DNA of 64,000 bases, from NCBI GenBank assembly GCA_015059865.1, contig SUZP01000001.1:34453-98452 (forward strand), read 5' to 3'. This DNA comes from Rikenellaceae bacterium (GTDB lineage Bacteria > Bacteroidota > Bacteroidia > Bacteroidales > Rikenellaceae). A model generated the notes under the pieces. It was not told the DNA's origin and did not search any database. It was given only the letters and a program-made list of their open reading frames with translations. The translations under genes and the position numbers were made by a program. Shown here piece after piece: positions 1 through 64,000 of the stretch (position 1 is the first letter of the stretch; each line of letters opens with the position of its first letter).

Positions 1-1285
1 GTCGTTGTTTCACGATATCGGCACGCAATGCAGCATATTGCGCGGTCGAGGAGTCGGCAATATAGGGGTGAGTCAGCAGACCATCCACATCGACATAGTA
101 GAATGTTGCGCCCTCTGCACCCTCGCGTGCGCTCTTCTGCAAGGCAAGCAGTCGCTCCACAAACGAATAGGCCAAGGTGTTGCGCAACGGATAACCCATC
201 GTAACATTCACTCTCAGCGACTCCACCACTCGACTATCTCGCTCCTCGCGCTGCACCTTGAACTTATCGGGCAGTGCATAGAGAAGCGGCATCAACAAAT
301 TCTCATCCGTAAGCACTACGGCGGTATCCTTGTCGAGATGGCCTCCATTTTTGTCGGCAATTTGCTCTAATATATCAACTACGCATTGACACTGAGCAAC
401 ATTAGACGATGTAGAGAGTACATTTACCGACTTTATATTGCGGAAGTTATCGTGCGAAATACCCTCCGAATCGCCAAACTGCGCGAGGTTTTCGCGAATA
501 AACATTCCCGCCTCCTGAGCCCTATTCTCAGTATAGTAATTATCGTAATCCCAATAGAACTCGGCAGAGCCGCTATTTTGCAGGAAGCGCAACACCCTCT
601 GCTCACACTTTGACAGAGCATTGAAGCCGACAAAGATGTATTTGGTATCGTTCGGCAGCGTCACTGCGCCCTGCTCTATTCGCTCGACAGCCTCGCGATA
701 TATCATTCCCGTATAGCCTATGCCGAGTGTGCGTAAATTGGCTCTAAACTCCTCGTAGACAGCATTGAGAGATTGCCACACCTTCAAGAAGCGACTCTTC
801 GCCTCCGACCCCTCAACAACGCCACTCTTATCGCCCGTAAGTGTGCGCCAAAAGCGATTTATCATCTCTATCTGCTCGGCAGTGAGATAGCTCAAATCCG
901 ACTCTATCGCCTTCAAATCGCTGATATTGGTGAATAGTTGCGACGCCTCGACCATATACTTGTCGAGCATATCAAAGTCCGCAAGCAAAATCTCGCCCCA
1001 ATGATAGAACTCATAAAACGACTCCTCGTGATATCGAGCATAGACCTTGTATAACTCCGCAATAAGGCGCAACTTATCACCCTTGCGCAAACCCGACATC
1101 TCGCACATCAAATCATCTATCGAGGTGTAGTTTGGCTCCCACATTGGCATTACAGCCACCTTCGACAGCGACTCAGCAAAGAAGAGTCGTGCACGCTTGG
1201 AGGGCAATAGGATAGTGAGCGATGATAGTTCATCGCCATACTTCTCGTAGAGTCGCCGTGCGACCTCATCGATAAAGGTTGCCAT
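1..1285 (-). CDS. AddB-like / PD-(D/E)XK nuclease family protein, partial (runs off left edge)
   Basis: No ORF is listed because the stop is outside the window. The reverse complement reads continuously from ATG at 1285: MATFIDEVARRLYEKYGDELSSLTILLPSKRARLFFAESLSKVAVMPMWEPNYTSIDDLM..., the N-terminus typical of bacteroidete AddB-like proteins. An AddA-like gene lies nearby. Confidence 0.72.
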   Translation of the reverse strand, partial: MATFIDEVARRLYEKYGDELSSLTILLPSKRARLFFAESLSKVAVMPMWEPNYTSIDDLMCEMSGLRKGDKLRLIAELYKVYARYHEESFYEFYHWGEILLADFDMLDKYMVEASQLFTNISDLKAIESDLSYLTAEQIEMINRFWRTLTGDKSGVVEGSEAKSRFLKVWQSLNAVYEEFRANLRTLGIGYTGMIYREAVERIEQGAVTLPNDTKYIFVGFNALSKCEQRVLRFLQNSGSAEFYWDYDNYYTENRAQEAGMFIRENLAQFGDSEGISHDNFRNIKSVNVLSTSSNVAQCQCVVDILEQIADKNGGHLDKDTAVVLTDENLLMPLLYALPDKFKVQREERDSRVVESLRVNVTMGYPLRNTLAYSFVERLLALQKSAREGAEGATFYYVDVDGLLTHPYIADSSTAQYAALRADIVKQR

Positions 1286-1319
1286 AAGAATAGAAGGCTC
1301 TATTTACAAATGGCTTCGA

Positions 1320-2060
1320 CTAATTGATATTGATAATATCGCCACCAAAGATTGCATTGTGGTCACGAAGAATTATCGGATTGCCCTTATAGAGCAACTT
1401 CGCGCCCGTAGATATTGTAGCCTCCAATCGCTCCGATACCACCACGCGAACCTCAGCCGAGTGCGAGGCATTGACAATGGTCGATATAGTCGAGAGCTTG
1501 CTACAATCGACCTTTGCGGTCGATACACGCATAGTAACATATTTACTCTCGCCTTCGAGTGTCAAGCGGCTAACACCTGTACACTCAACAGCAATATCCA
1601 AGGTCTTGACATTGAGCGACACGGTAGCTCCTCCCGACACTGTAATATCGAAGAGGCGCGACTCTACGCAATCCTCGAATATCGCCTTGGCGTGTGCAAT
1701 CTTCACATCGAGCAGATGGTTGTAGTAGACTATCACATCCGTAACCGTAGTTCGTTTCGGGTCGGACTTTTCCGAAATGACGAGTATACCCTTGCGGTCT
1801 ATCTCAAACTTAAACTTCGAGGTGACATTTCCCTTTGTATCATAGACAATACGCACACCATCGGCACGCTCCACACGCTTAAACACAACATTCATAGGGC
1901 CATCGACCTTAACGCTGTTGAAAGGGGTAAGCCAATCGGTTTTAGGTACCGACACTACCTGCTCCACCGTCGAATGTGATGCTATTGCCGCGCCCTGAGC
2001 CGACACTGCCGACACTATCATTGCGCACATAAGGGTAAGGATTACTCGCTTCATAACCAT
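1320..2060 (-). CDS. Secreted head-GIN-domain (DUF2807-type) protein
   Basis: 246 aa with signal peptide; beta-helical repeat-like FNSVKVDGPMNVVFKR...VSGGATVSLNV pattern typical of GIN-domain proteins. Confidence 0.7.
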   Translation of the reverse strand: MVMKRVILTLMCAMIVSAVSAQGAAIASHSTVEQVVSVPKTDWLTPFNSVKVDGPMNVVFKRVERADGVRIVYDTKGNVTSKFKFEIDRKGILVISEKSDPKRTTVTDVIVYYNHLLDVKIAHAKAIFEDCVESRLFDITVSGGATVSLNVKTLDIAVECTGVSRLTLEGESKYVTMRVSTAKVDCSKLSTISTIVNASHSAEVRVVVSERLEATISTGAKLLYKGNPIILRDHNAIFGGDIININ

Positions 2061-2157
2061 CTTATATATATAATTTAGGTATGCAAGTTACAACTTTTTT
2101 TGTGAATAGCCAATTTTTTAATCTTTAATTCGTAACTTTACAAAAATTTTTTAGTAG

Positions 2158-5100
2158 ATGAGGGGCTCAACACTCGAAAAACGCGCCGTTATCGTTCCTG
2201 CAAGTGCAGGTTCGGGCAAGACATATCGCATAGCTCACGAGTATATTTACGATGTACTTCGCGACCGCTACGACGAGGATGGGCACCCATACTTCGACCG
2301 TTCATTCTACAAGCGAATACTCGCTGTAACCTTCACAAACAAGGCTACCGAGGAGATGAAGTCGCGCATCTTGCAGGAGATACACTTGCTCGCTTCGGGC
2401 AAGAGCAGCAGCCACCTTGCCGACCTTATGAAGGAGACCTCACTCGACGAGGCGACACTGCGCAAGCGTGCGAAGATTGTCCGTTCACTCATTCTGCACG
2501 ACTACTCACACTTCACAATTCTGACCAACGACACCTTCTTTCAGCGTATCCTACGAGCCTTTGTTCGCGAGTTGGGCAAGGATATAAACTTCTCGACAGA
2601 GTTGGACACCGCACCCATCCTCTCGCGGAGCGTAGAGGCTCTTATCGAGAGTATCACCGAGAACAAGGAGCTGCGCAAGTGGTTGGAGGATTTGACCGAG
2701 GAGCGCATACGCGATGGCGAAAAGTGGGATATCCGCAGTGCCATCACCGCCCTCAATGGCGAGTTATTCAAGGAGTCCACCAAGGAGATTATCGAAAATA
2801 TCGGTGACAAAGAGTCGCTCAAAAAGGCAATTCGGGGCTTCTCCGCGCGCGTAGAGCAGCGACAAGAGGAGTTTAAAGAGCAGGGTAAACGCGCCCTTGC
2901 TCTTATCGCATCGCAAGGCTACTCGCACGACGATTTCAAGCTGAAATTCACAAAGATATTCGAGAAGGTTGCGACAGGCACACTCGACAAAATCACCGAT
3001 GCCAACCTCCGACACCTCACCGACTCCCCCGAAGAGTGGTTCAACAAGGGTAAGGCTACCCCATCGCTCATCGCCCTTGCGAGGGAGTTACAGCAGATTT
3101 TCAACGAGATATACAACGAACATCTCGCTCTGAGAACGCTCGAAAACACACATCGCATCCTTGCGCGTAACTATCGAGGTTTCGCCCTACTACACGACCT
3201 GCAAGAGAGGGTTGAGGAGATTTGTCGCGAGGAGAACTCGATGCTCCTCTCCGAAACAAAACACGCCATAGCAGGTTTTATCTCGGAGTCGGAGGCTCCA
3301 TTCATCTACGAGAAGGTGGGCAACTACTTCGACAAGTTTATGATTGACGAGTTCCAAGACACCTCGGCCAAGGAGTGGAACAACTTTCTACCATTGCTGC
3401 GCAACGCAATGTCGCAATCGACAAGCCCTTCGGTGCTTATCGTCGGCGATGTCAAGCAGTCGATATATCGCTGGCGTGGTGGCGACTGGCGCATACTCGG
3501 CAAGGAGGTCGAGAGTGCGTTGCCTGAGTGTCATTGCGAGCCTTTGGAGAACAATTGGCGCAGTCTGCCAAATATCGTAGAGTTCAACAACACGCTCTAC
3601 AAGGCTATTATAGAGAGTGAGAACGAGAGGATAAACGAGCAACTCGACAAGGCTGCGCAAGCTCAACGCATCTCGCCAGAGTGCAAGAGCGAGCTATACG
3701 ACACACTAAAAGAGGCCTATGCCAACCTCTCACAGATACCTCGTCGCAAACATACAAACAGAGGTTATATCTCGATAATAGCACCCGACGAGAACGCCGA
3801 CACAGATATCGTATTGATGGGCACAAGCGAAATGCCTCTCTATATTGAGCGCATCAAGGAGGTCTTGGAACGGGGTTTTCTGCCTCGCGATATAACAATC
3901 CTCGTGCGTAAGAATAGCGAAAGTATGGAGATAGCCGAGGAGCTGCTCCACTATCGCGACCTCTTCCCTGAGAGCCTACAATTCGAGATTACCACCGAGG
4001 AGGCGCTGAGGCTCACGGCTTCGCCTGCCGTAAAGTTGATTATTGCAGTGATGCGTCTTGCCATAAACCGCAACGACACCACCTCGCTCGTACAATACAA
4101 CCATCTCTACAACCACGACTTCTTCGACACAAAGCTATCCGACGAGGAGCACGACTTCCTCGACTCGATACGAATGATGTCGCCCGAAGAGGCGTTCAAC
4201 CATATCACAATTCGATATGCCGATGCGTTGGAGGGGCAGACAGCCTACATACTCGCCCTGCACGAGCATATAGTTCGCTTCTCGGCGGGCAAGGTTGCCG
4301 ACCTCGCACTCTTCGACAAGTGGTGGAGCGAGAAGGGCGACAGCCTGTCGGTACGCGTTGAGCGCAGCGACCGCGCCATCGAGATTTTGACCATTCACAA
4401 AGCCAAGGGCTTGGAGAATAGAGTAATCGTAATACCGCGTTGTTCGTGGTCGTTGGAGCCACTCAGTTCAGGTGGCTACAAGCCCAATATCATCTGGTCG
4501 AAACCCGCACCAGACAAACATCTCAGTGAAATTGGAGCCTTCCCCGTGTCGTTCAACAACTCGGTCGAGGAGTCGCTCTTTGCCGATGGCTACTTCCGCG
4601 AGACGGTATACACATTTGTCGATGCAATAAATATGTTGTATGTCGCCACCACACGCGCCAAGGAGCAGCTGCACATCTTCCTGCCAAGCCGCAAGCGAGG
4701 TAACAATATAGGCAACACCCTGCTCAACATCTTCGCCGAGCGAATGTCCAACAACGAGGTGCGAGGGTATCGTCAATACGAAATTGGCACCTTTGACGCG
4801 CCCGAAAAGGAGCAACAAAAGGAGGAGAACTCGCAATTGATAGTTATCAAGGAGCACCGCGCATCGCCCGTAACGCTAAAACTGCGTACATCGTCGTCGC
4901 GATACTTTGCAGATGAGGAGAGCGAGCTGTCGCCACGCAGTATGGGTATTCGTCTACACCGAGCATTCGAGGGGGCGACCACGCGCGAAGAGATATTTGC
5001 TACGCTCGACGATATGGTCATAAATGGAGAGTTGCGCCACGATGATATGGCGCAATTGAAGAGGCAGATAACAGAGACTCTCGACACTACAATTGCAGGA

Positions 5101-5361
5101 GAGTGGTTTGATGGCAGCTGGGATAAGTTGCACCGCGAGCGTAACATAATCCGCCCGAACACCACCTCGAAACGCCCCGACCGTGTGATGACTCGCAACA
5201 AGGAGGCGGTCGTCGTGGACTACAAATTTGGCGAGGAGAAGAGCCTCTACAACAAGCAGATTACAGGCTATATGGAGGAGCTTCGAAAGATGGGTTACAC
5301 CTCCGTACGGGGCTATATATGGTATGTTTTGACAGGTAACATTGTAGAAATAGGCGCGTAG
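2158..5361 (+). CDS. UvrD-family helicase with C-terminal nuclease region, AddA/RecB-like
   Basis: 1067 aa; Walker A PASAGSGKT, FMIDEFQDTSAKEW, VGDVKQSIYRWRGG, LTIHKAKGLE, and a C-terminal VVVDYKFGE nuclease-type motif. Confidence 0.88.
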   Translation: MRGSTLEKRAVIVPASAGSGKTYRIAHEYIYDVLRDRYDEDGHPYFDRSFYKRILAVTFTNKATEEMKSRILQEIHLLASGKSSSHLADLMKETSLDEATLRKRAKIVRSLILHDYSHFTILTNDTFFQRILRAFVRELGKDINFSTELDTAPILSRSVEALIESITENKELRKWLEDLTEERIRDGEKWDIRSAITALNGELFKESTKEIIENIGDKESLKKAIRGFSARVEQRQEEFKEQGKRALALIASQGYSHDDFKLKFTKIFEKVATGTLDKITDANLRHLTDSPEEWFNKGKATPSLIALARELQQIFNEIYNEHLALRTLENTHRILARNYRGFALLHDLQERVEEICREENSMLLSETKHAIAGFISESEAPFIYEKVGNYFDKFMIDEFQDTSAKEWNNFLPLLRNAMSQSTSPSVLIVGDVKQSIYRWRGGDWRILGKEVESALPECHCEPLENNWRSLPNIVEFNNTLYKAIIESENERINEQLDKAAQAQRISPECKSELYDTLKEAYANLSQIPRRKHTNRGYISIIAPDENADTDIVLMGTSEMPLYIERIKEVLERGFLPRDITILVRKNSESMEIAEELLHYRDLFPESLQFEITTEEALRLTASPAVKLIIAVMRLAINRNDTTSLVQYNHLYNHDFFDTKLSDEEHDFLDSIRMMSPEEAFNHITIRYADALEGQTAYILALHEHIVRFSAGKVADLALFDKWWSEKGDSLSVRVERSDRAIEILTIHKAKGLENRVIVIPRCSWSLEPLSSGGYKPNIIWSKPAPDKHLSEIGAFPVSFNNSVEESLFADGYFRETVYTFVDAINMLYVATTRAKEQLHIFLPSRKRGNNIGNTLLNIFAERMSNNEVRGYRQYEIGTFDAPEKEQQKEENSQLIVIKEHRASPVTLKLRTSSSRYFADEESELSPRSMGIRLHRAFEGATTREEIFATLDDMVINGELRHDDMAQLKRQITETLDTTIAGEWFDGSWDKLHRERNIIRPNTTSKRPDRVMTRNKEAVVVDYKFGEEKSLYNKQITGYMEELRKMGYTSVRGYIWYVLTGNIVEIGA

Positions 5362-5399
5362 TAGTTGATTTTTAATCTTTTTAGTGTTACCTTTGTAGG

Positions 5400-7106
5400 A
5401 TGATAATGGATATTTGGAACATAATACCTAAACAGTTTCGCGCAAAGGGCGTGGGTGTGAGCATCACAATCTTCGTGCGTGCGTTGTTGAACTTCGTGGG
5501 TTTGGCTGCGCTGTTGCCCGTATTGTATCTCATTCTCGATTCGGAGAGTATCCACTCCAACGCTGCCCTGCAATCCGTATACAACGCTATCGGATTTAGT
5601 TCCGACCAGCAGTTTGTCGTGGCTATTGCCGTTGCAGTAGTGCTGTTTATCGTAGCAAAGAGCCTTATCAATATCTACCTCTACCGCGTGGAGCGCGACT
5701 ACATCTATGCACTCTATCGTCACCTCTCGCGACAACTCTTTATTGGCTACTTCGGCGAGGGATTGCAGTTCGTCAAGAGGGAGAATACGGCTCTCCTCTC
5801 GCGCAATGTAAATGTGGTGTGTTACACCTTTGTAACGGGCATTTTGCGCCCTATCGCAACACTCGTGAGCGAGCTGCTGCTTCTGTTGATGATATTCCTC
5901 TCGATAGCGATATATTCACCCCTCGGTGCCCTGCTTGCCGTGGCGGTATTTATTCCTGTGGCGTGGCTCTACTTCGCACTTATGCGCTACCGTCTCGACC
6001 GCTATGGCAATGTCGAAAACGAGGCACAACGCCGCAAATATCGCGATGTTATCGAGACCTTCCGCGGATATGCCGATATTGAGATAAACAACGCCTTCGA
6101 CCACCAGCTTTCGCTCTTTGACAAGGAGTTGGAGACCATTATCCGCGTAGGTCGCAAGAATGCAACTATCTCGATGTTGCCTCAAAACCTTACCGAAGTG
6201 GGCTTGGCGGCAGGTATGGCGCTGCTGCTCATACTCGGCTCGACACTCGACTCGGCAGATATGAAGCTACTCTTTGGTGTATTCGCCATAGCGGGATTGC
6301 GATTGATGCCTTCGGCGCGTAGCATTATGAGCGCTTGGAGCGCCCTACGCTACAACCGTTACACCATCGATATTTTGCGAGATGCCAAGGGCCCCAAAGA
6401 GGCGAAGCGTAGCTCCACGACCGAGCGTATCACCATTGCCGAGACAATCGAGTTGCGCGACATCTCATTCCGCTTCGAGGATAGCGCAGACGACACGCTT
6501 CACCACCTCTCACTCACAATTCACAAGGGCGAAAAGGTCGGTATAAATGGAGAGTCTGGCGTAGGAAAGACGACGCTATTAAACATCTTGCTCGGACTCT
6601 ACGCTCCGACCGAAGGTGGCGTATATATCGACAACAAGTTGCTCGACGAGGAGCTGCGTCGCAGGTGGCAAAACAGCATAGGCTATGTGTCGCAGAGCAC
6701 CTTCCTTGCCGACAACACCATACTTGCAAACATCGCCCTCGGCTACGACGAGGAGTCGATTGATATGGAGCGCATCGAGCGCGTTATCGAGGCGGCATCA
6801 CTCTCGGAGTTTGTGTCGTCACTACCGAAGGGTGTGTACACCCGTATTGGCGAGTGTGGAGCTCTGCTTTCGGGAGGACAGCGACAGCGTATAGGCATCG
6901 CTCGCGCACTCTACAAAGAGGCCGACATACTCTTCTTTGACGAGGCGACATCATCGCTCGACTCGGCAACAGAGCAGAGTATAAATCGTGCTATCGAGCA
7001 CCTCTCTGCCACAAACAAAGAGCTAACCATCGTTGTCGTGGCACACCGCGAGAGTTCGCTCGACTATTGCAACAGAATTATAACACTCAAAAAGGATAAT
7101 ATATAG
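5400..7106 (+). CDS. ABC transporter, fused permease and ATPase (type I exporter)
   Basis: 568 aa; N-terminal TM domain, Walker A GESGVGKTT, signature LLSGGQRQRIGIARAL, Walker B ILFFDEATSSLD. Confidence 0.9.
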   Translation: MIMDIWNIIPKQFRAKGVGVSITIFVRALLNFVGLAALLPVLYLILDSESIHSNAALQSVYNAIGFSSDQQFVVAIAVAVVLFIVAKSLINIYLYRVERDYIYALYRHLSRQLFIGYFGEGLQFVKRENTALLSRNVNVVCYTFVTGILRPIATLVSELLLLLMIFLSIAIYSPLGALLAVAVFIPVAWLYFALMRYRLDRYGNVENEAQRRKYRDVIETFRGYADIEINNAFDHQLSLFDKELETIIRVGRKNATISMLPQNLTEVGLAAGMALLLILGSTLDSADMKLLFGVFAIAGLRLMPSARSIMSAWSALRYNRYTIDILRDAKGPKEAKRSSTTERITIAETIELRDISFRFEDSADDTLHHLSLTIHKGEKVGINGESGVGKTTLLNILLGLYAPTEGGVYIDNKLLDEELRRRWQNSIGYVSQSTFLADNTILANIALGYDEESIDMERIERVIEAASLSEFVSSLPKGVYTRIGECGALLSGGQRQRIGIARALYKEADILFFDEATSSLDSATEQSINRAIEHLSATNKELTIVVVAHRESSLDYCNRIITLKKDNI

Positions 7107-7107
7107 T

Positions 7108-7986
7108 ATGGATTATCGTATAGCCGACTTCCTGCTTCGCACCGAGGGGGCACACAACGACATCGTCGCTTGTGGCCTGATAGGATTTAAGCCATTCGAG
7201 GTGGAGAGCGACAGCTCCGCAACACCGACAATGCTTTTGCGAATGGAGTCCGACATAGATAGAGAGAGGTACGCGACAGCCAAGGTGCTCTACTCCTCCT
7301 CATTCGAGCAAGAGTATGCCACCTTCGAGTTTTTGCGCTACACTACGGGATATTGCGTTATTATGAGCCGCAATGGCATAGACTTCATCCTCACAAAGGA
7401 GGATAATTCGAATATCGTCGAGAGCAATTTAGGCCACATCAAAGATGCTGATGCCTCGCTCATTCGCTTTGGTATTTGGATGATGTTTGGCATTGTTATA
7501 GCACCACTCGGAGCTATCGCCATTCACTCTTCGGTCGCTGTTAAAGATAATGGAGCTGTGCTCTGTCTTGGAGAGTCGGGCACAGGAAAGAGCACCCACA
7601 CACGCCTTTGGCGCGAGAATATCGAGGGTACAAAGCTCCTCAATGACGACAGCCCAATAATCAGAGTTGTAGATGGCAAGTGCGTGGTTTACGGCTCGCC
7701 TTGGAGTGGAAAGACACACTGCTACATCAACCGATGTGTACCCGTACGCGCACTGATGCGTCTGTCGCAAGCACCCTACAACAAGATACATCGTCTGCCT
7801 GCATTGGCTGCCATAGGTGCAATTCTGCCATCCTGTCCACCAGCCTTTGCGTACGACAACAAGTTGCAGGATGATATATGCAACGCTGTATCGGAGATTT
7901 TGCAACACGCCCCTGTCTACCACTTGGAGTGTCTGCCAAATGCCGAGGCTGCGCAACTATCATACTCCACCATTTTTGCAGAATAA
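7108..7986 (+). CDS. HPr kinase/phosphorylase-like protein (PqqD-associated kinase type)
   Basis: 292 aa; P-loop LGESGTGKSTHTRLW, LLNDDSPIIR, YGSPWSGKTH. One nt from the preceding ABC gene. Confidence 0.75.
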   Translation: MDYRIADFLLRTEGAHNDIVACGLIGFKPFEVESDSSATPTMLLRMESDIDRERYATAKVLYSSSFEQEYATFEFLRYTTGYCVIMSRNGIDFILTKEDNSNIVESNLGHIKDADASLIRFGIWMMFGIVIAPLGAIAIHSSVAVKDNGAVLCLGESGTGKSTHTRLWRENIEGTKLLNDDSPIIRVVDGKCVVYGSPWSGKTHCYINRCVPVRALMRLSQAPYNKIHRLPALAAIGAILPSCPPAFAYDNKLQDDICNAVSEILQHAPVYHLECLPNAEAAQLSYSTIFAE

Positions 7987-7989
7987 GAG

Positions 7990-8403
7990 ATGAAACCGAC
8001 AATACGACTAATCGACAACCGCGAACTCTTCGCCATTGCTCGCGACACACTGCTCGAAGGCTCGTCGGTACGCGTGTCGGTCAGGGGACAGAGTATGCTA
8101 CCCTTCTTTCGCAGTGGCTCGACTATCACACTACGACCAATCCGCGAGGGCGACCTCCGCAAGTACAATGTGGTGATGGCCGATGCAGGCAAGAGTTTTG
8201 TGGTGCATCGCATAATCGATGTGAACGACAAATATGTAACGCTGTTAGGCGATGGCAACTGCATAGGCACCGAGCGCATCGAACGCGACAAGGTCTATGG
8301 CATCGTCGATTGCTCTCCTCTGCACCTCTTCTTCGCAAAGATATGGCTATGGCTACGCCCCGTGCGTCGCTATCCATTGGCAATATTTCGTCGAATAATG
8401 TAG
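7990..8403 (+). CDS. S24/S26-family (signal-peptidase-I-like) peptidase
   Basis: 137 aa; VSVRGQSMLPFFRSGSTITLRP (SM nucleophile motif) and VHRIID; 3 nt after the HPrK-like gene. Confidence 0.72.
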   Translation: MKPTIRLIDNRELFAIARDTLLEGSSVRVSVRGQSMLPFFRSGSTITLRPIREGDLRKYNVVMADAGKSFVVHRIIDVNDKYVTLLGDGNCIGTERIERDKVYGIVDCSPLHLFFAKIWLWLRPVRRYPLAIFRRIM

Positions 8404-8453
8404 CACGATATTTGCGGTTACAATCTACACAAAACCTTAAAAAAACTACAACT

Positions 8454-8861
8454 ATGTTAAAACAATCAATCACTATCACCACTAAGGGAGACGGCAAGTT
8501 TACCTTGGCAAAGCCACAAGAGTTAGAGAAGCTCAATCCAAAGGAGTTGCTGCTCTACTCCACTGCACTCTGCGCAGGCAAGACCGTAGTACGACTTGTA
8601 GAGCAGAAACGCACAGAGATTATAAAGCTCGAAATTAAGATGTCGGGAGAGCTCGACACCGAGAAGTTGGAGGGCATCAGCAAGTTCTCTTCATTCAATA
8701 TCGACTACAATGTCGAGTGCAAGCACCTCGACGACCAGCCGAAGATTTCGCACGCCATACAACTCGCTCACGACAAGTATTGCGGCGGCTTGGAGATGTG
8801 TCGCAAGATAGCACCCGTGTCGCACTCAATATCAATAGTCAGCGTAGAGGTCGAGGCTTAA
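8454..8861 (+). CDS. OsmC family protein
   Basis: From ATG 8454 inside the longer ORF 7878..8861: MLKQSITITTKGDGKFTLAKPQELEKLNPKELLLYSTALCAGKTVVRL... typical OsmC/Ohr-like pattern. Confidence 0.75.
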   Translation: MLKQSITITTKGDGKFTLAKPQELEKLNPKELLLYSTALCAGKTVVRLVEQKRTEIIKLEIKMSGELDTEKLEGISKFSSFNIDYNVECKHLDDQPKISHAIQLAHDKYCGGLEMCRKIAPVSHSISIVSVEVEA

Positions 8862-8872
8862 ACAAAACCAAT

Positions 8873-8906
8873 AGCGTGTCCAAAAAATTTTGGGCACGCT
8901 ATTTTT
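8873..8906 (+). terminator. Rho-independent terminator after the OsmC gene
   Basis: AGCGTGTCC-aaaaaatttt-GGGCACGCT followed by ATTTTTG. Confidence 0.75.
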
Positions 8907-9002
8907 GTCAGAAGTTGCGTAACAGGAGTACTCGCAGGCCGGAAAAGCGCAACCGACACTGCGTAGTGAGAAGGAAAAGGCTACAAAGGAGGCTTAACTG
9001 CG

Positions 9003-9785
9003 CTATCTGCCGTACTTCTTAATTACGCCACGACCACCCAACGATGCGCGTACAAACTCCAAGATATAGTCACGCTCTGCCGACTGCGGCAAAGTCTGCT
9101 CCGCCTCATTGCAGGCATGTGTAAAGTTCAAATCGCTCTGGAAAAGGATACGGTGGGTGTTGTGAATAGCCTCAATCTGCTCTGCCGTAAAACCTCGGCG
9201 TTGCAAGCCCAACTTGTTGATACCTGCAAAACTTCCTGTCTCGCGCATAGTAACAAATGGGGGAACATCCTGACGCACCAACGAGCCACCCTGAATCATA
9301 CAGTGGTCGCCAATCTTACACCACTGATGCACTGCCGAGTGTCCGCCAATAACCACCCAGTCGCCAACCTCAACCTCTCCCGCAAGCGATACGCGGTTTG
9401 CGATTACACAGTGGCTACCCACAACATCGTCGTGTGCCACATGGACATAGGCCATCAAGAGATTGCCATCACCAACTACGGTAGTACCACGCGAAGCTGT
9501 ACCGCGACTGATGGTTACATACTCACGAATGTCGTTATCATCGCCAATTACGGCAGTGGTCTTCTCGCCAACAAACTTCAAATCCTGTGGAAGGCAGGCA
9601 ATCGAAGCAGCCGTATGGATTTTGTTGCGCTTGCCAAGGCGCGCGCCATCGTGAATAACAGCACCGGGGCCAATCCAACAATCATCACCAATCACAACAT
9701 CGCCTGCGATGTAGGCAAACGGCTCTACCGTAACATTTTCGCCCAACTTTGCGTCGGGGTGAACATAAGCCAAAGGACTAATCAT
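9003..9785 (-). CDS. lpxA: Acyl-ACP--UDP-N-acetylglucosamine O-acyltransferase
   Basis: 260 aa left-handed beta-helix hexapeptide protein, ISPLAYVHPDAKLGENVTVEPFAYI...; next to lpxC/fabZ. Confidence 0.93.
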   Translation of the reverse strand: MISPLAYVHPDAKLGENVTVEPFAYIAGDVVIGDDCWIGPGAVIHDGARLGKRNKIHTAASIACLPQDLKFVGEKTTAVIGDDNDIREYVTISRGTASRGTTVVGDGNLLMAYVHVAHDDVVGSHCVIANRVSLAGEVEVGDWVVIGGHSAVHQWCKIGDHCMIQGGSLVRQDVPPFVTMRETGSFAGINKLGLQRRGFTAEQIEAIHNTHRILFQSDLNFTHACNEAEQTLPQSAERDYILEFVRASLGGRGVIKKYGR

Positions 9786-9969
9786 ATCTATTTCAAATTC
9801 AAAATTAAGAATTGAGAATTAAGAATTATTTTTTACAATCAATCTCTAAAAGTTGATTTTAAACGAGGGATTTCAAGGCTTGCGAAGTGTGAGAAACCGC
9901 AGTTTACAGAGCGTAAATGAGGATTTCGAACACAAGCGTAACGCAGAAATCACCTTTTAAAATCGATTT

Positions 9970-11358
9970 TTATTTGTTTTTGATAATTTGTGCTACTATC
10001 GACGCCTCGCAGGCAAGGGTATCGCCCACGAAGACCTTACACTCCACATCTGCGAGGTTGCGGCGTGGCGGCTCGGCTAAGATGCACTCAATCTGCATAG
10101 TGTCGCCCGGTACAATCTTGTGACGGAAACGAACATTGTCGATGCGGAGGAAGTAGGTCGAGTACTCGCTCGGATTTTCAACCTTGCTCAACACATAGAT
10201 ACCACTAACCTGCGCCATAGCCTCCACAATAAGCACACCCGGCATCACAGGCTCGGTCGGGAAGTGCCCTTGGAAGAAAGGTTCGTTGATTGTTACCTGC
10301 TTGATACCTGCGATAGAGGTGTCATCCATATGGTAAATTCTATCGACCAAAAGGAACGGAAAGCGATGTGGCAACATCTTCTGAATATCGACAACATCGA
10401 ACAGCGGAGCCTTCTTGCGGTCGTACTTGAAGCGCGGCTTTACACCCTCACGACGAATGGAGTTATGAATTTGCTTCATAAACTCGGTGTTGGCAAAGTG
10501 GCCTGGGCGAGTAGCCATAACACTACCCTTAATTCTCATACCGAGCAGAGCGAAGTCACCAAGCAGGTCGAGCAGTTTATGGCGCGCCATCTCGTTGCGC
10601 GAACGGAGTTCGAGATTGTTCAGATAGCCACCCGTAACGCGAATATCCTTCTTATCAAAGAGCGTCGAAAGTCGCTGCAACTGCTCGTCGGTGACGGGAT
10701 TTTCGACTATCACAATGGCATTATCGACATCGCCACCCTTTACCAAACCCGCATTTGCTAACGCCTCAATCTCGTGCAAAAAGACAAATGTACGATTTGG
10801 GGCAATCTTCTCGGCGTAGTTATCCTCTGGCGAGAAGGTAGCATATTGATTGCCTATAACCTTAGAGTTGAAGTCGATATGCACCGAAGCCGAAAACTCC
10901 TCGCTTGGATATATAGCCAACATCACACCCTTTTCGGGTATTGCATATACCTGTTTTTCGGTAACTTCATAGTATTTGCGGTCGGCCGACTGCTCCACCA
11001 CGCCCACTCGCAAAATCTCCTCGGCATAAGCCTTTGCTGAGCCATCGAGAATTGGAGTTTCGGGAGCATTGATATCAATCAAGGCGTTATCTACGCCGAG
11101 AGTCCAAAGTGCCGACATAACATGTTCTATCGTGCTAACGCGCGCATCGCCTACGCCAATGGTCGTACCACGCGAAGTGTCGCATACATACTCGCACAAG
11201 GCCGGTATCGAAGGTGCGCCTTCAAGGTCTATACGACGAAATACTATTCCGTGATTTTCTGGCGCAGGACTAACAGTCATTGTAACCTGTTTGCCCGTAT
11301 GGAGTCCCTTACCAGAAAAGGTGATTGGAGCACCAAGAGTATTCTGTTTTACTGACAT
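9970..11358 (-). CDS. lpxC/fabZ: Bifunctional UDP-3-O-acyl-GlcNAc deacetylase / 3-hydroxyacyl-ACP dehydratase (LpxC-FabZ fusion)
   Basis: 462 aa; N-terminal KQNTLGAPITFSGKGLHTGKQVTM (LpxC), C-terminal IQKMLPHRFPFLLVDRI...NEPFFQGHFP (FabZ). Confidence 0.95.
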   Translation of the reverse strand: MSVKQNTLGAPITFSGKGLHTGKQVTMTVSPAPENHGIVFRRIDLEGAPSIPALCEYVCDTSRGTTIGVGDARVSTIEHVMSALWTLGVDNALIDINAPETPILDGSAKAYAEEILRVGVVEQSADRKYYEVTEKQVYAIPEKGVMLAIYPSEEFSASVHIDFNSKVIGNQYATFSPEDNYAEKIAPNRTFVFLHEIEALANAGLVKGGDVDNAIVIVENPVTDEQLQRLSTLFDKKDIRVTGGYLNNLELRSRNEMARHKLLDLLGDFALLGMRIKGSVMATRPGHFANTEFMKQIHNSIRREGVKPRFKYDRKKAPLFDVVDIQKMLPHRFPFLLVDRIYHMDDTSIAGIKQVTINEPFFQGHFPTEPVMPGVLIVEAMAQVSGIYVLSKVENPSEYSTYFLRIDNVRFRHKIVPGDTMQIECILAEPPRRNLADVECKVFVGDTLACEASIVAQIIKNK

Positions 11359-11454
11359 AATCTTCTAAATTTCGTCAAAGTAAGTCTATAATCTCAGCAA
11401 AGATAGGAATTTTTTTTGAAATTTATTACTTTTGCATACGATTTTACGATTACT

Positions 11455-12261
11455 ATGGAACACAAGAGCGACAATACGCAAAATAAGACGCCTCAGCCAC
11501 GCAAGCCGAGATTGCGACTGCCATTCGATAATCGTAGCAAAGACCCCGTGGGTTGGATATACGATAATCGCATCGGGTTGTGTGTTACGGTTATTGTCTA
11601 CTTGGTATTCGCAATAGTCTTTGTTTCGGCAAAAATAGGCACATCCTCACGCAAAGCCAACGAGACTATATATATCGATTTGGGGGCAGTCGAGTTGCTC
11701 GAAGAGGAGCGCGACCGCCTGCTCGAAGAGGTGAAACGCAACAACCAAAATATCGATTGGAGTGCCATTCGCAACACCTCGTCAAATGAGAATGCACTAA
11801 ACGAAAACTTGGAGGACAGCAAGGGGACAAATGCCTCTGCACTAAATAGTTCTGCCGAGACTACCGAGCGCGAAATGAAGGCCAATCGCGAGGCATACGA
11901 GCGTGGTCTGCGCGAGGCGAATGCCATAGGCGAAAACCGTTCGCAGGGCAAGAGCAACAAGGAGCGCAAAGATGTCAAGGTGGCGGGCAGCGTAACAGTG
12001 AGTTTCTCGCTCAACAACCCCATACGATATAGCCGTCACCTCGTAAAACCGGCCTATCGATGCGAGGGAGGTGGCGAGGTTATTGTATCGATAGTGGTAA
12101 ACCCTCGTGGAGAGGTTGTCTCGGCAACGGTGAAGAGTGGAGGTGATGCGTGTATGCGACAGACTGCCGTAGAGTCGGCTCTAAATTCGCAGTTCGACAT
12201 CAACAACTCTGCCCCTGCCAAGCAACACGGAACGATAACCTATATCTTTATTCCGCAGTAG
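11455..12261 (+). CDS. Energy transducer TonB-like protein
   Basis: ATG 11455 (MEHKSDNTQ...) preferred over 11416 because the TACTTTTG promoter-like box lies at 11427-11434. One TM segment, charged linker and C-terminal TonB-like domain. Confidence 0.6.
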   Translation: MEHKSDNTQNKTPQPRKPRLRLPFDNRSKDPVGWIYDNRIGLCVTVIVYLVFAIVFVSAKIGTSSRKANETIYIDLGAVELLEEERDRLLEEVKRNNQNIDWSAIRNTSSNENALNENLEDSKGTNASALNSSAETTEREMKANREAYERGLREANAIGENRSQGKSNKERKDVKVAGSVTVSFSLNNPIRYSRHLVKPAYRCEGGGEVIVSIVVNPRGEVVSATVKSGGDACMRQTAVESALNSQFDINNSAPAKQHGTITYIFIPQ

Positions 12262-12266
12262 CATTT

Positions 12267-12300
12267 AGACGAGAGACGAAAGACGAAAGACGAGAGAAAA
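12267..12300. repeat. GACGAGAGACGAAAG repeat family, copy 1
   Basis: AGACGAGAGACGAAAGACGAAAGACGAGAGAAAA; near-identical to copies at 20781 and 34886. Confidence 0.85.
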
Positions 12301-12307
12301 AGCCAAA

Positions 12308-12430
12308 GCGCACCCCATAAAGCGACCAACGGGAGCGCCCCCATAAAGGGCGGAATGCCCGCCCCCATAAAGCAGTCGCAAGACTACGCCCCCAGAAATA
12401 GTTGCGCCGTAATAGCGGTCGGAGTTTAGC
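12308..12430 (+). repeat. Hairpin-array element with conserved tail, copy 1
   Basis: CCCCATAAAG units alternating with mini-palindromes (GGGCGGAATGCCC, AGTCGCAAGACT), ending GTTGCGCCGTAATAGCGGTCGGAGTTTAGC. Confidence 0.8.
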
Positions 12431-12444
12431 TAAAAAGACGAGAG

Positions 12445-13281
12445 ATGAGAATAATATTGACAATACTGTCTATCTTTGTTTGTTTTGCGGTATCGGCAAA
12501 GCAGACCGACTCGTTATCGCTCAACAAAAAAGAGAAAAAACACTCAACTTTCAACTCTCAACCTTCAACTCCAAAGAGCCAATATCCCGTAATTGGTATG
12601 TGGAAGCAAAACTATATGGTTACAGGTTTTGCAACCAACAAACCCGTATCGCAATACACCTCCGACATCAAGTTCCAGCTGAGTGTAGCGATGCGTCTGT
12701 GGAGCATAAAGGGCAAAGTCGATTTCTTTGCCACCTACACGCAGCGTAGTCTTTGGGATATCTATCAGGAGTCGTGCCCCTTCCGCGAAAATAGCTACAA
12801 CCCCGGATTTTGGGTGGCGTGGCAGACAAGAGATGACCTGCGTCTGCTCTTCGGTCTCGAACACGAATCAAACGGATTGAATGGCGAACAGTCGCGCTCG
12901 TTCAACTACGCCACAGTAGCCTGCCTCTACGAGCCATTCGACAATTGGCGCTTCGGAGGTCGCGCGTGGTATGGCTACTACGACCGTGAAACCATCCGCC
13001 ACTACTTCCGCTATCGTGGTGTAATGCAACTGTGGGCGACATTCCACACTCGCAACGAGCGTGTGGCAGTTACGGCACTCGTAAATCCTACCGTAACATT
13101 TACCAAGTACAATGTACAGGTCGAGGCATCGTGGCGTATGGCAAAACGCGGAGATTGGCTACCCTGCCTATTTGTGCAGTACAACTACGGCTATGGCGAA
13201 ACAATGCTCGACTACAACCGCCGACACAGCAAAATACGAATTGGCATATCGCTGATGAACAATAAATTACACTTATACTAA
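12445..13281 (+). CDS. Outer-membrane phospholipase A-like protein (OMPLA/PldA family)
   Basis: 278 aa; signal peptide, ENSYNPGFWVAW, catalytic-type HESNG motif, beta-barrel alternation. Confidence 0.82.
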   Translation: MRIILTILSIFVCFAVSAKQTDSLSLNKKEKKHSTFNSQPSTPKSQYPVIGMWKQNYMVTGFATNKPVSQYTSDIKFQLSVAMRLWSIKGKVDFFATYTQRSLWDIYQESCPFRENSYNPGFWVAWQTRDDLRLLFGLEHESNGLNGEQSRSFNYATVACLYEPFDNWRFGGRAWYGYYDRETIRHYFRYRGVMQLWATFHTRNERVAVTALVNPTVTFTKYNVQVEASWRMAKRGDWLPCLFVQYNYGYGETMLDYNRRHSKIRIGISLMNNKLHLY

Positions 13282-13296
13282 AATTCGACTCAAACA

Positions 13297-14790
13297 ATGA
13301 TAAATGCAGAACACTTCCTACTAATTGGAGCAATACTTCTGTTTGTTGCCGTAATGGCGGGTAAGGTGGCGTATCGTTTTAACGCACCTGCACTCCTGCT
13401 CTTCTTGGCAGTAGGTCTATTCTTCGGCTACGACATACTATCGTTCAACTCACCCGAACTGACACAATTTATAGGTATGGTCTCGCTCTGTATCATCCTC
13501 TTTTCGGGTGGTATGGATACCAAATTCTCGGAGATTAAGCCTGTACTTGCCGAGGGTGTAACCCTTGCTACGGCAGGAGTGTTAATGACTGCCCTACTGC
13601 TCGGCGGTTTCGTCTATCTGATTGCCCCCGTGATAGGTTTTGAACTATCTTTTCCATTGGCGTTGCTGCTCGCATCGACCATATCCTCAACCGACTCGGC
13701 TTCGGTATTCTCCATTTTGCGTACTCGCCGACAGGGTTTGAGCGAAAATCTGCGACCATTGTTGGAGTTGGAGAGTGGCTCGAACGACCCTATGGCGTAT
13801 ATCCTCGTAATCCTCTTGGTGAAGATGCTCGGAGGTGAGGGCAACGAGGAGATTGGCTTGGGAGGGGCAACACTTATGTTCGTAGTACAGATGGCCGTAG
13901 GTGCTATGATTGGCTACCTCTTTGGTCGTATCTCGGTGTGGGTTATCAACAAAATCAATATCGACAACGCCTCGCTCTACTCGGTGTTGCTGTTGGCGTG
14001 CGTTTTCTTCACCTTCTCGTTCACCTCGCTTATCAAGGGTAACGGCTACTTGGCGGTCTATATCGCAGGTCTGATTGTCGGCAACAATAAACTCGTAAAT
14101 AAACGCACCGTAACAACCTTCTTCGACGGTATCACTTGGTTGTTCCAAATCATTATGTTCTTGATGCTTGGATTGCTCGTAACGCTCGACAATGCGTTGC
14201 AGTGGCACACCATCATCTTGGGTGTTGCAGCAGGTTTGTTCCTGATGTTTGTGGCGCGACCTATCGCAACGCTTATATGCCTTGCACCATTCCGCCGACT
14301 AACAAAGAGGGCGCGTATGTATATCTCGTGGGTGGGACTGCGCGGAGCTGTGCCTATTATCTTTGCGACCTATCCGTGGGTGGCAAAAATCGAAGGTGCC
14401 GAGTTGATTTTCAATGTAGTCTTTATTATGACTATCATCTCGCTCGTAGTACAAGGAACAACTGTAAGCAGTATGGCCGAGTTGCTCGGCTTGGCATACG
14501 CCGAGAAGGAGAGTAAGTTCGAGAGCGCCTTGCAGGATAAGGTGCGCTCGGCATTTACCGAGATTGCCGTAACGGAGCAGATGCTCTCGGAGGGTAACAC
14601 CCTCAACAAAGTATCACTACCCGATAACACGCTGGTAGTGATGGTCTGCCGCGATGGCGACTACTTCGTACCGAAGGGAAATGCTGCGTTGCAGATGGGC
14701 GACAAGTTACTCATTCTCTCCGACCGCAACGACGAGTTGGCTGCACACTACAAGGAGTTTGGCGTGGAGGATATAATTGAGTTTAAGTAG
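13297..14790 (+). CDS. Potassium/proton antiporter (CPA1, NhaP2/CvrA-like) with C-terminal TrkA-C/RCK-type domain
   Basis: 497 aa; multiple TMs, SGGMDTKFSEIKPVLAEGVTLATAGV, SSTDSASVFSILR, LELESGSNDPMAY, C-terminal LVVMVCRDGDYFVPKGNAALQMGDKLLIL. Confidence 0.9.
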   Translation: MINAEHFLLIGAILLFVAVMAGKVAYRFNAPALLLFLAVGLFFGYDILSFNSPELTQFIGMVSLCIILFSGGMDTKFSEIKPVLAEGVTLATAGVLMTALLLGGFVYLIAPVIGFELSFPLALLLASTISSTDSASVFSILRTRRQGLSENLRPLLELESGSNDPMAYILVILLVKMLGGEGNEEIGLGGATLMFVVQMAVGAMIGYLFGRISVWVINKINIDNASLYSVLLLACVFFTFSFTSLIKGNGYLAVYIAGLIVGNNKLVNKRTVTTFFDGITWLFQIIMFLMLGLLVTLDNALQWHTIILGVAAGLFLMFVARPIATLICLAPFRRLTKRARMYISWVGLRGAVPIIFATYPWVAKIEGAELIFNVVFIMTIISLVVQGTTVSSMAELLGLAYAEKESKFESALQDKVRSAFTEIAVTEQMLSEGNTLNKVSLPDNTLVVMVCRDGDYFVPKGNAALQMGDKLLILSDRNDELAAHYKEFGVEDIIEFK

Positions 14791-14796
14791 GAGGTT

Positions 14797-15330
14797 ATGA
14801 GTGATACAATTTGGTTTGCAATGCGCGCGACATACGGTCGTAACTTGATGGCGCAGAGGCTTCTCGAAATAAAGAAAATCGAGAGTTTTATCCCTATGCG
14901 CAAGCGCACCACCAAAGTTGGCCACCGCATCAAGACCGACTATATACCCGTAGTACGCGACCTTATATTCGTGCTTTGCGAGCGCGAGGTCATACAGGAG
15001 GCTAAGAGCAAAATCCCCTACCTGCACTACATTACACGCCCTGCCGAGGGGCGCAACATCCCTGTCGAAGTACCCACCGAGCAGATGGAGAATTTTATGG
15101 CCGTATGTAACGATATGGAGACAGATGTGGAGTTCCTCTCTGGCGAGGAGGCTCGGTTCGAGGTTGGCGAGTGGGTGCGCATCTGTCGTGGCTCACTCAA
15201 AGGGCGCGAAGGGCGACTCGTAAAAGTTGAAGGCAAACGCTCAAAGCGTTTTGTGGTGGCAATAGATGGAGTTCTCGCAGTCTCGGTGTCGGGCATAAAA
15301 GCAGACGACATAGAGAGAATTAAAAATTAA
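14797..15330 (+). CDS. UpxY-family NusG-like transcription antiterminator
   Basis: 177 aa; WFAMRATYGRNLMAQRLLE...SFIPMRKR NGN-like domain and C-terminal KOW-like VRICRGSLKGREGRLVKVEGK. Confidence 0.82.
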   Translation: MSDTIWFAMRATYGRNLMAQRLLEIKKIESFIPMRKRTTKVGHRIKTDYIPVVRDLIFVLCEREVIQEAKSKIPYLHYITRPAEGRNIPVEVPTEQMENFMAVCNDMETDVEFLSGEEARFEVGEWVRICRGSLKGREGRLVKVEGKRSKRFVVAIDGVLAVSVSGIKADDIERIKN

Positions 15331-15392
15331 GAATTGAGAATTAAGAATTGAGAATTGAGAATTGAGAATTAAGAATTGAGAGTTAAGAATGA
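15320..15392. repeat. AT-rich AATTGAGAATTAAG tandem repeat
   Basis: Iterated (gaattgagaattaa)n; same family at 9800, 20820, 23655, 40085, 41605, 54490, 57720 and 62290. Confidence 0.85.
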
Positions 15393-15448
15393 AGGATTGC
15401 TCTTCACGCCTAACTCTCAATTTTTTTTCATTTCAGCTTTTAGCTTAT

Positions 15449-16633
15449 CTACCTATTCTGCGCCTCGGCTTTCAGGGCTAGTCGCTTAACTACATAGACA
15501 AAGCCCATAGTCAATATCAAATTCAACACCAACGCAAGTACCGATATAAGGAGCACGGGACCACCGATATTGTAGCCAAGGGCTATAAATATCACACCTG
15601 CACCAACCTCGCCACGGGTGAACATTCCCACCGAAAGAGCAAAACGCTCGGTGAGCGAACGGTCACGATAGAAGAGCATTGGCGCCAGCTTGCCAAGGTT
15701 TGATAGCAATGTTACCATCAACACATGCAGAGCTATTTCCCAACCCGACATCATAGGGACAGTGGCGATAATACTGTTGTTGTCGCCCTCAGGCACTGCA
15801 CCACTCATATCAATAAGCGGCATACTCATACCCACAAGCAACATAAAGACAAGCGATACAATTGTAGCAATACGCTCCTCGCGCTTACCTCCGACATGGC
15901 GATTTTTGATAACCATACCAAAGATAAATGCGGGCAAGAGCACCTCGATATGTATCGCACCCTTCTCGCCAAAGAAGTGGTTGGTTACGGTATATATCAG
16001 CAGCGTCGAGCCATAGACCAACACTGCGTAGGTGAAGATGGCATACCAAGTCTGGCGCATCTTAAAACGCGACATATAACGCCAGCCCACGAAGAAGAGT
16101 CCGAAGATGACGGTCAGCATCGCCACCATCTGCCAATTCATCGAGCCAATCATAGCAACCTGCAACGGCACCATAAGAATTATGGTGTCGAGGTCATCGA
16201 AGATTGCCAAGGTCTGCGCCTTCTGATATATCCAACTCTTCTGCAAGTTCATCGCTGCCAACATCGAAAAGAGGATACCAGCCGATGTAGGGGCTGCAAA
16301 ACGGCTCAGAAGGAGAGTCTCCTTCCACACATCGCCCGAACTCCACCACTCCACAGGCATAAGTGCGAAGATGTAGTAGACAGCAATAAATATCCAAGGC
16401 AAGGCCGCCGCAAGCATTGCCACGAGGTAGTCCTTGACATAGATTTTTACATTCGACTTGTCTATTTCGAACTCGCGGCCGACATTTATCATAATAAACG
16501 CCAAGCAGATGCCGAGCATCAACTCGACAAGGTGTTTCAGTTCTGCATACGACTCGCCCAAGTGTGTAGGTAAGACCTGCGACAACACCAGTCCAAGCAT
16601 CAGCATCAGCGAAAAAGAGATAACTTTCTTCAT
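15449..16633 (-). CDS. Cation:proton antiporter (monovalent cation/H+ antiporter-like)
   Basis: 394 aa polytopic; LMLGICLAFIMINVGREFEID, LLSRFAAPTSAGILFSMLAAMNL, FTRGEVGAGVIFIALGY. Confidence 0.75.
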   Translation of the reverse strand: MKKVISFSLMLMLGLVLSQVLPTHLGESYAELKHLVELMLGICLAFIMINVGREFEIDKSNVKIYVKDYLVAMLAAALPWIFIAVYYIFALMPVEWWSSGDVWKETLLLSRFAAPTSAGILFSMLAAMNLQKSWIYQKAQTLAIFDDLDTIILMVPLQVAMIGSMNWQMVAMLTVIFGLFFVGWRYMSRFKMRQTWYAIFTYAVLVYGSTLLIYTVTNHFFGEKGAIHIEVLLPAFIFGMVIKNRHVGGKREERIATIVSLVFMLLVGMSMPLIDMSGAVPEGDNNSIIATVPMMSGWEIALHVLMVTLLSNLGKLAPMLFYRDRSLTERFALSVGMFTRGEVGAGVIFIALGYNIGGPVLLISVLALVLNLILTMGFVYVVKRLALKAEAQNR

Positions 16634-16717
16634 ATTCGTTATGGGTTAAAATGTGGAGAGTTGAGAAAAGTCCCAGCTCTCCATATTCTATTTCTATTGT
16701 ATCTACTTGTACCTCCG

Positions 16718-18832
16718 TTACAACACCTCAACAGCAAGTGTAGAAGTGATATTTGCAGAGGAGTTTCCGATGTGCAAGGTATAACCGCCCTTATTAACCT
16801 CCCACTTGTGACTCTTGTCACTCCAAAATGCCAAGTCTGCATAGTTCAACTCGAAGGTAACGGTCTCACTCTTACCTGCCTCAACATAGACCTTCTTGAA
16901 GGCCTTTAACTCCTTCTTAGGGCGCAATACGGTTGGGTTATTCTCAGAGACATAGAGTTGCACAACCTCATAGCCTGCACGGCTACCCGTATTCTTAACA
17001 CGAACGGTAACCTTCAACGGCTTCTCAATAGTGAGGTTCTTTGCAGCCTTCGCCTTATCCAACTCGAAGGTGGTGTACGAAAGACCAAATCCAAATGGAT
17101 AGAGAGGTTCGATACCCTTCGACTCGTACCAACGATAGCCCACCAAAACAGACTCCTTGTACTCTACATCGTAGATTCGAGGAGCAATCCACAACTCATT
17201 GATGTTCTTCTGAGTATGGCTAATTTTCACACTATGTGGAACCATTCCATAAGCGGGCGAATCCTTGAACGACTTTTCGATAGTCATAGGCAACTTGCCC
17301 GAAGGGTTAATCTTTCCAACCATAATGTCAGCAATAGCCTGCATACCACTCTGTCCGGGATACCAGCCGTAGATAATAGCCGACACCTTGTCGTTCCAGT
17401 AGCTCATATCGATACCAGAGCCCGAAAGCACCAAGACAATAACATTCTTGTTTGCAGCGCAAGCCATACGCACTAATGCCTCATCCTTCTCCGACATTGA
17501 GAATGGGCGCTCATAGCTCTCGCTGTCACGAGTTCCCGTAGCAACAACTACAATATCGGCCTTCTGCAACTGAATAAAGTTTGGATTCTCGACAGCTGTA
17601 ACCTTTGAACGAAGCGAGTTCAAAAGAGCCTGCTCAGAAGTAACTTGATTGAAGCCCTTAACCTTCGACGAGCCACCTCCTTGTGGTGCTGTCTTAGCCC
17701 AACGACCCACGAGCAACACCTCTTGTCCCTCCTTCAATGGAAGGATGCCGTTATTCTTCAACAATACCGTACCCTCGGCAGCGGTCTGCAACGACAACTT
17801 CTCGTGCTCAGGCAACTTCGCAGCAAGAACATCCTCGTTAGGCTGACCATTCTTGAAACGCTCGTACAAGCCGAAACGGATGCAGGTAGCAATCATCGGG
17901 CGAATCATATCGTCAATATTCTTTTCTGATAGTTTGCCGTTCTGCAAGAGTTCGCGTACCGAATTGATATGATATGGCTCATTAGCCAATCCCGGCATCT
18001 CGACATTCTGTCCCGAAAGGACAATCTTCTCCCAATCAAATACTGAGCGCCAATCGGTCATCACCAAGCCTTTAAATCCGAGTGTGCCGCGAAGGAGGTC
18101 GGTAATAACATACTTGCTTTGTCCGCACCACTCGCCATTCAACAAGTTGTAGGAGGTCATCACAGCACCTGCGCCAGCATCAATACCAGCCTTGAAGGCA
18201 GGCGTATAAATCTCCATAATGGCGCGCTCATCAACAATCGAATTCGAGAGTTTGCGCAATAGCTCAGTGTTATTGCAAAGGAAATGCTTCAAGCACGCTA
18301 CCGTACCTGTCGACTGCATACCAACAACATAATTCTCTACCATACGAGCCGCCAAATATGGGTCTTCACCGAGATATTCAAAGTTACGGCCGCACTGCGA
18401 AGAGCGATAGATGTTCATACCGGGGCCGAGCAATACACCAGCACCTGCCATACGAGTCTCCCAACCCACAGCCTCGCCATACGACTTTGCCAACTCAGGG
18501 TTGAAGGTCGAAGCGAGCATAATATTTGCAGGAAATTGGGTTGTCTTCGAAGGATGACGCACCTCATTTCGGTCTGTAAGGTCGTAGTTGATACGCACGC
18601 CAGCCGAAGCATCCACCATATATACATGAGGAAGTCCCTTTGCTGGAGCACCCGGAAGGAAGAACTTGTTGTGTCCGTGAGTCATCTCAATCTTCTCGTC
18701 AAGCGAGAGTGTAGCCAATACGGCATTAGCCTTGGCTGTTGCCTCCTCCCACGACATTACTTCACCCTTCTTCTGGGCAAATACCGATGTCGCCATAGCG
18801 ATAGCAACAAACGAAAGAATCAGTCTTTTCAT
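16718..18832 (-). CDS. Glycoside hydrolase family 3 beta-glucosidase-like protein
   Basis: 704 aa; signal peptide, KGLVMTDWRSVFD nucleophile region, GGGSSKV, C-terminal fibronectin-III-like domain. Confidence 0.92.
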   Translation of the reverse strand: MKRLILSFVAIAMATSVFAQKKGEVMSWEEATAKANAVLATLSLDEKIEMTHGHNKFFLPGAPAKGLPHVYMVDASAGVRINYDLTDRNEVRHPSKTTQFPANIMLASTFNPELAKSYGEAVGWETRMAGAGVLLGPGMNIYRSSQCGRNFEYLGEDPYLAARMVENYVVGMQSTGTVACLKHFLCNNTELLRKLSNSIVDERAIMEIYTPAFKAGIDAGAGAVMTSYNLLNGEWCGQSKYVITDLLRGTLGFKGLVMTDWRSVFDWEKIVLSGQNVEMPGLANEPYHINSVRELLQNGKLSEKNIDDMIRPMIATCIRFGLYERFKNGQPNEDVLAAKLPEHEKLSLQTAAEGTVLLKNNGILPLKEGQEVLLVGRWAKTAPQGGGSSKVKGFNQVTSEQALLNSLRSKVTAVENPNFIQLQKADIVVVATGTRDSESYERPFSMSEKDEALVRMACAANKNVIVLVLSGSGIDMSYWNDKVSAIIYGWYPGQSGMQAIADIMVGKINPSGKLPMTIEKSFKDSPAYGMVPHSVKISHTQKNINELWIAPRIYDVEYKESVLVGYRWYESKGIEPLYPFGFGLSYTTFELDKAKAAKNLTIEKPLKVTVRVKNTGSRAGYEVVQLYVSENNPTVLRPKKELKAFKKVYVEAGKSETVTFELNYADLAFWSDKSHKWEVNKGGYTLHIGNSSANITSTLAVEVL

Positions 18833-18866
18833 ATTAAATTTAGGTTTAATTAATCCTTATTCTTCA

Positions 18867-18897
18867 CAAAGATAATAACTTTTCATTAAAAAGCAAA
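18867..18897 (-). promoter_or_regulatory. Predicted bacteroidete promoter for the GH3 gene
   Basis: On the minus strand TTTG (18897-18894), 19 nt spacer, TATCTTTG (18874-18867). Confidence 0.7.
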
Positions 18898-19003
18898 AAT
18901 CGGATATAAAAATACCCGATTTTTTTACAATTTTTTCGAAAACTCTCCAACTTCAAAATCGGAGATGACGCGCTCGTGCAAAAAGAGCCAATCAGAACGA
19001 TTT

Positions 19004-19336
19004 TTACTTCTTCTCCTCTTTTTTCTCTACCGGAGCAGGAGCTGCAACCACCATATTTTTGTCGATGCGAAGAGTAACATTGCTATCCACCTCGATAAGG
19101 AGGGTTGTCTCCTCGACCTTCTTTACTACGGCATAGATACCACCTGCGGTGATAACCTTATCGCCCGATTTAAGTCCGCTGCGGAACTTCTCCATCTCCT
19201 TGCGGCGCTTAGACTCAGGTCGCCACATAAAGAAATACATAATAAGAATCATTGCGGCAATCATCACCCAGAATGTCCAATTCGAGTAACCTGCCTGAGG
19301 TGCTGCGGTTGTAGCAGCTTGCAAAAGTGTAATCAT
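19004..19336 (-). CDS. yajC: Preprotein translocase subunit YajC
   Basis: 110 aa; one TM then MYFFMWRPESKRRKEMEKFRSGLKSGDKVITAGGIYAVVKK. Confidence 0.92.
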   Translation of the reverse strand: MITLLQAATTAAPQAGYSNWTFWVMIAAMILIMYFFMWRPESKRRKEMEKFRSGLKSGDKVITAGGIYAVVKKVEETTLLIEVDSNVTLRIDKNMVVAAPAPVEKKEEKK

Positions 19337-19436
19337 AGTTTTGTTAAGTGTTTCTGTTAGTTAATTATTTTGTATGTTTCAAGCTCTTCGCCAATAGTAT
19401 ATCGGACAAATAAGAGTAATTTTTAACTCTTAATTC

Positions 19437-20375
19437 TTACAGTAGCCCTTTGCCCGACTTTACAATCTTACCCTCCTCGGTAAGTTGGTTTATCATCCTG
19501 TCAAGCACGCCATTGATAAAGCTGCCACTGGACTCAGTGGAGTAACATTTAGCAATGTCGATATACTCGTTCATTGTCACTCGTACAGGTATTGACGGGA
19601 AGTTCTCCGCCTCGGCAATAGCTGTAACGAGGATAATCTTATCCATCAACGCCACACGCTCGATATCCCAATTACGCATAGAGTTGTCGAGTAGGAGCGA
19701 AATACGGTCGTAGCCTGCAATAGCGTAGCGCAACAACGACTTTGCATAGTCGAGGTCCTCGTCGCTCTTGAACTGTGGCATCAACTTTATAGTATCGCGC
19801 TTCTCGCTCATTGACAATATTGTACGCGACACCATTGTCAAGAGAAAGCCCAAGTCATCATTCCAAAGCACCGACTGCTCTTCGAGCACCGTTTCGAGGG
19901 GCTCGAACTCTTCGAGCATTGTCATATATATATCCGACACAAGTTGCGCATCTTCACGGAATGAACGCACCTCCGAAAGCATATATTTTTGGTAGAATGG
20001 CTGACGGATTAGGGCATTGTAGAGAGCTACGATAAGGTCGCGATGGTCTTTCCACGACAACTTTCGTGCCTTCAACTCCGTCTGCAAGCCCTCATCCTCG
20101 GCAAGACGGAGGATAACCTTATTCTCCACGAACTTACGATTTGGATGCAAGTCATCGTATGTAGGTAACTTCTTATTCTCGCCAATACGGATACGCTCGG
20201 CCGCATACTCGGCAATCTCAGGAACGAGTGCGAGCAAATGAAAATATAGGTCGTAGGCGCGGTCAATCGAGGTGACGAGGTTTTTCTCGCTTACAACGGG
20301 TGTCAAACCCTCGCACTGGATATGCGCATAGACAGCTTTTACTACTTTTGTTCTAAGTACTCTTCTGCTCAACAT
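19437..20375 (-). CDS. nusB: Transcription antitermination factor NusB (bacteroidete long form)
   Basis: 312 aa; MLSRRVLRTKVVKAVYA..., C-terminal DKIILVTAIAEAENFPSIPVRVTMNEYIDIAKCYSTESSGSFINGVLD. Confidence 0.9.
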   Translation of the reverse strand: MLSRRVLRTKVVKAVYAHIQCEGLTPVVSEKNLVTSIDRAYDLYFHLLALVPEIAEYAAERIRIGENKKLPTYDDLHPNRKFVENKVILRLAEDEGLQTELKARKLSWKDHRDLIVALYNALIRQPFYQKYMLSEVRSFREDAQLVSDIYMTMLEEFEPLETVLEEQSVLWNDDLGFLLTMVSRTILSMSEKRDTIKLMPQFKSDEDLDYAKSLLRYAIAGYDRISLLLDNSMRNWDIERVALMDKIILVTAIAEAENFPSIPVRVTMNEYIDIAKCYSTESSGSFINGVLDRMINQLTEEGKIVKSGKGLL

Positions 20376-20520
20376 AACATCAAGGAGCTAAACTTTTTTT
20401 ATTTACCGAGCGCAAAGATACAAATTAAAGTGAAAAACTCTAAATTTTTAACTTTTAATTTTCGACTTTTAGCTCAAAAAACAAAGTTTTTTTGTATCTT
20501 TGCGACAAATTAGATAGAGT

Positions 20521-20784
20521 ATGAAATTTAGAGAAGAATACAAAGTGCGCTCTATGGCGGGCGAGAATGTGGTAATTATGCAGGGTGAGGCAGGTAGCGA
20601 TATGACTCGCATAATTTCACTCAACGACTCGTCGTTGCTCCTTTGGAACGAGTTGCAGGGCAAGGAGTTCGAGGTTTCGGATATTGCGAATATCCTCGTT
20701 GCCACCTACGAAATCGACACCGAAGTAGCCGAGCGTGATGCAAAGGCTTGGGTGGAGAAGTTGCAAGAGTGCGGACTTATTTAG
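20521..20784 (+). CDS. PqqD family protein (RRE-like)
   Basis: 87 aa; RSMAGENVVIMQGEAGSDMTRIISLNDSSLLLWNELQGKEFEVSDIANILVATYEID...AWVEKLQECGLI matches the PqqD fold pattern. Confidence 0.8.
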   Translation: MKFREEYKVRSMAGENVVIMQGEAGSDMTRIISLNDSSLLLWNELQGKEFEVSDIANILVATYEIDTEVAERDAKAWVEKLQECGLI

Positions 20785-20816
20785 ACGAGAGACGAAAGAC
20801 GAGAGACGAGAGAAAT
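20781..20816. repeat. GACGAGAGACGAAAG repeat family, copy 2 (contains the PqqD stop codon)
   Basis: TTAGACGAGAGACGAAAGACGAGAGACGAGAGAAA; the TAG at 20782-20784 is the PqqD stop. Confidence 0.85.
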
Positions 20817-20856
20817 GCAAAATTTTTAATTTTTAATTTTTAATTCTTAATTTGTT

Positions 20857-21270
20857 ATGAGGCGATTAGCGAAAATAACCCTGATGTTAGCCGTATACCT
20901 TGTGTGGGTATGCAGCAACTCTGTTATTTCGCTGTCGTGCTACGCAAATCACGCAGAGCATATCCATTGCTGCGGACAGCACTGCGACTGCCACCACGAG
21001 GGTTGCGAGAAGATGCACTTCGAGTCGCCTCACGGCTGTCATCACGACCACTCAAACCGCATCGTTCTATACGACACATCGAAGGAGCAAGAGATTGATA
21101 TTAAACCCGTTATAAATAGTGTGGATTTACATCTTTTAACTCCTCACTACTCTCCCCTCACTACTCGCTACTCACTACTCACTACTCACTATTACGAACG
21201 AAGTGAGTCTCTACCGCAATCGCCTACCCTTTTAGGGTGCGGTATGCGCGCCCCTCCCGTTGTTGCATAA
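20857..21270 (+). CDS. Secreted His/Cys-rich putative metal-binding protein with repeat-derived C-terminus
   Basis: 137 aa; signal-like N-terminus then HAEHIHCCGQHCDCHHEGCEKMHFESPHGCHHDHS. The last ~45 codons are repeat sequence (CACTACTCn plus hairpins). Confidence 0.6.
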   Translation: MRRLAKITLMLAVYLVWVCSNSVISLSCYANHAEHIHCCGQHCDCHHEGCEKMHFESPHGCHHDHSNRIVLYDTSKEQEIDIKPVINSVDLHLLTPHYSPLTTRYSLLTTHYYERSESLPQSPTLLGCGMRAPPVVA

Positions 21271-21336
21271 TTGCTAAAAGGTCGAGCCAAGTGCTTGACT
21301 ACAAATCAATTATGTAATACTAACAACAACGGAAAA

Positions 21337-23655
21337 ATGAAAAAAATCATATTTTTACTTATAGGTATAGTGTTCGGTACGACTATCGTATCGGCACAGA
21401 ACATCACAGGTAAGGTACTCGATGCGCAGGGCAAACCCCTCCCCGGAGCATCGGTCTATTGGGCTGACACCTCGGTAGGTGTAGCAACCGACTTGGAGGG
21501 TAAGTTCACCCTCTACCGCGTGAAGGAGAACAACAGACTCGTAGCCTCGTTCCTTGGCTACACCAACGACACTCTGCGCGTGGAGCCGAAGGTGCGCGAG
21601 GTGGAGTTCAAGCTTACAGAGGGTGTTGCGGTGGATGCCGTAGTTGTGGAGGGAGGTCTCGGCAACTACATCCGCCAAGATGGACTGCTCAAAAGCGAGA
21701 ATATCTCGTTTGCCGGGTTGTGCAAAATGGCTTGCTGCAACTTGGCAGAGAGTTTCGAGAATTCGGCTTCGGTAACGGTAGGTTTCAGCGATGCCATTTC
21801 GGGCGCACGACAAATCAAGATGCTCGGCTTGGCAGGAACATACACGCAAATACTCGATGAAAACCGCACCATAATGCGTGGTTTGTCAGCTCCTTACGGC
21901 TTGTCCTACACACCGGGTATGTGGCTCTCGTCAATTCAGGTATCGAAGGGTATCGCCTCGGTTACGGCAGGACACGAGGCGATTACGGGACAGATAAACC
22001 TCGAACATCGCAAGCCGACTGACGAGGAGCGTCTCTTCTTAAACCTCTTCCTCGACAGCCACCTCAAACCCGAATTTAACCTCTCGACTGCACTCCCCGT
22101 AACGAAGGATAAGCGACTTTCGACCGTTATCTTGGCACACGGAGCGAGTGGCACAATCAACCACGACAGCAACAAAGATGGCTACCGCGACACTCCACTC
22201 GCCCGCACAGGCTCGATAGCCAATCGTTGGCTCTATCAGGCGGAGAATGGTATGCAGGTGCGTTGGGGCGCGAAGTACATCTACGACCATCGCATCGGCG
22301 GCCAGATGAACTACGATACCAAGTGGCACAAGGACTCCTACTTCAATAACGGCAAGTCGTGGCGTGAGAATTGGCACGAGAAGAACATCTACGGCTCGGA
22401 GGTTAAAAACCAAGAGGCGAATGTATATTTCAAGCTCGGCACGCCCGTAGGCGAGGCGGTGTTCGACAAGGAGAACAACGAGGAGTTGCGCTCGAATATC
22501 GCCGTAGTGGTCGATTACGACTTCTTCGACGAGGATAGCTACTTCGGAGCCGACAAGCTCTATCGTGGTCGTCAGCATATGACCACAGCGAATGCGATGT
22601 ATGTCCACTACTTCACACCGCGTTCATCGCTCAATAGCGGTATCAGCGCATCGTCACGCTGGGTAGATGAGGGACTTTTCGACTGGACTCGTGCAGCCTA
22701 TAATGGCGAAAACATCCTCCCTGCACACCGCAACGAGAGCGAGGTGGGTGCCTACACCGAGTACACCTTTAACCTCAAAGATAAGTTGTCGGTGGTGGCA
22801 GGTATTCGCTACGACTACGCATTCTACTTTAAGAAGCACCTCGTAACACCGCGTGCGCATATCAAGTGGAACATCACCCCAACCACCGTACTGCGTGGCT
22901 CGGCAGGTTTGGGACACCGCCCTACCGATATCGTAACGGATAATATTGGTATCTTGGCAACAGGTCGTACCATCAATATCGACACCAACCTCGACCGTAT
23001 GGAGCACGCACTGACTGCTGGTGGCTCGCTCTCGCAGAGCATCACAACATTCGCGCCTAATGATATGACAATCAGCGTAGATTACTTCTACACGCGCATA
23101 TTTAATACGGTGGTGGTAGACCAAGAGGGCAACCCTTGGACTATCGACATCTACAACAACGATGGTATGTCGCGTACCCACACCGCACAGATTGATATCA
23201 CTTGGACACCAATCAAGCGATTCGATATCTTTGCGACCTTCCGCTATACCGACTCGCGTTATACAATCAACAACAACGGCGCACCTGAAATGGTCGAAAG
23301 ACCACTTGTAAGCCGTTACAAGGCGTTGATTAACTTGCAGTACGCTACCAATATGCGCAAGTGGACATTCGACCTTACGGCGCAGTTGAATGGCCCTGCA
23401 CGCATACCTACGCAGACAGGCGATTTAAAGGACTCGACCTTGTCGCCAATCTATCCGATGTTGTTTGCGCAGGTGTCGCGCCGTATCAAGAAGTGGGAGA
23501 TATATGTTGGTTGCGAGAATATACTGAATTTCAAGCAGAAAAACCCGATAATTTCGGGCGATGCACCATACTCAACCGCCTTCAACTCATCGTTGATTTG
23601 GGGACCACTGATGGGTGCAAAGGCCTATATCGGAGTGAGGTTTAACCTATACTAA
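21337..23655 (+). CDS. TonB-dependent outer-membrane receptor
   Basis: ATG 21337 (MKKIIFLLIGIVFG...); CarboxypepD_reg-like N-terminus NITGKVLDAQGKPLPGASVYW, plug region, C-terminal beta-barrel ending AKAYIGVRFNLY. Confidence 0.9.
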   Translation: MKKIIFLLIGIVFGTTIVSAQNITGKVLDAQGKPLPGASVYWADTSVGVATDLEGKFTLYRVKENNRLVASFLGYTNDTLRVEPKVREVEFKLTEGVAVDAVVVEGGLGNYIRQDGLLKSENISFAGLCKMACCNLAESFENSASVTVGFSDAISGARQIKMLGLAGTYTQILDENRTIMRGLSAPYGLSYTPGMWLSSIQVSKGIASVTAGHEAITGQINLEHRKPTDEERLFLNLFLDSHLKPEFNLSTALPVTKDKRLSTVILAHGASGTINHDSNKDGYRDTPLARTGSIANRWLYQAENGMQVRWGAKYIYDHRIGGQMNYDTKWHKDSYFNNGKSWRENWHEKNIYGSEVKNQEANVYFKLGTPVGEAVFDKENNEELRSNIAVVVDYDFFDEDSYFGADKLYRGRQHMTTANAMYVHYFTPRSSLNSGISASSRWVDEGLFDWTRAAYNGENILPAHRNESEVGAYTEYTFNLKDKLSVVAGIRYDYAFYFKKHLVTPRAHIKWNITPTTVLRGSAGLGHRPTDIVTDNIGILATGRTINIDTNLDRMEHALTAGGSLSQSITTFAPNDMTISVDYFYTRIFNTVVVDQEGNPWTIDIYNNDGMSRTHTAQIDITWTPIKRFDIFATFRYTDSRYTINNNGAPEMVERPLVSRYKALINLQYATNMRKWTFDLTAQLNGPARIPTQTGDLKDSTLSPIYPMLFAQVSRRIKKWEIYVGCENILNFKQKNPIISGDAPYSTAFNSSLIWGPLMGAKAYIGVRFNLY

Positions 23656-23720
23656 TTGAGAATTGAGAATTGAGAATTGAGAATTGAGAATTAAAAATTA
23701 AAAATTAAAAGTTACAAGTT

Positions 23721-24029
23721 ATGAAAAAGATTATGATGATTTTGGCTGCGCTTGCCGTAGTTGCAGGTGTAGCAACAGCAGCCCCAAAGCAGAAGGCTGA
23801 GAAGGTCATTTCGACCGTAGTATTTACCACCGACATCGACTGCGCACACTGCGCACAGAAGGTATTGAACACCATCCCTTACGAGAAGGGTATCAAGGAT
23901 GTGCAGGTAGATGTACCAACCAAGACCGTAACTGTAAAGTTCGATGCTGCGAAGAACTCGACAGAGTCGCTCACAAAGGCTTTCGAGAGCATCAAGGTAA
24001 AGGTATTGAAGAGCGAGGAGAAGAAGTAA
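23721..24029 (+). CDS. Periplasmic heavy-metal-associated (HMA) domain protein
   Basis: 102 aa; signal peptide, TTDIDCAHCAQKVLNTIPYEKGIKDVQVDVPTKTVTVKF (CxxC HMA motif). Confidence 0.88.
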   Translation: MKKIMMILAALAVVAGVATAAPKQKAEKVISTVVFTTDIDCAHCAQKVLNTIPYEKGIKDVQVDVPTKTVTVKFDAAKNSTESLTKAFESIKVKVLKSEEKK

Positions 24030-24046
24030 TCATCTCCGAGACTACG

Positions 24047-24091
24047 AAAATATGCGTGTTCCGACCAAGTGTGTTGAGACGCGCATATTTT
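24047..24091 (+). terminator. Hairpin terminator after the HMA gene
   Basis: AAAATATGCG ... CGCATATTTT, 10-bp stem followed by ATTG. Confidence 0.7.
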
Positions 24092-24231
24092 ATTGAATAT
24101 TACAAAACAAAAAGGAGTCTATTTTTAGCGTTTTTTCAATAAAACCACAAAACTATTTCCTAATCTTTAATTCTTTTTGTACCTTTGAGCGAAATTTTAG
24201 GTTATTTCTAATTAAAATTCTATAAAACACT

Positions 24232-25464
24232 ATGAAAGAAGCAATTGCAATTCTTACAGGTGGCGGTCCTGCACCGGGTATGAACACCGTTGTAGGCAGC
24301 GTTGCCAAGACTTTCCTTGCAAAGGGTTATCGCGTTATCGGTTTACACCACGGATATTCGGGTTTGTTCAATCCAAACCCTCGCCACGAGGACTTGGACT
24401 TCTTCAAGGCTGACTATATCTTCAATCAGGGTGGCTCGTACCTTACAATGAGCCGTTTCAAGCCAACTGATGCAGATTTCGAGAATAATTTCAACCTCTC
24501 GTTCTTCACCGAGAATAACATCAAGTTGCTCGTAACCGTAGGTGGTGATGATACCGCTTCGACAGCAAACCGCATCGCTAAGTTCTTGGAGGCTAAGCAG
24601 TACCCTATCGCAAATATCCATGTTCCAAAGACTATCGACAACGACCTTCCACTTCCTGCTGGCACACCAACATTCGGCTACCAGTCGGCTAAGGAGGGCG
24701 GCACCGTTATCGGTCGCGCCGTATACAACGATGCTCGTACATCGTCTAACTGGTTTGTCGTAGCGGCAATGGGCCGTTCGGCAGGCCACCTCGCATTCGG
24801 CATTGGCTCGGCTTGCCACTACCCTATGATTGTTATTCCTGAGATGTTCAACAAGACCGAGATTACTGTCGAGAAGATTGTAAACTTGGTTGTGTCGGCA
24901 ATCATCAAGCGCAAGTTGATGGGTATCGAGTATGGCGCCGCAATGATTTCGGAGGGTGTATTCCACTCGCTCTCTGACGAGGAGATTGCAAAGTCGGGTG
25001 TTCACTTCTCGTATGATGACCACGGACACCCTGAGTTGGGTAAGGTGTCGAAGGCACATATCTTCAACGAGATGTTGGAGAAGAAGGTCAAGGAGTTGGA
25101 CTTGAAGGTTAAGTCGCGCCCAGTGGAGATTGGCTACGAGGTGCGTTGTCAAACCCCTATCGCATACGACTTGGTTTACTGCTCGGAGTTGGGTATGGGC
25201 GTATACAAGCTCTTCTCGGAGGGTAAGACCGGCTGTATGGTCTATATCTCGCAGGATGGCTTCGTGTCACCACTCTACTTGAAGGATTTGCAGGACCCTA
25301 CAACCGGCAAGATTCCACCACGCCTCGTAAATATCGAGTCGGACAAGGTACAGCAGGTCATCAACAACATCTTGAACTATGTTACCGAGGAGGACTACGC
25401 AGCTGCAAAGCAGTATGTCGCTAATCCTGAGGAGTTCGATTTCCGCAAGATTTTGAACTGGTAA
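24232..25464 (+). CDS. 6-phosphofructokinase, predicted pyrophosphate-dependent
   Basis: 410 aa; LTGGGPAPGMNTVVGS, GGDD (24541-24552) and PKTIDND (24625-24645) motifs. Confidence 0.9.
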   Translation: MKEAIAILTGGGPAPGMNTVVGSVAKTFLAKGYRVIGLHHGYSGLFNPNPRHEDLDFFKADYIFNQGGSYLTMSRFKPTDADFENNFNLSFFTENNIKLLVTVGGDDTASTANRIAKFLEAKQYPIANIHVPKTIDNDLPLPAGTPTFGYQSAKEGGTVIGRAVYNDARTSSNWFVVAAMGRSAGHLAFGIGSACHYPMIVIPEMFNKTEITVEKIVNLVVSAIIKRKLMGIEYGAAMISEGVFHSLSDEEIAKSGVHFSYDDHGHPELGKVSKAHIFNEMLEKKVKELDLKVKSRPVEIGYEVRCQTPIAYDLVYCSELGMGVYKLFSEGKTGCMVYISQDGFVSPLYLKDLQDPTTGKIPPRLVNIESDKVQQVINNILNYVTEEDYAAAKQYVANPEEFDFRKILNW

Positions 25465-25486
25465 GTATCAAATATCACAGAAAAGG

Positions 25487-25525
25487 GCCTGCCTAACAAG
25501 TGAAAAAGTTAGGCAGGCTCTTTTT
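25487..25525 (+). terminator. Rho-independent terminator after PFK
   Basis: GCCTGCCTAAC-aagtgaaaaa-GTTAGGCAGGC-TCTTTTTG, 11-bp perfect stem. Confidence 0.9.
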
Positions 25526-25565
25526 GTCGGAAGTTGTATAACAAGAGTTAAGTTCTGCCATAAGG

Positions 25566-25640
25566 AAGCGAGTTCCCAAGAAAATTGTTTTTAGGCAGAT
25601 GAGAGCAAGGCAAACAAGGAGCCGAGTGCGCAGCATACTT
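25566..25640. repeat. 75-bp direct repeat, copy 1
   Basis: AAGCGAGTTCCCAAGAAAATTGTTTTTAGGCAGATGAGAGCAAGGCAAACAAGGAGCCGAGTGCGCAGCATACTT; identical to 25702-25776. Confidence 0.95.
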
Positions 25641-25701
25641 CCAAGCTCGACAAAAAACGCATTTTAAGGAGGCAAATACAAAGCGCACAAGAAATCCGCC
25701 T

Positions 25702-25776
25702 AAGCGAGTTCCCAAGAAAATTGTTTTTAGGCAGATGAGAGCAAGGCAAACAAGGAGCCGAGTGCGCAGCATACTT
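25702..25776. repeat. 75-bp direct repeat, copy 2
   Basis: Identical to 25566-25640, 136-bp period. Confidence 0.95.
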
Positions 25777-25841
25777 AGGCGTATGTGAGCAACTCGGCTA
25801 CCGATGTTTAACGCAGCTATCGCTGCTTAAAAACAATTTTA

Positions 25842-26294
25842 CTATGCTACTGCATTCGAGATAAGGAATGTCGCTGCAACAGTCAAGATAGCATACAACT
25901 CTGGGAACGCACCGAGGATAAGGGTCTTACCCATAACATCGTGACCGTTACCAATAGCTGCGATACCGTTAGCACAAACCTTTGCCTGAAAGATTGCAGC
26001 AAAGAGGTTTACGATACCTACGAGAAGACCAGCACCAAATACTGCTGCTGCCTGATACATCGAGATATCTGCAGTAAGAAGGCCCTGTACCATAAAGAAA
26101 CATACGAAGCCATACAAACCCTGTGAACCTGGGAGAGCCGAAAGAATCATGTAGCTACCGAATGCGCTACCATTCTTTTTCATTGCGCCTACTGCGGTCT
26201 GACCGCAAATAGCTGTACCTACTGCCGAAGCGATACCTGCAACACCTACCATCAATACTACACCGAGGTAGGCCAAAATCAAAGCTGAAGTCAT
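25842..26294 (-). CDS. V-type ATP synthase subunit K (proteolipid)
   Basis: 150 aa; duplicated hairpin, VGVAGIASAVGTAICGQTAVGAMKK and C-terminal FPELYAILTVAATFLI. Confidence 0.92.
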   Translation of the reverse strand: MTSALILAYLGVVLMVGVAGIASAVGTAICGQTAVGAMKKNGSAFGSYMILSALPGSQGLYGFVCFFMVQGLLTADISMYQAAAVFGAGLLVGIVNLFAAIFQAKVCANGIAAIGNGHDVMGKTLILGAFPELYAILTVAATFLISNAVA

Positions 26295-26349
26295 AATTTT
26301 AAAGTGTTTTAATTAGTTTGTTAAAAAATTTTATTGAAATATTTATTTG

Positions 26350-28209
26350 TTAAATCTCTTTTTTAAGAGGATTGAAAGAGCGTGTTGTCATCTCGAAACC
26401 GGCATTCTTGTAGAACTCCACAAAGGTCAAACGCATAGGGTGTACGAATGACGAAATCGAAGACATAAAGAGGTTGATGCCGTGTCCAACGAGCAAAATC
26501 GCAGTAGCACCCAAAATCTGGAATATAGTACCTACACCAAACTGCTCAATACCTCCGTCGAGGCCTGTGAGTCCCAATGCCAACGAATTGAAGACTTGCG
26601 CCAACACACCTCCCGACAAACCGATAGCAAAGAGTCGGATATACGAGAGCACATCACTCAACAAGCCCGTTACATTATTATAGGTATCCCACAATCCCGA
26701 AGCGAAATTGAGAATTGGGTTACGCTTAACATCGTTCAAGATAAGCATAAACAGCGCTCCTATACCCATAGCAACATAGAATGCTATGTCCGAAGTTGTA
26801 AAGCCCGGTATTACCCAGCTTGGGTCAAGCAGCTGCAATCCACCTGCAAGACAACCCGACAAGAGTATGATAAACCAACCCAATGTAGCAAAGGTTGATG
26901 TTATACCGAATGTATAGGCCTTGAATACAATGTTGAGCAACATACCCACCAAAATCTGGAACACTCCGAGAGCCAACGACCAAGCGAAGAATTTACCTTG
27001 GAAGTCGAGGAACGGAATAGGACAATCAGCCATATTCGGATATCCCATCAATGCAGGGATACTCATTCCGAAGAGCGAGCCCGTATACAAGCCAAAGAGA
27101 GTTGTCGCACCACCGCAAACCATTGTGAGATATGCAGCCTGACGCATCTTCGGAGCCTTCAACGCCAGCACTAAGCCGAGCGCAAAGATTATTGCTCCAT
27201 AGCCTGCATCGTTCAAACATATAGCGAAGAAGAGCATATAGAATGGCGCAAAGAATGGAGTCATATCCAGAGTTCCATACTTTGGCAATGCGTACAAGCC
27301 TCCAATCATCTCGAACAGACGCGCAAAGCGGTTATTCTTCAACTTAACCGGCGTATCATCCTCAGGAGATGGTTCCTCCTTGATGTATACTACATCCGGA
27401 CAGCTGTCAAGCGCAGCATCCACCTTCTCCGAGGTAGCCTTCTCAGCCCAGCCCTCCATAACGAGTAGCAAGCCATCGGCCGCCTTATCTGCCGTAGCCT
27501 CGATGCGGACATCCTGCATCTTGTACTTCAATGCCACAAGCTCAGCCTCAATCTCGACGCGAGCATTAGCCACTGCGCTAAGGATTGCGTTTTGAGCCTT
27601 TATCGCAGCCTCGTTCTGCTCGATTTGAGCCTTTATCTCAGCGTTGCTCATCGTAGGAGCCTTCTGCTCCTGTGCATCGATGGCGATATCCTCGGAGCCG
27701 TTGCCGATAACGACAAAGCGCACCGTTGCAGCATCCTCGCCTATGACGGCGATATTCATCTCTGCACCCCACGCTGCACTGCTCTTCTCGAATGTCGAGC
27801 GTTGAGCCGTGAAGTAGCGCAACACCACTCCACTCTCGGCCAACTTAGCGAGCACCGAGCAGTCGAAGTCACCCCAAGCAATCCACTCGTCGAGCAACTT
27901 CTGCAAGCGAACATTATCCGCCTTCGCGTTTGCGATAACGGCCTGTGCCTCCTGATAAGCCTCGAAGACATTACCCTTCTCGACCTTTGCGCCACCAGCA
28001 ACATATGCCTCGCTATTCGCAAATTGTTCGAGCGAAGCGAGTGCCTTAGTGCGCTCATCGATAGCCGATACAAGGGCTCTATCCGCCTCGGTTGGCTCCC
28101 AACCTGAGGTGGTGATATCGACCATACCCAGCTCACGCAGACGCTCGATAAAGCGCTCGCGCTCCGCCGAGAAGAGTACGATATTGTATTTCATCATCTT
28201 TACAATCAT
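26350..28209 (-). CDS. V-type ATP synthase subunit I
   Basis: 619 aa; MIVKMMKYNIVLFSAERERFIERLRELGMVDI..., C-terminal multi-TM domain with SYIRLFAIGLSGGVLAQVFN. Confidence 0.93.
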   Translation of the reverse strand: MIVKMMKYNIVLFSAERERFIERLRELGMVDITTSGWEPTEADRALVSAIDERTKALASLEQFANSEAYVAGGAKVEKGNVFEAYQEAQAVIANAKADNVRLQKLLDEWIAWGDFDCSVLAKLAESGVVLRYFTAQRSTFEKSSAAWGAEMNIAVIGEDAATVRFVVIGNGSEDIAIDAQEQKAPTMSNAEIKAQIEQNEAAIKAQNAILSAVANARVEIEAELVALKYKMQDVRIEATADKAADGLLLVMEGWAEKATSEKVDAALDSCPDVVYIKEEPSPEDDTPVKLKNNRFARLFEMIGGLYALPKYGTLDMTPFFAPFYMLFFAICLNDAGYGAIIFALGLVLALKAPKMRQAAYLTMVCGGATTLFGLYTGSLFGMSIPALMGYPNMADCPIPFLDFQGKFFAWSLALGVFQILVGMLLNIVFKAYTFGITSTFATLGWFIILLSGCLAGGLQLLDPSWVIPGFTTSDIAFYVAMGIGALFMLILNDVKRNPILNFASGLWDTYNNVTGLLSDVLSYIRLFAIGLSGGVLAQVFNSLALGLTGLDGGIEQFGVGTIFQILGATAILLVGHGINLFMSSISSFVHPMRLTFVEFYKNAGFEMTTRSFNPLKKEI

Positions 28210-28817
28210 CTCTCTCCGCCCTCCTTTGCGGCTGCCTGCTGGCGAGTCTTGACGATTTTCTGTGCCGACTTAGAGAGGTTCTCTTCATCCTCCATAAATC
28301 GCTTAATCTTTCGTATAGCATCCTCATACCCAGGTATCTGCACCTTTTCGTAGAGGTTTACTTTCTGAGTAGTTTTACGGCGCGCATAGTCCAACAACAC
28401 CATTCTGCGGTTGTATACCTCGAACTCTATGCCCAAGGTCGCAACCCTCTTCAAAAACTCCACACCCTCGGTGTACCACGCTGGCGAGGAGAATAGGTCG
28501 AATGGCTTGCTCTCGAACTTCACATCGCGAAGTACGGGGATACGAACTCCTGCAATCTTCTGTGTTGTTAAATCGACATCTGCAACGCGAACAAGGGTAC
28601 AATCAAACTCTCCCCACAGAGCCACCATATAGTCGTACTCGGCTATGAGCGCATCCAAACGCTCGCGGTAGTCTGTTGCGGAGTCCTTCGCTCGCTTAAC
28701 CTCGGAGCGCAAGGCCGACTCCTTACTCTTGATGGTAGGGAGTGCCTTCTGGCGCATTTTCAGCTGTTTGCCGAGCTCGCCGAGCGAAGTCTTGTTATAT
28801 TGAAATTTGATTGCCAT
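28206..28817 (-). CDS. V-type ATP synthase subunit D
   Basis: 203 aa; FQYNKTSLGELGKQLKMRQKALPTIKSKESALRSEVKR; 4-nt overlap with the subunit I gene. Confidence 0.92.
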   Translation of the reverse strand: MAIKFQYNKTSLGELGKQLKMRQKALPTIKSKESALRSEVKRAKDSATDYRERLDALIAEYDYMVALWGEFDCTLVRVADVDLTTQKIAGVRIPVLRDVKFESKPFDLFSSPAWYTEGVEFLKRVATLGIEFEVYNRRMVLLDYARRKTTQKVNLYEKVQIPGYEDAIRKIKRFMEDEENLSKSAQKIVKTRQQAAAKEGGER

Positions 28818-28824
28818 CGCTTAA

Positions 28825-30141
28825 TTATGCTTTCCAATATTTCTCGATAAGTTCTGCCTTGATTGCAACCTCCTCCTTCGAGAAGTACTTTGCAAACAAC
28901 GACCACGCAGTGTCAAGCATCTCGGTAATATCGATATTTACATCGATAGCCAACAACTTCTCCGAGTAGTCCTTCGCAAACTTCAAAGCACGCTCGTCGT
29001 ACTCCGACAAGTCGAAACCGTTCTCCAACTTGGTCTTTGCATTCGCAGCATCGGCATACAGACGCACGCAGGCATTCATCACCTGTGGGTGGTCCTCGCG
29101 AGTCTTCTTACCGATAACGAGCTGCTTCAAACGCGACAACGAACGGAATGGGTCGATAATAACCTTACCTGTATCGGAGTCGTTACGGAGGAACAACTGT
29201 CCCTCGGTGATGTAACCCGTATTATCCGGAATAGCGTGGGTAATATCGCCACCCGACAGAGTGGTAACGGCAATAATGGTAATCGAACCGCCATTAGGCA
29301 ACTGCACCGCCTTCTCGTAAATCTTCGCCAAGTCCGAGTAGAGCGAGCCCGGCATAGAGTCCTTCGATGGAATCTGGTCCATACGGTTCGATACAATAGC
29401 CAAAGCATCGGCATACAAGGTCATATCGGTCAAGAGTACCAACACCTTCTCGCCCTTATCCACTGCAAAGTACTCCGCTGCGGTCAAAGCCATATCCGGT
29501 ACGAGGAGTCGCTCCACAGGAGGATTCTCGGTTGTATTTACGAACGATACGATACGGTCCAATGCGCCTGCATTCTCGAACACCTGCTTGAAGTAGAGGA
29601 AGTCGTCATTCGTAAGACCCATACCTCCGAGGATAATCTTGTCAGCCTTTGCACGGAGTGCCACATTTGCCATTACGGCGTTGTAAGGCTGGTCAGGGTC
29701 TGCGAAGAATGGAATCTTCTGACCTGTTACGATAGTGTTGTTCAAGTCGATACCTGCGATACCGGTAGCGATAAGCTCCGATGGCTGCAAACGACGGAAT
29801 GGGTTTACGGTAGGACCGCCAATCTCGCGTGCCTCACCATCTACAACCTCACCACCTTCGAGTGGCTCGCCGTATGCGTTGAAGAAGTGACCTGCCAAGT
29901 TGTCCGAAACGCGCAACTTTGGTGGCTCACCCTGAAAGATTACCTCCGAGTCGGTAGCCAAGCCCTCTGTTCCTGCAAACACCTGCAAGGTAACGCTGTC
30001 ACCCATAATCTTTACCACCTGTGCGAGGCGACCACCTACGGTAGCCAACTCGTCATTACCTACGCCCGTAGCACGGAGCGTTACGGTAGCTTTGGTGATA
30101 TTATCAATCTTTGTATATATTTTCTGAAATGCTCGTGTCAT
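28825..30141 (-). CDS. V-type ATP synthase subunit B
   Basis: 438 aa; EPLEGGEVVDGEAREIGGPTVNPFRRLQPSELIATGIAGID...QKIPFFADPDQPYN. Confidence 0.95.
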   Translation of the reverse strand: MTRAFQKIYTKIDNITKATVTLRATGVGNDELATVGGRLAQVVKIMGDSVTLQVFAGTEGLATDSEVIFQGEPPKLRVSDNLAGHFFNAYGEPLEGGEVVDGEAREIGGPTVNPFRRLQPSELIATGIAGIDLNNTIVTGQKIPFFADPDQPYNAVMANVALRAKADKIILGGMGLTNDDFLYFKQVFENAGALDRIVSFVNTTENPPVERLLVPDMALTAAEYFAVDKGEKVLVLLTDMTLYADALAIVSNRMDQIPSKDSMPGSLYSDLAKIYEKAVQLPNGGSITIIAVTTLSGGDITHAIPDNTGYITEGQLFLRNDSDTGKVIIDPFRSLSRLKQLVIGKKTREDHPQVMNACVRLYADAANAKTKLENGFDLSEYDERALKFAKDYSEKLLAIDVNIDITEMLDTAWSLFAKYFSKEEVAIKAELIEKYWKA

Positions 30142-30158
30142 AACTTTTCTCCTTTGGT

Positions 30159-31907
30159 TTAGTGGTTAGCGATGTAAGCATCAATCTGTTTGTCGTAGTC
30201 GTAGAACTTCTCGCTCTTCCACTCCGAATAGTTCATCTGACGGAAGAGGTTAATCAAGCCCTTGAAGAACTTCGAGCACTCCTCAAAGTCAGCAAAGTCG
30301 AAGTCGTGTTCGCAAATCGAGAGCACCTTCTTGTACATCATCTGCTGACGCTCCATTGGGCAGTTTGCATCGATATCATCGAATGCGTCCTGCTGCAAGA
30401 TAACGAAGTCGATAAGCTCCGACTTCCAGAAACGCTCGTGGTACTCAACAGGTACACCATCGTCACCGAGGATGTTAATCTGGTCGTTAGCCTCCTTACC
30501 GCGCTGAACGAGTGTCTTGCCACGATATACAAGCTGTACCCAATCCTTCTCAATCTTCTCGCCGAGGTAAGCCTCAACCTCAGGATACTCCAAATACTTC
30601 GAGTAGGAGTCGAGTGGGTCGATTGCAGGGTAACGCTTCGAGTCGGCACGGCCCTGCGACAAAGCGTAGAAGCATCGTGCAGCCTTCTTTGTAGACTCGG
30701 TTACAGGCTCCTTCAAGTTACCTCCCGCAGGGGATACAGTACCGAGGAATGTTACCGAACCAGTCTCGCCATTGTTCAACTTAACCAAACCTGCGCGAGC
30801 ATAGAAGCTCGAAATGATAGCCGAGAGGTCCATAGGGAAGGCATCCTGACCAGGAAGCTCCTCCAAACGGTTCGACATCTCACGCAACGCCTGAGCCCAA
30901 CGCGAAGTAGAGTCGGCCATTACGAGCACTTTCAAGCCCATCGAACGATAGTACTCTCCGATAGTCATACCCGTATAAACCGATGCCTCACGCGCAGCAA
31001 CCGGCATATTCGAGGTGTTACAGATGATGATGGTACGCTCCATCAGTTTGTGGCCTGTGTGTGGGTCTACCAACTCAGGGAACTCCTTGAAAATCTCCAC
31101 AACCTCGTTTGCACGCTCACCGCAAGCAACGATGATGATGATATCAGCCTCAGCCTGCTTCGAGATAGCGTGCTGCAACACGGTCTTACCAGCACCGAAT
31201 GGACCAGGGATAAAGCCTGTACCACCCTCAGCGAGTGGGTTGAATGTATCGATTGCGCGAACACCTGTCTCCATAACGCGCGAAGGGCGTGGCTTCTCGG
31301 TGTAGCAACGGATAGCCTGCTTAACCGGCCACTTCTGTACCATTGTGATATTGTACTCGTTGCCATCAACATCTGCAACGACAGCGATAGTATCTGTTAC
31401 TTTGTACTCACCAGCCTCGACAACGCTCTTTACGGTGTAGTTGCCAGTCATAATGAATGGCACCATAATCTTGTGAGCTACCCACTGCTCCTTCACCTCG
31501 CCGAGCCAAGCACCTGCCGACACCTTGTCGCCAGCCTTAGCCAACGGCTTGAACTCCCACTTCGCCTCGAAGTCCACAGGCTCGGTAATCGAACCACGCG
31601 AGATGAACAGACCATCCATCTTTTCGAGGTCGTTCTGCAAACCATCGTAGTTACGCGAGAGCATACCCGGAGCCAAAGTTGCTTCGAGCATATGTCCCTC
31701 AAACTCCACTTTATCGCCGATTTTCAAACCACGGGTGCTATCGAAAACCTGCACATAGGCGTCATCGCCTATAACCTTGATGACCTCCGCCATCATCTTG
31801 GTCTCACCTGCATAAACATAGCAAATCTCGTTCTGACCAACTGCACCGTCAGCCTTCACGATAACGATGTTCGAGATGATACCATTTACTTTACCAGTTG
31901 TTTTCAT
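30159..31907 (-). CDS. V-type ATP synthase subunit A
   Basis: 582 aa; GPFGAGKTVLQHAISKQAEADIIIIVACGERANEVVEI...MADSTSRWAQALREMSNRLEELPGQDAFP. Confidence 0.96.
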   Translation of the reverse strand: MKTTGKVNGIISNIVIVKADGAVGQNEICYVYAGETKMMAEVIKVIGDDAYVQVFDSTRGLKIGDKVEFEGHMLEATLAPGMLSRNYDGLQNDLEKMDGLFISRGSITEPVDFEAKWEFKPLAKAGDKVSAGAWLGEVKEQWVAHKIMVPFIMTGNYTVKSVVEAGEYKVTDTIAVVADVDGNEYNITMVQKWPVKQAIRCYTEKPRPSRVMETGVRAIDTFNPLAEGGTGFIPGPFGAGKTVLQHAISKQAEADIIIIVACGERANEVVEIFKEFPELVDPHTGHKLMERTIIICNTSNMPVAAREASVYTGMTIGEYYRSMGLKVLVMADSTSRWAQALREMSNRLEELPGQDAFPMDLSAIISSFYARAGLVKLNNGETGSVTFLGTVSPAGGNLKEPVTESTKKAARCFYALSQGRADSKRYPAIDPLDSYSKYLEYPEVEAYLGEKIEKDWVQLVYRGKTLVQRGKEANDQINILGDDGVPVEYHERFWKSELIDFVILQQDAFDDIDANCPMERQQMMYKKVLSICEHDFDFADFEECSKFFKGLINLFRQMNYSEWKSEKFYDYDKQIDAYIANH

Positions 31908-31916
31908 TATCTATCG

Positions 31917-32750
31917 TTATAATTTATTTACTAAATCTTTACCGTTGAGTTCCGACACAAGGCGGTCGAACATCTCGCGACCAACCTTAGCATCGAGCTG
32001 AGCCCAACGAGCCACCATATTCGCCTTTATCAAATATGCGATAACGGCGTTCACATCGAAATAGTCAAAGGTCGAAAGCTCCGACAACTCCGCCCAACGG
32101 ATATTGTCGATTTTTCGCTCCTTCTCCACCATATTGTGTTCATCGGCAACCGTAGCCACCAACTGCTCCACAAATGGCACCTCCGTACGCAGACCGAAGT
32201 CGGCAGCCGAGCTGCGCGACAACGACTTTGTGATAGTATCCTCACCTACGACAACCGTATCAACAGCTACACCCTGCTGACGAGCCAATGTAGCGGCCAC
32301 GATATTGCGCACCATACGGTCGAAATTCGACCACTCGCGCAAAAGTCGCGACTTCGACGCAGCACACACCTTGTAGTATGCCGTCATCAACGCCTTGCCA
32401 AATGGCTGTGTCAAATCAACGCCCTCAGCCTCCTCGCTCTCAGGCGAAGCGTAAAGGCGAAGCACCTTTGCAAGAGGCTCAATCAAGCGCGATGGAGTCT
32501 GCAACTCCTGCTCAACCTCCTCGCTCGACAGACGACCGAGTGCGTTGTATGTTGTAGAGCCATTGTAGCGACTAATAAGGTTTTCGCAGTCGTAGTAGGC
32601 ATAGAGCAACTCCACCGTCTTCCTGTCTGACGATGAAAGCACCTCGAAAACCTCCGCCAATATCGCCTCGATATCGAAACCTTTGGTCTCGGCGCCGAGC
32701 GCGTACTCACGGAAGCCCGCTACTAATGCGTAATAGGAAGATGAAAACAT
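31917..32750 (-). CDS. DUF2764 family protein within the V-ATPase operon
   Basis: From MFSSSYYALVAGFREYALG (start 32750) to stop at 31917; position between subunits E and A. Confidence 0.8.
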   Translation of the reverse strand: MFSSSYYALVAGFREYALGAETKGFDIEAILAEVFEVLSSSDRKTVELLYAYYDCENLISRYNGSTTYNALGRLSSEEVEQELQTPSRLIEPLAKVLRLYASPESEEAEGVDLTQPFGKALMTAYYKVCAASKSRLLREWSNFDRMVRNIVAATLARQQGVAVDTVVVGEDTITKSLSRSSAADFGLRTEVPFVEQLVATVADEHNMVEKERKIDNIRWAELSELSTFDYFDVNAVIAYLIKANMVARWAQLDAKVGREMFDRLVSELNGKDLVNKL

Positions 32751-32754
32751 AGCG

Positions 32755-33363
32755 TTAAGCAAAGAGTAATTGTGAAACCTTCTCGCGCAAATACTCATCG
32801 AGCAACGCCTCGAACGACTCGTCGGTGAACGAAATATAGTAGCCGCCATCCTTTGCGCCTACCTTGAAGCCACTCTTCACATCCTTCGAGTAGCCTACCT
32901 CAACACCAGCTGCAAGCAACTCCTTAGCCGAAGCCTCGAACACCTTCGAAAACTCTGCTTCGAGAGCCGCAGGGAGCAACGCTTTGAGCGACACCTGCTC
33001 GGCATTACCACTCCAATTCTTAGCAACCTCCAAGAGCATCTTCTTTACAAACTCTGCATCCACAGTAGCAGCCTTTACAGCCTCGCTCGAAGACTTAGCG
33101 ATGATTACACCAGCCAACTCGTTCTTAATCTTAGCAACAGCCTGACGACCTGCCAACTGAATCTCGGTCATCGAGTTCTTCTCGGTATCAGCCGCCTTGG
33201 CCTCAGCCTTCTTCACAATCTGCTCAGCCTCAGCATTGGCCTCTGCCAAAATTGCAGCAGCCTTCTCCTTAGCCTCAGCAACCAAACGGTCAGCCTCCAA
33301 GCGGCCCTTCTCCAAACCCTCACCATAGAGGCGGTCGGTCAATTCTTTTAGCTTATTCTCCAT
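32755..33363 (-). CDS. V-type ATP synthase subunit E
   Basis: 202 aa; long Ala/Glu/Lys coiled coil GRLEADRLVAEAKEKAAAILAEANAEAEQIVKKAEAKA; first gene of the operon. Confidence 0.88.
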   Translation of the reverse strand: MENKLKELTDRLYGEGLEKGRLEADRLVAEAKEKAAAILAEANAEAEQIVKKAEAKAADTEKNSMTEIQLAGRQAVAKIKNELAGVIIAKSSSEAVKAATVDAEFVKKMLLEVAKNWSGNAEQVSLKALLPAALEAEFSKVFEASAKELLAAGVEVGYSKDVKSGFKVGAKDGGYYISFTDESFEALLDEYLREKVSQLLFA

Positions 33364-33440
33364 AGTACCTATTAGATTGATTATTGTATATTACTTATAG
33401 TTTTTGTATCTATTTTTACACATTCGCACAAAATTCACCG

Positions 33441-33471
33441 CAAAGATAGTAAAAATTCCCTGACTTACAAC
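33441..33471 (-). promoter_or_regulatory. Predicted promoter of the V-ATPase operon
   Basis: Minus strand GTTG (33471-33468), 19 nt, TATCTTTG (33448-33441). Confidence 0.6.
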
Positions 33472-33526
33472 TATTTTCGCTATTATCTTTTAAACATTTT
33501 ACAACATCACAGAAGATATTTCAAAC

Positions 33527-33562
33527 AGAAAGCGAGAAGCAGGTCAATACTTCTCGCTTTCT
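33527..33562 (-). terminator. Hairpin terminator between metK and the V-ATPase operon
   Basis: AGAAAGCGAGAAG-caggtcaata-CTTCTCGCTTTCT, 13-bp perfect stem. Confidence 0.75.
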
Positions 33563-33590
33563 AAACATTTTTTCTCTAAAATCGGATTCT

Positions 33591-34838
33591 CTACAAACCG
33601 AATTCGCTCTTTATAATCTCTACTGCATCTAAACGCTCCCAGCCGAAAAACTCCACTTCACGCTCTACCTCAACGCCATTCTCTACAAACTTAACGCTCT
33701 TGGTGTATGGGCGATTGCCGAAGTGTCCGTACGATGCCGTAGCCTCGAAGATTGGATTTTTCAAACCAAAACGCTTGACGATAGCGTGTGGGCGTAGGTC
33801 AAACAGTTTGCCAATACGCTCAGCAATCTCGCCCTCGCTAATCGAGAGTTTGTTTGTGCCGTATGTATCAACATAAACCGACAAAGGTTGAGCTATACCG
33901 ATAGCATAGCTAAGCTGCACGAGCACCTCGTCTGCCACGCCTGCTGCGACCATATTCTTTGCGATATGGCGTGCTGCGTATGCCGCCGAACGGTCTACCT
34001 TCGAAGAGTCCTTACCCGAAAAAGCACCTCCTCCGTGCGCACCACGACCACCGTATGTATCGACGATAATCTTGCGACCTGTCAAGCCTGTATCTCCGTG
34101 AGGACCACCAATAACGAACTTACCCGTAGGGTTTACATGGAGGATATAATCCTCGCCAATAAGGTTTGCGAGTTCATCATTTGCACGCTCCAAGCGAGCC
34201 TTCACACGCGGAATAAGGATTGTGCGAACATCCTCCTTAATTTGTGCTACATCGACCTCCTCATCGTGCTGCGTCGAGACGACGATAGTATGCACACGCT
34301 GCGCCTTGCGGTTGTCGTCATACTCGATTGTCACCTGACTCTTGGCATCTGGTCGCAGATAGGTCATAACCTCGCCCTCGCGACGAATAACAGCCAACTC
34401 CTTCAAGATAACATGCGAGAGAATCAGGGTTGCAGGCATCAACTCGCGCGACTCGTTCACAGCATAACCAAACATTATACCTTGGTCGCCAGCGCCTTGC
34501 TCCTCCTCGGTAGCTCGCACTACGCCCTGATTAATATCTGACGACTGCTCGTGAATAGCCGAGAGGATACCGCACGACTGCGCATCGAACTGCAACTCAC
34601 TACGGTTGTAGCCTATACGATCAATCACGCGGCGTGCCGTAGCCTGAATATCAACATAAGCATCCGAGCACACCTCGCCCGAAACCACCACCAAGCCTGT
34701 GGTGCAAAGAGTCTCGCACGCCACCTTCGCCTCGGCATCGCGGCGCAAAAACTCGTCGAGAATAGCATCTGAAATCTGGTCGGAAACCTTGTCAGGGTGT
34801 CCCTCCGAAACCGACTCTGATGTGAACAAAAATCCCAT
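33591..34838 (-). CDS. metK: S-adenosylmethionine synthetase
   Basis: 415 aa; [65 protein letters not shown]. Confidence 0.97.
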
Positions 34839-34885
34839 ATCTTATTTTAGTTAAAAGTTAAAAGTTAAAATTTCAAAGTTAAAAA

Positions 34886-34920
34886 TTAGACGAGAGACGA
34901 AAGACGAGAGACGAGAGAAA
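34886..34920. repeat. GACGAGAGACGAAAG repeat family, copy 3 (in metK leader)
   Basis: TTAGACGAGAGACGAAAGACGAGAGACGAGAGAAA, identical over its length to the copy at 20781. Confidence 0.85.
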
Positions 34921-35032
34921 AGCAAAACATCAAAACGATCTATCGTTTTACTTTTAATTGTCAATTATCAATTGTCAATTGTCAATTTAACAATGTTGGG
35001 ATTTGTTGAGCAGAAGTGCCTCAAAAAAAAGA

Positions 35033-35091
35033 GTTGCCGGTTTAGCAATTTTTTATTGTGGTTGCAATCAGTCCAAATCCCTCCACATTTG
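35033..35091 (-). ncRNA. Candidate SAM-II riboswitch upstream of metK
   Basis: Minus strand: AAATGTGGAGGGATTTGGACTGATTGCAACCACAATAAAAAATTGCTAAACCGGC. P1 TGTGG/CCACA, GATTT-N7-TTGCAA loop, ATAAA...GCTAAA 3' strand, matching the SAM-II aptamer layout recalled from the literature. Confidence 0.8.
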
Positions 35092-35097
35092 CGACCG

Positions 35098-35128
35098 CAA
35101 AGGTACAACAAAAAGTTAAAAGTGCAAA
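35098..35128 (-). promoter_or_regulatory. metK promoter (bacteroidete sigma type)
   Basis: Minus strand TTTG (35128-35125), exactly 19 nt, TACCTTTG (35105-35098); predicted TSS ~35091 just ahead of the aptamer. Confidence 0.8.
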
Positions 35129-35219
35129 GTTTGAAGTTAAAAGTTTTATGAAAAAACTAATTTTTCAGCATATCACAAAGCGCACTTGACGATAGGTTAT
35201 TTTATACCTATTTATAAAA

Positions 35220-35262
35220 GATAGAAGAGATTTGCCGCAAAGGGTAAATCTCTTCTACTTTC
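35220..35262 (-). terminator. Hairpin terminator after the small Cys-rich lipoprotein gene
   Basis: AGAAGAGATTT ... AAATCTCTTCT, 11-bp stem. Confidence 0.6.
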
Positions 35263-35277
35263 TCAGCTATGATGCAA

Positions 35278-35496
35278 CTATTTTGCAGGTGCAGCCTCAG
35301 CAGCTGGAGTCTCAGCAGCAGGTGCAGCCTCAGCAGCTGGAGCAGGAGTCTCAGCTGGCTTGCAGCACTCAGTCTTAGCCTTATCCTTGCAGCACTCTCC
35401 GCAGCAAGCGTCAGCCTTCTTCTGGTTCTGACCACTACATGATACCATAGCAACCGATGCGAGGGCGATAACCGCCAAAGTCATAATCTTTTTCAT
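35278..35496 (-). CDS. Small Cys-rich lipoprotein with PAAEA tail
   Basis: 72 aa; lipobox-like SVAMVSC, CCGECC...ECC cysteine pairs, Ala/Pro/Glu repetitive tail. Confidence 0.65.
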   Translation of the reverse strand: MKKIMTLAVIALASVAMVSCSGQNQKKADACCGECCKDKAKTECCKPAETPAPAAEAAPAAETPAAEAAPAK

Positions 35497-35623
35497 AACC
35501 TTAATTCTTTTTTAATGGTTAAACAAATGTTTTGCTCACCACAAATGTAAGTACTCTATTTTTAAAAAGCAAATATTTATCTCAAAAAGTCGAATATATA
35601 ACGCGATTTTTCTCAAATTGAGC

Positions 35624-36925
35624 CTACATACCCTCGATTTCGAGCAACATCCACTTATCCTGCAATGCACCCTCCATCACATTCTGCATACACAAATTCC
35701 AGCTCACAAAGCCCTGAATACGGCCATCGGCAGTCTTGTACTTGAACGACGATGGAGCCAACGGCTCGCCTGTCTCGGCGTGGTATGTCTCGTGCATTGT
35801 TCCAAACTCGCGCAAGTCCTTAACGATAAGCTTGCCCACAGCTGTCGCCATCCAAGCAATCTCCTGCTCGAAGCCGTAGTGCTTCAACGCAATCGAGTAG
35901 ATATAGTTTGTAATACACCAGATTGGGCCTTGCCAATTCGAGAATGGCTTGATGATATTTTTGTTGTTGTACTCAGGGTCTGCCTTCGACAAGCTGCGGA
36001 AGCCATACTCCGAACGCATAGCGTCAGGCGATAGCATATAACGCTGCAACAGAGCACGACCTGCCTCCTTCGTAGGGGCCATCTTATACATCAAAGGCAC
36101 AAACGAGTTGTAGCTCACGCGAGGATAGTGGTCACCCGTCTCGCGGTCTACATTGTAGTAGCACTCATCCTTCTCGTTCCAGCAATATTTATTGAGGTTC
36201 TCCTTGATAGCCTTTGCCTCGGCTGCAAACTGCTCCGACTCTGCCTTGTGTCCCAACTCGCGAGCAATTACCGCCAACGACAACATCTCGCCATACATAA
36301 ACGCCGAGATATCGGTCGAGAGGTAGGAGCGAGAGTCTCCATCCCAATAGTTGAGTGCAGGGTTATTATCCGCACCGCTGAACATCGCAATCTCCCAGAA
36401 GTAGAGGCCATACTTCTCGTCATAGCGCTTCGTACGCTGATAGTTCACCACGCGCTTGATATCCTCGTAGTGAGGAGCTATCCAGCTAAAATCGTTGGCT
36501 GCCACCGAGTAGTGGTATGCACCCTGCGCCAAGAGAGGTTTCATTGGGGCGTACTTGCTATACATTGGGCGCGCACCCTCAGGAGTCAAGCTACCCGAAA
36601 TATAGCCCGTCTCGTCGGCCAAGTCGGCATAGAGCTTCACCCAGTCGCGCATATACTGCGGCTCGCCACGCGAGATGAAGTGGTTAGCCATAAAGAAGGC
36701 ATCCCAATCCCACAAGTTCTGATAAAATCCTGCCGGAATAAGATAAGGGTACTTCAAACAGCCTTGTGGCTGACGCACCACCTGTTCACGAAGGCCAACA
36801 TAGCCCTCCGACACCTCCTCATAGATGCTCTGCAACTCTGCTTTATCTACTGGAAAGAGATTTTTGTTTGTTCCATCACAAGCCATAAACAATGCCACCA
36901 TTCCGAATAAAAATAATTTCTTCAT
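35624..36925 (-). CDS. MGH1-like/GH63-type glycosidase lipoprotein (trehalase-like fold)
   Basis: 433 aa; lipobox ALFMACDG; YQNLWDWDAFFMANHF, DDSFSW-like SVAANDFSW, WQGPIWCITNYIYSIALKHYG. Confidence 0.75.
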   Translation of the reverse strand: MKKLFLFGMVALFMACDGTNKNLFPVDKAELQSIYEEVSEGYVGLREQVVRQPQGCLKYPYLIPAGFYQNLWDWDAFFMANHFISRGEPQYMRDWVKLYADLADETGYISGSLTPEGARPMYSKYAPMKPLLAQGAYHYSVAANDFSWIAPHYEDIKRVVNYQRTKRYDEKYGLYFWEIAMFSGADNNPALNYWDGDSRSYLSTDISAFMYGEMLSLAVIARELGHKAESEQFAAEAKAIKENLNKYCWNEKDECYYNVDRETGDHYPRVSYNSFVPLMYKMAPTKEAGRALLQRYMLSPDAMRSEYGFRSLSKADPEYNNKNIIKPFSNWQGPIWCITNYIYSIALKHYGFEQEIAWMATAVGKLIVKDLREFGTMHETYHAETGEPLAPSSFKYKTADGRIQGFVSWNLCMQNVMEGALQDKWMLLEIEGM

Positions 36926-36960
36926 ATCAAATCTAATATTTAAAGGTTTTATGAATATAT

Positions 36961-37443
36961 CTATCGAGTAAACTCTGTCATCTCTATATTCTCACGCATA
37001 ATAAACGCCTTCGGGAAAGTTCCGCGCAGGCGACCGAGCAAAATCATCGCCTCCTCGTGCGAAGTGCAGTTGCCTACCGCCACCTTGAAGTAGGGATTTT
37101 CGTAGGTCAAATAGGAGTGTTCCTGTGGAAAAATGGCCGCAAAGTTCTCCTGCGCCATCACTGCATCACGACGCGCCGTCTGCGTATTGCTCATAAAAAT
37201 CACAATGCGATAACCGCTTACAGCCTTCACATTCGCCTGCAAATTGTTATTCACAATATTTGCAGCATCACCCTGCTCCGTAATGCGCACGGTTTCGTAG
37301 ACCATAGTCAGCGAGTCGCGCTCGGCAGGCGCAGCAAGACGCTCCTTGATATTTTTGCGGGGTGCAACCTCTTGCTGTACAATATCCTGCGCCGAAGTGG
37401 TCAAAACAAAGAGTGATGCGATAATAGTGAAAAGATACTTCAT
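36961..37443 (-). CDS. Secreted SPOR-domain-like protein
   Basis: 160 aa; signal peptide; VSGYRIVIFMSNTQTARRDAVMAQENFAAIFP...YFKVAVGNCTSHEEAMILLGRLRGTFPKAFIM. Confidence 0.65.
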   Translation of the reverse strand: MKYLFTIIASLFVLTTSAQDIVQQEVAPRKNIKERLAAPAERDSLTMVYETVRITEQGDAANIVNNNLQANVKAVSGYRIVIFMSNTQTARRDAVMAQENFAAIFPQEHSYLTYENPYFKVAVGNCTSHEEAMILLGRLRGTFPKAFIMRENIEMTEFTR

Positions 37444-37449
37444 ATCGGG

Positions 37450-37962
37450 TTATTTTTTGAGTCCTAAATTAAATTGTCGAGCGAGCTGGTCGAGAGCTAC
37501 GCCCTCCTGCTCGAAGATGCGGTGCGACATAAGGGCCGCCACACTAACGCTGTAATCCACCGTAACGCCCGAAAAATCGCCCTTGCGTAGTCTATTCATA
37601 AGCGCAAGTGCTCCAATAGGATTGGAGAGTGTAAGGCGCAACGGCACCTCCACCTGCGAACAACGACGGCGTGGTAGCACAACCTCGCCATCGAGCACCA
37701 ACCGACCAATCTTACGGCCATTATGGCGCACAAAGGCCGAAGCTGCGGTAATGCGCATATTCGATGCGGTATTATTGGCGACAGTGAGTGTTACGCGCCA
37801 CTGCTCGCCCATCGAGCCCGACACCTTATCGAGCGAGACTACCTGAAATTTCTGCCTGCGCTGGCGCGGTTGTCCCTGCTTGGAGCACCCCGTAAAGCCT
37901 ACCGCCACAACAACGGCAACAAGTGCAATAAGGGTGTTTTTTATAAATCTTTTCATCTTCAT
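37450..37962 (-). CDS. Lipoprotein, LEA/DUF3426-like
   Basis: 170 aa; lipobox GFTGCSK; beta-rich VTLTVANNTASNMRITAASAFVRHNGRKIGRLVLDGEVVLPRR. Confidence 0.5.
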   Translation of the reverse strand: MKMKRFIKNTLIALVAVVVAVGFTGCSKQGQPRQRRQKFQVVSLDKVSGSMGEQWRVTLTVANNTASNMRITAASAFVRHNGRKIGRLVLDGEVVLPRRRCSQVEVPLRLTLSNPIGALALMNRLRKGDFSGVTVDYSVSVAALMSHRIFEQEGVALDQLARQFNLGLKK

Positions 37963-38670
37963 CTATGCTTTGCGTGCGATATATATATGTGCAATACCCA
38001 TCGACTGCGACCTACGCTCCACACTATCGAAGCCCACCTCCTTCAAGAGTGTTGTAAACTCCTCAGGCGAGGCAAACTTATCAATCGAGTCGGGCAGATA
38101 GGTGTATGCCGTAGCGTGTTTCGACACAAGGCGCCCTATGGTCGGAAGGATGTAGTGCGAGTATATGCGGTAGCACCAACGCACCAAGGCAAAACGCGGA
38201 TTTGAAAACTCCAACACCACAAGGTGGCCACCCTTGCGAATTGTGCGTTTCATCTCGGTCAAGGCCTCCTTCTGATGCTCGAAGTTTCGCACTCCGAAGG
38301 CTACCGTAGCGGCATCCACCGCCTCGTCTGCAAGTGGAATACTCTCGGCATTGCACTCCGTCAAAGAGATGCGCTCCGAGAGTCCAAGAGCCTCAATTTT
38401 CTGCTTCGCCACAGCCAACATCTCGCTCGAAAAGTCGGCTCCGTAGATTGTTGAGCCCTCGATATTTCGCGCCAAGGCGATAGCCAAATCGCCCGTACCT
38501 GTCGCCATATCCATAATATATTTGGCGCCGAGTTTGCGTACGATGCGCACTACGCGCTTGCGCCACAGCTTATCTATATCGAATGATAGTATATGGTTTA
38601 ATCGGTCGTATGTCGGTGCGATATCGTTAAACATTCCTCGCACCATTTCGCCTTTACTCTCTTTATTCAT
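37963..38670 (-). CDS. ubiE: Demethylmenaquinone methyltransferase (MenG/UbiE)
   Basis: 235 aa; MFNDIAPTYDRLNHILSFDIDKLWR, DMATGTGDLAIAL, CNAESIPLADEAVDAATVAFGVRNFEH. Confidence 0.93.
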   Translation of the reverse strand: MNKESKGEMVRGMFNDIAPTYDRLNHILSFDIDKLWRKRVVRIVRKLGAKYIMDMATGTGDLAIALARNIEGSTIYGADFSSEMLAVAKQKIEALGLSERISLTECNAESIPLADEAVDAATVAFGVRNFEHQKEALTEMKRTIRKGGHLVVLEFSNPRFALVRWCYRIYSHYILPTIGRLVSKHATAYTYLPDSIDKFASPEEFTTLLKEVGFDSVERRSQSMGIAHIYIARKA

Positions 38671-38731
38671 TATCTGTAAAATTACCTTTAATTGTCAATT
38701 CGTCAATTGTCAATTCGTCAATTATCAATTG

Positions 38732-39955
38732 TCAATTGTATTTTATCGCCTCGGCAACCTCTATACGACTAACAATCGAGGTAGCGAGGTGTGTAACTGC
38801 AACTATTATCGCAGCAAAGAGTATATCCACAACTGCAATCCACCCTGCACCAAGCGACACAGGCACCTCGGCAAGAAAATAGCCTGCTTCATCCAATTTT
38901 ATGAGGTGGAGATACTTCTGCGCTAACAACAGAGCCAACGCCAACAGATTGCCGACAACGATACCCACGGCGATAATCTGCGCTGCGCGATAGGTGAATA
39001 CGCGGCGTATCGCGCCATTCTGCATACCCAACGATTTGAGCGTTCCCACCATTCGCGTACGCTCCAAAACAAGGATTAGCAGCGCTGTAACCATATTAAA
39101 TATCGCAACAATCAACATTATGGTCAATATCACAACCGCATTCACATCGTGTGTTTCGAGCCAGCCAAAGATGACTGCGTGACGCTCGCGCGAACTGATT
39201 GCCACCAAGCTCTCCTCGCCCTCATACTCGCGCATTAGGCGCAAGTTTACAATATCGGCACTCTGCGCTGCCGTTTCACCATCGTGCAGACGACAGGCGT
39301 AGCCCGAAATCTGAGAAGGCTCCCAGCCATTTAGCTTCTGCACATTGCGTATGTCGGTCAGAGCTAACTCTGCACCCGTCTCGCCCAAGGCCGAACGGTA
39401 TATTCCGCACACCTTGAACACCTCGCGACGAGGCGTGTCACCCTCCAAGAGCAACAACTCGATGCGGCCATTACACTCCGCACCAATCTTCTGCGCCACG
39501 CTCTGCGACAGCAGCACCTCCTTGCGGCGCGCCTCCTCCATTCTCGGCATTGTTCCCTCTACTAATCGCTCGGCAAAGAGCGATAAATCGGCATCCGCAC
39601 CAACACCTTTCAGCGCAACACCTATTGCCCCCTCCTCGCCACGCGCCACGCAACTACGCAGGGCATAACGCTCTGTATGGGCAATATTGCTCGTAGTGTT
39701 GAGTATGTTGCGTAGCTGTTCGTTATCACTGATGGGATATTGTTCAGGTTGTCGCTCGCCATAGGGATTGGATATTGTCATATCCGCAATCGTACCCGAC
39801 ACAAGCGTTGTAATCTGCTCCTTGAAGCCAAATATCACCGACAGCGTGATAATCGCCACGGCAATACTCACCGCCACGGCAGCCGTAGCGATACGCACCA
39901 TCACACTCTTTGACGATGTACCACGCAATGCAATATGTCGGATAAGGCTCTTCAT
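38732..39955 (-). CDS. ABC transporter permease, LolC/E-FtsX-like
   Basis: Start at MKSLIRHIALRGTSSK (39955); the ORF extension to 40015 is repeat-derived. LERTRMVGTLKSLGMQNGAIRRVFTYRAAQII typical of LolE-like permeases. Confidence 0.82.
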   Translation of the reverse strand: MKSLIRHIALRGTSSKSVMVRIATAAVAVSIAVAIITLSVIFGFKEQITTLVSGTIADMTISNPYGERQPEQYPISDNEQLRNILNTTSNIAHTERYALRSCVARGEEGAIGVALKGVGADADLSLFAERLVEGTMPRMEEARRKEVLLSQSVAQKIGAECNGRIELLLLEGDTPRREVFKVCGIYRSALGETGAELALTDIRNVQKLNGWEPSQISGYACRLHDGETAAQSADIVNLRLMREYEGEESLVAISSRERHAVIFGWLETHDVNAVVILTIMLIVAIFNMVTALLILVLERTRMVGTLKSLGMQNGAIRRVFTYRAAQIIAVGIVVGNLLALALLLAQKYLHLIKLDEAGYFLAEVPVSLGAGWIAVVDILFAAIIVAVTHLATSIVSRIEVAEAIKYN

Positions 39956-40000
39956 TTTAATTGACAATTGACGAATTGACAATTGATAATTGACGAATTG

Positions 40001-40098
40001 ACCTTCGGTCTTCACTGCTCCGCCTCGGCAAAGTCTGCAAGCAGCCTCTGCTCTCGGCTCAATCGCAGCGGTGACAATTAAAGGAATTTTTAATTTTT
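40001..40098. repeat. ~98-bp direct repeat, copy 1
   Basis: ACCTTCGGTCTTCACTGCTCCGCCTCGGCAAAGTCTGCAAGCAGCCTCTGCTCTCGGCTCAATCGCAGCGGTGACAATTAAA...; same as 41526. Confidence 0.95.
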
Positions 40099-40138
40099 AA
40101 TTTTTAATTTTTAATTCTCAATTCTCAATTATTGAGTA

Positions 40139-40627
40139 TCAATACTCAATCCTGTCCTCTTTTTCGGTCCAAGCGCGGAAGCCTGCAAGGGCCTCCTTGC
40201 GCATAAAGTTTTGGCACGGAATTGCTCGCTGGGCATACGGCTTCGCAATCTCGTCGTAGATAAATGAGTCGTCGAAATCTATCGCCTTGGCATCATCTTT
40301 CGTATTGCCATAGACAATGCGCGACACCCCTGCCCAATAGAGAGCGCTGAGGCACATCGGACACGGCTCACACGAGGTGTAGCAGGTGCAACCCTCCAAC
40401 TTGAAGTTGCCCACCTTGGCACACGCTGCGCGAATAGCACTCACCTCGGCGTGCGCAGTTGGGTCATTATTTGCTGTTACGCGGTTTGTTCCCGTAGCGA
40501 CAACCTCGCCATCGCGAACAATAACAGCCCCGAAAGGACCTCCGCCATTGGCTACATTCTCAATTGAGAGGTCGATAGCCATCTGCATAAATCGGCTATC
40601 CTCGGTTGTGAATTTCTCCTCTTCCAT
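40139..40627 (-). CDS. Nucleoside (guanine-type) deaminase, CDA fold
   Basis: 162 aa; DPTAHAEVSAIRAAC and SCEPCPMCLSALYWAGVSRIVYG. Confidence 0.92.
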   Translation of the reverse strand: MEEEKFTTEDSRFMQMAIDLSIENVANGGGPFGAVIVRDGEVVATGTNRVTANNDPTAHAEVSAIRAACAKVGNFKLEGCTCYTSCEPCPMCLSALYWAGVSRIVYGNTKDDAKAIDFDDSFIYDEIAKPYAQRAIPCQNFMRKEALAGFRAWTEKEDRIEY

Positions 40628-40727
40628 AATCGAAATCTCTCATTTTTGGCAAAATTAACAATTTTTTCTATTTTTGTGCGTATTATTAGCGATTATTAGT
40701 AATTATTTAACAAAAATCGTACACAAG

Positions 40728-41480
40728 ATGTTTCTAAATCTATTGCAAGTTTCATACGAAGGCGAGAGCCATTTTCTCACCAACCTCACAACAAGTGAGG
40801 CATTTATGATGATTATCATTGTCGGCATTGTTGGATTTATAGTGCAGATGCGCCTGCGTTCGGTAGTCTCTAAGTATTCGCAAGAGCCATTGCCGGGCGG
40901 AATGACGGGAGCTGAGATTGCCGAGAGAATGTTACGCGAAAATGGCGTACAGGGCGTTACCGTAACCCATACGGGCGGCTACCTCACCGACCACTTTAAC
41001 CCTGCAACAATGACCGTAAACCTCTCTGACGAGGTCTACTATGGGCGTTCCATCACCGCTGCTGCTATCGCCTGCCACGAGTGCGGACACGCCGTACAGC
41101 ACGCGCAGGGCTATGCTCCATTGCGTATGCGCTCGGCACTTGTGCCACTTGTAAACTTCTCGTCGCAAGCGGCAACTTGGTTAATCATTATCGGACTTAT
41201 CATGACCGCCTCGTCGGGCAGCCAGATGATGTGCTGGATAGGAGTGGGACTGATGTGCATATCAGCACTCTTCTCGATTATCACTTTGCCCGTAGAGTAC
41301 AACGCCTCGGACAGAGCGTTGGAGTGGTTGGAGCAGAGCCGCATCCTCGTTGGCGAGGAGTTGGATGGCGCGAAGATTTCGCTTCGCTGGGCGGCTCGCA
41401 CCTACCTCGTAGCAGCACTGTCGGCTATCGCATCGATACTCTACTATGTGGCTCTTATCAACGGCAGAAGAAGAGACTAA
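40728..41480 (+). CDS. Zinc metallopeptidase, YugP family
   Basis: From ATG 40728; AAAIACHECGHAVQHAQGYAPLRMRSALVP (HEcGH). Confidence 0.9.
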   Translation: MFLNLLQVSYEGESHFLTNLTTSEAFMMIIIVGIVGFIVQMRLRSVVSKYSQEPLPGGMTGAEIAERMLRENGVQGVTVTHTGGYLTDHFNPATMTVNLSDEVYYGRSITAAAIACHECGHAVQHAQGYAPLRMRSALVPLVNFSSQAATWLIIIGLIMTASSGSQMMCWIGVGLMCISALFSIITLPVEYNASDRALEWLEQSRILVGEELDGAKISLRWAARTYLVAALSAIASILYYVALINGRRRD

Positions 41481-41525
41481 AATTAGAGAGTAGTGAGGAG
41501 TTTTCAAATTGACAATTGACAATTG

Positions 41526-41615
41526 ACCTTCGGTCTTCACTGCTCCGCCTCGGCAAAGTCTGCAAGCAGCCTCTGCTCTCGGCTCAATCGCAGCGGTGAC
41601 AATTAAAAGAATTTT
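41526..41615. repeat. ~90-bp direct repeat, copy 2
   Basis: ~80-bp core identical to 40001-40080, same orientation, flanking the deaminase/YugP pair. Confidence 0.95.
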
Positions 41616-41640
41616 TAATTCTTAATTTTTAATTACTTTC

Positions 41641-41771
41641 TCGCGCTCCCCAGTAAGCGAACAGAGTGAGCGCCCCCAGTAAGGGCGGAACGCCCACCCC
41701 CAGTAAAACACCGAAGGTGTGTCCCCAGTAAACCCCAGTTAAACTGCGCCGTGATAAGGGTAGGAGTTCGC
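41641..41771 (+). repeat. Hairpin-array element with conserved tail, copy 2
   Basis: CCCCAGTAA units alternating with GGGCGGAACGCCC and ACACCGAAGGTGT mini-hairpins, tail CTGCGCCGTGATAAGGGTAGGAGTTCGC. Confidence 0.85.
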
Positions 41772-41804
41772 AAAACAAAAAAAACAAAAAAACTAAAAGA
41801 TAAT

Positions 41805-43250
41805 ATGAAGAAACAAACAAAATTAATTATCGGTCTTGCCATTGCGGTTATATCGTTATGTTTTAGCATATTGCGTATTACCGATGTAATTCCTTCATCG
41901 CCCAAGAAGCCTAAGTATGTATTCTACTTTATTGGCGATGGTATGAGTGTTGCCCAAGTGCTCGGCACCGAATTTTACAACGCAGCGAAGAGTGGCACAG
42001 ACAAAATCGAGCGTCTGAATTTCTCGCAATTTCCGACACGAACATTCGTAACAAACTATTCTGCATCGAACCTCGTTACCGACTCGGCAGCGGCTGGCAC
42101 AGCACTCGCCACAGGACATAAAACTAATAACGACTATATAGGCGTAGACAAGGATGGCAATGCCCTGCGCTCAATCATCGATGTCGCCACAGAGGGCGGC
42201 TACAAGGTGGGATTGGTAACCAATGTCGGTATCAACCACGCCACTCCAAGCAGTTTCTACGGGCATACAACTGACCGCTTCGCATTCTCGCAACTTATAG
42301 ACGACTACATCGCCAGCGAGGTGGATTTCATCGCAGGTGCAACCGTTATGGACAAGATGAGTCGTACGCTCCGAAAGCAGTATGCGCCTATAACTACCGT
42401 AGAGCTCGTCGAGCGCATCCGCAATGCAGGCATCGAAATCACAACCGATATTACGAGAGCTGCAACGACCAGAGATAAGCGCGTAGCACTTATTGCCAAC
42501 GACAAGGAGAATAAGCATGTGCCCAATGTCATAGACCGCAAGGGCGACGAGCAGCACACGCTGACAGCCTTCACTCGTGCAGCGATAGAGTACCTCACAA
42601 GCAATAGCGACAACGGCTTTTTCTTGATGGTTGAGGGTGGAAAAATCGACTATGCAGCACACAACAAAGATGCGGTTACAGTGTTCACAGAGATAAACGA
42701 ATTTGCCGAGTCGATAGAGTTGGCTCTCGGCTTTGCTGAGCAACACCCCGACGAAACTCTTATCGTAGTAACATCCGACCACGACACGGGAGGTCTGAGC
42801 ATCGGCCACAACCAATACACCGTTCGTATGAATGCCCTAACAGTACAGAATCTATCGGTAGCTATGCTATCTAATGTTCTACGCGATATGCGAGCAAAAG
42901 GCTATCGCAACTGGGCAGATTATAAGCAGATGTTATCCGAAAGAGTTGGTTTATGGAGCAATATTCCTGTCAGCAAGGAGGATGAGCAGTTGTTGCTCAA
43001 CGACTTCAACGATATATTTATGAAGCACGGCAAGCAGCTCGAAGGGTTGTATACAAAGAACGAAATTATTGCAATAGATGCGATGAGTATACTCTACAAG
43101 TATGCCCTTATTGATTGGGCCAGCTTCCAGCACACTGGACTATACACTCCACTCTACGCCAAGGGCTTTGGTGAGAGCAAGTTCGCTGCTTGCTACGACC
43201 AGACCGAGATTCCGAAGACTATTGCTCGTCTGATGGGCGGCGAACTGTAA
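41805..43250 (+). CDS. Alkaline phosphatase
   Basis: Start MKKQTKLIIGLAIAV; FYFIGDGMSVAQVLG, VTDSAAAGTALATGHKTNN, VVTSDHDTGGLSIGHNQY. Confidence 0.92.
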   Translation: MKKQTKLIIGLAIAVISLCFSILRITDVIPSSPKKPKYVFYFIGDGMSVAQVLGTEFYNAAKSGTDKIERLNFSQFPTRTFVTNYSASNLVTDSAAAGTALATGHKTNNDYIGVDKDGNALRSIIDVATEGGYKVGLVTNVGINHATPSSFYGHTTDRFAFSQLIDDYIASEVDFIAGATVMDKMSRTLRKQYAPITTVELVERIRNAGIEITTDITRAATTRDKRVALIANDKENKHVPNVIDRKGDEQHTLTAFTRAAIEYLTSNSDNGFFLMVEGGKIDYAAHNKDAVTVFTEINEFAESIELALGFAEQHPDETLIVVTSDHDTGGLSIGHNQYTVRMNALTVQNLSVAMLSNVLRDMRAKGYRNWADYKQMLSERVGLWSNIPVSKEDEQLLLNDFNDIFMKHGKQLEGLYTKNEIIAIDAMSILYKYALIDWASFQHTGLYTPLYAKGFGESKFAACYDQTEIPKTIARLMGGEL

Positions 43251-43261
43251 AAAATCGTTCT

Positions 43262-43361
43262 GATTGGGAAATTTTGCACCTTGCTGCAGACGCTGAAATG
43301 CTCACATAGGTCTACTATGCTCCGCTTTCATCGCCTTGCAACGCACAAAATTTCCTCAATC
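43262..43361. repeat. Palindromic ~90-nt MITE/BIME-like element
   Basis: GGAAATTTTG (43267) ... CAAAATTTCC (43346) terminal inverted repeats, central CATAGgtctaCTATG. Confidence 0.75.
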
Positions 43362-43441
43362 ATTGACTATTTTTTGGTGAGAGATAACTAAAAATAATTT
43401 TAAATTTTGCATTCTGCATTTTGAATTTTGCATTTTGAATT

Positions 43442-44032
43442 ATGAACTACACTTTCGACCACGACCTATTTTTGTTCCTCAACTTCGATGGAGGAAAAGC
43501 GATGGATTTTATAATGGAGACCATATCGGGAACGCTGATGTGGATACCACTCTACCTCTTTATACTCGGCTTTGTATGGTATAAGCTCGGTTGGCAGAGA
43601 GCCCTCGCCTTTGCTGTTTGCTTGGTGTTGGCGATTGGTTTGTCGGATATCATCTGCGGCATCTTCAAACATTCGGGCCCTCTGAAACACTTGTGGGAGT
43701 CGTTCCCCGTGCGTCATCGCCCTATGTTCGACTCGGCTGTGCGCGACTTGGCACATGTTCCATCGTACAAGCACGGAGCCTATGGCACTGTGTCGGCACA
43801 CGCTGCAACCGTTGTGTCGTTGGCGTGGTTTTCAGCTCTCACAATTCGTAAAAAGTGGTATAATTGGGTTATTTCTGTGGCAGTTATCTTGATATGCTAC
43901 TCGCGCATCTATCTCGCTTGCCACTTCCCTATGGATATTCTACTCGGTTCAATTGTAGGTAGTGCGTGCGGTTTGTCTATATTTTTCCTATGGAAAAAGT
44001 TTGACAGAGTAGTGGAAAAGTTGATAAAATAG
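43442..44032 (+). CDS. PAP2-family phosphatase
   Basis: 196 aa; GAYGTVSAHAATVVSLAWF and SRIYLACHFPMDILLGSIVG. Confidence 0.88.
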   Translation: MNYTFDHDLFLFLNFDGGKAMDFIMETISGTLMWIPLYLFILGFVWYKLGWQRALAFAVCLVLAIGLSDIICGIFKHSGPLKHLWESFPVRHRPMFDSAVRDLAHVPSYKHGAYGTVSAHAATVVSLAWFSALTIRKKWYNWVISVAVILICYSRIYLACHFPMDILLGSIVGSACGLSIFFLWKKFDRVVEKLIK

Positions 44033-44093
44033 TGTATCTTTGCACGCGAATTATTAAAAAGATTTAAAAATTTAAATAAACGATATAGCATTT

Positions 44094-45821
44094 ATGGAAC
44101 ATTTGAGTGAACAAGAACAGTTGCGCCGCCAGTCGCTCCAAGCGTTGCGCGACCTCGGTATCAACCCCTATCCGGCAGAGAAGTTTGATGTGTCGGCTAC
44201 CGCAGCGCAGATAGCAGCAGAGTTCGATGCCGAGCCTGCAAAGTTCGAGGCTGTAACCATCGCCGGTCGTATTATGAGCCGTCGTATTATGGGTAGTGCT
44301 TCGTTCTTCGAGTTGCAGGACCACACAGGTCGTATTCAGGTATATATCCGCCGTGACGATGTCTGCCCAGAGGGGGACCCCACACTCTACAATACTGTGT
44401 TTAAGAAGTTGCTCGATATTGGCGACTTTGTGGGTATTGAGGGTTTTGCTTTCCGCACCAACACAGGCGAGTTGTCGGTACACTGCCGCAAGTTCACCGT
44501 CTTGTCGAAGTCTATCCGCCCACTCCCAATCGTGAAGGAGAAAGACGGTCAGCAGTTCGATGCTTTGACAGACCCTGAGGTACGCTATCGTCAGCGTTAT
44601 GTCGATTTGGTGGTTAATCCGAAGGTGCGCGAGGTCTTTGCAAAGCGTGCAAAGATTATCGCTACCATGCGCGAGTACTTCAACGAGCACGGTTGCTTGG
44701 AGGTCGAGACTCCAATCTTGCAGCCAATTCCGGGAGGTGCTTCGGCTCGCCCATTCATCACCCACCACAACGCTCTCGATATCGACTTCTATATGCGAAT
44801 AGCTACCGAGTTGTACTTGAAGCGCCTTATCGTAGGCGGCTTTGATGGCGTATATGAGTTCGGCAAGAATTTCCGTAACGAGGGTATGGACCGCACTCAC
44901 AATCCTGAGTTTACTTGTATGGAGATTTATATCGCCTACAAGGACTACCGCTGGATGATGGAGTTCACCGAGAATATGTTGGAGCGTATCGCTTTGGCTG
45001 TTAATGGCACTACCGAGGTGGAGATTGATGGCAAGCAGATTTCGTTCAAGGCTCCGTTCCGCCGTTTGACTATGACCGATGCTATCCGCGAGAAGACCGG
45101 CTACGACATCACAGGTCAGAGTGAGGCTGAGTTGCGCGAGGCTTGCAAGCGTTTGAATGTCGAGATTGACGACACGATGGGTAAGGGTAAGTTGATTGAT
45201 GCCATCTTCGGACAGTACTGTGAGGAGGATTTGGTGCAGCCAACATTTATCTGCGACTACCCTATCGAGATGTCGCCACTCTGCAAGCGTCACCGTGACA
45301 ACCAAGATTTGACCGAGCGTTTCGAGTTGTTCGTAGCGGGCAAGGAGTTGTGTAACGCCTACTCGGAGTTGAACGACCCAATCGACCAGCTGGAGCGTTT
45401 CCAAGAGCAGATGCGATTGTCGGAGCGTGGCGATGACGAGGCGATGTTTATCGATATGGACTTTGTGCGTGCGTTGGAGTACGGTATGCCGAACTGCTCG
45501 GGTATGGGTATGGGTATCGACCGCTTGACAATGTTTATGACAGGTCAGACTTCGATTCAGGATGTATTGTTCTTCCCTACAATGCGCCCTGAGAAGAAGG
45601 TTGTTGCCGATGGCGAGGAGGTATATACCGAGGCGGGTGTTCCTGCCGAGTGGGTTGAGGCTATTCAGAAGATGGGCTACATCACCCTCGAAGCCTTTGC
45701 CAACACTGCAAAGAGTGGCGGTATGAAACTCTTTAACGACCTCTGCGGCTTCAACAAGAAGAATAAGTTGGGCTTGGCAACCGCAGGTATCAAGGCGTGG
45801 ATTGAGGCTCAAAAGGAGTAG
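44094..45821 (+). CDS. lysS: Lysyl-tRNA synthetase, class II
   Basis: 575 aa; [26 protein letters not shown] and [33 protein letters not shown]. Confidence 0.96.
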
Positions 45822-45894
45822 AACTTGTAAGGGCTATTTACAAGTTGAGAAATTGGAATAATATTATTAAACTTAAATTATATATTTGAAAACT

Positions 45895-46650
45895 ATGGCA
45901 AGAAAGAAGATTGTTGCTGGTAACTGGAAGATGAATACTTTGCCAGCAGAGGGTGTTGAGTTGGCAAAGAGTGTAGTTGCAGGTCGCTCGGAGGTTTGCG
46001 AGTGCGTAAACTTTATCGTTTGCCCTCCATTCACCCACCTTTCGCAGGTTGTTGAGGCTGTTAAGGGCTCGGATATCGCTGTTGGTGCGCAGGATTGCGC
46101 TACCGAGGCTAAGGGTGCCTACACCGGCGAGGTTGCAGCACAGATGATTGCAGCTCTCGGTTGCAAGTATGTTATTCTCGGCCACTCGGAGCGTCGTCAG
46201 TACTATGGCGAGACTTCGGAGAGTTTGAACAAGAAGATGGCTCAGGCTTATGCTAACGGCTTGACTCCAATCTACTGCGTAGGCGAGAACTTGGAGGAGC
46301 GCGAGGCAGGTAACCACTTCGCAGTTTGCAAGGCACAGATTGAGGAGGTAGTATTCAACCTCACCGAGGAGCAGTTCGCTAACCTCGTTATCGCATACGA
46401 GCCTGTTTGGGCTATCGGTACAGGCAAGACCGCTACCGCAGAGCAGGCACAGGAGATTCACGCATATATCCGTGAGGTGTTGCGCTCGAAGTTCGGTGCT
46501 GCTGCCGAGGAGTGCCCAATTCTCTACGGTGGTTCGTGCAAGCCATCTAACGCTGCCGAGATATTTGCAAAGGCTGATGTAGATGGTGGTCTTATCGGTG
46601 GTGCAGCTTTGAAGGCTGAGGACTTCCTCGCTATCGGTAAGGGTTTCTAA
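45895..46650 (+). CDS. tpiA: Triosephosphate isomerase
   Basis: MARKKIVAGNWKMNTLPAEG, ILGHSERRQYYGE, IAYEPVWAIGTGKTAT. Confidence 0.97.
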   Translation: MARKKIVAGNWKMNTLPAEGVELAKSVVAGRSEVCECVNFIVCPPFTHLSQVVEAVKGSDIAVGAQDCATEAKGAYTGEVAAQMIAALGCKYVILGHSERRQYYGETSESLNKKMAQAYANGLTPIYCVGENLEEREAGNHFAVCKAQIEEVVFNLTEEQFANLVIAYEPVWAIGTGKTATAEQAQEIHAYIREVLRSKFGAAAEECPILYGGSCKPSNAAEIFAKADVDGGLIGGAALKAEDFLAIGKGF

Positions 46651-46698
46651 TCAGAGAAATCCACCTCAAAAGCACTTTTTATGGTAAATAAGGTTTTT

Positions 46699-46724
46699 GG
46701 GCTGTCAAGCGACAGCCCAATTTT
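46699..46724 (+). terminator. Terminator after tpiA
   Basis: GGGCTGTC-aagc-GACAGCCC-AATTTTAT. Confidence 0.8.
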
Positions 46725-46771
46725 ATAAAAATAAGCTAATGGCTAATTGCCAATGGCTAATTGCAAAAAAA

Positions 46772-47977
46772 ATGAATCGTTATATCAACATCAACGACTA
46801 CGACTATCCGTTACCTGACGAGCGAATTGCGAAGTTTCCGCTTGCGGAGCGTGATTCGTCGAAGTTGCTTGTCTATCGTGGTGGCGAGATTGCGGAGCGA
46901 CACTTCTCCGATATTGGCGAGGAGTTACCCGAAGGCTCTCTGCTCGTATTCAACAATACAAAGGTGGTGCGAGCGCGACTCGTTATGCACAAACCTTCGG
47001 GAGCAAGGGTTGAGGTCTTCTGCTTGGAGCCTCACGCCCCTGCCGACTACGAACATGCCTTTGCGGTAAAGGGCGAGTGCGAGTGGTCGTGCATTGTGGG
47101 TAACCTCAAAAAGTGGAAGGAGGGAGCTGTCGAGATACCTTTCGAGTATGAGGGCGCAAACTACACCTTGCAGGCATATATCGCCGAGCGTGGCACGCGC
47201 GAGCATATTGTGCGCTTCGAGTGGGCGGCTCCGATGACCTTTGGCGAGTTGTTGGAGTATCTCGGTCGTATTCCTATTCCGCCGTATCTCAATCGCGAGA
47301 GCGAGGAGATTGACAATACTCGCTACCAGACGGTCTATTCCCGTTTTGAAGGCTCTGTGGCAGCACCAACGGCAGGTTTGCACTTCACCGAGCCACTTAT
47401 CGAGCGAATGAAGGCGAAGGGTTTTGACTTTGCCGAGGTTACGCTCCATGTGGGCGCAGGAACATTCTTGCCGGTTAAAGATGAAGATGCCACCAAACAC
47501 GCAATGCACACCGAGCATTTCGATATCACCCTTGCAACACTGCGAAAACTGCGTGCGAACTATGGCAAAATTGTCGCCGTAGGCACAACCTCGGTGCGCA
47601 CTTTGGAGTCGCTGACGGCTTTGGCATGGCGCATCAAGGGTGGTAAGGCTTACGACTGCGCAACGGTGGGACAGTGGGAGTTGTACGATATCCCTGCCGA
47701 CTTCACTGGCGAGAAGGTCCTCGATATACTTATATTATATATGGAGCAAAATGGTTTGGAGCGTCTGCGTGCCGCAACCGAGATAATGATTACCCCACTT
47801 GGTTACAACTACCGCATCGTGCGCAATATCGTAACCAACTTCCACCAACCGAAATCGACCTTGCTGCTGCTCGTATCGGCCTATGTGGGCGAAGATTGGC
47901 ACAAGATTTACGACTACGCCCTCTCGCACGATTTTCGGTTTTTGTCGTATGGCGACTCATCGTTGCTTATGCGATAG
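46772..47977 (+). CDS. queA: S-adenosylmethionine:tRNA ribosyltransferase-isomerase
   Basis: From MNRYININDYDYPLPDERIAKFPLAERDSSKLLVY; AAPTAGLHFTEPLIERMKAKGFDFAEVTLHVGAGTFLPVK. Confidence 0.95.
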   Translation: MNRYININDYDYPLPDERIAKFPLAERDSSKLLVYRGGEIAERHFSDIGEELPEGSLLVFNNTKVVRARLVMHKPSGARVEVFCLEPHAPADYEHAFAVKGECEWSCIVGNLKKWKEGAVEIPFEYEGANYTLQAYIAERGTREHIVRFEWAAPMTFGELLEYLGRIPIPPYLNRESEEIDNTRYQTVYSRFEGSVAAPTAGLHFTEPLIERMKAKGFDFAEVTLHVGAGTFLPVKDEDATKHAMHTEHFDITLATLRKLRANYGKIVAVGTTSVRTLESLTALAWRIKGGKAYDCATVGQWELYDIPADFTGEKVLDILILYMEQNGLERLRAATEIMITPLGYNYRIVRNIVTNFHQPKSTLLLLVSAYVGEDWHKIYDYALSHDFRFLSYGDSSLLMR

Positions 47978-48004
47978 TAGCGATTTTCTATTAAAGAACA
48001 ATAT

Positions 48005-48040
48005 AGCGTATCCACAGAGTTTGTTGGATACGCTTTTTTT
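48005..48040 (+). terminator. Rho-independent terminator after queA
   Basis: AGCGTATCC-acagagtttgtt-GGATACGCT-TTTTTT. Confidence 0.9.
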
Positions 48041-48142
48041 GCGGATATAAAAAAATTATCAAAAAAAATTCTTGTTTTACGAGAAATTTTTAATATCTTG
48101 CAGAAATATTTTTTAGAAAACCAAAAAACACTACAACCTTTT

Positions 48143-49495
48143 ATGACACTTTTTGAGACTTTCACCCCTTGGGCCTTCTTTGTAGACTTGGGCTTAATGT
48201 CCGTGCTACTACTCTTCGGCCAAATTTTGCGAGCAAAAATCAAATTAATTCAGAAATTATTTATTCCGCCAAGCCTTATTGCTGGTATTTTGGGCTTAAC
48301 CCTTGGTCCTAATGGCTTGGGATGGTTGCCATTCTCTGGCGAACTCGGAACATACTCCGCAATCTTGATTGCATTGGTATTTGCCGCATTGCCACTATCT
48401 TCCACCTCGAACGCCTCGATGAAGGAGGTTGTTCGCACCACAGGCCCTATGTGGGCTTACGCGCAGTTGGGAATGTTGCTGCAATGGGGCATTATTGGTT
48501 TGTTCGGCCTATTTGTCCTCAAAGCTATTTGGCCTGAACTCAACGATGCCTTCGGCATTATGCTGCCTACGGGATTTTATGGCGGACACGGAACGGCCGC
48601 TGCCATTGGCGCTGCATTCGATGGCTTAGGCTGGGAGGAGGCTCGCAGCTTAGGTATGATGACCGCCACAATCGGCATTATATGGGCAATCTGCATTGGC
48701 CTTATCTTTATCAAATGGGCTACTCGCAAGAAGCATACCGCTTTTATCTCCGACTTCAAGGAGCTACCCAACGAGTTGCGCAGTGGCCTGCTTCCTGAGG
48801 AGAAGCGCAGCTCTATCGGCAACGAAACCACATCGTCGATATCTATCGACTCGCTGACTTTCCACTTGGCATTGGTTTGTGTAGCTGCTCTCTTGGGCTA
48901 TTTGTGTAGCATTGGCGTCAAGAGCATATACCCTAAGTTGGAGTTGCCGGTGTTTAGTTGCGCCTTTGTATTTGGCCTTATCTTGAAAAAGATATTCGAC
49001 AAGACCAATGTCTCGAAGTATATCTGCCCTAAGACCACACAGCGCATTGGCAGTATGAGCACCGACCTCTTGGTGGCATTTGGTGTTGCATCTATCAAGA
49101 TAAGCGTAATCGTCAAGTATGCCATTCCGCTTATCGTCTTGATTGGCATTGGATCAGTAATCATCTTCGCTATAACCTTCTACTTCGGCCGCAAGCTATC
49201 CAAGACCTACTGGTTTGAGCGCACAATCTTCGCTTGGGGATGGTGGACAGGCACAATGGCTATGGGTATAGCATTGTTGCGCATCGTAGACCCTAAGTTG
49301 GAGAGCAAAGCTATGGATGACTACGCATTGGCATATCTTCCTATTGCACCACTCGAAATCTTGCTAATCACCCTCACGCCTATTATGTTTATGAATGGTA
49401 TGGGCGTATGGTTGATGGTAGGATGTTTGGCACTTGCCGCCGTAACCATCCTCATTGCAGGGTTGATGAAGTGGTTTAACACGAACAATGAATAG
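48143..49495 (+). CDS. Sodium:glutamate symporter-like (GltS family)
   Basis: MTLFETFTPWAFFVDLGLMSVLLLFGQILR..., LPTGFYGGHGTAAAIGAAFDGLGW. Confidence 0.8.
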   Translation: MTLFETFTPWAFFVDLGLMSVLLLFGQILRAKIKLIQKLFIPPSLIAGILGLTLGPNGLGWLPFSGELGTYSAILIALVFAALPLSSTSNASMKEVVRTTGPMWAYAQLGMLLQWGIIGLFGLFVLKAIWPELNDAFGIMLPTGFYGGHGTAAAIGAAFDGLGWEEARSLGMMTATIGIIWAICIGLIFIKWATRKKHTAFISDFKELPNELRSGLLPEEKRSSIGNETTSSISIDSLTFHLALVCVAALLGYLCSIGVKSIYPKLELPVFSCAFVFGLILKKIFDKTNVSKYICPKTTQRIGSMSTDLLVAFGVASIKISVIVKYAIPLIVLIGIGSVIIFAITFYFGRKLSKTYWFERTIFAWGWWTGTMAMGIALLRIVDPKLESKAMDDYALAYLPIAPLEILLITLTPIMFMNGMGVWLMVGCLALAAVTILIAGLMKWFNTNNE

Positions 49496-49765
49496 AGATA
49501 AACTCCATCATAGATAGTAGGTGTGCAATTTTTAGAGATTGCACACCTGCACTATTTTAGTTAAGAGTTGAAAGTTATTTTGATTGTGGGAACTCCGAAG
49601 CGAGTCGAGGCGCGAGTTTATTAAGGAGTATAAGGAATTTAAGGAGGCGCGGGAAGTAATTAAAAATTAAAAATTCCTTTAATTGTCCATTGTCAATTAT
49701 CAATTGTCAATTTGAAAACTACTCACTACTATCTACTCACTACTCACTAATTAGAATTCTCTCGT

Positions 49766-50863
49766 CTAATAAAGTATATCGCGGTAGTTATACTTCTCGC
49801 TAATCACTCCGTTGTCGAGCACCACCAAGCCATAGTTGGCGCGTAGGATAGTCTTCAAAGTCTTGGCGTCGATATTATAACAATTTGCAGGGGAATCTGC
49901 CGAGAGGTGTTCGGGTGTAAGATACACCACTCTACCGCCACTCTGCTCAGCGTAGTGTTCAACGGCAGCAAATCGAGCCTTCACCTTATCGTTCGCGCCC
50001 TCCTTATCGGTCATACAGAGCATATATAGTTTGCCCTGCGTAGCGAGCAATTCAGCCGTTTTATCGCCCTCGTTATTGCTAATATAAAACTCTAAAATCA
50101 TAGGCTCCACGCCATTTTTGTCGCTATCTACGCGCGTTTCAACCCACTCCCAACGCTTCTCATTGTGCCACGCCTTGTCTTCGAGCGAGAACTCGCGCAA
50201 TCGGCCTGTGCGACGATTGCGATAGACGAGCACCACCTCTTCGGAGGTCTGCTTGGCGCGCGCCTTATCCATCTCCTCGGCGATATTTGTGCCAACCTTA
50301 TACGGAAGCATATCGATTGGAGGGAGGTGGAAGTAGCTGTATGTGCCGACACTCATAGCAAAAGCGAAGAAGAAGCACATCAAGAAGAACTCCAACTTCG
50401 AGAATGCGAAAATTCGGTCGGGGCGATAGCGATACCAAAAACAGAGTGCCATAGGTAGTAGCACAGCATTTTTTGCGAATGTTTGCCAAGGAGTAAGTTT
50501 TACCAACTCGCCAAAGCAGCCGCAATCCTCGACAGGAATTATCGTAGCACTCAAAAATGTTAGGATGGTAAAGAATGTCATTGACAATACCGAGAAAATC
50601 GACACCAAGCGTATGCGCACTTTGAAGGTGAGCATACATCCCATCATCAACTCGGCACCGCAGAGCCATATCGAGAAGAGTACAACCAACCACTCCGGGG
50701 CCGAAATATTATAGGCTGCGAGGTAGTTATTGACACTCAAAATCGTTCCCCATGGGTCTATCGCCTTGAAAAATCCCGACACTATAAAGGTGAAGGCAAA
50801 GATTATTCGGCAGGCGTGCGAGAGGTAGCGAAACCAGCGTCTATTTCTCAGTTGTTGGGACAT
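49766..50863 (-). CDS. DoxX/MauE-like membrane protein (BT_3928-type)
   Basis: 365 aa; IIFAFTFIVSGFFKAIDPWGTILSVNNYLAAYNI...VEDCGCFGELVKLTPWQTFAKNAVLL. Stop TAG lies in a TTAGACGAGAG repeat. Confidence 0.72.
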   Translation of the reverse strand: MSQQLRNRRWFRYLSHACRIIFAFTFIVSGFFKAIDPWGTILSVNNYLAAYNISAPEWLVVLFSIWLCGAELMMGCMLTFKVRIRLVSIFSVLSMTFFTILTFLSATIIPVEDCGCFGELVKLTPWQTFAKNAVLLPMALCFWYRYRPDRIFAFSKLEFFLMCFFFAFAMSVGTYSYFHLPPIDMLPYKVGTNIAEEMDKARAKQTSEEVVLVYRNRRTGRLREFSLEDKAWHNEKRWEWVETRVDSDKNGVEPMILEFYISNNEGDKTAELLATQGKLYMLCMTDKEGANDKVKARFAAVEHYAEQSGGRVVYLTPEHLSADSPANCYNIDAKTLKTILRANYGLVVLDNGVISEKYNYRDILY

Positions 50864-50865
50864 CT

Positions 50866-51549
50866 CTATCTATTTAAGAGTGGGGTTATCTTCGCCTCTA
50901 TGCGGGTAAAAATCTCTTCGGGCGATGCCATTGCACCCTCCGCATTACTGCAATCGACCACCACAAGTTCGCTATCGCGCTCGGCAGACTCGATATAGAC
51001 CTCGCGCACACGCTGCTGCAACGAGAGCGACTGCTCGTGAATATCCGCTGCACCATTCAGATAGCTTCTATCGTCACCCTCGCGCTGCTCAGTCAGGCGC
51101 TTCTCGGTAAAGGCAAACGGCACATCGAGGAACAACGAGACATCGGGGCGAGGTATCTTATTGACCTCGTATTCGAGGTTGAGAATCCAATCGTTGAGTT
51201 TAAGGCGCGCCTCCTTGTCGGCAATTTTGGCACATTGGTAGCCAATATTCGAATAGACATATCTATCGACAATCACGACCTTGCCCTCCTGCTGCCATTT
51301 GCGGATTTGCGGTGCCATATCGGCACGGTCGCCCGCGTATAGCAACGCTACAATATAGGGGTCTACCTGCTCCACCGAGCCGAGTTCGCCACGCAGAAAG
51401 CGAGCAATCAAGTCGCCATATATCGGTGCATCGAAACGCGGAAAGTGAACATACTCACTCGCCACACCTCGCTCGGCAAACATCTCGCGCAATTTTTTGA
51501 TTTGGGTAGATTTTCCTGCGCCGTCAAGTCCTTCAAGTACTATAAACAT
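50866..51549 (-). CDS. tmk: dTMP kinase
   Basis: 227 aa; MFIVLEGLDGAGKSTQIKKL, VDRYVYSNIGYQ. Confidence 0.93.
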   Translation of the reverse strand: MFIVLEGLDGAGKSTQIKKLREMFAERGVASEYVHFPRFDAPIYGDLIARFLRGELGSVEQVDPYIVALLYAGDRADMAPQIRKWQQEGKVVIVDRYVYSNIGYQCAKIADKEARLKLNDWILNLEYEVNKIPRPDVSLFLDVPFAFTEKRLTEQREGDDRSYLNGAADIHEQSLSLQQRVREVYIESAERDSELVVVDCSNAEGAMASPEEIFTRIEAKITPLLNR

Positions 51550-51588
51550 AATTCAAAATGCAAAATGCAAAATGCAAAATTATTTCTC

Positions 51589-52806
51589 TTATTTCAGCAT
51601 CGAAACGGCTCTTTTAACTGCTTTTACGAGTGCGTCAATATCTTCTTTGTTTGTGTAGAGTGCAATCGAGGCACGAACAACGCCGTTTGTACCGTAGCGA
51701 GCCATAACAGGCTCGGCGCAGTGGTGTCCCGTACGCACCGCCACACCCATCTTGTCGAGAATCATTCCTATATCGTAGTGGTCGCAACCCTCAACATTAA
51801 ATGAAATAATCGGAGCCTTGCCCTCCGTAGTGCCATATATGCGCAATCCCTCAATCTGCAACAACTGTTCAGTGGCGTAGTTGAGCATCGCTCTCTCGTG
51901 CTTCGCAACCTCCTCAGCATTGAGCGACTGCAAAAACTTTATCGCCTCCGCCAATCCCACAGCAGCGATATAATTAGATGTTCCCGCCTCGAATTTGAGT
52001 GGCAGAGGCGCGTATGTAGTCTTTGCAAAGGTTACCTTATCGACCATATCGCCACCGCCCATATATGGCGGCATCTTGTCGAGCAGTTCGCGCTTGCCGT
52101 ATAATACACCTATGCCCGTAGGACCATATAGTTTGTGTCCGGAAAATGCGTAGAAGTCGCAATCGAGAGCCTTTACATCTACCCCACCATGAACAACGCC
52201 CTGACAGCCATCAACCACAACGACAGCACCCACCGAGTGCGCCTTTGCGATAATTGTTGCGAGGTCGGGGCAAGTACCGAGCGTATTCGATGCCTGCGTA
52301 ACCGCAACAACCTTTGTGCGCTCGTCAATAAGGGTATCGAGTGCATCGAGTTCCAATGCGCCACTATCATCAACCGGAACTACTCGCAGCTCTGCCCCCT
52401 TACGCTCCGTAGCCAACTGCCAAGGCACGATATTCGAGTGGTGTTCGATATGGCTGACAACGATATTGTCGCCCTCGTGCAAGTTGCGCTCGCACCAGCT
52501 CGCAGCCACCAAGTTCAGCGACATCGTAGCACCCGAAGTAAATACCACCTCCTCGCGGCACTCCGCACCGATAAACTGGCGCACCACCTCTCTTGCCTCC
52601 TCGTATCGTGCGGTCATCTCCTCCGACAAGAGATGCACGCCACGATGGATATTGGCGTTGTCGTGCAGGAGTAGCTCCGACATCTTCTCCACCACACAAC
52701 GCGGCTTCTGTGCCGTAGCTCCGCTATCGAGGTATACCAGCCTCTTGCCATAGACCTCGCGCTCCAATATCGGGAACTCCTTGCGTATTTCCTCTACATC
52801 AAACAT
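51589..52806 (-). CDS. sufS: Cysteine desulfurase SufS
   Basis: 405 aa; VYLDSGATAQKPRCVVEKM, FYAFSGHKLYGPTGIGVLYGK, VAVRTGHHCAEPVMARYG. Confidence 0.95.
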   Translation of the reverse strand: MFDVEEIRKEFPILEREVYGKRLVYLDSGATAQKPRCVVEKMSELLLHDNANIHRGVHLLSEEMTARYEEAREVVRQFIGAECREEVVFTSGATMSLNLVAASWCERNLHEGDNIVVSHIEHHSNIVPWQLATERKGAELRVVPVDDSGALELDALDTLIDERTKVVAVTQASNTLGTCPDLATIIAKAHSVGAVVVVDGCQGVVHGGVDVKALDCDFYAFSGHKLYGPTGIGVLYGKRELLDKMPPYMGGGDMVDKVTFAKTTYAPLPLKFEAGTSNYIAAVGLAEAIKFLQSLNAEEVAKHERAMLNYATEQLLQIEGLRIYGTTEGKAPIISFNVEGCDHYDIGMILDKMGVAVRTGHHCAEPVMARYGTNGVVRASIALYTNKEDIDALVKAVKRAVSMLK

Positions 52807-52813
52807 TTCCGAA

Positions 52814-53632
52814 TTATCCGTTTAATCTTTTTGAAAGCTCTTCGGTTAGGTGGTTGCGCAGAGCCTCAACATCGCACTTTGCCACAACATCGCCCACAAA
52901 ACCCTCCAACATCAGCCTTTCGGCACTCTCCTCAGAGATACCGCGCTGACGCATATAGTATATCGCCTGCTCGTCAAGTTGTCCTACGGTCGAGCCGTGC
53001 GAACACTTCACATCGTCGGCGTAAATCTCCAACTGCGGCTCGGACACTACGCGACCTGCACCGAGTTCGATATTTCTATTCAACTGCTTGGCATCGGTGC
53101 GCTGTGCATCTTGCGCCACATAGACCAAACCCTTAAACTCTGCAACGGCTCTGCCCGAAGCTACGCTCTTAATGGTCGAGTCGCTCTTGCAATCTGCAAC
53201 ATTGTGGCGTGTAACGAGCGACAACACTGCGTGGTCAAAGCCCCCTGCCACCACCGCCGTATTCATCACAAACGATGAATGCGGAGCGTTGAGCAAAGTT
53301 TCGTAGGCAGCGTGCGCTCCTCGCAACATCACAGTCGTAACATTGCACTCGCTCGCCTCGCCCTGCTCTATCGTGAGCGACACATACTTCTCCGAAGCAT
53401 AGACCTCCGTAAGCGACACCTGCGCGTGCGGAGCAAGGCACAGAGTCAAAGCGCACTCCTTCGCATCATCGTGCCACACCACGAGCGACACCCTCTGCGA
53501 GGTTGCAACCTCAATTTCGCCCTTGCGCGGATTTACGACAACGAGAGGTAGCGACAAGTCGCACTTGTCGTCAATGCGCCCAACCTTCATCTCGCGCAAC
53601 ACCCCCTCTGCTATTAACTCTCGAACAGCCAT
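52814..53632 (-). CDS. sufD: Fe-S cluster assembly protein SufD
   Basis: 272 aa; EPQLEIYADDVKCSHGSTVGQLDEQAIYYMRQRGISEESAERLMLEGFV. Confidence 0.92.
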   Translation of the reverse strand: MAVRELIAEGVLREMKVGRIDDKCDLSLPLVVVNPRKGEIEVATSQRVSLVVWHDDAKECALTLCLAPHAQVSLTEVYASEKYVSLTIEQGEASECNVTTVMLRGAHAAYETLLNAPHSSFVMNTAVVAGGFDHAVLSLVTRHNVADCKSDSTIKSVASGRAVAEFKGLVYVAQDAQRTDAKQLNRNIELGAGRVVSEPQLEIYADDVKCSHGSTVGQLDEQAIYYMRQRGISEESAERLMLEGFVGDVVAKCDVEALRNHLTEELSKRLNG

Positions 53633-53635
53633 TGC

Positions 53636-54388
53636 CTACTCCTTATAGTCGTTAATCAACCAATCGTAGCCCTCTTTTTCGAGCTTCAACGCTAACGACT
53701 TGTCGCCCGAATAGATAATCTTGCCCTTGTACAACACATGCACAAAGTCAGGCACGATATAATCCAACAAACGCTGGTAGTGGGTAATCACCACCGTAGC
53801 GTTCTCAGGTGTGTGCAACTTCGTAACTCCCGTAGCGACAATTCGCAAGGCGTCAATATCCAATCCCGAATCGGTCTCGTCAAGGATAGCCAACTTCGGG
53901 TCGAGCATCGCCATCTGAAAAATCTCGTTTTTCTTCTTCTCGCCACCCGAAAAACCAACATTTACGGCACGCGAGGTCATCTTGGCATCGAGCTCCACAA
54001 CCTTCGCCTTCTCGCGCATCATCTTCAAAAATTCGGCTGCGGTGAGTGGCTCCTCGCCACGCGACTTGCGCTGCTCATTTACGGCAATCTTCATAAAGTT
54101 TGCCATCGTAACACCCGGAATCTCCACCGGATATTGAAAACCGAGGAACAAGCCCTTTCTTGCTCTCTCCTCAATGGACATATCGCGCAAGTCCTCGCCC
54201 TCAAACGACAACTCGTCAGCCTCAACCGTAAACTTATCGCTACCGGCAATCACCGATGCAAGGGTACTCTTTCCCGAGCCGTTAGGTCCCATTATGGCGT
54301 GCACCTCGCCCGCCTTAACCTCGAAGTCTATACCTCGAAGAATCTCCTTGCCATCGACCGATGCGTGCAAATTCTTAATTTTAAGCAT
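53636..54388 (-). CDS. sufC: Fe-S cluster assembly ATPase SufC
   Basis: 250 aa; MGPNGSGKSTLASVIAG, FSGGEKKKNEIFQMAMLDPKLAILDETDSGLDIDAL. Confidence 0.96.
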   Translation of the reverse strand: MLKIKNLHASVDGKEILRGIDFEVKAGEVHAIMGPNGSGKSTLASVIAGSDKFTVEADELSFEGEDLRDMSIEERARKGLFLGFQYPVEIPGVTMANFMKIAVNEQRKSRGEEPLTAAEFLKMMREKAKVVELDAKMTSRAVNVGFSGGEKKKNEIFQMAMLDPKLAILDETDSGLDIDALRIVATGVTKLHTPENATVVITHYQRLLDYIVPDFVHVLYKGKIIYSGDKSLALKLEKEGYDWLINDYKE

Positions 54389-54407
54389 ATTTTCTTTTTT
54401 TTGCTTC

Positions 54408-54486
54408 GCGAACTCCTACCCTTATCACGGCGCAACTTTTTTAGGGGTTGTTAGAGGTTATTAAGGGTTATTAGGGGTGCGCTGAA
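54408..54486 (-). repeat. Hairpin-array-type element with conserved tail, copy 3
   Basis: Minus strand: AGCGCACCCCTAATAACCCTTAATAACCTCTAACAACCCCTAAAAAAGTTGCGCCGTGATAAGGGTAGGAGTTCGC. Confidence 0.85.
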
Positions 54487-54547
54487 AGTAATTCTTAATT
54501 TTTAATTCTTAATTTTTAATTCTTAATTTTTAATTTGGATTTGGCGT

Positions 54548-55998
54548 TTAGCCTACGCTGCCTTCAAGGCTGATGGATAACAGTTTTTGGGCCTCCACCG
54601 CAAACTCCATCGGCAACTTCGCCAACACCTCACGGGCATATCCTCCAACAATCAAGCCCACTGCATCCTCGGTCGAAAGACCTCGTTGGTTGCAATAGAA
54701 CAACTGCTCCTCCGAGATTTTCGAGGTTGTAGCCTCGTGTTCGAGTTGAGCCGACGAGTTGCGACAATCGACCGTAGGGAAGGTATGCGCTCCACACTTG
54801 TCGCCAATAAGCAACGAGTCGCACTGCGAGTAGTTGCGGGCATTATCCGCCTTCGGCATAACCTTAACCAAGCCACGATAGGCATTTTGCGACTGCCCTG
54901 CCGAGATACCCTTCGACACAATACGGCTGCGAGTATTGCGACCAATGTGTATCATCTTTGTTCCCGTATCTGCCTGCTGGAAGTTGTTGGTCATTGCCAC
55001 CGAGTAGAACTCGCCTACCGAGTTGTCGCCCATAAGCACACAGCTCGGATATTTCCAAGTTATCGCCGAGCCTGTTTCTACCTGAGTCCAGAAGAGGTGG
55101 GCATTCTCCTTGCAAAGACCTCGCTTGGTTACGAAGTTGTAGATACCGCCCTTACCCTCCTTGTCGCCCGGGTACCAATTCTGCACTGTCGAGTACTTAA
55201 CCTCGGCATCTCTCTCTACAACAATCTCGACCACTGCGGCGTGCAGTTGGTTTTCGTCACGCTGCGGAGCAGTACAGCCCTCCAAGTAACTTACATACGC
55301 CCCCTCGTCAGCCACAATCAGCGTACGCTCGAACTGACCTGTACCCTGCGCATTGATGCGGAAGTAGGTGGAGAGCTCCACCGGGCAACGCACCCCCTTC
55401 GGGATATAGCAGAATGAGCCGTCAGAAAAGACCGCCGTATTCAGTGCTGCGTAGAAGTTGTCGGCATACGGCACTACCGAGCCGAGATACTTGCGCACCA
55501 ACTCTGGGTACTCGCGTATCGCCTCCGAGATTGGGCAGAAGATAATACCCTTCTCCGCCAACGCCTCTTGGAAGGTGGTCTTTACCGACACCGAGTCGAA
55601 TACCGCATCGACAGCCACACCCGCCAAGACCTTCTGCTCATCGAGTGGAATACCGAGCTTGTCGAATGTAGCTTTGAGTTCGGGGTCTACCTCGTCCATC
55701 GAAGCGAGTTGCTTCTTCTTTTTAGGTGCAGCGAAGTAGATAATGTCGTTGAAATCTATCTCCGGAATATCGAGATGCCCCCATGTCGGGTGCTTCATCG
55801 TGAGCCAATGGCGATAGGCCTTCAAGCGGAGTTCGAGCATCCACTCAGGCTCCTCCTTCTTTGCCGAAATAAGGCGTATAACCTCCTCGTTCAGACCTTT
55901 CGGAATAAACTCGGTCTCGATATCGGAGGTGAAGCCGTACTTGTAGTCCGACTCCTCGATTGTGGTCTTAATATCTATATTTTCCTCTCTCATTTTCA
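54548..55998 (-). CDS. sufB: Fe-S cluster assembly protein SufB
   Basis: [23 protein letters not shown]... start 55998 (or 55992); [34 protein letters not shown]. Confidence 0.95.
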
Positions 55999-56006
55999 TT
56001 GCAAAA

Positions 56007-56036
56007 GTTGTATCATAGATACAATCGTGCAAAAAT
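56007..56036 (-). promoter_or_regulatory. suf promoter region with overlapping perfect palindrome
   Basis: Minus strand -7-like TATTTTTG (56036-56029) followed by TTGTATC-tat-GATACAA (56023-56007). Confidence 0.55.
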
Positions 56037-56329
56037 AGTGAAAAAAACGGAAAACTAAAAACTTTTTTAGATGGCATTGAATGACAATCGCTCCCTATGG
56101 TCGCCGAATGGCAATGAATAGCATTAAATAACAAGCTGACACTATTATTTTAGGCCATTCAGCACTCCAAAAGAGTGCACATACCATTAAATACCACGCT
56201 ATCATTCGGGTATCGTTTTCGATACCCATGAGGGCAAGGGGGGGGGTGAATAGAGGTTGTTCGCAGCTATAAACTTGTCAGCAAAGAGAGAGAGAGTGTG
56301 TGTGTGAAGAAGCTCTCCACTCTCAATTT

Positions 56330-57649
56330 CTAAAAGTCGGAACCTTCAATATACGAAGAATAATCCTTCCAAAACTCCGCCGACTTATAGTCATCCACCG
56401 AGGCTCTTGGCACATAAATTCGTCGTTCCGAAGCGTTGTTTGTAAACATACCAGCTCCGCCCACCGGTGGGGTCTTGCGCTTGCAATATACACTTGTTAG
56501 CGAGGTGCAATTATAGAATGCATAACTTCCAATCTTGGTAACGCTATTGCCGATTGTAACACTTGTCAGCGAGGAGCAACTATTGAATGCATTATCTCCA
56601 ATCGAAGTAACTTTATCACCAATAGTTATATTTTCCAAATTAGAGCACCTACAAAATGCGCCACTGCCAATCGTAGTAACGCCATCACCCATTACTACAC
56701 TCTTTAATTTACCACACTCATAAAATGCATTATGGCCAATAGAAGTTAGACTATTACCCGTTACCACACTCGTCAATTCACTACATCCATAGAATGAATA
56801 AGTATCAATTAGTTCAACTCTATCTCCCAGCTCTATATTCTTTAATTTACGACATCCATAGAACGCATAGCCATAGATTGCAGTAATACCACCGCCCATT
56901 TCTATACTCTCCAAATTATAGCAATCTATGAATGCCGCATACCTAATCCAAGCGACCCTATCCGGAATAGTTATATGTGACAAACTAACGCAATTCGCAA
57001 ACGCGTAATCATCAATCGACCACACAATTTCACCTATTGTTACATCTGCTAAAGCGGTACAATTTGCAAATGCTCTATCTCCTATATTCTGAACTTTATC
57101 CGGAATTATCACACTCTCTAAACTGCTGCAATTTTCAAATAAGCGAGCCGCAATACTCTCGACACTATTACTTATGGTTACACTTGTCACATTGCGACAA
57201 TTGCTAAAAGCCTCTCTTCCAATCGTCTTAACATTATCGGGTATTGTCAAGGTTATCAAACCGGCGCAATCCTTAAATGCGCGTTCTCCAATCGATGTAA
57301 CGCTACCGGGTATCGTCAGACTTTCCAAGTTGCTACACCCCTCGAATGCACTCATTCGAATTGCTCTGACACGATCCGGTATGGTCACACTCACCAATCT
57401 ATCGCACCCCTCAAACGCGTGCGCTCCAATCGAAAGAAGTGGAGCATCAAAAGTGATCACACCTATGTCATTTTCATAGATATTAGAGACCACATTCACC
57501 TCAAAATCGTTCGTAGAATGAAGATCTATTACCTCACCATCAGATGAGGTATAATAGATGACGCCAACCCCTTTTATAACATCTTCGTCTTCATATTTAT
57601 GGCAAGCCACCGCAAACAAGCAGGCCAACAATAGTACAATTCGCCTCAC
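56330..57649 (-). CDS. BspA-like leucine-rich-repeat (LRR_5) surface lipoprotein
   Basis: 439 aa; lipobox LFAVACHK; repeated IGxxAFxxCxxLxxVxIPxxVxxI units. Confidence 0.9.
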   Translation of the reverse strand: MRRIVLLLACLFAVACHKYEDEDVIKGVGVIYYTSSDGEVIDLHSTNDFEVNVVSNIYENDIGVITFDAPLLSIGAHAFEGCDRLVSVTIPDRVRAIRMSAFEGCSNLESLTIPGSVTSIGERAFKDCAGLITLTIPDNVKTIGREAFSNCRNVTSVTISNSVESIAARLFENCSSLESVIIPDKVQNIGDRAFANCTALADVTIGEIVWSIDDYAFANCVSLSHITIPDRVAWIRYAAFIDCYNLESIEMGGGITAIYGYAFYGCRKLKNIELGDRVELIDTYSFYGCSELTSVVTGNSLTSIGHNAFYECGKLKSVVMGDGVTTIGSGAFCRCSNLENITIGDKVTSIGDNAFNSCSSLTSVTIGNSVTKIGSYAFYNCTSLTSVYCKRKTPPVGGAGMFTNNASERRIYVPRASVDDYKSAEFWKDYSSYIEGSDF

Positions 57650-57689
57650 AATAATATAAGTTTTAGATTAAACGAGTTGATTGTATAGG

Positions 57690-57721
57690 CAAAGATAGTG
57701 AAAAGTTGGGGACTTTTCAAA
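57690..57721 (-). promoter_or_regulatory. Predicted promoter of the BspA-like gene
   Basis: Minus strand TTTG (57721-57718), 20 nt, TATCTTTG (57697-57690). Confidence 0.65.
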
Positions 57722-57776
57722 TTAAAAATTAAGAATTGAGAATTAAGGGTTGGATTTGAGGGCTTTTAGCCGTTAG

Positions 57777-59678
57777 CTATTGGCTTTTTATTATCTTTGC
57801 GCCATCGGTCTTGATTGCGCCCTGCTCGACAAGTCGGCGCAGAGCATCCAACACACTCTGCTCGCTGCCCTTTATCTTGGCCACAACCTCCTTTATCGTC
57901 ATCGGCTCGGCCGCAAGCAGCGCGAGAATTTGCGTCTCGAAATCTATGGTCTGCACGCTCTTAGCCTTGCGCCTACGGGCAAGGCAGTTGTCGCAGATGC
58001 CACACGGCTCGGACATCGCATCGCAGAAATATTGTTCGATAATACGGCTGCGACACTCCTCGCTATCGTTGGCGTAGTGGAGCAGATGATTAAATCGCTC
58101 CTTCATCAACTCCTTGCGGCGCGAATAGGTTTCGGGCGCTATATAGATATCGCGAGCAGGCAGTCGCTCCTCGTCAAGAAATATCAGTGGGTCGTGGTTT
58201 GTCGGGATATAGCGAATAACATTGGCACGCCACAGTCGCTTCAAAAATTCGTGTACCTCGGTGTGCGAATATTTCGACACTGTGGCAATCTCCATCTCGT
58301 CAATTGGGCGGAACTCGCTGAAAACACCCGTATAAAGGCGCAATATTGTACGCAGTATATTCTCCTCCTTCTCGCCCTGCAAAGGCACCTGATAGAGTTC
58401 GTCGCGCGTAACCATAAACATCAGTCGCGCAGGGTGTTCGCAATCCTCCACAAGTGTCATATAACCATTTAGTTGCAACAACTTAATAATGTTGTAAACA
58501 ACAACTGTCGGTTGCTTTATATGGCGGCAGAAGTCGTATATATTGAAGACAAACGAAGCCTCCTTGCCATCACCAATTGCCACGCCGAGATAGGAGCATA
58601 GTTCGTGATATACGGATTGGATAAGCGGTATCGGCGGAAACTCCTTCTCGAAGATATCGAGGATGCGCCTATTATCATCTGACGACATCAAGATTACGGC
58701 ATAGCTACGCTCGCCATCGCGCCCTGCGCGGCCAGCCTCCTGATAGTAGGATTCGAGCGAGTCGCTCATTGTGTAGTGGATAACAAAACGCACATCGCGC
58801 TTATCTATGCCCATACCAAAGGCGTTGGTCGCAACCATAATACGGGTTTTGCCACTCACCCACTCATCCTGTCGTGTGGCACGCTCGGTATTCGGCAGTC
58901 CTCCGTGATAAAAGGAGGCAGACTCCCCCTGCTCAACGAGGTAGTTCGCAACCTGCTCGGCACTCTTGCGCATACGCACATAGACAATACCACATCCGGG
59001 TACATTATTTATTATACGCATCAACTGCGACTCCTTGTCGTCGGTTTGGCGCACGCTATACGAAAGGTTGGGGCGCAGGAACGAGGATTGCAAGATATTA
59101 GGCTCGGCAAAGTCGAGCTGCTCCATAATATCTTTCGCTACGCGCGGTGTCGCCGAGGCAGTAAGAGCCAAGACAGGCGTATCGGGCAACACTCTGCGCA
59201 ACTCCTTGATTTTGAGATATGCAGGCCTAAAATCGTAGCCCCACTGCGAGATACAGTGCGCCTCATCCACCGCCAAGAGCGATACATTCATTCTATCTAC
59301 GCGCAGGCGAAACATCTCGCTCGATAGTCGTTCGGGTGCTACATATAGAAATTTAACATCGCCATAGACGCAGTTGTCGAGAGCGATATCTATCTGTCGG
59401 CTTGTCAATCCCGAATGTACAGCCACGGCAGATATGCCCATACGGCGCAGTCTATCCACTTGGTCCTTCATTAGAGCAATAAGAGGCGTTACCACAATAC
59501 ACAAGCCATCGCTTGCGAGCGTCGGAAGCTGGTATATAACCGACTTTCCACCACCCGTAGGCATCAGCACAAGCGTATCACGCCCCGACAGCACCGACTC
59601 TATCGCCTCGCGTTGCATCGGTCGAAACGAGTCGTAGTGCCAATACTTTTTGAGTAGATCGAGTAACTTTTGCTCCAT
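57777..59678 (-). CDS. recQ: ATP-dependent DNA helicase RecQ
   Basis: Start MEQKLLDLLKKYWHYDSFRPMQREAIESVLSGRDTLVLMPTGGGKSVIYQLP; DEAHCISQWGYDFRP; C-terminal CGICDNCLAR Zn motif. Confidence 0.95.
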   Translation of the reverse strand: MEQKLLDLLKKYWHYDSFRPMQREAIESVLSGRDTLVLMPTGGGKSVIYQLPTLASDGLCIVVTPLIALMKDQVDRLRRMGISAVAVHSGLTSRQIDIALDNCVYGDVKFLYVAPERLSSEMFRLRVDRMNVSLLAVDEAHCISQWGYDFRPAYLKIKELRRVLPDTPVLALTASATPRVAKDIMEQLDFAEPNILQSSFLRPNLSYSVRQTDDKESQLMRIINNVPGCGIVYVRMRKSAEQVANYLVEQGESASFYHGGLPNTERATRQDEWVSGKTRIMVATNAFGMGIDKRDVRFVIHYTMSDSLESYYQEAGRAGRDGERSYAVILMSSDDNRRILDIFEKEFPPIPLIQSVYHELCSYLGVAIGDGKEASFVFNIYDFCRHIKQPTVVVYNIIKLLQLNGYMTLVEDCEHPARLMFMVTRDELYQVPLQGEKEENILRTILRLYTGVFSEFRPIDEMEIATVSKYSHTEVHEFLKRLWRANVIRYIPTNHDPLIFLDEERLPARDIYIAPETYSRRKELMKERFNHLLHYANDSEECRSRIIEQYFCDAMSEPCGICDNCLARRRKAKSVQTIDFETQILALLAAEPMTIKEVVAKIKGSEQSVLDALRRLVEQGAIKTDGAKIIKSQ

Positions 59679-59748
59679 AGTTGCGAAGGTAGTGCATTTT
59701 TTTGAAAAAAGGGAATATTTTATCACAAAATATTCGTATATTTGTAGT

Positions 59749-60555
59749 ATGATTTTACACGCCAACTGCAAAATAAATCTCGGACTCGATATTCTCCGTC
59801 GCCGCGAAGATGGCTTTCACGAGCTCGAAACGGTAATGTTGCCCGTACGCGAATTGTACGACACGGTCGAAGTGGAGCGCGCAGAAGAGACAACCTTCGA
59901 ACAGAGTGGTTTGGTGGTCGATTGCAACGCAGAGGATAACCTATGTATGAAGGCCCTACGACTGATGCAACGACTCTATGGCGTTGGCGAGGTGCGCATC
60001 AAGCTCGACAAACAAGTGCCTTTTGGCGCAGGCTTGGGTGGAGGGTCGAGCGATGCTACGGCTATAATCTTAGCGCTGAATGAGCTTTTCGAACTCGGTT
60101 TGAGTGAGGAGCAGTTGATAGAAGTGGCTGCAATGATAGGTAGCGACACCGCCTTTTTTGTACGCAACACACCGCAGTTGTGCACGGGGCGTGGCGAGAA
60201 GATGGAGCCCATCAATTTGCCATTGCAGGGGTACTATATCGCCATCGCAAAGCCCGAAGAGGGAGTATCAACCAAGGAGGCGTATGCCGGGGTAAGGCCT
60301 GCCGTACCGCAGGTGCGATTGGCGGAGGCGTTGAAACGGGCAATTGACGAGTGGCAAGGGGTTGTAAAGAACGACTTTGAGCCCCATATTTTTGAAGCCC
60401 ATCCGATTATTGCGGAGTTGAAACAAAAGATGCTCGAAGCGGGTGCAGTGTATGCCTCGATGTCGGGTTCAGGCTCGGCCGTATTTGGACTCTTCGAGAG
60501 TGTGCCACAGTTAGATATAGAGACTAATATTTATTTAAAAATAGCAAAATTATGA
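59749..60555 (+). CDS. ispE: 4-diphosphocytidyl-2-C-methyl-D-erythritol kinase
   Basis: Start MILHANCKINLGLDILRRREDGFHELETV; VPFGAGLGGGSSDATAIILALNELF; SMSGSGSAVFGLF. Confidence 0.95.
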   Translation: MILHANCKINLGLDILRRREDGFHELETVMLPVRELYDTVEVERAEETTFEQSGLVVDCNAEDNLCMKALRLMQRLYGVGEVRIKLDKQVPFGAGLGGGSSDATAIILALNELFELGLSEEQLIEVAAMIGSDTAFFVRNTPQLCTGRGEKMEPINLPLQGYYIAIAKPEEGVSTKEAYAGVRPAVPQVRLAEALKRAIDEWQGVVKNDFEPHIFEAHPIIAELKQKMLEAGAVYASMSGSGSAVFGLFESVPQLDIETNIYLKIAKL

Positions 60556-61496
60556 AAAGGTTTTTTCTTTGTGCCTTGATGGCCCTATTTACCTTTGCCG
60601 CATCGGCAGAGGAGTTGAATGTTGCTTCGTTTAATATTCGCCTCAACTCCAAGAAGGATTATAAAAAACACAACGGCTGGAACGAGCGCAAGCAGTATGT
60701 TTGCGACTTGATAAACCTCGAAGCCTTCGATGTCTTTGGCGTACAAGAGGCTCGCAAACCTCAGCTAAACAATATGTTGGCGATGTTGCCCGACTACGAG
60801 TATATTGGCGTAGGTCGTGATGACGGTAAGTCGAGAGGAGAGTTTTGCCCTGTATTCTATCGCAAGGATAAGTTCAAGATGCTCAATGGCGGAACATTTT
60901 GGCTCTCGGAGACTCCCGACGAGGTGTCGCGTGGCTGGGATGGCGTCTGCCGCCGCATCTGCTCGTGGGGATATTTCCAGCGCAAGAGCGACAAGATGCG
61001 TTTCTACTTCCTCTGCATCCACCTCGACCACAAAGGAAAGGAGGCTCAAATGGAGGGCTCGAAGTTGGTAGTTGATTGGATTAAGAGGAATTGCAAGGGC
61101 GAAAATGCTATCGTTGTAGGCGACTTCAATGTGACACAAAATAGCGAGGCTTACAGCATATTTGCCGAGAGTGGCATTTTGAAAGATACCTACGAGGCCG
61201 CAAAGTATCGTTTTGCACCTACGGGAACATTCAACGGCTTTAACCCTAATCGTTACACCACACAACGCATCGACCATATCTTTGTGACGAACAATATCGA
61301 TGTCAGCCGTTATGGAGTATTGACCTATCGCTACTTCCGCAAGGTAGATGGCGAGGAGCAGGATATGGATACCGCTGCACCAAAGGAGGTTAAGGGCAAG
61401 GATTACGAGATTAAAAATCCGAGCGACCACTACCCTATACAGTCGTGGCTTACATTGAACAAGGGCGCAAAGAAGGCTAAGAAGTCAAAAAAGTAG
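60552..61496 (+). CDS. Endonuclease/exonuclease/phosphatase family secreted protein
   Basis: 314 aa; signal peptide, VASFNIRLNSKKD, VFGVQEA, VVGDFNVTQNS, SDHYPI; 4-nt overlap with ispE. Confidence 0.9.
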   Translation: MKRFFLCALMALFTFAASAEELNVASFNIRLNSKKDYKKHNGWNERKQYVCDLINLEAFDVFGVQEARKPQLNNMLAMLPDYEYIGVGRDDGKSRGEFCPVFYRKDKFKMLNGGTFWLSETPDEVSRGWDGVCRRICSWGYFQRKSDKMRFYFLCIHLDHKGKEAQMEGSKLVVDWIKRNCKGENAIVVGDFNVTQNSEAYSIFAESGILKDTYEAAKYRFAPTGTFNGFNPNRYTTQRIDHIFVTNNIDVSRYGVLTYRYFRKVDGEEQDMDTAAPKEVKGKDYEIKNPSDHYPIQSWLTLNKGAKKAKKSKK

Positions 61497-61524
61497 AGAT
61501 AGCTTTGCAACCGTATAGAGCAGT

Positions 61525-61842
61525 CTATGTGAGGAGTTTGGAGTCCGAAGATTGGTGGAATAATTTACAAATTAGACCTCTGAAAAACAAAAAATTAGAG
61601 GTAATTTAGGAAATTTTACACCAAGCAAGGCGACAAACCCGCAGCATAATAAACCTATGTGAGGAGTTTGAAGTCAGAAGGTTGGTGGAATAATTTACAA
61701 ATTAGGCCTCTGAAAAACAAAAAAATTAGAGGTAATTTAGGAAATTTTACGCCAAGCAAGGCAACAAACCCGCAGCATAGTAAACCTATGTGAGGAGTTT
61801 GGAGTCCGAAGGTTGGTGGAATAATTTACAAATTAGAATAAT
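61525..61842. repeat. ~130-bp tandem repeat, 2.5 copies
   Basis: CTATGTGAGGAGTTTGGAGTCCGAAGRTTGGTGG begins at 61525, 61655 and 61786 (periods 130 and 131). Confidence 0.95.
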
Positions 61843-61847
61843 TTTTT

Positions 61848-62282
61848 ATGGAAGTTTGGCACTATTGGGTGATTATAGCCCTCGTATTTGTGATTGTAGA
61901 GATGTTTACAAGCGGTTTTGCAGTGATGTGCATCTCGTTTGGCTGTATGTTTGGAGCAGCAGCTTCGGCATTAGATTGGGAGCTGAAATGGCAGCTGCTC
62001 GCATTTGCGGTTGGTACGGCTTTGGCATTTGCTACGGTGCGACCATTGGTATATAAATTCTTCTACAAGAAGGGGCAGGAGGTCAAGACAAATGCCGATG
62101 CCTTGGTTGGCCGTCGAGCCATTGTTACGGAGCGTATAGAGGGAGAACTGCACGCTGGCAGAGTGAAGATTGACGGCGATGATTGGAAGGCAGTATCGAC
62201 CGACACAGCACCTATCGAAGTGGGCGAAGCGGTGGAGATAACCGCCATAAACAGCGTAATTTTAACCGTAAAGAAATTGTAA
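61848..62282 (+). CDS. NfeD family protein
   Basis: 144 aa; TMs plus C-terminal OB fold: DALVGRRAIVTERIEGELHAGRVKIDGDDWKAVS. Confidence 0.9.
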   Translation: MEVWHYWVIIALVFVIVEMFTSGFAVMCISFGCMFGAAASALDWELKWQLLAFAVGTALAFATVRPLVYKFFYKKGQEVKTNADALVGRRAIVTERIEGELHAGRVKIDGDDWKAVSTDTAPIEVGEAVEITAINSVILTVKKL

Positions 62283-62333
62283 AAAACTCAATTTTTAATT
62301 CTAAATTTTTAATTTTTAATTTAGGAAATAGCT

Positions 62334-63308
62334 ATGGGAGCATTAGTAATTTTTGGAATTATCGCACTTATTGCGGTACTCTATGTATTGGTAGGTTTTA
62401 CCATTGTGCAGCAGTCCGAAACTCGCGTTGTGGAGCGACTTGGAAAGTATCACCGCACCTTACAGTCGGGAATTAACTTTATCCTTCCGATTATCGACCG
62501 CGCACGACCTGTCTACTCGCGCTACGAGCGCAGTGGATTAGACGGCACTATTGTCGTCACAAAACTATCGGACAAGATTGACCTTCGCGAGCAGGTCTAC
62601 GACTTCCCGAAGCAGAGCGTTATCACAAAGGATAATGTAACGACAACCATTAATGCCCTGCTCTATTTCCAGATTGTGGAGCCGGTAAAGGCGGTATACG
62701 AGATTGACAACCTGCCTAATGCGATTGAGAAACTTACGCAGACAACACTCCGAAATGTTATTGGCGAGTTGGAGCTCGACGAAACTCTCACCTCGCGCGA
62801 CACCATTAACTCTAAGTTGCGCGCCGTGCTCGACGATGCTACAAACAAGTGGGGTGTAAAGGTCAATCGTGTTGAGTTGCAAGATATTACACCTCCTGAG
62901 TCGGTACGCCGTTCGATGGAGCAGCAGATGCAGGCAGAGCGTGAGCGCCGTGCCAAGGTGTTGGAGGCTCGCGGTCAGAAGGAGGCGATGATTTTGCAGT
63001 CCGAGGGAGAGAAGGAGTCGCAAATCAATCAGGCTGAGGCGGAGCGTCAGACACAGATTTTGAAGGCTCAGGGTGATGCCGATGCTCGCATCTTGCAGGC
63101 GACAGCCGAGGCTGAGGCTATCCGCAAGGTGGCAGAGGCTATCGCTTCGACCAAGACCGACCCGGCAACCTATATGTTGGTAAATCGCTATATCGATACC
63201 TTGAAAGAGGTCGCATCGGGACAAGACTCAAAGGTTGTATATCTCCCTTACGAGTCGAGCAACCTGATGAGCGCGCTTGGTGCTTTAACAAACCTAACAA
63301 AGAAGTGA
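62334..63308 (+). CDS. SPFH/Band-7 (stomatin/prohibitin-like) membrane protein
   Basis: 324 aa; VVERLGKYHRTLQSGINFILPIIDRARPVYSRYE..., long Ala/Glu-rich coiled coil; paired with NfeD. Confidence 0.93.
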   Translation: MGALVIFGIIALIAVLYVLVGFTIVQQSETRVVERLGKYHRTLQSGINFILPIIDRARPVYSRYERSGLDGTIVVTKLSDKIDLREQVYDFPKQSVITKDNVTTTINALLYFQIVEPVKAVYEIDNLPNAIEKLTQTTLRNVIGELELDETLTSRDTINSKLRAVLDDATNKWGVKVNRVELQDITPPESVRRSMEQQMQAERERRAKVLEARGQKEAMILQSEGEKESQINQAEAERQTQILKAQGDADARILQATAEAEAIRKVAEAIASTKTDPATYMLVNRYIDTLKEVASGQDSKVVYLPYESSNLMSALGALTNLTKK

Positions 63309-63319
63309 TAACAAATGAG

Positions 63320-63356
63320 GGTGTGTCTAAAAAAATTGTTAGGCACACCCTTCTTG
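63320..63356 (+). terminator. Rho-independent-type hairpin after the SPFH gene
   Basis: GGGTGTGTCTAA-aaaaaattg-TTAGGCACACCC-TTCTTG. Confidence 0.8.
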
Positions 63357-63478
63357 TAGGAGGCTGTATAACAAGAGCCCTTTTGAATCTGCTCACAATC
63401 AGGAAAGATACAATCGACGCTGCGGAGCAAGGAGGCGCAGTCGGGCTTTTCGCCCTATAAGCATATAAAAACAAAAAA

Positions 63479-63511
63479 TCCAATGGACTGAATCCATTGG
63501 ACTTTTTTTTG
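63479..63511 (+). terminator. Hairpin with T-tract
   Basis: TCCAATGGA-ctgaa-TCCATTGGA followed by CTTTTTTTTT. Confidence 0.75.
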
Positions 63512-63540
63512 TAGCCCACTAGAATTGTACAGTGAGCAAA

Positions 63541-63569
63541 AAAGGGAAAGACTTTCATCTTTCCCTTTC
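63541..63569. terminator. Hairpin (first of a related pair)
   Basis: AAAGGGAAAGA-ctttca-TCTTTCCCTTT, followed by CTGTACCCCCCCCTCAGGGG. Confidence 0.6.
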
Positions 63570-63842
63570 TGTACCCCCCCCTCAGGGGCTCGACTGCGCT
63601 ACTTGCAGATACGCAGTCGTGTGCTCGTTTGTTTACACCCTCCCAACCTCCCTGAAAGGGAGGCGCATCCAGAGTTCTCGCTCCCCGAGGGTTGAAAGGG
63701 TACCATAACCGACAAATAAAGCCCCCTTTACAGAACCGACGCCAAACCGAGGGCAGAGGGTGCTTGCACACTTTGCCGAGGTGCGAAGGAGGAAGACCAA
63801 AGGTCAAAGGGGGTTTGGGGGATAGGTAACACACGGGTACGA

Positions 63843-63873
63843 AAAAAGGAAGACCTTTCGATCTTCCTTTTTC
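63843..63873. terminator. Hairpin (second of a related pair)
   Basis: AAAAAGGAAGA-cctttcga-TCTTCCTTTTT, followed by CGTACCCCCTCAGGG. Confidence 0.6.
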
Positions 63874-64000
63874 GTACCCCCTCAGGGCGTGGCATATACC
63901 CGCGTTGAGTGGCATAGAAGGTGGATTTTTCACATATGGTTTGGGATAGGTTTCGATTTTTTGTCTAAATCGTGTCTAACTTCGCAAACCTATTATCTAC

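Follow-up and report, generated by a model that had tools for sequence, protein, structure and literature searches.

Riboswitches of the SAM-II class have been known from the Bacteroidetes since their discovery. Bacteroides thetaiotaomicron was already listed in the first SAM-II paper (Corbino 2005, PMC1273637), and a "SAM-II long loops" motif, Rfam family RF01726, was published for Bacteroidetes and marine samples (Weinberg 2010, PMC2864571). How riboswitches in this phylum control translation is an open question, given the absence of Shine-Dalgarno sequences. Bacteroidetes do without such sequences, and structure near the start codon tunes initiation (PMC6847099).

Here we describe an RF01726 locus in a 64-kb stretch of DNA from a Rikenellaceae bacterium (referred to below, at its full length of 64,000 nucleotides, as the window). 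The aptamer is an ordinary member of this published and already classified family, and SAM binding is predicted for it on the basis of its sequence; what is new here is a candidate expression platform. With a probability of roughly 0.7, we interpret the locus as a long-loop SAM-II riboswitch with its own Bacteroidetes-type promoter that would exert SAM feedback on metK by masking the start codon.

The metK leader carries a SAM-II long-loop aptamer

When the window was searched with cmscan against Rfam 15, the sole match above threshold was to RF01726, on the minus strand at 35092 to 35032 (61.5 bits versus a gathering score of 44; E = 2.2e-9 for the 64-kb window). The model aligned over its full length (1 to 60), and the P1 stem and the invariant GAUUUG, UUGCAA, and GCUAAA segments were all present, with zero non-standard pairs in the cmscan alignment. 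A GibS small RNA match on the opposite strand (22.7 versus 115 bits) was taken to be a chance match over a terminator-like hairpin. The features of the promoter, aptamer, and gene are as follows.

35125 to 35128, minus strand: -33 promoter box TTTG (sequence; consensus in PMC7366714)
35098 to 35105, minus strand: -7 promoter box TACCTTTG (sequence; TANNTTTG in genus leaders)
35032 to 35092, minus strand: SAM-II (RF01726) aptamer (cmscan score given above)
35083 to 35087, minus strand: P1 5' strand TGTGG, partner CCACA at 35061-35057 (cmscan structure line)
35069 to 35071, minus strand: pseudoknot (P2b) 5' strand CTG, partner CGG at 35039-35037 (covariation, 184 distinct aptamers)
35057 to 35061, minus strand: P1 3' strand CCACA (cmscan structure line)
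35037 to 35039, minus strand: pseudoknot (P2b) 3' strand CGG (covariation, 184 distinct aptamers)
33591 to 34838, minus strand: metK, S-adenosylmethionine synthetase (TIGR01034, 514 bits)

Just upstream of the aptamer, TTTG-N19-TACCTTTG (TTTG at 35128-35125 and TACCTTTG at 35105-35098, minus strand) matches the Bacteroidetes promoter consensus (PMC7366714). Of 145 genus leaders, 143 have TANNTTTG at a similar distance upstream of the aptamer, compared with 4.6 expected after shuffling. Reading the minus strand onward, TGTGG (35087-35083) begins 10 nt after TACCTTTG and is followed by AGG, GATTTGGACTGATTGCAA, CCACA (35061-35057), and ATAAAAAATTGCTAAACCGG. The next gene downstream is metK (34838 to 33591, minus strand), which scored 514 bits with TIGR01034 against a cut-off of 309; the aptamer accordingly occupies the 5' UTR of a methionine/SAM gene, with its own promoter upstream, as members of RF01726 do. 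Farther upstream, a 12-bp inverted repeat, TAGAAGAGATTT...AAATCTCTTCTA, followed by TCTTTTAT (35257-35215), sits after a short lipoprotein-like gene (35496-35278, minus strand). This repeat is probably the terminator of the lipoprotein-like gene, separating that gene from the metK unit.

The same arrangement recurs among relatives. The aptamer was found in 163 of 180 genomes of the genus (68 of the 70 good ones) and in 83 of 118 genomes sampled across the order. From these we parsed 162 leaders in the genus plus a first order sample and 77 in the order set, with 16 common to both (~220 compared); metK follows the aptamer in every parsed leader, a few of the fetched loci being unparsable. One genome (G258) contains two RF01726 copies (L192 and L234), and for the L192 copy, an unparsed order locus, no metK was found downstream; it precedes another reading frame (MNTEKNIYTEVEKRI...). 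In a 1.3-Mb relative (L168 in G074), the aptamer GCTAAA directly abuts the metK ATG and leaves no room for an expression platform, such that direct occlusion is the only possible control mode there.

These results bear out part of the original prediction, which had proposed a SAM-II aptamer behind a textbook promoter with metK as its target; all of the motifs that it quoted were found on the minus strand where it had placed them. Its choice of family did not hold up. It had named RF00521 (SAM_alpha) and had proposed a covariance-model search of the minus strand with that family, which scored the aptamer at 26 bits, below the gathering score of 36. Membership in RF00521 was rejected on this score, and RF01726 is the correct family.

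The pseudoknot register had to be revised as well. The prediction had paired UUGG with CCGG, but pairing in this register (0.697) was hardly above that with shuffled partners (0.686; standard deviation [sd], 0.005), and we rejected it for this reason. The register that covaries among 184 distinct aptamers instead joins the trinucleotide before NTTGCAA with positions +2 to +4 after GCUAAA, where standard pairs make up 0.864 of the total versus 0.800 (sd, 0.006) with shuffled partners. Its pairs include CUG/CAG (80 aptamers), CUG/CGG (25, including that of the window), UUG/CAA (19), AUG/CAU, and GUG/CAC. The CUG/CGG pairing in the window joins the loop with the 3' strand, as P2 of RF01726 does.

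One leader element is complementary to both the aptamer and the metK start

Downstream of the aptamer, the leader contains an element, ACAAATCCCAACATTG (35006 to 34991), that is complementary to both the aptamer 5' strand (GGGAUUUG) and the metK start (AUGGGAUUU). The features involved are the following.

35074 to 35081, minus strand: aptamer segment GGGATTTG, complementary to CAAATCCC at 35005-34998 (sequence; swap z of -5.5 in 39 leaders and -9.4 in 73 leaders of other families)
34991 to 35006, minus strand: putative switching element ACAAATCCCAACATTG, the anti-aptamer/anti-start strand (duplex position; swap, sliding, and anchoring tests)
34866 to 34990, minus strand: AT-rich DNA of a dispersed repeat, separating the element from the start codon (54 places in its own genome; sister alignment)
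34830 to 34838, minus strand: metK start ATGGGATTT, containing GGGATTT at 34836-34830 (sequence; swap z of -8.1 at -10 to +10 of the ATG)

In the window, CAAATCCC (35005-34998) pairs with GGGATTTG of the aptamer (35081-35074), and AAATCCC (35004-34998) is complementary to GGGATTT of the metK start (34836-34830). When leaders were read side by side, equivalent complements appeared with other letters: CCCAUUUAUAUGU with ACGUAUAgAAUGGG in L002, CCAUACGU with ACGUAUGG in L041, and, in leaders from outside the family, CCCAUAG with CUAUGGG (L012) and AAUCAAAUCUCC with GGAGAGAUUUGAUU (L033). A small hairpin just 5' of the element is confined to the window's clade, with GAGGCA-CUU-CUGCUC in the window (35008-35023) and GGCAG-UU-CUGCC at the sister loci L131, L133, and L136.

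Across 161 leaders, the duplexes with the aptamer 5' strand and with the start beat dinucleotide shuffles (mean z of -1.85 and -1.80, respectively), and 88% of leaders showed an overlap of 4 nt or more between their two best duplexes, a figure that has no calibrated null. Since indels misalign the element between clades in a MAFFT alignment, we used swap tests in place of column-based covariation. Native partners outperformed species-swapped partners at every redundancy level, with z values of -4.7 to -5.8 for the aptamer strand and -5.9 to -11.1 for the start; the strictest level (21 representatives, ≤55% identical) gave -4.7 and -5.9. In a sliding control, the signal was limited to the aptamer 5' strand (z of -5.5, 39 leaders) and the start codon (z of -8.1), the absolute z being ≤2.5 elsewhere. 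Reversed-sequence controls gave z values of -0.9 and -3.1, the latter indicating that effects of relatedness or composition partly remain in the swap tests.

With the position of the element defined solely by its match to the aptamer, the complement of the start fell on the element's 3' end (z of -7.4) and not 3' of it. Outside the genus, the anti-aptamer pairing gave a swap z of -9.4 (73 leaders), whereas the start pairing was weaker (swap z of -5.6; mean shuffle z of -0.6). For the window alone, the shuffle tests gave P values of 0.34 and 0.08, which are weak given its long AT-rich leader.

Predicted accessibility of the metK start depends on the aptamer strand

In opening-energy calculations, withholding the aptamer strand served as a stand-in for the SAM-bound aptamer. 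Opening the start region (-8 to +8) in 35 representatives took a mean of 5.8 kcal/mol with the aptamer strand available and 9.5 kcal/mol with it withheld, compared with 5.5 and 6.2 kcal/mol in shuffled leaders (P = 9e-8, Wilcoxon test). The window itself shifted from 6.3 to 9.0 kcal/mol, and the element-start pairs in its equilibrium fold rose from 3.4 to 9.6. In this fold, the apo state did not make the three AUG bases clearly more accessible (mean unpaired, about 0.31 versus 0.38), and the helix that masks the start is still substantial in the apo folds of many relatives. Given this residual mask, the switch would need kinetics or help from the ribosome, and the model may need to include co-transcriptional kinetics. 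Taken together, the swap, sliding, and anchoring tests and the opening energies link the aptamer to the initiation region through mutually exclusive pairings, as is expected of a translational riboswitch.

Alternative outputs of the leader

Since proteobacterial SAM-II switches are mostly thought to act transcriptionally (PMC2258182, PMC6061858), SAM binding might instead promote a terminator between the aptamer and metK. The window and one large clade do have a U-rich tract after the aptamer, but this tract comes after only a 3-bp pseudoknot strand, and we rejected it as a functional tail because it is not conserved across the genus (e.g., L039, L040, L047, and L050). A search for intrinsic terminators between the aptamer and metK found none in the window leader and a terminator-like site in 1 of 146 genus leaders, the other 145 having none; a leader terminator was rejected on these counts, and we regard termination as improbable here. 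In one other family of the order, a hairpin and U-tract can be seen by eye in the leaders L205 and L020, and the hairpin of L205 begins with the anti-aptamer strand. By inspection, the same switching strand may have been recoupled to transcription termination in that family.

It is also conceivable, though unlikely, that only the competition between aptamer and anti-aptamer is real and that the output lies in RNase access, Rho, or mRNA stability, with the start complement a by-product. The stronger anti-aptamer signal and weaker start signal across the order fit this reading; within the genus, however, the start signal is strong and confined to the start codon, and both of its sides change in step (CCCAUU/AAUGGG and CCAUACGU/ACGUAUGG). 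We consider it very improbable that the switch has been broken in this particular genome, leaving the aptamer without an output, although the distance from GCTAAA to the ATG is 202 nt in the window versus usually 61 to 76 nt in relatives. This distance is long because repeats have inserted: the additional 125 nt that separate the element from the start (34990-34866) consist of dispersed repeat DNA that has 54 matches in the same genome. The aptamer, element, and start complement are nevertheless all intact, sister species in which the insert is present, shorter, or absent have kept the same element (L031, L126, L131, and L133), and the shift in opening energy persists in the window. The inserted DNA contains TTGACAATTGACAATTGATAATTGACAATTAAAAG... 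and CTCTCGTCTCTCGTC..., and several of its parts occur separately in the genome.

Discussion

The identity of the aptamer, its gene context, its conservation, and the complementarity of one element to two mutually exclusive partners can all be read from the sequences compared; the start-codon-masking platform built on them is a plausible and statistically supported candidate. According to this model, SAM binding would fold the aptamer and lock away its 5' strand (the 5' side of P1 together with the GAUUUG triplex strand). Thus released, the downstream element would pair with the region around the metK start codon, such that initiation would be blocked (OFF) and MetK synthesis would fall. Without SAM, the element would pair with the aptamer 5' strand and leave the start codon open (ON). 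Masking of the start codon itself would suit a phylum in which Shine-Dalgarno sequences are not used. The original prediction had noticed neither this platform nor the 202-nt gap left by the inserted repeats.

We lean slightly toward a broader reading, a three-strand switch whose single short element complements the start codon as well as the 5' (triplex) strand of the aptamer, the beginning of the coding sequence thus mimicking that strand (GGGAUUUG/AUGGGAUUU). Such a switch would provide widespread Shine-Dalgarno-independent control of translation in the order, and its anti-aptamer strand would have been recoupled to terminators in some families. In the main texts searched, two of which mention RF01726, we found no description of a start-masking expression platform for RF01726. 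If the model is true, a conserved, covarying start-codon mask under a SAM-II aptamer would offer a testable answer to how Bacteroidetes riboswitches control translation and would supply gut-commensal genetics with a ready-made part.

Among described systems, the window aptamer is closest to RF01726 (Weinberg 2010, PMC2864571), with which it shares sequence, P1, pseudoknot, the invariant GATTTG, TTGCAA, and GCTAAA, and occurrence in Bacteroidetes; it differs from that family by one extra loop base and nothing else. It has the same fold and core as SAM_alpha/SAM-II RF00521 (Corbino 2005, PMC1273637), a paper that mentions the Bacteroides group, although many RF00521 members have terminators after P2 and the window aptamer does not. 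The SAM-V riboswitch (PMC6061858), whose model was not among the Rfam matches that cmscan returned on the window aptamer, likewise combines a pseudoknot aptamer with translational control, which is proposed here, but carries the Shine-Dalgarno sequence within the 3' strand of its aptamer. The SAM-II switch of Sinorhizobium meliloti metA (PMC9373788) follows a translational OFF logic over a distance, as we propose from sequence for metK. In metA, however, the pseudoknot masks the Shine-Dalgarno sequence, whereas here a separate downstream strand would mask the start codon.
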